The notes under the pieces were generated by a model that saw only the letters and a program-made list of their open reading frames with translations, was not told where the DNA came from and made no database searches. From positions 1 through 25,027 of IMG/VR virus record IMGVR_UViG_3300036808_000178: DNA of 25,027 bases, one strand, 5' to 3'. The position numbers and the translations under genes were made by a program. Positions 1 to 25,027 of the stretch are shown here, one piece after another. Position 1 is the first letter of the stretch. Every line of letters starts with the position of its first letter. This DNA comes from a virus.

Positions 1-1081
1 CTGTCCCTATGCCTATCACGCCCTCTCCACCTATATTAATCACATGTTCGATTGTTTGCAAGAGGTATTTCAGCCCAAGCTTGGTATCAATCGGTGAAAG
101 CCAGTAATTCATAAAAATGACACCAATAACCCCACCGTTATCGCTTATCCACTTGATTTCCCAATCTTCTAAATTATATAAATCTCTATTTATTTCATAA
201 GCCCCGGTGTGTGTTGCCATGATGCAGGACTGTTTGCGATGATGTTCTGCTATCTCATAAACCCTAGCTCTAGCTTTAGGTGTACAATGAGTAACGTCAA
301 CAATCATGCCTAACTCTAGCATCTTTTCTACTACAGCCTCTCCCGTTGTAGTTAAGCCAAGTGTAGAGTCCCATCTCCCTAGAGCGTCTTTAGGTATATG
401 TTTTAGGCCATATTCTGGATATGGAAAAACTGGATAAACACATTGGTTGGGATAAAAATGAGCCAGCCCTAGATAGGCAACACCCCTGTTGTAGAAATGT
501 TCTAAATTATTCAGAAGCTCTACTTCGATAGCTTCTCTGTCAAACGCTATTTCATCATCAAGGGTTTTGCCAGACTCAATTCCTTGGAGGCTGTGAGCGC
601 CTTCTATGGAATGAACAATGCATGTTTCATTTGCGACTATCCCTTGCAGTAATTCTTCTACTGATTTTGCCATTCTTACATGCTTGTCGTCCGAACCGGC
701 CATGTCAATTGCAGCATTATATAAAGCAACCTCATCTTCCATATTGTCAAGCATCATATTAGTAGTATCAAAATATGTGGGGTCTACTATCTTTTTTCTA
801 ACACTTGAGAATACCCACAGTAAAAATTTAATTAGCTTTATGTCATCTATCCACCCTTGCTCTAGAACATATGCAGTAGAAAGAAGAACATCTACCCCGC
901 CCTCTTCTAATTTGGGGAACGTAATTCTTTCGCTGAAGGGCCAAAAAGAGGATTTAAAGAGTCTAGAGAGAAGCCTTGTTTTCTTCCCATCTAGGTTTCT
1001 ATGAAACATAGAGGATTTGAGTGAGGGATGACTATGAAGGTCAACCAATATTGCATCGTCGTGTAGTTTCTGCCAGTCCAT
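1..1081 (-). CDS. Membrane dipeptidase-like metallopeptidase (peptidase M19), 3' end cut by window edge
   Basis: The minus strand is open from an ATG at 1081 to the left edge, giving 360 codons without a stop. The translation carries the M19 (renal dipeptidase) landmarks in order: an N-terminal VDLHSHPSLK where family members usually have a His-x-Asp metal motif, then SIEGAHSL (the glutamate bridging the zinc ions), DVTHCT and MATHTGAYE (the two downstream zinc histidines), and GGVIGVIFMNYWL (a core strand). The visible end, GVIGIG, is where the family has its final catalytic aspartate, so perhaps 50-60 residues are missing. Known members hydrolyse dipeptides, often with D-amino acids. I see no signal peptide, so this would act in the cytoplasm. 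The HSH in place of HxD is unusual. The ribosome binding site is weak (ACAATAAT before ATG), so it may be coupled to the gene at 1091-1354. A role in peptidoglycan-peptide salvage or lysis is inference. Confidence 0.8.
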   Translation of the reverse strand, partial: MDWQKLHDDAILVDLHSHPSLKSSMFHRNLDGKKTRLLSRLFKSSFWPFSERITFPKLEEGGVDVLLSTAYVLEQGWIDDIKLIKFLLWVFSSVRKKIVDPTYFDTTNMMLDNMEDEVALYNAAIDMAGSDDKHVRMAKSVEELLQGIVANETCIVHSIEGAHSLQGIESGKTLDDEIAFDREAIEVELLNNLEHFYNRGVAYLGLAHFYPNQCVYPVFPYPEYGLKHIPKDALGRWDSTLGLTTTGEAVVEKMLELGMIVDVTHCTPKARARVYEIAEHHRKQSCIMATHTGAYEINRDLYNLEDWEIKWISDNGGVIGVIFMNYWLSPIDTKLGLKYLLQTIEHVINIGGEGVIGIGT

Positions 1082-1090
1082 ATTATTGTC

Positions 1091-1354
1091 TTAAAACAAG
1101 GGAATGATAAATTTCCATAGGACTACAACTACGGCTGACGCTATCGTCAACCACTTTAGGGCTTTAGCTAATGCCAATAAAAGCTCTTTAAGGGGGCGAG
1201 GCTTGTTTTGCAAAATCTCAAACTTTTCTGTGAGCTTTTCCTTTTTCTTATCCCAGCCCTTGGGCTTATCTTCTTTTTCCTTTTTCTTTGCCGCCCTAGC
1301 CTCTTCTTTCTCTATCTTAGCCAGCCTGTCATGATAAGTTTCTTGTTCTGCCAT
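1091..1354 (-). CDS. Small highly charged protein with C-terminal membrane anchor
   Basis: 87 codons starting MAEQETYHDR. Residues 10-45 are almost all Lys, Glu, Ala and Arg and should form a helix or coiled coil. Residues 64-86 (roughly LKWLTIASAVVVVLWKFIIP) form one transmembrane helix ending three residues before the stop. This is a tail-anchored layout. I do not recognise the family. It lies between a 36-codon membrane protein and the dipeptidase gene, with only short gaps, so the three are probably co-transcribed with the protease gene upstream. A spanin or holin-like role would fit the neighbourhood but nothing in the sequence shows it. Confidence 0.6.
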   Translation of the reverse strand: MAEQETYHDRLAKIEKEEARAAKKKEKEDKPKGWDKKKEKLTEKFEILQNKPRPLKELLLALAKALKWLTIASAVVVVLWKFIIPLF

Positions 1355-1367
1355 TTTAACTACCTAT

Positions 1368-1478
1368 TTAAAAAATACCTACCCACCATCCTCTAGAGAT
1401 GCCAAGGAAGTATACACCAATTGCTAAACCGACAGCCAACAAAGGCTTTCTTTTAAGTAAATCTAAAATTTTCGACAT
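1368..1478 (-). CDS. 36-residue membrane protein
   Basis: A short open frame beginning MSKILDLLKRKP, followed by a hydrophobic stretch (LLAVGLAIGVYFLGI) and ending RGWWVGIF. The start is supported by a purine-rich AGGGGGG eight bases upstream, and the frame exactly fills the space between the protease stop (1500) and the start of the next gene (1354). It has the layout of a single-pass membrane miniprotein with a positively charged N-terminus. The function is unknown. Confidence 0.5.
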   Translation of the reverse strand: MSKILDLLKRKPLLAVGLAIGVYFLGISRGWWVGIF

Positions 1479-1499
1479 TTTAATGCCCCCCTAAAAGTG

Positions 1500-2435
1500 T
1501 TACTTAGGACTAATTCTAATAAGAAACGGAAACTCGTTTATCTCGCCTTCCGTACTTTTTTCCTCATCCTTTTCGTCTTTCTTGTTCGATGACCCCTCAA
1601 TCGGAAGCTTAAGTATCTCGCTCAAACTCGGAACATCTTCATTAGTGTCTAAAGACCATAAAACATTATTCTTTTCTGCCCACGAATGCATCCTTCTTAC
1701 GGGCACAATAAAATTAAAACCTTCGCCTGCCCCCCTAACGAGCATGCCTACATATTTGCCGGTGTTGTCACCAGAGTCTTCAGATAAGAACACTCCGCCG
1801 CCACTAGAACCCGGAAATGCTGTTACTGTTGTTTGGTCAAACACAATGCCCCCGCTGCTGCCAAGATTAAGCACTCTGCCTACCTTAGACATAATTCCAC
1901 GGGTCATAGAATTAGCGCCCTGCTGTCCAAGCAGAGAGCCGACATGATACAGTTCTGTGCCGATTGGAGTAATTTTATCTCCCTCTAGGAAGAACTGGGC
2001 GTCTACATCAATAAAACTTCTTTTTCTTACCATCAGCAGGGCTAAGTCTTCTCCGTTGTCAGCATCGCTGTATTTTATTACCTTGGCGTCCATTTTCAAT
2101 TCGCCAACTCTGCGACCATTCTCTGTTAGTTCTTTAACTATTTGAGCATCTTTGAATTCAACCAATCTTTTTTGTTGACCGTTCACAATTACGGTTCTAA
2201 CAGAGCGCAAGCTATCTATGACGTGTCCAGCAGTCCACACAAAGTTAATTTTTTCAGTTGTCTTGGGGCCAGTTTTTACTTCTCTGGTTATGAGAACTCC
2301 AGAGCCTTCGCTAAAGCTAGCTTTAATGGTAACAGAAACCTTTTGCAGGTGTTCATAGAGGTCATTGGCCTTAACAATAGAGACCTGCAAAAAAAGACCT
2401 AAGAGCATGACTACTGCCAGAAACTTATTTTTCAT
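1500..2435 (-). CDS. Secreted trypsin-like serine protease (S1 chymotrypsin fold, HtrA-like)
   Basis: 311 codons from the ATG at 2435. I chose this start over one five codons upstream because GGAAGGA sits seven bases before it. Residues 1-23 form a Sec signal peptide (MKNKFLAVVMLLGLFLQVSI, cleavage probably after VKA), so the protein is exported. The catalytic triad is visible: WTAGH (His71), DNGEDLALL (Asp130) and FPGSSGGGV (Ser211). A polar, Glu/Lys-rich tail follows the protease domain after about residue 270. There is no PDZ domain, unlike DegP/HtrA. The best family description is trypsin-like peptidase (peptidase_S1C type). Exported proteases of this type are uncommon in phages. Processing of a surface or virion protein is possible, but the target cannot be read from the sequence. 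Confidence 0.85.
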   Translation of the reverse strand: MKNKFLAVVMLLGLFLQVSIVKANDLYEHLQKVSVTIKASFSEGSGVLITREVKTGPKTTEKINFVWTAGHVIDSLRSVRTVIVNGQQKRLVEFKDAQIVKELTENGRRVGELKMDAKVIKYSDADNGEDLALLMVRKRSFIDVDAQFFLEGDKITPIGTELYHVGSLLGQQGANSMTRGIMSKVGRVLNLGSSGGIVFDQTTVTAFPGSSGGGVFLSEDSGDNTGKYVGMLVRGAGEGFNFIVPVRRMHSWAEKNNVLWSLDTNEDVPSLSEILKLPIEGSSNKKDEKDEEKSTEGEINEFPFLIRISPK

Positions 2436-2459
2436 TGTAAATCCTTCCATTCCTTAAAC

Positions 2460-2777
2460 TTAATTATCTAATTTCTTATCTATTCGTTCCAAAATGTCTG
2501 CTATCCGTCTCTGGTCGCCAACTATTTGTGTCATGACACTCTGCATATCTTTTTGTATTTCAGCCCAGCTTCGTGGAATATATGCTAATGGTGTACCGTC
2601 TGAATCACATTTATCTAGTATTTCATGTGCGCTTCTCATCCAGTCCCTTTCTTCGTCGGTTAAGACGGATTTTTTAGGCATAGCTTTTACAATTAATACT
2701 TCAATAATTTTTCCCAACGCTATTACGATTGCGACAATCGCAGCTAGTACGGGAACCTCTAGGATAGACTCAGGCAT
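2460..2777 (-). CDS. Single-pass membrane protein with C-terminal coiled coil
   Basis: 105 codons. Residues 5-30 (EVPVLAAIVAIVIALGKIIE) form a membrane segment. Residues 38-60 (TDEERDWMRSAHEILDKCDS) are a charged helix, and the C-terminus (IVGDQRRIADILERIDKKLDN) has heptad-like spacing. This topology, a short outside N-terminus, one helix and a cytoplasmic coil, resembles small phage membrane proteins sometimes labelled holin-like, but no family signature is seen. It is the first gene after a strong terminator, so it needs read-through or a promoter in the short A/T-rich leader. The leader holds TATAAATG, close to the T4-type late motif. Confidence 0.6.
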   Translation of the reverse strand: MPESILEVPVLAAIVAIVIALGKIIEVLIVKAMPKKSVLTDEERDWMRSAHEILDKCDSDGTPLAYIPRSWAEIQKDMQSVMTQIVGDQRRIADILERIDKKLDN

Positions 2778-2791
2778 TTTATCTCATTTAT

Positions 2792-2832
2792 AAAAAAAAA
2801 GAGGAGGCGGGTTTGCACCCGCGCACCTCCCC
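2792..2832 (-). terminator. Rho-independent terminator after the 2846-3496 gene
   Basis: On the minus strand a G/C-rich hairpin (GCGGG, loop TGCAAA, CCCGC, extended by GGAG/CTCC across a bulge) is followed directly by nine T. It begins a few bases after the stop codon at 2846. Confidence 0.85.
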
Positions 2833-2845
2833 CAAATAAAGGGCG

Positions 2846-3496
2846 TTAGCCCGTTTTCTGTTTGTAGTCATCTTGCTTAGGAAGCTTTGCCCCAAACATG
2901 TAAACCAATTCACCACGGTCAGCACCAGTTTCACTGCGAACATTGCAAACAGCATCGTCGCTAGAATTGGTGGTGTTGTCTGTGGTAAGCTTAAAGGTAG
3001 CGTTGAGAATGGCAACGATGCCACCGGTAACGCTAGAAGAAGCGGAACTGTTCCAGTTGCTTCTCTGTGCAGAAATACCAGTTGCGTCCCAAGCACCATC
3101 GGTAAGCGCCGTGATACTCTTGGAGCCATACATTTTCTGACGGCCTCTCTTGTCAGCCTGTCGCCACTGAGTATCAGAACCAACAATTCTAAGCATGGAA
3201 GTTGTGATGTTATTAATCTTAGTGCTATAACCCCTGATTAAAAACTGAGGGTCTTCGGGAGTGGGCTGATATGCCAACGTGCCTGAACCTTTAGCCGTCT
3301 GAACGCCAGTTGCAGACGCAGTACCGGTTAAAGCAATGACTTTTGCACCATAACCCATAGACCAACCACTATCTTCAGCGAAGTCACGAAGACTTTTACC
3401 AGTCCATTTTGAATCAGCAATAGTACCGCCGTGAAGGATGACTCCACCGTTTATCTTTTCATTGCCGCTTGTAACTGCTTGATAAGGAATTGCCAT
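2846..3496 (-). CDS. Conserved-looking protein of unknown function, possible virion or highly expressed protein
   Basis: 216 codons starting MAIPYQAVTS, with GAGG eight to ten bases upstream. The composition is Gly/Ser/Thr/Ala-rich with few long hydrophobic stretches and no signal peptide, so it should be soluble. Tracts such as TGTASATGVQ and NSSASSSVTGG suggest beta-rich, surface-like structure. The gene stands alone between an apparent promoter region (3571-3599) and a strong terminator (2792-2832). That arrangement is common for abundant products such as capsid decoration or structural proteins. I do not recognise the family, so the structural role is inferred only from composition and transcription layout. 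Confidence 0.7.
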   Translation of the reverse strand: MAIPYQAVTSGNEKINGGVILHGGTIADSKWTGKSLRDFAEDSGWSMGYGAKVIALTGTASATGVQTAKGSGTLAYQPTPEDPQFLIRGYSTKINNITTSMLRIVGSDTQWRQADKRGRQKMYGSKSITALTDGAWDATGISAQRSNWNSSASSSVTGGIVAILNATFKLTTDNTTNSSDDAVCNVRSETGADRGELVYMFGAKLPKQDDYKQKTG

Positions 3497-3570
3497 TTTT
3501 ATTACCTCGTATTGATAAATGGCCAGCTATAGTCCCATTTTTTCCTATAATTAGTTCCAGTTCCTAGCAT

Positions 3571-3599
3571 ATTATACACGGTTTTTAAATTAACCGTGT
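3571..3599 (-). promoter_or_regulatory. Possible promoter for the 2846-3496 gene
   Basis: The minus strand has a perfect TATAAT (3571-3576) about 75 bases before the ATG at 3496. At 16-18 bases upstream there is no good TTGACA match (ACACGG), so it is weak as a sigma-70 site or may depend on another factor. It overlaps the hairpin at 3576-3599. Confidence 0.3.
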
Positions 3600-3608
3600 C
3601 TTTTTTTT
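3576..3608 (+). terminator. Hairpin followed by a T-tract on the plus strand
   Basis: An 8-bp perfect inverted repeat (ACACGGTT / AACCGTGT, loop TTTAAATT) is followed on the plus strand by C and eight T, which is a textbook intrinsic terminator facing the opposite way to all genes here. On the minus strand the loop contains the TAA of the 3590-4078 gene but no T-tract follows. It may stop antisense transcription or act as a 3' stabilising hairpin for the minus-strand transcript. Confidence 0.4.
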
Positions 3609-4078
3609 AGTTTCTCTATGCCTTTTTGGACATACTGCCTAGCCGTTTCCCGGCTATAATTATTTTTTTTAGCAATTTCCTGTACTGTATACCCATATAT
3701 AAATTTTTGTTTTATTGCTATTGCAAGCTTTTCTGGAAGTGAGTCAATCCAATCCAGCGTTTCGCAGATATTTATATCTTCACAGTCTCCGTCCACAGAA
3801 AGATTAGTAGAGATTCTTTTGGCTTTTTTGTATTCAGATAGCTGTCTTTTACATTCCCAATCTATACAATTATACAAAAAGGATGTAAATTTTACTTTTC
3901 TCTCGGAGTCAAAATTTCTTAGGGCGTCCCACAGGGCAACAAGCTTACATCTATGCAGGTCTTCTGCGGATATTCTACTTATATATTTCTTGCAAACGTG
4001 ATTTATTATTTTTATATTGTCTTCGTCCTTTAGAGCTTCTTCAAACTCCCTGTCCTTCGCTTTGCTCATTTTGTTCAT
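3590..4078 (-). CDS. Small sigma-70-family-like transcription factor
   Basis: 162 codons. The N-terminal half (about residues 25-82, containing AEDLHRCKLVALWDALRNFD and KFTSFLYNCIDWECKRQL) resembles sigma region 2: acidic start, 'G/A-xxALWxAxxxFDxxRxxxFxSF' spacing, then an aromatic/basic helix. The C-terminal part (about 125-160: YGYTVQEIAKKNNYSRETAR then QYVQKGIEKLKKR) is a region-4 helix-turn-helix. At 162 residues it is the size of phage or ECF-type sigma factors, such as the T4 late factor gp55 (185 aa). The start at 4078 is favoured by GGAGG seven bases upstream, inside the end of the previous gene (38-base overlap). A role in switching the host polymerase to phage promoters is inference. 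A second sigma-like gene lies at 22795-23310. Confidence 0.75.
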   Translation of the reverse strand: MNKMSKAKDREFEEALKDEDNIKIINHVCKKYISRISAEDLHRCKLVALWDALRNFDSERKVKFTSFLYNCIDWECKRQLSEYKKAKRISTNLSVDGDCEDINICETLDWIDSLPEKLAIAIKQKFIYGYTVQEIAKKNNYSRETARQYVQKGIEKLKKRHG

Positions 4079-4730
4079 TTTGTTCCTCCGAACTCACAAT
4101 AACTCCCCCGGAAAAATCTCTAGCAAGCTTAAATGTAGAAAGCTTTTTGATAAAATTTTCGTCCATATTGTTCGAGCTAACATAATCATATTCCCCGTTG
4201 GGAAACACAAAAATAGCCCAATATTTATCTGTTTGAACTTGTGTTTTTATTGTTTCAATTATTTCGTATGTTTCCTCGCAAATTCTACTGTCTTGTTCTT
4301 CTTCTTCTGATGTTTGGGTTATAGTGCTTTCAATTTTAATTCTAATTCCATCCCAACCATTGAAAGTAAATAGCTTTCCTATACCAACAAAAAATCTATA
4401 TCTACTTAAAATAGATAAAAGCTCTATGCCCTCTGTCCTTTCTATTTCTGATTTAATTTGGTTTGTGATTTCAAAATTTGTATATCCAAGCCAACAATCA
4501 AACTGTTTGTCTGGACGATTAACGTCCTCGTTATGAAAAAAGCCAATCGGCGTTGAAATCATGTTAAACGGGTTCATTCCAAAGTCAGACCCTTGGAAGA
4601 GTATGTTCCCATGAGATAATGCTTCGTCAATTGCTTCGTCAACAGGCTCTTGTGTATAAGTCTCTTCTAAAACTTCTGGCTCCTTGGCTTCCCATTTTTC
4701 CCACGCTATTTTTCTTTTTTCTGGAGGCAT
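4041..4730 (-). CDS. Protein of unknown function, acidic with Glu/Asn/Gln-rich tail
   Basis: 229 codons from ATG 4730, preceded by GGAG at seven bases. A TTG two codons upstream is less likely. No family is recognised. The N-terminus is acidic (EPEVLEETYTQEPVDEAIDE). The middle has a mixed alpha/beta look with several Trp/Tyr/Phe-rich strands (RYRFFVGIGKLFTFNGWDG). A low-complexity acidic patch TSEEEEQDS follows, and the tail EEQNEQNEQSEGQGV overlaps the start of the sigma-like gene. The overlap suggests translational coupling, so it may be a partner or regulator of the sigma-like protein, but that is a guess from position alone. Confidence 0.6.
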   Translation of the reverse strand: MPPEKRKIAWEKWEAKEPEVLEETYTQEPVDEAIDEALSHGNILFQGSDFGMNPFNMISTPIGFFHNEDVNRPDKQFDCWLGYTNFEITNQIKSEIERTEGIELLSILSRYRFFVGIGKLFTFNGWDGIRIKIESTITQTSEEEEQDSRICEETYEIIETIKTQVQTDKYWAIFVFPNGEYDYVSSNNMDENFIKKLSTFKLARDFSGGVIVSSEEQNEQNEQSEGQGV

Positions 4731-4754
4731 AATCAAACTCCTATTTTTTCGTGG

Positions 4755-5105
4755 TTACTCTTCTTTGTGTGTGTTTATTCTATTAGCCAAATCCGTAGGT
4801 TTTACTACTACTTCTTGTCCCGATTTATCCTGTATTTTTCCATCGAGCTTTGTTTTTAGTAAAGAGGTTAAAACTCTGGCTGTTTCCTCTTTGTTTTGTC
4901 TCATTAGCTGGTCAGTTAAAAAAATGAATGTTCCGTTGGCAAGCTCACCAGAAAAAACTTGAACAAACATGTCTGCAAAATTGTTTACGTCACAGTGTTG
5001 CTCATAAAATTCACACTCACAATATATTTCTCCAGAATTGTCAACTGAAAATTTTATAAAGGAGTTCGTTTGTTCCTCATTTTTATAGTCGTCACCGGTT
5101 TCCAT
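4755..5105 (-). CDS. Protein of unknown function
   Basis: 116 codons starting METGDDYKNE. It is acidic in the N-terminal third with a Cys-containing motif YCECEFYEQHCDV (about residues 29-41), then a helical middle (FADMFVQVFSGELANG) and a Lys-rich C-terminus. No membrane segment or recognised domain. It sits in a run of four closely spaced genes between the glycosyltransferases and the sigma-like gene (six bases after the upstream stop, 24 before the next start), consistent with one operon. Confidence 0.55.
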   Translation of the reverse strand: METGDDYKNEEQTNSFIKFSVDNSGEIYCECEFYEQHCDVNNFADMFVQVFSGELANGTFIFLTDQLMRQNKEETARVLTSLLKTKLDGKIQDKSGQEVVVKPTDLANRINTHKEE

Positions 5106-5111
5106 TGATAT

Positions 5112-5504
5112 TTATCTTCCAGTCAGGGCTAGGTTGATATGTTTTATGATTTCATTATAATTAAAGTCTATCTGTTCTTTCTTGCTTAAAACATTAAACA
5201 TTTTTATCCAGCTCCCAAGCTTATTTTTTATCGTGTCTGGAATAATCGTAATATAATTGAGATAGAGGTTGCCTTCTCTGTTGGAAACACAGCAGAAATG
5301 TTTTTCTGGCCACTCTGGGTGGGTTTCTAGGTGTTTTTTAACAATGCGGTTTAAAACATCTTCTATTTTTTGCTCGTCGTAGAGGGCGAGTCTGGGAACG
5401 CCACCATGTCCTACTGTTAGCATTTTAAAGTTGACGGCACTGTCGTCTTCTAGGTTGTGGGCTATAATACCCAAATTAACTATAACCTTATATCTTAATG
5501 ACAA
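5112..5504 (-). CDS. Protein of unknown function with TTG start
   Basis: 130 codons. The first in-frame start is TTG at 5504, with AGGAG eight bases upstream overlapping the stop of the glycosyltransferase gene, which supports this start. The next Met is at residue 23. No domain is recognised. The central part contains CCVSNREGNLYLNYITIIPD, which looks like two beta strands, and the C-terminus is helical. It is soluble with no signal peptide. Position implies co-transcription with the glycosyltransferases. Confidence 0.55.
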   Translation of the reverse strand: MSLRYKVIVNLGIIAHNLEDDSAVNFKMLTVGHGGVPRLALYDEQKIEDVLNRIVKKHLETHPEWPEKHFCCVSNREGNLYLNYITIIPDTIKNKLGSWIKMFNVLSKKEQIDFNYNEIIKHINLALTGR

Positions 5505-5515
5505 TCGCTCTGCTC

Positions 5516-6586
5516 CTATCCAAGACTAAGGCTGGATACTATTTCTCTTGCGGTATTTTCCCAAGAAAATTTTTCAGCGGTTTTTATTCCCTCTGTATTT
5601 ATTAAATCTTTGCCTGACCTTTTTTGTTCGTATACGCTTCTCATATGATTTGATATGTCAGAAATTTGTTCATCATCAATTTTTGCCCATTTACCCTGAC
5701 CTTTAAACCATTTTCCGTCAAACGCATCTTCTGTGGAGTTGATGTCAACTAAGAGAGAGTTAGAATCGTTGCAAAATTCTGTGTGGGCGGAATAATTTGT
5801 GGCGACAATCTGTTTCCCACATGACATCATTTCAAGAGCTTCTAAATTCCACCCCTCTGCACGACTAGGAAAAACACCGCAGTCAGACTGCGCCATGATA
5901 TTATACACCTCTTTTTGTGTTTGTTGTCTGGGAATTATTCTAATCTTGTTTCCCAGTTTAGAATTTTTATATAGGCTCTGCCACTCCCTATTTCCTTCTA
6001 CGTCATAGAAAGGATTGTGGCACATCATCCACAGTTCTACGTTGTCATCTTCATTAAACGCTTGATTGAACGCTTCAACTAGTACGTCGTGCCCCTTTCT
6101 AATTTCCCACTTTCCAACATTTAGAAAAATTGTTTCTGTTCGGTTTGAATCTGTTTTAGGAAATATATTCCGGTCTACCCCTAGAGGTATGACAGAAACT
6201 CTATAGTGACCCTTTTCTAAAGCGTCAACAACTATTTTTTTAGCCCAAGATGAGCAAACAAAAATCTCATCTAGGCTTTTAAGATGGTGTGTTTCGTTGG
6301 GGGCAAATCGGTCAAGCTCAAAAATAGGAAACCCTACCCTTGTTCCCCTTCCCACAAATTGACTCATATCGTGCTGATGCCAAATCCTCACACATGGAGC
6401 AGAGAAGTTAGGCAAGCCCGCCTTAGATACACAGTCTCGCAGTACAGCCGCATCCTCTGCGGAGGCTTCAGGGCTTCCGATGGGCCACAGGGCAACATTT
6501 GCAATTTTAGATAGGTGTTTCGTCACATTAGCCCCTACTACACCGTATCCTAAGCTGTTTATTGGTGCTATTATATTTATGTCCAT
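5516..6586 (-). CDS. Glycosyltransferase family 4-like (GT-B fold)
   Basis: 356 codons, close to the usual length for a GT4 enzyme. The Rossmann-like N-terminal start (MDINIIAPINSLGYG), the linker strand VIPLGVD (132-138), FLNVGKWEIRKG (154-165; the conserved basic residue region that binds the nucleotide-sugar phosphates) and EGWNLEALE (244-252; the E-x7-E motif of the donor site) are all visible, followed by SCGKQIVATNYSAHTEF. It should transfer a sugar from an NDP-sugar to an acceptor in the cytoplasm. The acceptor is unknown; phage DNA, virion protein or host surface glycan are all possible. The ATG directly abuts the TGA of the upstream exostosin-like gene, so the two are coupled. SD signal is GGGGGC only. 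Confidence 0.88.
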   Translation of the reverse strand: MDINIIAPINSLGYGVVGANVTKHLSKIANVALWPIGSPEASAEDAAVLRDCVSKAGLPNFSAPCVRIWHQHDMSQFVGRGTRVGFPIFELDRFAPNETHHLKSLDEIFVCSSWAKKIVVDALEKGHYRVSVIPLGVDRNIFPKTDSNRTETIFLNVGKWEIRKGHDVLVEAFNQAFNEDDNVELWMMCHNPFYDVEGNREWQSLYKNSKLGNKIRIIPRQQTQKEVYNIMAQSDCGVFPSRAEGWNLEALEMMSCGKQIVATNYSAHTEFCNDSNSLLVDINSTEDAFDGKWFKGQGKWAKIDDEQISDISNHMRSVYEQKRSGKDLINTEGIKTAEKFSWENTAREIVSSLSLG

Positions 6587-7507
6587 TCAGCCCCCAATCC
6601 TTTGTGCCCAATAAGAAATGCTTGCCTTCTCATAATTTTTATTTATATCTTTTGTCTTTTCCACAATTTCCATCAGAATTTCTTCTGTGATATAATAGAG
6701 AGAGTTTATTCTTATTACAGGCAAGCCTTCAAAATAAGAGGTGGTCTTGCTTTCCAATACTATTGGGGTACAGCCCAAGTATAAAGCCTCCCATATTCGA
6801 TGACAGTCCACCCCATTCCCCTGTGGACAAAGAACAAATTGATGTTTAGCCATCTCTCTTAAGTATTCGTCTTTAGGAAGAGTGGGCTGCTCTTGTACGG
6901 TTGCCCAAGGAAAGTTTGAATTTGCAAAATGGCGTTTAAGATGAACTCTTTCGTTTGTATAGGTTTGCCAATTTACATAAAGAAGTTTATCTTTTTTGAT
7001 TTCTTCATTTTTGACTTGTGATATTAGTTCGGTATCGCCTTCCCCTACGCCCATAGGAATCCCCACAATTCTGTCATGACTTAGCATCGGATTTACTAAA
7101 TACCACTTTTCAATATTAGAAGGAATTTCATTAAAAGTTGAAAGTGTAAAGGAATAACACTTTACTGAATAAGTGTCGTGAGAATCGCACTGTTCTTTAT
7201 CACACCTAGCCGGAATAAATAAATCCGTATATCCTGCTTGTTCTATCTCGTTAGAAACAAACGGAATCCATTTCATCATATCCATGCCAACAGGATGCTC
7301 TTCTTGTTTTGCTAGCCCAAAATCGGTATAACCACTTACTACCGTATATTTTCTATCAGTTTGCTTGCATTTCTCAAAAAAGTCTTTTATGTGTTCAATG
7401 TTAATATAAACCAGACCGCCTTCTGGCAATGTGTCACCTGTGCGAAACTCCGTTTCACAAAACACATCTCTCCAAAATTTACAGTCTAACATTTCATTTG
7501 AATTCAT
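6587..7507 (-). CDS. Exostosin-like glycosyltransferase (GT47-type domain)
   Basis: 306 codons, start supported by AGGAAGGA about seven bases upstream. The diagnostic part is FVLCPQGNGVDCHRIWEALY (224-243) continuing LGCTPIVLES, the nucleotide-sugar-binding motif shared by exostosin-like glycosyltransferases. Upstream, KLLYVNWQTYTNERVHLKRHF (175-195) matches the typical entry to the C-terminal GT-B half. No signal peptide or membrane segment, so it is cytoplasmic. It is first in an operon behind the promoter at 7538-7567 and directly abuts the GT4-like gene, so the two enzymes probably build one glycan. Exact sugar and acceptor cannot be told. Confidence 0.8.
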   Translation of the reverse strand: MNSNEMLDCKFWRDVFCETEFRTGDTLPEGGLVYINIEHIKDFFEKCKQTDRKYTVVSGYTDFGLAKQEEHPVGMDMMKWIPFVSNEIEQAGYTDLFIPARCDKEQCDSHDTYSVKCYSFTLSTFNEIPSNIEKWYLVNPMLSHDRIVGIPMGVGEGDTELISQVKNEEIKKDKLLYVNWQTYTNERVHLKRHFANSNFPWATVQEQPTLPKDEYLREMAKHQFVLCPQGNGVDCHRIWEALYLGCTPIVLESKTTSYFEGLPVIRINSLYYITEEILMEIVEKTKDINKNYEKASISYWAQRIGG

Positions 7508-7537
7508 TTATGATTCCTTCCTAAATAGGGTTACTGC

Positions 7538-7567
7538 ATTTTAACAGCGAGGCTTTACTATTGTCAA
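7538..7567 (-). promoter_or_regulatory. Sigma-70-type promoter for the glycosyltransferase operon
   Basis: Minus strand: TTGACA (7562-7567), 18-base spacer, TAAAAT (7538-7543), about 30 bases before the start codon at 7507. It lies just downstream of a terminator, as expected for a new transcription unit. Confidence 0.65.
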
Positions 7568-7603
7568 CAATAATTATAGAGCGGGCCAGATAGCCTGATA
7601 CAT

Positions 7604-7645
7604 AAAAAAAAAGGGCCACAAAAACCCCTAAGAGTTTGTGCGACC
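7604..7645 (-). terminator. Rho-independent terminator after the 7668-7925 gene
   Basis: Minus-strand hairpin GGTC-G-CACAAA ... TTTGTG-GCCC followed by nine T (7604-7612). It closes the unit containing the DUF1501, matrixin, iron-sulfur carrier and 85-residue genes. Confidence 0.75.
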
Positions 7646-7667
7646 TGTTTATTTTCGTAACTGTTTG

Positions 7668-7925
7668 CTATTCGCTGTCTTCTGTGGGAACACACTTTCC
7701 CTCTTTTTCCACGTAGCCCTCGTTGCAATTGGGTGGATACCCAGCCTTTTCGTCAGCATAAGATTCAACAGTCCTATTCAAAATATGGCCTGACGTGTTT
7801 AATTTTTCCCCCTTGCCCTTAAACAATAGGGGTCTTCCGTTCTTTTTATACGGCCCCTTTCTGGAATAATAAAAAAGCTCACCAGTTTTGGGGTCTTCGT
7901 ATACAAATTTTTTTGGAGATGGCAT
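7668..7925 (-). CDS. Small Lys/Gly-rich protein of unknown function with paired cysteines
   Basis: 85 codons starting MPSPKKFVYEDPKTGELFYY. The N-terminal half is basic and Gly/Pro-rich; the C-terminus has GYPPNCNEGYVEKEGKCVP, a two-cysteine segment that resembles a short disulfide-bonded or metal-binding turn. No signal peptide is seen. It is the last gene before the terminator at 7604-7645 and 27 bases after the iron-sulfur carrier gene. No family recognised. Confidence 0.6.
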   Translation of the reverse strand: MPSPKKFVYEDPKTGELFYYSRKGPYKKNGRPLLFKGKGEKLNTSGHILNRTVESYADEKAGYPPNCNEGYVEKEGKCVPTEDSE

Positions 7926-7952
7926 TGTTGTCTCTATTTTAGTAAGTGTCTA

Positions 7953-8282
7953 TTAAACCTGAAAACTACTCCCACACCCACAGCTTTTTGTGGCATTAGG
8001 ATTATTGAAAACAAAACCACGCTTAGAAATATCAGTGTAATAATCTAACGTAGTTCCTTCTAAATACAACGCGCTTTTATTATCTACAATAACATCTACA
8101 CCATGTTGATGATATAACGCATCCTTTTCCTCATCGTAGTCATTGCCTACAGTTAAGTTATATTGGAAACCGGAGCATCCACCACCCTCCACAGCAATCC
8201 TTAGATATTTTTCTTCGGTATCTTTAAGGTATTGCTTAGCCTCTGCTCCTGCGGCTTCCGTTAATTTAATTGTTGATGGCAT
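7953..8282 (-). CDS. A-type iron-sulfur cluster carrier (HesB/IscA/ErpA family)
   Basis: 109 codons, the standard length for this family. The three cluster-binding cysteines are present: Cys36 in EGGGCSGFQY and Cys101/Cys103 in SCGCGSSF at the C-terminus, with FNNPNA before them as in IscA and ErpA. These proteins hold [2Fe-2S] or [4Fe-4S] clusters and pass them to apo-enzymes in the cytoplasm. No isc/suf partners are in the window, so it would plug into host assembly machinery. The start is two bases after the metalloprotease stop. IscA, ErpA, SufA and phage homologues cannot be told apart here, so no symbol is given. A-type carriers have been reported in some large phages. Confidence 0.92.
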   Translation of the reverse strand: MPSTIKLTEAAGAEAKQYLKDTEEKYLRIAVEGGGCSGFQYNLTVGNDYDEEKDALYHQHGVDVIVDNKSALYLEGTTLDYYTDISKRGFVFNNPNATKSCGCGSSFQV

Positions 8283-8284
8283 TA

Positions 8285-8899
8285 TTATTTTCCGTATAGT
8301 TTTCTAATTCTTGAAATGTCGTCTTTTTGTGGCGTTACTGTGTTGGGATTATAGTAAGGATACATCAACGCCGATTTGTCTGCGGAATGCCTCAGACCTA
8401 AAAGGTGTCCTATTTCGTGAGCAGCCACGGCCCGCAAAACAAAACTATTGTTCTCTTTCTTTAGTGTCCACTTTTCGGCAACATCAAATTTTGACAGGAG
8501 AAGCCCACTAAACTTTTTGCTTCCGGGTAGTTCTGCCCAAGCTAAAACGTCTCCGGGTTCACCAAAGCCTTCTGATGGTTTATTTCCAACACTAAAAACA
8601 ATGTCGCAATCAAAAATATTATCAACCTGATTAAAAGTCATGCCACAAATGTCAGACCAAGATTTAAAAGCTAGCTTAAACTGTAAATCCCAGCTTGACA
8701 GGGCCAATTCTTCTATGTCTCTATTTAAAAAGAAATACTTTAAATGTTTTTTGTCCCATTTATTTGCATTTTTTCGTTGCAGATGTTCTACATTTCCACA
8801 TCTGAACGAGCAACCGCTCTCTGATAATTCCTCTTGCCCATAAGCCTCAAGACCGTAAAAACCAGACAAGCTGGTGTATAAGAATTGCCTACGTTGCAT
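8285..8899 (-). CDS. Matrixin-type zinc metalloprotease
   Basis: 204 codons. Residues 161-171 read HEIGHLLGLRH, the HExxHxxGxxH zinc motif of metzincins, and ALMYPYY (177-183) supplies the Met-turn. EPGDVLAWAELP (114-125) is typical of the matrixin strand before the active site. The N-terminus MQRRQFLYTSLSGFYGLEAY has an RR pair and a mild hydrophobic stretch, so a twin-arginine signal is possible but weak. The start is backed by AAAGGGG about seven bases upstream. It lies in one transcription direction between the DUF1501 gene and the iron-sulfur carrier. Likely acts on extracytoplasmic protein; the substrate is unknown. Confidence 0.85.
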   Translation of the reverse strand: MQRRQFLYTSLSGFYGLEAYGQEELSESGCSFRCGNVEHLQRKNANKWDKKHLKYFFLNRDIEELALSSWDLQFKLAFKSWSDICGMTFNQVDNIFDCDIVFSVGNKPSEGFGEPGDVLAWAELPGSKKFSGLLLSKFDVAEKWTLKKENNSFVLRAVAAHEIGHLLGLRHSADKSALMYPYYNPNTVTPQKDDISRIRKLYGK

Positions 8900-8963
8900 G
8901 TTGCACCCCTTTCAAAGTATGCAACCACAGAAATCCTCCTTTATTAAGGAACCCTCCAAAGAA

Positions 8964-10217
8964 TTACAAAACCGATTCCGTATCTGTTTCTATAAAATAT
9001 CTAGGGCGACCAGACATGTCAAGTCTTTGTGTATGCTGGTCTATCCCAAAATGCTTAAGCAAGGTGGCAGTAACATTTTGTGGATTAATTGGATTTGTTT
9101 TTGGTTCTTCTGCATTGCTGGTAGACTCACCAATAAATCGACCAGTCGGAAAGTCTCCACCAGCCAGCATAAGCGGAGACAGCCTTGGCCAATGGTCACG
9201 GCCAGCATTACCATTTATTTTATATGTGCGGCCAAACTCTCCGGTTACTACTAGCAGGACATCTTTATTCATGCCTTTGGCATATATATCATTAATAAAT
9301 GCTGATAAAGCCTTGTCAATAGGTGGAACCTTGCCCTTGAGGGCTTGTGAAATGTTGCCATGCATGTCCCATCCACCATACTGAACGGTGACAAATTTTG
9401 TGCCAGCTTCTACAAGTCTACGAGCTAAAAGAAGCTGTTCCCCTATGCCCTTGCCATAGTTGGCAAACATTGCAGGGGGTTCCTTTTTAATGTCAAAAGC
9501 TTCTGCCACTTTACCTAAAAGCATGCTGTATGATTGGCTGCGAAGGTCTGACCATGCGTCAGCACCACTGTCAACGCCCTCTCTGAGCCTGTCCAAGCCA
9601 CTCAAAAGCTCCTGATTACCCAAGAACCTCTCTGGTGTGATTTTTAATTGGAGGTTCTTAACCCCCTGTCCGCTAGACTCATATGGCTTTGTCTGACTTC
9701 CGAGCCACGCGCCTTCATCAAAGCTAATCCCATTAACTCTGACATAGGTGGGCATGCCACTAATAGGATGATTAGAGCCATAGGCTGACGACACGATAGA
9801 ACCGTAAGAAGGGTGGTATGCAGGAGATTGCGGCGTGTTATCTGTACTGTTATGTCCAGTCATTACCCAGTGGGTTGCTGTGCGATGACTAGCATTGCCA
9901 TGCGCAAATGACCGAACCACAGATATCTTGTCACCTACGCCTGCCAGCCCAGTCCAGTCGCCCCCAATGAGATAATCACCATTGGTCATTATGCTGCCAT
10001 TCACGGCTCGAACATTATCTGGAGCGTCTGGCTTAGGGTCAAATGTTTCTACTTGAGTAGCACCGCCACCAAGCCACACCCAAACTACAGACTTGTTGTT
10101 GGGAATAAGGCAGGTCGCGTCATCTGCATAAAGGTCAGAAAGACCTATGGCAGAAAGCCCTGCTCCAATACTACCAATCCTCATCAAGTCTCTGCGATTA
10201 AAACGAAGGTCAAGCAT
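8964..10217 (-). CDS. DUF1501 family protein with Tat signal
   Basis: 417 codons, near the usual length for DUF1501 proteins. The N-terminus NRRDLMRIGSIGAGLSAIGL is a twin-arginine export signal, so the folded protein should be exported. Family features include VWVWLGGGATQVETFDPKPD (about 44-63), SVVRSF, HRTATHWVMTGH, QYGGWDMHGN and VVTGEFGRT with GRDHWP near the C-terminus. The family belongs to the alkaline-phosphatase/sulfatase superfamily; activity of most members is unproven. It is very common in Planctomycetota, often beside DUF1800 or DUF1553 genes that are absent here. The start has GGGGGAG nine bases upstream. Its presence in a phage-like region is unusual and suggests acquisition from a host. 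Confidence 0.9.
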   Translation of the reverse strand: MLDLRFNRRDLMRIGSIGAGLSAIGLSDLYADDATCLIPNNKSVVWVWLGGGATQVETFDPKPDAPDNVRAVNGSIMTNGDYLIGGDWTGLAGVGDKISVVRSFAHGNASHRTATHWVMTGHNSTDNTPQSPAYHPSYGSIVSSAYGSNHPISGMPTYVRVNGISFDEGAWLGSQTKPYESSGQGVKNLQLKITPERFLGNQELLSGLDRLREGVDSGADAWSDLRSQSYSMLLGKVAEAFDIKKEPPAMFANYGKGIGEQLLLARRLVEAGTKFVTVQYGGWDMHGNISQALKGKVPPIDKALSAFINDIYAKGMNKDVLLVVTGEFGRTYKINGNAGRDHWPRLSPLMLAGGDFPTGRFIGESTSNAEEPKTNPINPQNVTATLLKHFGIDQHTQRLDMSGRPRYFIETDTESVL

Positions 10218-10280
10218 TTGTGGACTCCCCCATCCTTAATTTTCGTAATAGTATATATTATTATACACTAAAAATAAGGC

Positions 10281-10643
10281 TTATTTGCTAAATGCTGCTT
10301 GAAGAAGCTCTTCTGAGCTATCGAAGGTCGAGTTTGCGCAAAGTTCAGAAACTATCTTTTTGGCTTCTGTTTTTGTGTGACCTATCTTAATAAGGGCAGC
10401 TATCACCTCTTGCATAGTTTCATCACTTGTGGCGTGTTGCGACCCTGATATAGGAGTGGGCTTAGGAGTGTCTGATATTTTTTGTATATATGGCAACGTC
10501 ATTGGTTTTGACATTATTAATTCAAATTCACGCTTACTTTTTAGCTCTTTCCCATTTCTTATCAGGTGTATAGCACAAGACAGAATTACCAAAAGAACAG
10601 TCCCCGCCATAATCAGGGGAGATTCGTAGCCACTATTTTCCAC
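10281..10643 (-). CDS. Membrane-anchored protein with UBA/RuvA-III-like helical domain
   Basis: 120 codons with a GTG start at 10643, six bases after AGGGGAG. Residues 9-27 (PLIMAGTVLLVILSCAIHLI) form one membrane helix. The C-terminal 45 residues (TMQEVIAALIKIGHTKTEAK onward) look like a three-helix UBA or RuvA domain III fold: 'xxVIxALxxxGxxxxEAxxxVxxL'. The combination of membrane anchor plus small helical domain suggests a recruiter of a soluble partner. It follows rIIB by 11 bases and is probably the third gene of the rII operon. In T4, rII proteins are membrane-associated, so this could be a functional partner; that is inference from position. Confidence 0.6.
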   Translation of the reverse strand: MENSGYESPLIMAGTVLLVILSCAIHLIRNGKELKSKREFELIMSKPMTLPYIQKISDTPKPTPISGSQHATSDETMQEVIAALIKIGHTKTEAKKIVSELCANSTFDSSEELLQAAFSK

Positions 10644-10654
10644 AAGGACTCCCC

Positions 10655-11524
10655 TTAGTTTCTTTCGGGATTAAAGTATTCGTACTCACCATTATCCTGA
10701 AAGCTATCTTCGTCGTCCTCTACCTCTTGAGCTTGCTCGTTCGTCATCATCATATCCATAAACTGAGCAAACTCTTCGGTAGTCCATTCACCCCCATCAG
10801 ACTTATGCATTACGCTCTTAAGTGGCCCTGCGTAGTCAGCCACTACTTCATAGCGACAGCATCGAACCTTCTGGCACTCGGAGTCTACGGGTACTGAGAC
10901 TACATCTCTTGGGTTAACCTTAACGATAACCACTAGGTCTTCGTTATGCTCACACCGATAACCCTCAACATACTCAATTGCCCCAACATGCAAACCATCG
11001 CTGCATCCCATATTACAATTGTCATCTACTTTTCGTCGCTGCATTTCTACAATGCTTCCAATTTTATTATCAATTGCTCCCGTCCACTTGTCAGTATAGT
11101 CTTTTCTAAGAGCCTTATAAGACAAGAAGCAACCATCCTCCGTAATGGGCAGGTTTTTATTCTCAAGAAAAGTATACAGTTCTTCCACGGCTCTATTGGA
11201 GGGGTTACTGAGAATATTTTCTAAGAACTTAAGCATTGGCTGAAACGGGAAACCATTTCGCATCATTGTCATAATGCGTGAGGTTAATGTATTATGAATC
11301 ACTTCCTCTTGGTAGGACAAGACGCCATCCTTAATATCAATATCCCCGTCGCTATAGTTCAGAATGGATGCGGGTATATCAATAAGAGCCTTAATGCTCT
11401 CTGGGTCATTGTTAACCAAACACTCTTTAATAGGCATGTAGTTTGGGTGGTCATGCCCAATACTAAAGCTTTGATTATCAATAACAATCGTCATTGTTCC
11501 GTTGCCGCTGATGATATAATTCAT
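10655..11524 (-). CDS. rIIB: rIIB-like protein
   Basis: 289 codons from ATG 11524, one base after the rIIA stop, with GGAG eight bases upstream inside the rIIA end. The match to T4 rIIB is direct: FLENILSNPSNRAVEELYTF (100-119) corresponds to T4 'FLENLLENPSQKAVSRLFDF', followed by ITEDGCFLSYKALR, GLHV and KVNPRDVVSVPVDSECQKVR with CRYEVV near residue 225. T4 rIIB starts with a helix-turn-helix of about 50 residues; this protein lacks it and begins at the beta-rich part. A C-terminal extension of about 60 acidic residues replaces it in length. In T4, rIIA and rIIB are membrane-associated and counter lambda RexAB exclusion. The role here is presumably anti-defence, but is not shown. Confidence 0.88.
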   Translation of the reverse strand: MNYIISGNGTMTIVIDNQSFSIGHDHPNYMPIKECLVNNDPESIKALIDIPASILNYSDGDIDIKDGVLSYQEEVIHNTLTSRIMTMMRNGFPFQPMLKFLENILSNPSNRAVEELYTFLENKNLPITEDGCFLSYKALRKDYTDKWTGAIDNKIGSIVEMQRRKVDDNCNMGCSDGLHVGAIEYVEGYRCEHNEDLVVIVKVNPRDVVSVPVDSECQKVRCCRYEVVADYAGPLKSVMHKSDGGEWTTEEFAQFMDMMMTNEQAQEVEDDEDSFQDNGEYEYFNPERN

Positions 11525-11525
11525 C

Positions 11526-13643
11526 CTACTTCTCCTCAAAAACAGGGGTGGTGTTCTCGATAAGGTCAACATACTCCGAAATTTTTCCAGCATCTTCTTC
11601 GTCTATGGCACGATGTGTAGACCAGTTAAAAGTAAACAGGTCAAGCATGGGATACCTTTTCTCTATTCTTTCTTCTAATCCATCTAGGGGAATATAGCCT
11701 TCGTCGTGTTCTATTCTAAACAGGCTATAGTTAGCTAAGTTCTTGGCCGCTTCGTATGCTTCTCGGTTTTCTTCTAGCGACTTATGCCTAGACACATATT
11801 GCTTGATAAGGTTTTCGGATTTAGTGTGTTTGACAATCTTCTCTAGTGACTTGAAGCCTAGCAAAGCTCCAGACGCCGCCCTTATATCCTTAATCCGATT
11901 GGCCCATTTCTTTTCCACCATGCAGGACTCAAGAATTTTGTTCACAAAGTCCTCAAGCCTGACCCATTTGCTGCTTACCTTCTGAAACTTTTTTTGCTTT
12001 AAAAGCGTAGGCTTAAACCCATAGATAGGGGTTTTTGTTTCGTGGCCCATCGTCTTTAGCTTATCAAGCATAGCTGATATGCGACTGGGGTGTTCATCAT
12101 GTCCAAACTTGTCTCTATAATTGTATCTGAAAATTTCTGCATAAATTCCACCAGCTTCCAAGTCAACTTCTACGTCAGACCAGTGGTTATTGGTATCCCA
12201 CCCTCCGGTCGGCTTATAGATACATGCCTTAGAGCGAGTATAGCCTCCCCCACCAGAATAACCAGAGAGGGGTTTTTCAAGGGTAGATGCGTTTTTAAGT
12301 ACAGATGGGAGCATGCCCATCTTTTCAAGGAAGCTCTTAATTGCTTCGTCGCTACCCCTTACAAGGTAAATTTCCTTTGCGCTTTTGCTTTCAATGTAGG
12401 TTTTACACCTGCTGATTGCACCCCTGCCTAAGTCATCAAGATAAAACAGGATGTCTTTCTTGGAGGGGATTGCAGCTACATCCTTTTCATTCTGCACAGT
12501 ATCTCTCCACAATCCTTTATGGAATCTCTGACAGTCTAAGCCTGTGATTTCCCAAACTGCAATACTGGTGTTGTTCTTTTCAAACATCTTTTTGCCGCGC
12601 CACATAACATCGTTAGTGTCAAACACTCCATTAAGACTGTTTAGCATTTTGTCTGAACTCTTTAAATCACTATATAAGAGTCTGGCATCCCACAGGGTTT
12701 CACATGCTTCAAGTTTAGACTCCAGTATTTCACCTATTTCACCAATAATCCTATTAAGCTTCTTTAGGATATTTTTCTTGGTATACTCATTGTATGATAG
12801 AGATTCTCTTGATGGAGTTACGCTTATCTCTCCAATATCAAAATGAATATCTATGTTTCCACGTAGAATATGCTGTATTGATTTTTCTTCGCTATCAATA
12901 ATATTAGCACTAATTGGATAGCATACGCTTCCCATGATAGCACAAGCATCCCAACTGTAATCGCGCCTATCGTTACCATCGTGAATAGCCCAATCATCGC
13001 CTTCTATCAGGTAGTTGGGACTGCTAATCTCAATTTGTTTTCCAGTAATATTGGGATTTACTGCAAAGAAAGTATAAAGCTGTTTTGCTTCTTCCTCAAA
13101 GTCAAAGTTATCATCTGAGTTAACAGGAAAGCTAACACGAAGGCCATTCCGTTCCTGTGTTTCCTTACTGGACAGTAGGGCAAATACAGGCTCTTCTTTC
13201 TCATTTTTATACGCACTATAAAGCTTGTGTTCGCCATTATAAAATGATTCCACACTAAAGCTATCATTATAGGCAAACGGAGACTTACTGCCCAGACCCA
13301 TGCAGCCAACGGATTCATTGGAGCCTGTTCGACTTGAGCGAAAATAAGTCGTATACAAGCTCATGCAATCTTCATGAGATAAGCCTGTGCCGAAATCCCT
13401 TATAGAGAAAAAGGGTTCCATCTCGGTAGGCAAATGTACACTGAAAGGTTCAGTGGGATTACCATTGTCCACCTGAGCGTCGAGAGCATTGGTAGATAGC
13501 TCTCGGACAACTGCACGGACTTTATTAGCATACAGCCCGTCAGATAGAATAGAGAATGCTTTTGCCGTTGCTTCAATAGTGTACTGAGACTCTTCAAAGT
13601 CTCTGCTACGCTCAATCTTATTTTCAGAGTGGGTCAACTTCAT
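11526..13643 (-). CDS. rIIA: rIIA-like protein with GHKL (Bergerat) ATPase domain
   Basis: 705 codons, close to T4 rIIA (725). The N-terminal 200 residues hold a GHKL ATP-binding fold: N-box VRELSTNALDAQ (46-57), G1 box IRDFGTGLSHEDC (81-93) and G2 box GCMGLGSKSPFAY (113-125), all aligned with T4 rIIA ('VVRELITNMIDAH', 'CRDFGPGMS', 'GGFGLGSKSPFSY'). ITPSRESLSYNEYTKKN-like sequence around residue 280 matches the conserved 'IAPSREALSLDDRTRKN' of T4. The rest is helical and poorly conserved. GGAG lies nine bases before the ATG and a good promoter lies upstream. In T4 it is a membrane-associated protein affecting lysis timing and superinfection exclusion. MutL, Hsp90 and gyrase share the ATPase fold, but order and partner gene make rIIA clear. 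Confidence 0.93.
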   Translation of the reverse strand: MKLTHSENKIERSRDFEESQYTIEATAKAFSILSDGLYANKVRAVVRELSTNALDAQVDNGNPTEPFSVHLPTEMEPFFSIRDFGTGLSHEDCMSLYTTYFRSSRTGSNESVGCMGLGSKSPFAYNDSFSVESFYNGEHKLYSAYKNEKEEPVFALLSSKETQERNGLRVSFPVNSDDNFDFEEEAKQLYTFFAVNPNITGKQIEISSPNYLIEGDDWAIHDGNDRRDYSWDACAIMGSVCYPISANIIDSEEKSIQHILRGNIDIHFDIGEISVTPSRESLSYNEYTKKNILKKLNRIIGEIGEILESKLEACETLWDARLLYSDLKSSDKMLNSLNGVFDTNDVMWRGKKMFEKNNTSIAVWEITGLDCQRFHKGLWRDTVQNEKDVAAIPSKKDILFYLDDLGRGAISRCKTYIESKSAKEIYLVRGSDEAIKSFLEKMGMLPSVLKNASTLEKPLSGYSGGGGYTRSKACIYKPTGGWDTNNHWSDVEVDLEAGGIYAEIFRYNYRDKFGHDEHPSRISAMLDKLKTMGHETKTPIYGFKPTLLKQKKFQKVSSKWVRLEDFVNKILESCMVEKKWANRIKDIRAASGALLGFKSLEKIVKHTKSENLIKQYVSRHKSLEENREAYEAAKNLANYSLFRIEHDEGYIPLDGLEERIEKRYPMLDLFTFNWSTHRAIDEEDAGKISEYVDLIENTTPVFEEK

Positions 13644-13677
13644 TTTTCAATCTCCAGCAAAGTTCAATTTATACTAC

Positions 13678-13705
13678 AGTATAAAGTGTCAAATCAAAAA
13701 GTCAA
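13678..13705 (-). promoter_or_regulatory. Sigma-70-type promoter of the rII operon
   Basis: Minus strand: TTGACT (13700-13705), 16-base spacer, TATACT (13678-13683). Transcription would start near 13671, giving a leader of about 28 bases with GGAG before the rIIA ATG. A second overlapping TTGACA and a TATAAAT lie in the same stretch. Confidence 0.75.
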
Positions 13706-13727
13706 GAGTTTTTTTATGGCTATTTTC

Positions 13728-14735
13728 TTATTTTTGTAAATGGTGCGTATTTATCCATTGTATTGTTTTAACATCAGACCGCATGAATAAACTATTAGTT
13801 CTAATTTGCCCAGCGGTTCTTTTTACGCCCTTGAATATTGTTCCATCCGTAATGCCTGTTGCCGCAAATATGCTTGGGCCACATACCAGCCTACCCATAG
13901 GCATTATGTCTCCTACTGGAACCCATTTTTCATCATTGGCAGAAAAGAATATGTCTTCTCTACCAGAAGCATTGCTTTCATATATTTGGGCTTCCATTCC
14001 CCCACCTAAACATTGTATGGCAGAAGCAGAAATAACTGCTTCGGGGGAGCCTCCTATACCATACACAAAATCAACATCGCTTGTCGGTAGGCAGCTAGCA
14101 AGAGCGCCAACTATGTCGCAATCTCTGATAAGCTTTACTCTTACTTTAAGGTCTCTAAGTTTTTGTATGACCTTAGAGTGTCGTGGTCTATCTAGAACGC
14201 ACACCATTAATTCTGGAATTAGCTTTCCAGTTGCTAAAGAGGCGAGTCTAAGATTTTCTTCTAGCGGGTTTCTTAAAGAAAGCTCAACCTTATCTTTAAT
14301 CTTCTTTCCGTATGCTATCCTGTTCATATAGTAATATCCAGTATAGAACATGGAAGATGGACAGCCTACAGATATGACTGACATGGCCTCTGGCCCAGAG
14401 GTAACGGTCTGAGTTGTTCCTTCTATCGGGTCAACAGAAATATCGAGCCATGTTGGTTCTCTGGTTCCATATCGAAGCCTGTATGTGGAACCGTTGGCCT
14501 CCCAAGTCTTTGCTTTTTTACCCACGGTTTCGCCTTTGAACAAGCCAAAGGACTCATCCTTTTCCCCCTCCCCCATAACAACTCTACCGGCAATCTCTAT
14601 CTCTGTGTTGAGCTTCTCCCGCATCGCTTCTGTGGCGGCTTTATCCGCAAGCTCTTTTTCTCCAGAGCCTATCCATTCTGATGCGGCAATGGCGGCAGCT
14701 TCTGTTGCTTCTACAATATCCGAGCTTATTTTCAT
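13728..14735 (-). CDS. glpX: Class II fructose-1,6-bisphosphatase (GlpX family)
   Basis: 335 codons, full length for GlpX. Family motifs are intact: TEAAAIAASEWIGSG (11-25), Asp31 in LADKAATEAM, GEGEKDES (55-62), DPIEGTT (102-108; metal and phosphate ligands) and GIGGSPEAVISASAIQCLGG (around 226-245). The enzyme removes the 1-phosphate of FBP to give fructose 6-phosphate in gluconeogenesis or the Calvin cycle; some homologues also take sedoheptulose bisphosphate. The ATG overlaps the TGA of the aldolase-like stub (ATGA), so translation is probably coupled to it. Phage-borne carbon genes usually shift flux to the pentose phosphate pathway, and supply of fructose 6-phosphate would fit; that is inference. 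Confidence 0.93.
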   Translation of the reverse strand: MKISSDIVEATEAAAIAASEWIGSGEKELADKAATEAMREKLNTEIEIAGRVVMGEGEKDESFGLFKGETVGKKAKTWEANGSTYRLRYGTREPTWLDISVDPIEGTTQTVTSGPEAMSVISVGCPSSMFYTGYYYMNRIAYGKKIKDKVELSLRNPLEENLRLASLATGKLIPELMVCVLDRPRHSKVIQKLRDLKVRVKLIRDCDIVGALASCLPTSDVDFVYGIGGSPEAVISASAIQCLGGGMEAQIYESNASGREDIFFSANDEKWVPVGDIMPMGRLVCGPSIFAATGITDGTIFKGVKRTAGQIRTNSLFMRSDVKTIQWINTHHLQK

Positions 14736-14821
14736 AACACCCCTTTTATTGTAGGCGTACTTTCATCGGCAGCTAATATATCTTTACCATCAGATATAAG
14801 TTTCGAGATTGTTTTTTGCAT
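14732..14821 (-). pseudogene. 29-codon N-terminal stub of class I fructose-bisphosphate aldolase
   Basis: A short open frame MQKTISKLISDGKDILAAD followed by ESTPTIKGVL and a TGA. The ILAADESTPTIK motif is the strongly conserved N-terminal signature of class I FBP aldolase, including the active-site Asp of 'ADEST'. Nothing of the remaining roughly 300 residues (catalytic Lys included) follows: the TGA overlaps the glpX start. So it is either a deletion remnant of an aldolase-glpX operon, or a leader peptide kept for coupling to glpX. It starts eight bases after the upstream stop with no clear Shine-Dalgarno. Identification is by motif only, but that motif is very specific. Confidence 0.7.
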
Positions 14822-14829
14822 GCTGCCGT

Positions 14830-15036
14830 TTAGCTGCGTAGCGGCCAAAATACATGACCGCACAGAACCCCTATTATAAAAGGCACAATAGGATGCTGCC
14901 TAGAAATTGTATATATAGAAAAACTAAGTGTTGCGTTTAAGTCCTTAGCATAAAACATTACTATGCTATCCCAGACAAAGACAACACAAAACGTAAGTAT
15001 AATTAAAAACTTGGTTACGTTTAAAAAATCAATCAT
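14830..15036 (-). CDS. Two-helix membrane protein
   Basis: 68 codons. Residues 7-27 (VTKFLIILTFCVVFVWDSIV) and 49-66 (HPIVPFIIGVLCGHVFWPL) are membrane helices, joined by a polar loop LNATLSFSIYTISRQ. Small proteins with the pattern 'ATxSxxIxxxSxxxPIxPFxxGVLxGHxFW' occur in many phages and plasmids with no known role. The ATG overlaps the guaC stop (ATGA), so it is translated from the guaC transcript. Confidence 0.7.
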   Translation of the reverse strand: MIDFLNVTKFLIILTFCVVFVWDSIVMFYAKDLNATLSFSIYTISRQHPIVPFIIGVLCGHVFWPLRS

Positions 15037-16130
15037 TTTACCCTGTTCACTTTTATGAATGTTGTTCTTTTGCTAAAATCCTTCAGTGTCTTTGCTCCGA
15101 CATAAGCACAAGCACTTCTTATTCCTCCTAAAATTTGATGTACGGTTTCCTTCACTGGCCCCTTATAAGGAACCCTTTTAGCTTCCCCTTCTGTTGCTCT
15201 ATATTCTGCGACCCCGCCACTATGTTTATTCATAGCGGCTGAGCTTGACATTCCATAAAACTTTAGCGACTTCTTTTTTTGTCGTAATTTGCCGTCTTGG
15301 TCAACTTCAATCTTCCCTGCGACGAATGGCTTGTCTTTTGGTTCTAACCATTGAAGGTCATTTTCCCATTCCCACTCCCCTTCACATTCATCGGTTCCAG
15401 CTAGCATGCCACCTAACATGACAAAATCTGAGCCTGCCCCAAACGCTTTAACTACATCCCCCGGAGTTTTGCACCCCCCATCTGCACAAATATGAGCGTT
15501 AAGACCATGTGCCGCATCTGCACATTCTATTACGGCAGAAAGCTGTGGGTATCCTACGCCAGCTATTAATCTAGTAGTACACACACTTCCCGGCCCAATA
15601 CCTATTTTAACTATATCTGCCCCACCTTGCAAGATTAATTCTTGAACTATTTCTGGAGAGCATACATTTCCAACCATAAGTATAGCTTTAGGGAATTGCG
15701 CTCTTATTTCGGCAACCCTATTTACAAAGTAGTCTGTGTACCCATTAGCTACATCTATACATATATTATTAATGGAAACCTTGCTTGATATCTGATTTAA
15801 TTTTTCTCTATCTTTCTTTCCTGTTCCCAGCGTGTAAAAAAAATAGTGGGAGCCAGCTCTTTGTTTTATGAACTCGCACAGGTTATCTATTGAATAATGT
15901 TTATGGAGACATGTTCCCATGTTATGGTTAGCAAGACTGTCTGCCATAGCAAAAGTGCCAGTAGTATCCATGTTTGCGGCGAGTATGGGTACTCCTTGCC
16001 ACTCTTGATTAGAGTTTCTTGACTTAAATGTTCTGATAATGTCCACTTCTTTTCTGCTCGCCGTTGCAGACCTTTGTGGTCTAATTAGAACATCTTGAAA
16101 ATCTAATTTTATGTCTTCTATAATTCTCAT
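15033..16130 (-). CDS. guaC: GMP reductase
   Basis: 365 codons with no CBS domains, as expected for GMP reductase and unlike typical IMP dehydrogenase. The start KLDFQDVLIRPQRS, the catalytic loop GIGPGSVCTTRLIAGVGYPQ (about 177-196), SAVIECADAAHG, ADGGCKTPGDVVKAFGAGSD, FVMLGGMLAGTDE, FYGMSSSAAM and GGVAEYRATEGE match E. coli GuaC block by block, and the end KRTTFIKV is also conserved. It converts GMP and NADPH to IMP and ammonia in the cytoplasm, returning guanine nucleotides to the IMP pool from which AMP is made. About 15 extra residues lie around residues 235-265 (ECEGEWEWENDLQWLEPKD). Its ATG overlaps the stop of the 54-codon gene upstream, which carries the strong ribosome binding site. 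Confidence 0.95.
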   Translation of the reverse strand: MRIIEDIKLDFQDVLIRPQRSATASRKEVDIIRTFKSRNSNQEWQGVPILAANMDTTGTFAMADSLANHNMGTCLHKHYSIDNLCEFIKQRAGSHYFFYTLGTGKKDREKLNQISSKVSINNICIDVANGYTDYFVNRVAEIRAQFPKAILMVGNVCSPEIVQELILQGGADIVKIGIGPGSVCTTRLIAGVGYPQLSAVIECADAAHGLNAHICADGGCKTPGDVVKAFGAGSDFVMLGGMLAGTDECEGEWEWENDLQWLEPKDKPFVAGKIEVDQDGKLRQKKKSLKFYGMSSSAAMNKHSGGVAEYRATEGEAKRVPYKGPVKETVHQILGGIRSACAYVGAKTLKDFSKRTTFIKVNRVK

Positions 16131-16291
16131 TGTATGTCGCCAGAACTTTTCTGTAGCTCATATATAAAGGCTAGGTTGGCTATTGCGTAAGATATGAACA
16201 CTACGGACAAGGCAACCCTGCCCTTTTTATAAGAATCATAGGCTGCTACACCGTAGCATACTATCGTTATACACAAACCTATTGAACCCAC
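16127..16291 (-). CDS. 54-residue membrane protein with GTG start
   Basis: The frame begins at GTG 16291 with AAGGAG six bases upstream, the best ribosome binding site in this operon. It reads MGSIGLCITIVCYGVAAYDS, then YKKGR, then a second hydrophobic stretch VALSVVFISYAIANLAFIYE: two short membrane helices with a positive loop. The TGA overlaps the guaC start (ATGA), so it delivers ribosomes to guaC. Function unknown. Confidence 0.65.
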   Translation of the reverse strand: MGSIGLCITIVCYGVAAYDSYKKGRVALSVVFISYAIANLAFIYELQKSSGDIQ

Positions 16292-16292
16292 T

Positions 16293-17096
16293 TTATCTCC
16301 TTACCTCACTATTTTTCTTCCATACTCCGGTCATTATAGAAGGGTCTACGTCAAGCTCAATAGACCTATTAATTAAGGCGTTTAAATCCTTGGGAAAGCA
16401 TGTTCCACCAAAGCCCCTCTTTCCGTCTGGGCCGGGAACGCTCCAATGGGAGTCTCCAAGCCTCTTGTCAATGGTCGCAAGCTGAACAACTTTGTTATAA
16501 GGAATATCAAGCTTTTGGCATATCTGACTTAACTCATTGGCTAATCCCACTTTTACGGCAAGATGTACATTAGTGGTATACTTCACCATTTCAGCCACGG
16601 TCGAAGATGTTTCCCATATAGGAATCTTAGGATATGCTTTCTGATAACATTGACTTACGCTATCTAAAATATCATAGCTGCCACCAATAATTATTCTGTC
16701 CTGATTTTTGAAGTCTTCAACTGCATTAGCCTCAGTTAAAAATTCAGGATTAAAACAAATACTACAGTGTACATATTTTTCAGATAATGCCTGCGTGGTT
16801 CCCGGCACAACCGTCGATTTAATAGCAATAGTTGTCGCTACATCTTGTAGCTTTGCTTCTTCGTTGATTAATTCTACAACGCTCTCTACTATTGAAGTGT
16901 CACAACTACCACTTGGAAGCATCGGGCTTGGAACACAAATAAAGATAGGCCCATCGACCTTTTGCACTACCTCTTTTATACTGTCGCAATTGCTTTCCCC
17001 GTTAATGTCGTAACAAAGAACATCAAAAGCGTGGAGCATGCCCTCTTTAACGGCTGTGCCAACTACTCCACATCCTATTAGCCCTATCGTTTTCAC
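16293..17096 (-). CDS. Short UDP-glucose/GDP-mannose dehydrogenase family protein
   Basis: 267 codons with a GTG start at 17096. The NAD-binding domain (IGLIGCGVVGTAV, 4-16), STVVPGTT (94-101), FNPEFLTEANA (115-125), EMVKYTTN with NELSQIC in the central dimer helix, and the active-site GFGGTCFPKD (228-237, Cys233 the nucleophile) are present. Known members oxidise UDP-glucose or similar NDP-sugars twice to the uronic acid. The usual C-terminal domain (about 120 residues completing the NDP-sugar site) is missing: the frame stops soon after the dimerisation helix, and the stop is followed at once by the next gene's ribosome binding site. So it is either a natural short form or a truncation. It may feed the glycosyltransferases. 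Confidence 0.85.
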   Translation of the reverse strand: MKTIGLIGCGVVGTAVKEGMLHAFDVLCYDINGESNCDSIKEVVQKVDGPIFICVPSPMLPSGSCDTSIVESVVELINEEAKLQDVATTIAIKSTVVPGTTQALSEKYVHCSICFNPEFLTEANAVEDFKNQDRIIIGGSYDILDSVSQCYQKAYPKIPIWETSSTVAEMVKYTTNVHLAVKVGLANELSQICQKLDIPYNKVVQLATIDKRLGDSHWSVPGPDGKRGFGGTCFPKDLNALINRSIELDVDPSIMTGVWKKNSEVRR

Positions 17097-17098
17097 TA

Positions 17099-17302
17099 TT
17101 AATCTTTACCTCTAAGTCTGAGCATGTGTGTGTTGGTAAGTTTTGTTGTTTTTAAAACCTCAAAATCTTCTTTACTATGGCTTGGATTGTTCCACCTAGC
17201 TTCCAGCAAACACATCTGGGATGCTTCTAGGTCGCTGCTGGCCAATACTTCTGACGTAATTACACCCCCCCCAACTTCTATGTCTACTTGGTATTTATCC
17301 AT
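17099..17302 (-). CDS. Small protein of unknown function
   Basis: 67 codons from ATG 17302, which follows the upstream stop by four bases and has AGGA just before it. A GTG ten codons upstream is possible but overlaps the previous gene. The sequence MDKYQVDIEVGGGVITSEVL followed by ASSDLEASQMCLLEARWN predicts two strands and a helix, a layout also seen in the small paralogues at 18047-18292 and 18950-19165, though identity is low. Function unknown. Confidence 0.6.
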   Translation of the reverse strand: MDKYQVDIEVGGGVITSEVLASSDLEASQMCLLEARWNNPSHSKEDFEVLKTTKLTNTHMLRLRGKD

Positions 17303-17306
17303 TTTC

Positions 17307-17516
17307 CTAATCGTCGTGGTGAAGTCCCGCACAATCTTTTTGGGGGGGATGAAACAAATTGAAAAGCATTTGTAGGCTTACTTTAAGAGACATGTTCTTG
17401 GCAGGCTTGCCAATTTCATCATTAAGTTCTTCAACAAGATTTTGAGCAGTTTCAAGGTCAACGTATTTTATAATTATCCTATACATCTTGTTTGCTTCGT
17501 GTACACTAGTTGGCAT
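17307..17516 (-). CDS. Small protein of unknown function
   Basis: 69 codons if it starts at ATG 17516, which overlaps the previous stop by 11 bases; a second Met at 17486 (MYRIIIKYVDLETAQNLVEE) is equally possible since neither has a clear Shine-Dalgarno. Predicted strand, then helix (LETAQNLVEELNDEIG), then a C-terminus with His and Asp (LHHDD). No family recognised. Confidence 0.5.
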   Translation of the reverse strand: MPTSVHEANKMYRIIIKYVDLETAQNLVEELNDEIGKPAKNMSLKVSLQMLFNLFHPPQKDCAGLHHDD

Positions 17517-17937
17517 TTTTAATAGCCTCCTTTACGGGAAGTCTGTAAAATTTATCGAAGCGTTCACCATTATACCCCGGCAAATTTGGGGTAGCTTTGA
17601 CAACCTCCTGATAAATCTCCAGACATTCTGGGCAGGAAACGCCATGATGCTCTGCTGAGTGCGGCGATTCGTAGTGATTATTTCTGATTGCCATATTCAT
17701 TATAGTTCTAATATGGGAAGTTTGCCCTTCTAAAAGTATATAAATATTGCTTATTTCTTCTTCTAGACTTTCAGGAGTTTTCATTTCTTCCTTCACCGTA
17801 AAAGAGGTTAACTCTTCTTTTAGCTTCCTGTTCTCAAAAACTATATTAAAGAAAGAGTATGCAAACAAAGAAACGATAAGAAATGAAGAAATTAGAAAAG
17901 TTATTAAGCCTTCTCGAACACTTGTTTGTCCGCCCAT
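17506..17937 (-). CDS. Membrane-anchored protein with coiled coil and Cys pair
   Basis: 143 codons. AAGGA lies eight bases before the ATG. Residues 11-34 (LITFLISSFLIVSLFAYSFF) form a membrane helix; residues 36-75 are a charged helical region (ENRKLKEELTSFTVKEEMKT); VSCPECLEIYQEV (about 104-116) has a CPEC motif that could bind metal or form a disulfide, with several His just before it. Topology is probably N-in with the coiled region outside or the reverse. It is the first protein gene after tRNA-Arg. No family recognised. Confidence 0.6.
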   Translation of the reverse strand: MGGQTSVREGLITFLISSFLIVSLFAYSFFNIVFENRKLKEELTSFTVKEEMKTPESLEEEISNIYILLEGQTSHIRTIMNMAIRNNHYESPHSAEHHGVSCPECLEIYQEVVKATPNLPGYNGERFDKFYRLPVKEAIKNAN

Positions 17938-17974
17938 GATAAAATCCTTATTGGTTAAATTATTTTTGTAGAAG

Positions 17975-18047
17975 CACCCCCGGCAAGAGTCGAACTTGCA
18001 ACCTACAGATTAGAAGTCTGTTGCTCTATCCATTGAGCTACAGGGGC
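17975..18047 (-). tRNA. tRNA-Arg (anticodon UCU)
   Basis: 73 bases with a full cloverleaf: acceptor GCCCCTG/CGGGGGT, D-stem GCTC/GAGC, anticodon stem ACAGA/TCTGT with loop CTTCTAA (anticodon at 18012-18014), T-stem GCAAG/CTTGC with TTCGACT. The discriminator is G, as many Arg tRNAs allow. CCA is not encoded. It reads AGA/AGG, a codon set favoured in A/T-rich phage genes. Confidence 0.95.
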
Positions 18048-18292
18048 TAGAGGCAATCTATGACCTCATCTGTATCTATAATATGTTCGTTTATCGTGTC
18101 AATTACAAAAGGATTCCTATCACATACGAACCCCCTTTCGCTAACCACAAACTTATCCCCTATCGCAATACCAGAAAGCTCTTTTCGGTCTTTGGTTAAC
18201 AAGACCCCCATAGCTTTTATGCAGGCTTCAAAGGGCTTGTTTGCGACTAACACAACTTTTAGGTCATTGCTTTCAACGTAATATTTAGGCAC
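18047..18292 (-). CDS. Small protein, paralogue of 18950-19165
   Basis: 81 codons with GTG start at 18292 and GGAG eight bases upstream. It begins MPKYYVESNDLKVVLVANKP, then FEACIKAMGVLL. The gene at 18950-19165 begins MPKFYVKSGELEVVLVAKNP, then FDACCRAINSI, so the two are clear paralogues, with the C-terminal halves more different (both keep an 'RGFxxxxxxxFxxxT' segment). The pattern is two strands, a helix, then an acidic end; it may be a small binding domain. The stop overlaps the first base of tRNA-Arg. Function unknown. Confidence 0.7.
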   Translation of the reverse strand: MPKYYVESNDLKVVLVANKPFEACIKAMGVLLTKDRKELSGIAIGDKFVVSERGFVCDRNPFVIDTINEHIIDTDEVIDCL

Positions 18293-18293
18293 G

Positions 18294-18491
18294 CTATTTC
18301 TCCATCGAGCTATCCATAGCCTTTTTTAGGGGCGTGAGTCTTTCTCTATTATCATGCTGCATTTTGTCTAAAATTTTCTGAACCTTAGTTTCTTCCCTAG
18401 TCTCTTTTCTTTTTGCTAATATCTTTTTTCGCGCAAACTTTTCTTTATCTTTTCGCTTCTTAAATTTTTTCTTGTTTTGATAATCTGACAT
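18294..18491 (-). CDS. Small very basic protein
   Basis: 65 codons from ATG 18491 with GGTGAAGAA upstream. A longer frame runs back through tRNA-Leu and is an artefact. The start MSDYQNKKKFKKRKDKEKF and the following ARKKILAKRKETREE are almost all Lys, Arg and Glu, predicting one long charged helix. Such composition suits RNA or ribosome binding, and it lies directly after tmRNA and tRNA-Leu. It is not homologous to SmpB as far as I can see, since the SmpB fold and length (about 155) are absent. Function unknown. Confidence 0.6.
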   Translation of the reverse strand: MSDYQNKKKFKKRKDKEKFARKKILAKRKETREETKVQKILDKMQHDNRERLTPLKKAMDSSMEK

Positions 18492-18513
18492 TTCTTCACC
18501 GTGTATAAGACTA

Positions 18514-18521
18514 TATTTATA
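18514..18521 (-). promoter_or_regulatory. TATAAATA, match to the T4-type late promoter motif
   Basis: An 8/8 match to the T4 late consensus on the minus strand, three bases after the tRNA-Leu 3' end and 23 bases before the basic-protein start. It sits in a palindromic A/T stretch and could occur by chance. Confidence 0.25.
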
Positions 18522-18523
18522 AA

Positions 18524-18608
18524 TAGTGCTGGAGGGACTCGAACCCTCACGCCCCTTACAGGCACAGGATTTTAAGTCCTGAGTGTCTGCCAATTCCACC
18601 ACAGCACT
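18524..18608 (-). tRNA. tRNA-Leu (anticodon UAA)
   Basis: 85 bases, class II with a long variable arm (TGCCTGTAAGGGGCG). Acceptor AGTGCTG/CAGCACT is a perfect 7-bp stem with discriminator A, as leucine tRNAs need. Anticodon stem CAGGA/TCCTG with loop CTTAAAA (anticodon at 18572-18574); T-stem GAGGG/CCCTC with TTCGAGT. CCA is not encoded. It reads UUA/UUG. Confidence 0.95.
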
Positions 18609-18612
18609 AAAG

Positions 18613-18949
18613 TGGAGGCGGCGGGAATCGAACCCGCGTCCTGTCTTGCTTCACTAATAACATCTACATTGTTAGTCTGTTGTTATCACACAACAAACAA
18701 AGCTATCCAAATTATCGGAGTCAGGTTAATTATAACCATTCGTTACATTTGATTCAAGTGTAACATCTATATCCGAATTATCGGAGTCAACACAATTGGG
18801 TAAAAAGGTCTGTGTAACCCCCGCAGCTAAGCTGCAATTGCTAAATTAGATTCGGCAATTAAAAATTTGGTCAACTTTTATAGTGGCCTGTTGACCAGCC
18901 ACTCAATGCAGTTACTACTTTCACAAACAGTCGATACCATTTCGCCCCC
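18613..18949 (-). ncRNA. ssrA: tmRNA (transfer-messenger RNA), one-piece
   Basis: 337 bases, slightly shorter than E. coli tmRNA (363). The ends pair as a 7-bp acceptor, GGGGGCG with CGCCTCC, holding a G3-U70 wobble, the alanine identity element, followed by discriminator A. The T-arm GCGGG-TTCGATT-CCCGC is perfect and the 5' end ATGGTATCGACTG resembles the reduced D-arm of tmRNAs. The proposed tag frame is GCC GAA TCT AAT TTA GCA ATT GCA GCT TAG (18827-18856), encoding AESNLAIAA after the tRNA-borne Ala. The upstream TAATT before GCC fits the TAGTC seen before the E. coli resume codon. A GCAGC/GCTGC hairpin spans the stop, as in other tmRNAs. Two similar hairpin modules follow. It works with SmpB to free stalled ribosomes; no smpB is seen here, so host SmpB is presumably used. 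The exact resume codon is inferred. Confidence 0.93.
18704..18789 (-). repeat. Duplicated 20-base hairpin element inside the tmRNA
   Basis: Two copies, at 18704-18723 and 18770-18789, differ at one base (19/20). On the minus strand each reads TGACTCCGATAATTyGGATA and can fold TCCGA-TAAT-TCGGA (the second pair set is weakened by the C/T change in one copy). They sit where tmRNA pseudoknots lie, so they are probably duplicated pseudoknot parts. A further inverted repeat GTTACA/TGTAAC lies between them. Confidence 0.8.
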
Positions 18950-19165
18950 TTATTCTTCCCATTCCCATCCCGCAGCTTCAACTACAGTTTCAACATCAAA
19001 GGAAAGCTCTGGCGAGCTTTCAAAGCCTCTTCTGTTCACATCAAATTCATGGTCAACAGTAATTCTTTTTGTAATACTATTTATAGCTCTACAGCAGGCA
19101 TCAAAAGGGTTTTTAGCTACCAGAACAACTTCTAACTCACCGGATTTTACATAAAACTTAGGCAT
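18950..19165 (-). CDS. Small protein, paralogue of 18047-18292
   Basis: 71 codons from ATG 19165; an in-frame GTG five codons earlier is possible but the paralogue also starts at MPK. The sequence MPKFYVKSGELEVVLVAKNP then FDACCRAINSITKR is similar throughout its first 33 residues to MPKYYVESNDLKVVLVANKP. The C-terminus is acidic with GWEWEE. The stop (18950-18952) abuts the tmRNA 5' end. The two paralogues flank the tmRNA and tRNA-Leu, suggesting duplication around that block. Function unknown. Confidence 0.7.
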   Translation of the reverse strand: MPKFYVKSGELEVVLVAKNPFDACCRAINSITKRITVDHEFDVNRRGFESSPELSFDVETVVEAAGWEWEE

Positions 19166-19169
19166 TATT

Positions 19170-19718
19170 TTATACACCACCCGTTACTAGATTACACATT
19201 TTAATAAAATGCTCTTTTTCAAAACTGTGTTTCATTAGATTTATATGTTTATGACAAAACTCTATGTTTCCCAGCACATACCCCTTTGAGTTATCAATCC
19301 TGTCCAGAGATGCTGTTCTTTCTTGTCGCCACGCCCGCACACCAAAGGTTAAATCTTCGCCAGTATATGCACACTTGCCTTTTTGTTTTTCCCATTGGTT
19401 TCTCACATCCTCTATCGTAATAGAAAATTCTTTATCCCGCCTACCAGCCCCAATCTTGAAAGAATTGAAAAATCCCAGCGGTATATCTCCACAACCTTGC
19501 CATGCATGCGAACCTTTTCCTGTGGTGCAACGTTTGCATCCACAGCTTTTAGTGTCGCCAGCGTTTAATCTCCCCGTCGGAGATTCATATTTATTTCCAC
19601 AATCACATTGAAGAAGCCACCGATAGTGGCCATGTTTATCACGGATTTTCATGTCGGCAATAATAACACCCATCCCAAATCTTTGACCTATATCAAATAT
19701 TTTTCTTTTTCTAGGCAT
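19170..19718 (-). CDS. HNH endonuclease with N-terminal zinc-binding domain
   Basis: 182 codons from ATG 19718 with GGAGAA nine bases upstream; a longer frame would run into tRNA-Ile and is rejected. Residues 38-64 hold CDCGN and CGCKRC, four or more cysteines that can bind zinc, a domain common in phage HNH proteins. The nuclease part is CAYTGEDL (116-123), TASLDRIDNSKGYVLGN (135-151) and NIEFCHKHINLMK (151-163), the HNH pattern of free-standing homing endonucleases. It lies between tRNA-Ile and the small-protein/tmRNA block, a typical position for a mobile endonuclease gene. There is no sign of an intron in the neighbours. Confidence 0.87.
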   Translation of the reverse strand: MPRKRKIFDIGQRFGMGVIIADMKIRDKHGHYRWLLQCDCGNKYESPTGRLNAGDTKSCGCKRCTTGKGSHAWQGCGDIPLGFFNSFKIGAGRRDKEFSITIEDVRNQWEKQKGKCAYTGEDLTFGVRAWRQERTASLDRIDNSKGYVLGNIEFCHKHINLMKHSFEKEHFIKMCNLVTGGV

Positions 19719-19730
19719 TAATTCTCCAAG

Positions 19731-19803
19731 TAGGACGGGATGGAATTGAACCATCGACCTGTCGCTTATAAGACGACTGCTCTAACCACTGAGCTACAGT
19801 CCC
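19731..19803 (-). tRNA. tRNA-Ile (anticodon UAU)
   Basis: 73 bases. D-stem GCTC/GAGC, anticodon stem GTCGT/GCGAC with loop CTTATAA (anticodon at 19768-19770), T-stem GATGG/CCATC with TTCAATT. The acceptor GGGACTG/CCGTCCT has a U-C mismatch at pair 6-67 and G-U at 1-72. Discriminator A; CCA not encoded. It reads AUA, a rare codon in many bacteria. Confidence 0.88.
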
Positions 19804-19808
19804 ATATG

Positions 19809-20612
19809 CTATTTCTTGCTTCCTATTATAACATAGTTAGGCCACGATGATACAGGAAATTCTTCAAGAACCTCTATATCAAAATCTTTCTCAACCTTCT
19901 TGATAAAGTTTGCTTTTCTAAGTTCGTCGTGCATGTTCATCAGCAAGTATATGCTATTTGATGTTAATATGTATTCATCGTAGTAATCATCAATTCCAGC
20001 ATCATCCATTTCAGAAAGACAAAACTCACTAATGGCTAAATCATAGGTAAATCCATGTGGCTGCATCTTTACTTCTTCTTCGCTTCCAAAAGAGCGAGTG
20101 TGCATGTTTTGCATGCCAGAAGCATAGGAGATGCTTTTATGCATACCAATTCTATTCAAGTATTTTCTTGTTAAAAGCACCACGTTATCTAAATCTACCA
20201 GATGATAGTTAAACAAATCATAGTAAGTATGGAGCATGTAACACAGTCCACCATACCCCACCCCTATTTCGACAACGCTTTTATTGTTAAGAGAGCCAAA
20301 GTGTGTTTTAATATCGCATAAAGTGTGTAAATACCTAAGTGTGCTGGGAGATATGGGGCCGGTTTCGGATTCCCACAATGCGGGTTCACCAACAGTGTCA
20401 TTAACTATAAATTCATCCATCCTGTTAAAGATGGAGGGGAAGCTGTCTTTTATATTGTTGTACCAAACCTCTGCTTGCCAGTCAGTAGCCATGCCCACGA
20501 TTGAATTATAATTAGGGTTGCTCTTAAAACCAAGAAAGTCTTGTTCGCTAACAAGGAACCTGTTTACCGAGTGAGAATATCCCAAGGCAAGCCCCGGTGA
20601 AACTGTCCACAT
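19809..20612 (-). CDS. Putative sugar O-methyltransferase
   Basis: 267 codons, AAGGA upstream of the ATG. SVVEIGVGYGGLCYML (112-127) is the S-adenosylmethionine-binding glycine loop, and YHLVDLDNVVLLTRKYL (136-152) supplies the acidic residue after strand 2. SEFCLSEMDDAGIDDYYDEY and the end NYVIIGSKK are typical of the family annotated as putative sugar O-methyltransferase. It would act in the cytoplasm on a sugar or glycan, and fits with the glycosyltransferases and the NDP-sugar dehydrogenase in the window. Other small-molecule methyltransferases cannot be excluded. It lies just after a terminator, so it needs read-through or a promoter I cannot see, and ends five bases before tRNA-Ile. Confidence 0.7.
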   Translation of the reverse strand: MWTVSPGLALGYSHSVNRFLVSEQDFLGFKSNPNYNSIVGMATDWQAEVWYNNIKDSFPSIFNRMDEFIVNDTVGEPALWESETGPISPSTLRYLHTLCDIKTHFGSLNNKSVVEIGVGYGGLCYMLHTYYDLFNYHLVDLDNVVLLTRKYLNRIGMHKSISYASGMQNMHTRSFGSEEEVKMQPHGFTYDLAISEFCLSEMDDAGIDDYYDEYILTSNSIYLLMNMHDELRKANFIKKVEKDFDIEVLEEFPVSSWPNYVIIGSKK

Positions 20613-20625
20613 AATATCATTCCTT

Positions 20626-20671
20626 TAAAAAGACAACTAGCCCCCACCAGCAGAACACCAGTGGAGGCTAG
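20626..20671 (-). terminator. Rho-independent terminator after the 20684-21220 gene
   Basis: Minus strand: an 11-bp stem CTAGCCTCCAC / GTGGGGGCTAG (one G-U pair) with a 13-base loop, followed by TTGTCTTTTT. Confidence 0.8.
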
Positions 20672-20683
20672 CGTCGGCGGGGG

Positions 20684-21220
20684 TTACTCGTCCTCTTGGT
20701 TAAAGAGGTTCTCTGCCTTCTTATTAAACTCTTCAACAGCTTCTTCTGTGCTTTGAAGAGTCTCTCCAGCACTTTCGTCAAAAGAAGGGATAAGAATGGC
20801 TCCTTCTTCTACGGGGCGCTTTTCGATAATAACTGCATGGTCTGGGTACACGTCTTCCATAGCAGCATGGTATCCATCCTCATACTTCATTTCGGCAATA
20901 TACTCATTCTGAGTTAAACCTTGCTCGTAACCCTCATGCCAAGTTGAAGAAAAATTTTCTTCGTTTCTAAGGAAGGCTGTGATTCCCTCTAGCCTCCCCT
21001 GCTGGATAAGAGACTCGCTTGTTAGCCCATTTAGGTCAGACATCCTACTATACAAAATCTCACTAAGCCACTCCGAGTTAACATTGGAGCGTAAGTCCTC
21101 AAGCTGCACGATGCTCTCAAGCCGAGAAACTTCTTTCTGTAGACCTATGGAGTAATTGGCAAGTGTAAAAAACGAAGCAGCAGCGCAAAAAACAGAAATC
21201 TTTTTAGTAAAGGTGTTCAT
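20684..21220 (-). CDS. Exported or membrane-anchored acidic protein
   Basis: 178 codons from ATG 21220, with AGGAGAA about seven bases upstream. Residues 1-30 (KKISVFCAAASFFTLANYSI) are a signal peptide or N-terminal anchor. The rest is helical and acidic, with heptad-like stretches (LQKEVSRLESIVQLEDLRSN; EEAVEEFNKKAENLFNQEDE). It is a single-gene unit with a strong promoter and terminator, so it may be made in quantity. No family recognised; a periplasmic or virion role is only a guess. Confidence 0.65.
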   Translation of the reverse strand: MNTFTKKISVFCAAASFFTLANYSIGLQKEVSRLESIVQLEDLRSNVNSEWLSEILYSRMSDLNGLTSESLIQQGRLEGITAFLRNEENFSSTWHEGYEQGLTQNEYIAEMKYEDGYHAAMEDVYPDHAVIIEKRPVEEGAILIPSFDESAGETLQSTEEAVEEFNKKAENLFNQEDE

Positions 21221-21333
21221 AGAACTTCTCCTAGAGTATAGCAAAGGAAGAAAATTAATGTGTTAAGTTTAGTAGGTGTTTTAAAGTGCCCCCCGTTTAA
21301 TCTTTAACTTCTTATTATCCGACCACCCAGCCT

Positions 21334-21362
21334 AGTGTAAGGTTTTGATTTTGAATTGTCAA
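21334..21362 (-). promoter_or_regulatory. Sigma-70-type promoter for the 20684-21220 gene
   Basis: Minus strand: TTGACA (21357-21362), 17-base spacer, TACACT (21334-21339). The predicted leader is about 107 bases, long for this genome, and holds no start codon with a usable frame that I can see. A regulatory leader is possible. Confidence 0.75.
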
Positions 21363-21424
21363 CCACAAATTTTAGAATTTTGTAGAATCGAATCAGGAAG
21401 GATGGGCTACTACAAATTACTCCT

Positions 21425-21464
21425 AAAAAGATGCCGTAGCAAGGTCGTCACCGCTACGACATCT
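21425..21464 (-). terminator. Rho-independent terminator after the 21486-21818 gene
   Basis: Minus strand: stem GATGTCGTAGC / GCTACGGCATC (10 of 11 Watson-Crick, one G-U) with loop GGTGACGACCTT, followed by five T. Confidence 0.85.
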
Positions 21465-21485
21465 AGAAAGAACATAGTAATAATG

Positions 21486-21818
21486 TTACGCCATAGCGTT
21501 TACACCAAGAGCCAGCTTCATTCTGCCGCGAAGCACTTGGTAATTTCCTCTATTCGAGGACGCCTTACCTGCGTTTACTACGTTGTCGGCCAGAGTTGTG
21601 CTTACCGAAAGATTTCTAGCGGCAGACCTCTGGCCTCTCTTGGTGTCTCGAAATGTTCCATTGCCGGTATACCGACAAACAGCAGTTAAAGGACTAAATG
21701 TTCTTCCCCTGTCAGCGCCATTTCTAGCAACACCTAAAAGTTGGTTCTTTCCATTAACAGACCATCTATAAGCCTTGGTCGTCTTTTCAAGAGTCAGTAT
21801 AAATTGTGTCTCGTTCAT
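21486..21818 (-). CDS. Small basic protein of unknown function, likely abundant
   Basis: 110 codons from ATG 21818, with AAGGAG seven bases upstream. The protein begins MNETQFILTLEKTTKAYRWS and is Arg/Asn/Gly-rich (NGADRGRTFSPLTAV, RDTKRGQRSAARNLSV). It has about 20 Arg or Lys and few acidic residues in the second half, no membrane segment and no recognised domain. The start resembles a beta hairpin (ILTLEKTTKAYRWSVNGKNQ). It is a single-gene unit with a strong promoter, a strong terminator and a short leader. A nucleic-acid-binding or structural role is possible. Confidence 0.65.
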   Translation of the reverse strand: MNETQFILTLEKTTKAYRWSVNGKNQLLGVARNGADRGRTFSPLTAVCRYTGNGTFRDTKRGQRSAARNLSVSTTLADNVVNAGKASSNRGNYQVLRGRMKLALGVNAMA

Positions 21819-21853
21819 TTTTTTCTCCTTATTTTGTTCCATCCTATATCGTT

Positions 21854-21882
21854 ATTCTAAACCACTCACGCCCAATTTGCAA
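21854..21882 (-). promoter_or_regulatory. Sigma-70-type promoter for the 21486-21818 gene
   Basis: Minus strand: TTGCAA (21877-21882), 17-base spacer, TAGAAT (21854-21859). The start of transcription would be near 21847, about 29 bases before the ATG. Confidence 0.65.
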
Positions 21883-21901
21883 CAAGTTCAGTCCGAAATT
21901 T

Positions 21902-22243
21902 TTATGACACCATTACATCCTCAACCCCTCCGTAAATTATATACCAGACGACAAAAACCTGAACAGTAAACACTGATACCATACAGACCCAAGCCCACCT
22001 TCGCTTACACTTATATAAGAGAGCTAAAATTCCAAGAGCCAGCATTGTTCCGGCAAGTTTTAGCGAAACAAAAATGGACACATCCCCATCGTCCAATTCT
22101 ATAAGCCACAGCCCAAGTGGATTTTTTTCTATTGAAGATATGAACTCTCTATTTTTTACCAGCCAAAATGTATCATAGGCAGACACAAGACCTACACCCA
22201 CCCACAAAATGCTGTAAAGTATAAACCATCTTTTAGCACACAT
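21902..22243 (-). CDS. Multi-pass membrane protein of unknown function
   Basis: 113 codons. Three hydrophobic segments: about 6-28 (WFILYSILWVGVGLVSAYDT), 55-78 (VSIFVSLKLAGTMLALGILA) and 84-105 (WAWVCMVSVFTVQVFVVWYI), with the positive loop YKCKRR. The motif SAYDTFWLVKN...NPLG...SIFVSLKL resembles small DUF5658-like membrane proteins, in which a first-helix Asp and a following 'NP' are conserved; this is a tentative family link. The start lies eight bases after the upstream stop. Confidence 0.65.
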   Translation of the reverse strand: MCAKRWFILYSILWVGVGLVSAYDTFWLVKNREFISSIEKNPLGLWLIELDDGDVSIFVSLKLAGTMLALGILALLYKCKRRWAWVCMVSVFTVQVFVVWYIIYGGVEDVMVS

Positions 22244-22250
22244 TGTTCAT

Positions 22251-22802
22251 TTATGTTTCCCCATAGACCTTTTCAAAATCGAAAAAGCGCCATTTGTTGT
22301 GACTGTCTGCATTACTATTTGTGTTTACATGCTTCAAGTATCCCATAACCCCACTCCAGTCGTCAAATACCATGTCGTGAGGCACAATTCCAAACATCCA
22401 GTTTGGCAAATCCTCTTTTCCCTGCTTGCATCGTATGATTAGCGGCTTCTTTTGGGAAACAGCAACGAACGCTTCATGGTATGAGCCACAAAGATGAACG
22501 TCTAAATCTAAGTTCATTACTACGAAGTGAGCTATATCAACCATCCTTAAGTCCACTGAGCAAATTGGCTTCATTATCTCAGACACTTCATCGAATTTCC
22601 CATTTTCTTTCAAACTGGAAATTTTTTCTCTGGTGTTATAATCCTCTGGAGCAAAGTCGCTTGGCTTGTCGCATGGATTAAACACACCAACGCCCAGCTT
22701 CTTTAACTTCTTCGAGATGTTTTCTCGCCATTCAACCCCGCCATCTGGAACCCTGTCCATAGGCCCGCATAGATAGCAAGTCATTCCTTTTAGCCTATTC
22801 AT
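22251..22802 (-). CDS. Nucleoside 2-deoxyribosyltransferase-like protein (DUF4406-like)
   Basis: 183 codons. The N-terminal TCYLCGPMDRVPDGG (8-22) matches the nucleotide-binding loop of nucleoside 2-deoxyribosyltransferase-like proteins ('YLAGPxxx'), WRENISKKLKKLGVGVFNPC is the usual first helix and strand, VDLRMVDIAHFVVMNLD (about 83-99) is the 'xxDxxxIxxaDxvvaxld' motif, and HLCGSYHEAFVAVSQKKPLI (102-121) contains the GSxxE catalytic-glutamate pattern. Enzymes of this fold exchange or hydrolyse bases on (deoxy)nucleosides; related ones act on modified nucleotides or phage signals. Its ATG overlaps the end of the sigma-like gene (8 bases) with GGAAG upstream. Confidence 0.75.
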   Translation of the reverse strand: MNRLKGMTCYLCGPMDRVPDGGVEWRENISKKLKKLGVGVFNPCDKPSDFAPEDYNTREKISSLKENGKFDEVSEIMKPICSVDLRMVDIAHFVVMNLDLDVHLCGSYHEAFVAVSQKKPLIIRCKQGKEDLPNWMFGIVPHDMVFDDWSGVMGYLKHVNTNSNADSHNKWRFFDFEKVYGET

Positions 22803-23310
22803 ATTTCAGCTTCCTTTTCATTTTGTCAACAGCCTTAGCTATAGTATAACTAACTGCTTGCTTACAAATCCCCTCTTCTTCAGCTATATGAATCATATTT
22901 TTGCCGCCTACATATTTTCTTATATATCTTTCCTGTTTTTCTGTTAGACTACTCTTAGATATAATGTTTTCTATATCAATTTCTTCTTCGTCTCCGGTAG
23001 TATAGAACATGTTTACTAGCTCATTTTCTTTTCCTGAGCCGGAAGTTCCTATTATCGTGTTCAGAGATATTGGTTTTTTCTTGCGTCTATTAGAGATGAT
23101 ATTCTTTAATGCGTATCTTGCCCTAAGTATTCTCCAAGTAGACTTCTTAGCCCCCCTAGATGGGTCATATGTTTGGTCTGCAACCATCATATAGTAGGCC
23201 ACCAGACCCACATTATCATTATCCCTCATCATCCAAGGCTGACCCCACTTACACATTACAGCCTTAGCTTGCTCCAGATACCAATGTAAACTGTTTTCAG
23301 GATTTTTCAT
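22795..23310 (-). CDS. Small sigma-70-family-like protein
   Basis: 171 codons from ATG 23310, with AAAGGA about 10 bases upstream; it overlaps the previous gene by 14 bases. The first half (DNDNVGLVAYYMMVADQTYD then PSRGAKKSTWRILRARYALK) follows the region-2 pattern: acidic entry, 'GLVAxxxAxxxYDPxRG', aromatic/basic helix. The second half, SLTEKQERYIRKYVGGKNMI then HIAEEEGICKQAVSYTIAKA, is a region-4 helix-turn-helix ending VDKMKRKLK. This is the second such protein in the window and shares little direct identity with the first (3590-4078). It may be a phage sigma factor or a sigma-derived regulator. Confidence 0.72.
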   Translation of the reverse strand: MKNPENSLHWYLEQAKAVMCKWGQPWMMRDNDNVGLVAYYMMVADQTYDPSRGAKKSTWRILRARYALKNIISNRRKKKPISLNTIIGTSGSGKENELVNMFYTTGDEEEIDIENIISKSSLTEKQERYIRKYVGGKNMIHIAEEEGICKQAVSYTIAKAVDKMKRKLKYE

Positions 23311-23560
23311 TTTCAACAATCCTTTCAAATTCTTTATGAGTGAAATGTTTTTCCATAATCACTTCTTCATTATCAATGACACTTTCTTGCCTAACAAGCC
23401 TAAATGAAACACCATCCCTGTTAACCAAAAACTTCCTTTTCACGTTTTTGTCTTCTTCTATGGTTATAGAAAGCTCATTCTTAAACCCATCTTTTATCTC
23501 AACCGTTTCCCTGAAAAGAGTTGTCCCCACGTTTTTCCAGTACCCTATTTTCATCTTCAT
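23297..23560 (-). CDS. Small beta-rich protein of unknown function
   Basis: 87 codons from ATG 23560 with GAGGATGA upstream; a start two codons later is also possible. It overlaps the upstream gene by 62 bases. The sequence has alternating polar and hydrophobic residues (LSITIEEDKNVKRKFLVNRD) suggesting strands, then a charged helix at the end. Function unknown. Confidence 0.55.
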   Translation of the reverse strand: MKMKIGYWKNVGTTLFRETVEIKDGFKNELSITIEEDKNVKRKFLVNRDGVSFRLVRQESVIDNEEVIMEKHFTHKEFERIVENEKS

Positions 23561-23843
23561 CCTCTTTGATTTTGCTTATTTCTTCTTTTAGCAGGGTAAA
23601 AAACTTTTTTGATGACTCCACCCGAACAGTTTTTTCGTTTATCTTTATTTGTCCTCGCTCCAGAACCCCTGAATTTGCATACTGTATATCTATTACATTT
23701 TCTGCCCTAGAGGAAATTAGGGAGTCTGTAGTTGTGGGTTCCAAGAGATTATCAAACGCTTTTTTGATTGCTAGTATTAATCTCATTCTATCAGATTTAT
23801 ATTTTATATATCTCTTTTGCATGTTAGTAGTTAGCCTAATCAT
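23499..23843 (-). CDS. Small protein of unknown function
   Basis: 114 codons. A basic N-terminus (RLTTNMQKRYIKYKSDRMRL) is followed by a helix, a strand pair (GQIKINEKTVRVESSKK) and a charged helix (LLKEEISKIKEDEDENRVLE). Its start overlaps the 51-codon gene by 8 bases and its end overlaps the next gene by 62, unusually long for this window. Function unknown. Confidence 0.55.
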   Translation of the reverse strand: MIRLTTNMQKRYIKYKSDRMRLILAIKKAFDNLLEPTTTDSLISSRAENVIDIQYANSGVLERGQIKINEKTVRVESSKKFFTLLKEEISKIKEDEDENRVLEKRGDNSFQGNG

Positions 23844-23991
23844 ACACAGAATGAAAAAAGCACGCAGACCATAGCCAAAGCTCAGTCATATAGCTTGGCT
23901 TAAACCCATTAATGGATGCTGTAATTAAAGCAGCAAGCATAAACACAGTACCAAATTTAATCTTAGCCCTGTAATTATTTTCGTTATTCAT
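23836..23991 (-). CDS. 51-residue membrane protein
   Basis: The frame starts at ATG 23991 with GGAGAAA just upstream (inside the end of the preceding gene) and ends in an overlap with the next start. It begins MNNENNYRAKIKFGTVFMLA, with hydrophobic stretches VFMLAALITASING and MTELWLWSACFFHSVY. It fills the only gap in this run and has the overlaps typical of real genes. Probably two short membrane helices; function unknown. Confidence 0.6.
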   Translation of the reverse strand: MNNENNYRAKIKFGTVFMLAALITASINGFKPSYMTELWLWSACFFHSVYD

Positions 23992-24490
23992 TTTTCTCCA
24001 ACACTAATATCTTGTGTGGTTCATTGTAACTACAAAGTTCTTCATTATAGTTAGACTCGCCCATATAGATAAACTCCCTCACGTTAGCCTTCCTGCCTCT
24101 TGTGTGTAACTGGAGACCAATTATCCCGCAGCTTTTTGGGCCATTGTCGTATATTTCCACTACTTCAAACCTACCCTTCTCCCCAAGCATTATCTTTTCC
24201 CCCGGCTTGTCCTTACTAAGCCAGTATGGGCCACTCCCAACGATACACTTTATTATATCACCCTTTTTTAAGTCTCGCCAATTAGAGGCATCAATTTCCT
24301 GCTGCTTTTTCTTAGGAATATAAAATTGATAGCCGCATTTGCACTTACTGGCTCTTGCGTGGGCCTTATTATCACACTCTGGGCATTCTTTTGTTGGGAC
24401 GCCTCTCTTTTTGGGGGCTGGGATAGACTTGTTGTCGTTTTTCATTGCTTCAAAGGCTTTTTTTATGTCAACTATCTGGCTCATTTTCAT
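23984..24490 (-). CDS. Zinc-ribbon protein of unknown function
   Basis: 168 codons (a second Met two codons later is possible). Residues 36-55 contain CPECDNKAHARASKCKCGYQ, a four-cysteine zinc ribbon. The C-terminal part (ASNWRDLKKGDIIKCIVGSG onward) has strand-rich, SH3- or KOW-like spacing: 'LKKGDIIKC... GEKGRFEVVEIYDNGP...GIIGLQLHTRGR'. This could bind nucleic acid or protein. It overlaps both neighbours, indicating one coupled unit. No specific family recognised. Confidence 0.6.
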   Translation of the reverse strand: MKMSQIVDIKKAFEAMKNDNKSIPAPKKRGVPTKECPECDNKAHARASKCKCGYQFYIPKKKQQEIDASNWRDLKKGDIIKCIVGSGPYWLSKDKPGEKIMLGEKGRFEVVEIYDNGPKSCGIIGLQLHTRGRKANVREFIYMGESNYNEELCSYNEPHKILVLEKNE

Positions 24491-24791
24491 TCAACTCCGT
24501 AATTTTTGGCATTAGCTCTTCAAAATTAGGTAAATCAAAGGGTGATATGGCTTCCTCTATTTCCCACAGTTCGTGAGCGTTTCTCCTTCCGTCTACAGGG
24601 TCTACATATGTACAAATTCTATGGTACTCTGGTTCCATTTCTTCGTATAGCTCTTTTAATTTTTTAACTCTTCGCCCTCTGTAATCACTAAACTTCTTCA
24701 TTCTGCCTATATGCTTTTGAGTTTTGGGAAATTGATGCTCACATATGTTAAGAGGAGTCGGAATATCTCTATCGTTACGATTAAAACTCAT
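24468..24791 (-). CDS. Protein of unknown function
   Basis: 107 codons, AGGAA about 10 bases upstream. The N-terminal half is basic (HIGRMKKFSDYRGRRVKKLK) and the C-terminal half acidic (ELWEIEEAISPFDLPNFEEL). No membrane segment, no recognised domain. It overlaps the zinc-ribbon gene start by 23 bases. Confidence 0.5.
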   Translation of the reverse strand: MSFNRNDRDIPTPLNICEHQFPKTQKHIGRMKKFSDYRGRRVKKLKELYEEMEPEYHRICTYVDPVDGRRNAHELWEIEEAISPFDLPNFEELMPKITELNENEPDS

Positions 24792-24809
24792 TTTACTGTT
24801 CCTGTTCAG

Positions 24810-25027
24810 TTAATAGGGCCATCTTTCTGCCATAGTCTTATTAATGTGACCATCTTCTCCAATATCAACTAACCACCGACCATACTTTCCGGTCTTGTGT
24901 GTGGTTACTACAACATATCCTTCGTCATCCATGCTGTCTATGATTAATGTCTTAAGGGCTTCGGTGGCAAAGGCATAATCATCCCGCCCCCTCTCTGGAG
25001 TATCAACTTTTAGCAAGCGGCATCTAA
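24810..25027 (-). CDS. Staphylococcal-nuclease-like (TNase) domain protein, 5' end cut by window edge
   Basis: The frame is open to the right edge, so the true start is outside. The visible 71 residues begin RCRLLKVDTPERGRDDYAF, matching the SNase core 'RLLLVDTPE' with the catalytic Arg and Glu (Arg35 and Glu43 in S. aureus nuclease). GKYGRWLVDI matches 'DKYGRGLAYI' with the second catalytic Arg (Arg87), and the end NKTMAERWPY resembles 'NEALVRQGLA'. So the three catalytic residues are present. Known members cut DNA and RNA with calcium. Whether it is exported cannot be told without the N-terminus. Confidence 0.75.
   Translation of the reverse strand, partial: RCRLLKVDTPERGRDDYAFATEALKTLIIDSMDDEGYVVVTTHKTGKYGRWLVDIGEDGHINKTMAERWPY

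What the first reader, a model, noticed from the sequence alone, without database searches (positions are those of the whole stretch)
18613..18949. Complete tmRNA in a phage-like region with predicted tag ending in AIAA
The sequence shows a full tRNA-like end with a G3-U70 pair, a tag frame and pseudoknot-like hairpins. The tag (A)AESNLAIAA ends in IAA, whereas most bacterial tags end in LAA (ALAA), the part read by ClpXP and SspB systems. A phage tmRNA with a modified degron could rescue ribosomes on cleaved mRNA while changing the fate of tagged proteins. tmRNA genes in phages are rare; the altered tag is the new point.
Basis: partly seen in the sequence, partly recalled or inferred. Interest (0 to 1): 0.8.

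Follow-up and report, generated by a model that had tools for sequence, protein, structure and literature searches.

The report
Planctomycete-type tmRNA in marine phage
A marine phage, probably of Planctomycetota, carries its own complete ribosome-rescue RNA whose degradation tag copies the hosts' tag except for one conservative Leu-to-Ile change that several related phages share; it is a real but fairly ordinary phage tmRNA, useful mainly as a newly traced family.

Summary
Window 18613-18949 (minus strand) is a complete one-piece tmRNA (Rfam RF00023, 125.7 bits, gathering 47; ARAGORN agrees) with tag AESNLAIAA, in a phage fragment. The frame, the G3-U70-type pair and pseudoknots PK1 and PK2 hold up. 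New here: (1) It belongs to a family of phage tmRNAs that resemble those of Planctomycetota; shared DUF1501 genes also point to planctomycete hosts. (2) The tag is host-like: one planctomycete genome encodes AESNLALAA, one residue away. (3) AIAA is not the host standard: 0 of 241 genomes of the nearest family and 0 of 392 drawn from the phylum, while a control pattern for A[L/M/F/I]AA finds 137 of 241. (4) AIAA is shared by several related phages (AEPSFAIAA, AEHSFAIAA), with ATT, ATC and ATA codons, but sister phages have ALAA or AMAA. The residue toggles between Ile, Leu and Met, and the terminal Ala-Ala that matters most to ClpXP is kept. So an altered protein fate is not supported, nor excluded. 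Phage tmRNAs are uncommon but well known (about 2% of phage genomes). No SmpB was found; host SmpB is probably used. Most likely function: ordinary trans-translation kept running during infection.

The parts
18613..18949 (-). complete one-piece tmRNA (ssrA), first G to discriminator A; CCA not encoded
18827..18856 (-). tag reading frame GCC GAA TCT AAT TTA GCA ATT GCA GCT TAG = AESNLAIAA*, gene positions 94-123
   Evidence: frame shared with ten homologous phage tmRNAs
18869..18903 (-). pseudoknot PK1 (gene positions 47-81): stem AGUGGC/GCCACU and stem GGUCAAC/GUUGACC
   Evidence: covariation (helices 3 and 4: 100% and 93.5% of cells paired, 6 pairs with changes on both sides); near-identical PK1 in planctomycete L233
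18790..18820 (-). pseudoknot PK2 (gene positions 130-160): GGGU/ACCC and ACACA/UGUGU
   Evidence: helices 5 and 6 (79.5% and 69.1% of cells paired; all five pairs of helix 6 change on both sides)
18943..18949 (-). acceptor stem 5' strand GGGGGCG, pairs with 18614-18620; third pair is G-U (G3-U70 equivalent)
18614..18637 (-). T arm (GCGGG UUCGAUU CCCGC, 18621-18637) and 3' acceptor strand (18614-18620)
   Evidence: T stem invariant in 11 phage homologues (helix 7)
18523..18609 (-). tRNA-Leu(UAA), separated by three bases from the tmRNA discriminator; probably in the same transcript
18950..19180 (-). 76-aa ORF of unknown function; its stop codon abuts the tmRNA 5' end; similar in sequence to the 81-aa ORF at 18047-18292
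8964..10217 (-). DUF1501 protein (PF07394), a shared gene of this phage lineage; its tree places it next to planctomycete copies

Best explanation
A phage of a lineage that probably infects Planctomycetota carries its own inherited one-piece tmRNA. During infection it would be cut out of a phage transcript by host tRNA-processing enzymes, given CCA and alanine by host enzymes, and bound by host SmpB and EF-Tu. On ribosomes stalled on mRNA without a stop codon it would take over, add (A)AESNLAIAA, and free the ribosome; the tagged fragment would then be degraded by host Clp protease much as with the host's own ALAA/AMAA tags. Shown here: gene, tag, structure, phage context, homologous phage family, host-like tag, absence of AIAA in sampled host genomes. 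Inferred: host, expression, charging, tagging and degradation. The Leu-to-Ile change is most likely a tolerated or mildly tuned conservative variant of the hydrophobic position three from the end.
For: tmRNA. Host type: 5'-end pattern hits are mostly Planctomycetota; the closest tmRNAs are planctomycete; the tags have the same 9-residue form (AENNLALAA, AEDNLALAA, AESNLALAA); neither the phage nor L233/L236 encodes CCA. Phage DUF1501 is sister to copies of planctomycete genomes G004 and G005. Phage family with DUF1501, RIIA/RIIB and a tmRNA. Conservation of the tag: Ile written ATT, ATC or ATA, with Leu or Met in sisters. C-terminal Ala-Ala kept; its importance: PMC7652416. No SmpB in 15 contigs of the lineage.
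Against: No expression, charging or tagging data. The contigs are fragments, so a phage SmpB elsewhere is not excluded. The host is inferred, not shown: no prophage, spacer or infection evidence. The phage tmRNA is on a long branch and host tmRNAs are at most about 46% identical over the full length. Why a phage needs a second tmRNA is not shown.
Confidence: 0.75

Rival explanations
1. The Ile is an adaptive change of the degron: phage-tagged proteins are degraded at another rate, or by another protease, than host-tagged ones, so that tagged viral fragments or host proteins meet a different fate. Some related phages encode a ClpP-like peptidase that could take part.
For: AIAA is absent from sampled planctomycete genomes (with control) but found in several related phages, with synonymous codon changes. 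Backbone protein trees separate the two AIAA groups, so the change either arose twice or was exchanged. ClpP-like proteins in three related contigs, G635 (tag AEPSFAIAA), G637 and G642.
Against: Related phages carry ALAA or AMAA in the same tag context (AEHSFAIAA/AEHSFAMAA). ClpP occurs with an ALAA tag (G637) and was not found in four longer contigs (G632, G634, G641, G643) or in the window phage. The terminal Ala-Ala, the main ClpX determinant, is unchanged (PMC7652416).
Confidence: 0.14
2. The gene is a passenger: a host tmRNA captured by transduction or left from integration at ssrA, without a function for the phage.
For: tmRNA genes are common integration sites and phage fragments of ssrA are known (PMC9004378, PMC11915505). 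Phage tRNAs sit beside it.
Against: The gene is complete and flanked by phage genes. Homologues in at least ten related contigs form a group separated from host tmRNAs by a long branch with support 97-100. Helices are kept by compensatory changes and the tag by synonymous changes. No integrase among the ORFs scanned.
Confidence: 0.06
3. The phage tmRNA acts mainly as a competitor or decoy for SmpB, taking it from host tmRNA, rather than as a working tagger.
For: No phage SmpB found. A tmRNA fragment of phage DS6A inhibits endogenous tmRNA in E. coli (cited in PMC11915505 and PMC4131195).
Against: DS6A carries little more than the tRNA-like domain; here the tag frame, resume-codon context and PK1 are conserved, which a decoy would not need.
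Confidence: 0.04

Closest known systems
Chromosomal tmRNA of Planctomycetota (family of G004; e.g. G067/L236, tag AESNLALAA; L233 and L245, AENNLALAA)
   Same: one-piece form, GGGGGCG acceptor, near-identical PK1 with compensatory changes, TA at positions -5 and -4 before the resume codon, nine-residue tag beginning AE, no encoded CCA
   Different: phage copy is AT-richer and about 20 bases shorter, its 3' pseudoknot region does not align well, and the tag has Ile where hosts have Leu or Met
Phage-encoded one-piece tmRNAs (mycobacteriophages Bxz1, Catera, Wildcat; Bacillus phage G; Stenotrophomonas phage Marzo)
   Same: tmRNA gene in a large phage, often with tRNA genes (PMC4131195, PMC8928761)
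   Different: other host phyla (Actinomycetota, Bacillota, Gammaproteobacteria). PMC9004378 reports that only 2.5% of one-piece phage tmRNAs in its set were marine
Two-piece tmRNA of marine phage Melnitz and pelagimyophages (PMC9004378)
   Same: marine phage with its own tmRNA, proposed to keep the hijacked translation machinery working or to tag proteins
   Different: permuted two-piece form of alphaproteobacterial type, behind a glutamine riboswitch; no cis-regulatory RNA reached the Rfam threshold in this window

Membership tests
tmRNA (Rfam RF00023) | full-length covariance-model match over the gathering score | tested here: met
   125.7 bits against 47, model 1-374
tmRNA (Rfam RF00023) | alanine-type acceptor with G3-U70 pair | tested here: met
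   third acceptor pair is G-U; seven standard pairs
tmRNA (Rfam RF00023) | open tag frame starting at an Ala resume codon with conserved upstream TA, ending in a hydrophobic Ala-Ala tail | tested here: met
   TTTAATT GCC...GCA GCT TAG
tmRNA (Rfam RF00023) | pseudoknot PK1 before the tag, and PK2 | tested here: met
   covariation (PK1 strong, PK2 weaker)
tmRNA (Rfam RF00023) | pseudoknots PK3 and PK4 | tested here: inconclusive
   hairpins present in the window but the region diverges between homologues; covariation not tested there
tmRNA (Rfam RF00023) | alanylation, SmpB binding and tagging in vivo | not testable with these tools
   needs biochemistry or mass spectrometry
Phage-encoded tmRNA | lies in phage DNA, not in an attached host segment | tested here: met
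   RIIA/RIIB, sigma-factor and HNH genes around it; homologues at least ten times in viral contigs
Phage-encoded tmRNA | partner SmpB encoded by the phage (not a requirement of the kind) | tested here: not met
   no PF01668 in 15 lineage contigs, all possibly fragments
tmRNA with functionally altered degron | tag tail not used by the host clade | tested here: met
   AIAA 0/241 and 0/392, control pattern 137/241; host clade itself is inferred
tmRNA with functionally altered degron | changed recognition by ClpXP or another protease | not testable with these tools
   terminal Ala-Ala kept; Leu, Ile and Met interchange in sister phages argues against
ssrA remnant of prophage integration | 3' fragment next to an integrase or attachment site | tested here: not met
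   gene complete; no integrase among the ORFs scanned

The most novel reading that the evidence does not exclude
A lineage of phages of Planctomycetota has kept, by selection or exchange, an Ile at the third position from the end of its tmRNA tag so that proteins tagged during infection are handled differently from host-tagged ones (slower or rerouted Clp degradation, in some phages perhaps by a phage ClpP-like peptidase).
Probability: 0.12. Interest if true: 0.75.

Novelty: new member of a known kind. Interest (0 to 1): 0.4.

Why it matters
It adds a planctomycete-type family of phage tmRNAs, traced across at least a dozen viral contigs, to the known phage examples, which come from other host phyla. 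Because the tags of phage and likely host differ at one conservative residue, the pair would make a clean test of whether phages tune the fate of tagged proteins or only borrow ribosome rescue. The tag and tmRNA type also give a host-phylum hint for uncultivated viruses.

Tried and rejected
Exact-tag scan of 84,980 species genomes found nothing, but the pattern required TAA before the resume codon, which many planctomycetes lack (they have TAG, TAC or TAT), so I repeated the test with TANNN and a positive control in the family and phylum. Two viral scans had mistyped patterns and must be ignored. An alignment of whole loci instead of tmRNAs was useless. A bootstrap run timed out. A second tmRNA in planctomycete genome G005 (L308, tag ANKQFALAA) looked like a possible phage gene but is closer to host tmRNAs. 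Single origin of AIAA: the tmRNA tree supports it at 95 with the tag columns but only 52 (0.907 by FastTree) without them, and the DUF1501 and deoxyribosyltransferase-like protein trees put the window phage with ALAA phages; I leave open two origins or exchange. The integration-remnant idea was rejected (complete gene, conserved in sister phages).

Full report
What was checked. The window is an IMG/VR virus record of 25,027 bases. Rfam and ARAGORN both find a complete one-piece tmRNA on the minus strand at 18949-18612/18610, with tag AESNLAIAA*. The stop codon of a 76-aa ORF abuts its 5' end, and tRNA-Leu(UAA) follows after a gap of three bases. Two other contigs, IMGVR_UViG_3300027838_000022 and IMGVR_UViG_3300031646_000196, hold the same phage (about 99.9% identical) and the identical tmRNA.

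Structure. The acceptor has seven standard pairs with G3-U. In an alignment of 11 homologous phage tmRNAs, the tested helices (helix 2, PK1, PK2, T stem) pair in 90.7% of cells against 81.6% in shuffles. 17 pairs change on both sides (0 of 500 shuffles), and sliding the partner by 1-3 columns drops pairing to 32-46%. PK1 is close to that of the planctomycete tmRNA L233: GGUCAAC/GUUGACC against GGUCAGC/GCUGACU. The 3' pseudoknot region is too divergent to judge.

Host type. A pattern for the 5' end hit 71 stretches in species genomes, mostly Planctomycetota, with nine-residue tags such as AENNLALAA and AEDNLALAA. By local similarity nearly all of the closest tmRNAs are planctomycete; by global alignment they reach 46% identity. 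The DUF1501 protein of the phage matches planctomycete genomes G004 and G005 at 44-45%; these two carry tag AENNLALAA and about 190 DUF1501 matches each. In a tree the phage proteins are sister to those copies (support 0.985 and 0.997). I infer a planctomycete host; no direct link was available.

The tag against the host clade. tmRNAs from genomes of the family of G004 gave tags ending mostly in -LAA or -MAA. One, in G067 (L236), is AESNLALAA: the phage tag with Leu for Ile. A pattern for nine-residue tags ending A[L/M/F/I]AA matched 137 of 241 family genomes with almost no background; the same pattern restricted to Ile matched 0 of 241 and 0 of 392 genomes drawn across the phylum. The pattern misses tags of other length or composition, so a rare AIAA host is possible.

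The phage family. A pattern for the 3' part found homologous tmRNAs in about a dozen further viral contigs. Tags: AEPSFAIAA in five; AEKQFALAA in two; AEKQYALAA, AEKEILALAA and VEEETLALAA in one each; VEENFALAA as a lower-confidence call in L309. A tag-based scan added AEHSFAIAA (two) and AEHSFAMAA (one), all with recognisable tmRNA bodies. Most contigs share DUF1501 and a glycosyltransferase, and four have RIIA at 36-45% identity with the window, so this is a phage lineage, not scattered captures. Host tmRNAs are separated from the phage ones with support 97-100.

What the Ile means. It is written ATT, ATC and ATA in different phages, so the amino acid is kept. But sisters have Leu or Met there, and protein trees place the window phage with ALAA phages and the AEPSFAIAA phages with other ALAA phages. 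The tmRNA tree favours a single AIAA group only weakly once the tag is removed (52 and 0.907). Interchange of Ile, Leu and Met is what a tolerant hydrophobic position shows. [quoted passage not shown] So the altered-fate reading is possible but has no positive evidence. Three related contigs encode a ClpP-like peptidase, with both AIAA and ALAA tags, so it does not track the Ile.

Mechanism. Most likely host RNase P and other enzymes process the RNA from a phage transcript, host AlaRS charges it, host SmpB delivers it, and it performs ordinary trans-translation (established pathway of the tmRNA family; not tested for this gene). No SmpB was found in 15 contigs of the lineage. The benefit, keeping ribosomes free while mRNA is broken during infection, is inference; PMC9004378 proposes a similar role for phage Melnitz.

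Known or new. tmRNAs in phages are established: listed in PMC4131195, and 402 of 18,146 phage genomes in PMC9004378. In the papers searched I found no report of planctomycete-phage tmRNAs; the library does not hold most subscription papers. I file this as a new member of a known kind, with a lineage-specific tag variant.

Noticed in passing
L341:4730-5395 (G642); L339:8588-9256 (G635); G637:10265-10771: Three related phage contigs encode a ClpP-like peptidase (PF00574) with ClpP-like AASM and MIHE motifs, next to nucleotide-metabolism genes rather than capsid genes where seen; G635 also has an AIAA tmRNA.
   Followed up: partly
window 8964-10217; G632, G633, G634, G640, G642: DUF1501 (PF07394) proteins with a twin-arginine-like N-terminus (RRDLM) in this phage lineage, up to four copies close together, related to a family that is hugely expanded in some planctomycete genomes.
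   Followed up: partly
window 10433-10650: The same phage in G001 has a different stretch here (about 218 bases against 302) while both flanks are 99.9% identical: a variable spot between DUF1501 and RIIB.
   Followed up: no
window 18706-18722 and 18771-18787: The tmRNA holds two near-identical hairpin modules (TGACTCCGATAATTCGGATA and TGACTCCGATAATTTGGATA); sister phages carry the module in the first place, the second or both, as if pseudoknot modules were copied or swapped.
   Followed up: no
window 18047-18292 and 18950-19180: Two similar small ORFs (MPKYYVESNDLKVVLVANKPFEAC and MPKFYVKSGELEVVLVAKNPFDAC) lie on either side of the tmRNA/tRNA-Leu segment; unknown function, no Pfam or PHROG match.
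   Followed up: partly
window 8285-8899, 7953-8282, 13728-14735, 15033-16130, 16293-17096: Unusual cargo for a phage: matrixin-like metalloprotease, Fe-S biosynthesis protein, GlpX fructose-1,6-bisphosphatase, IMPDH/GMP reductase-type and UDP-sugar dehydrogenase genes.
   Followed up: no
L308 (G005:C75): A planctomycete assembly with two tmRNA genes, tags AENNLALAA and ANKQFALAA; the second is on a small contig and could be contamination or a mobile element.
   Followed up: partly
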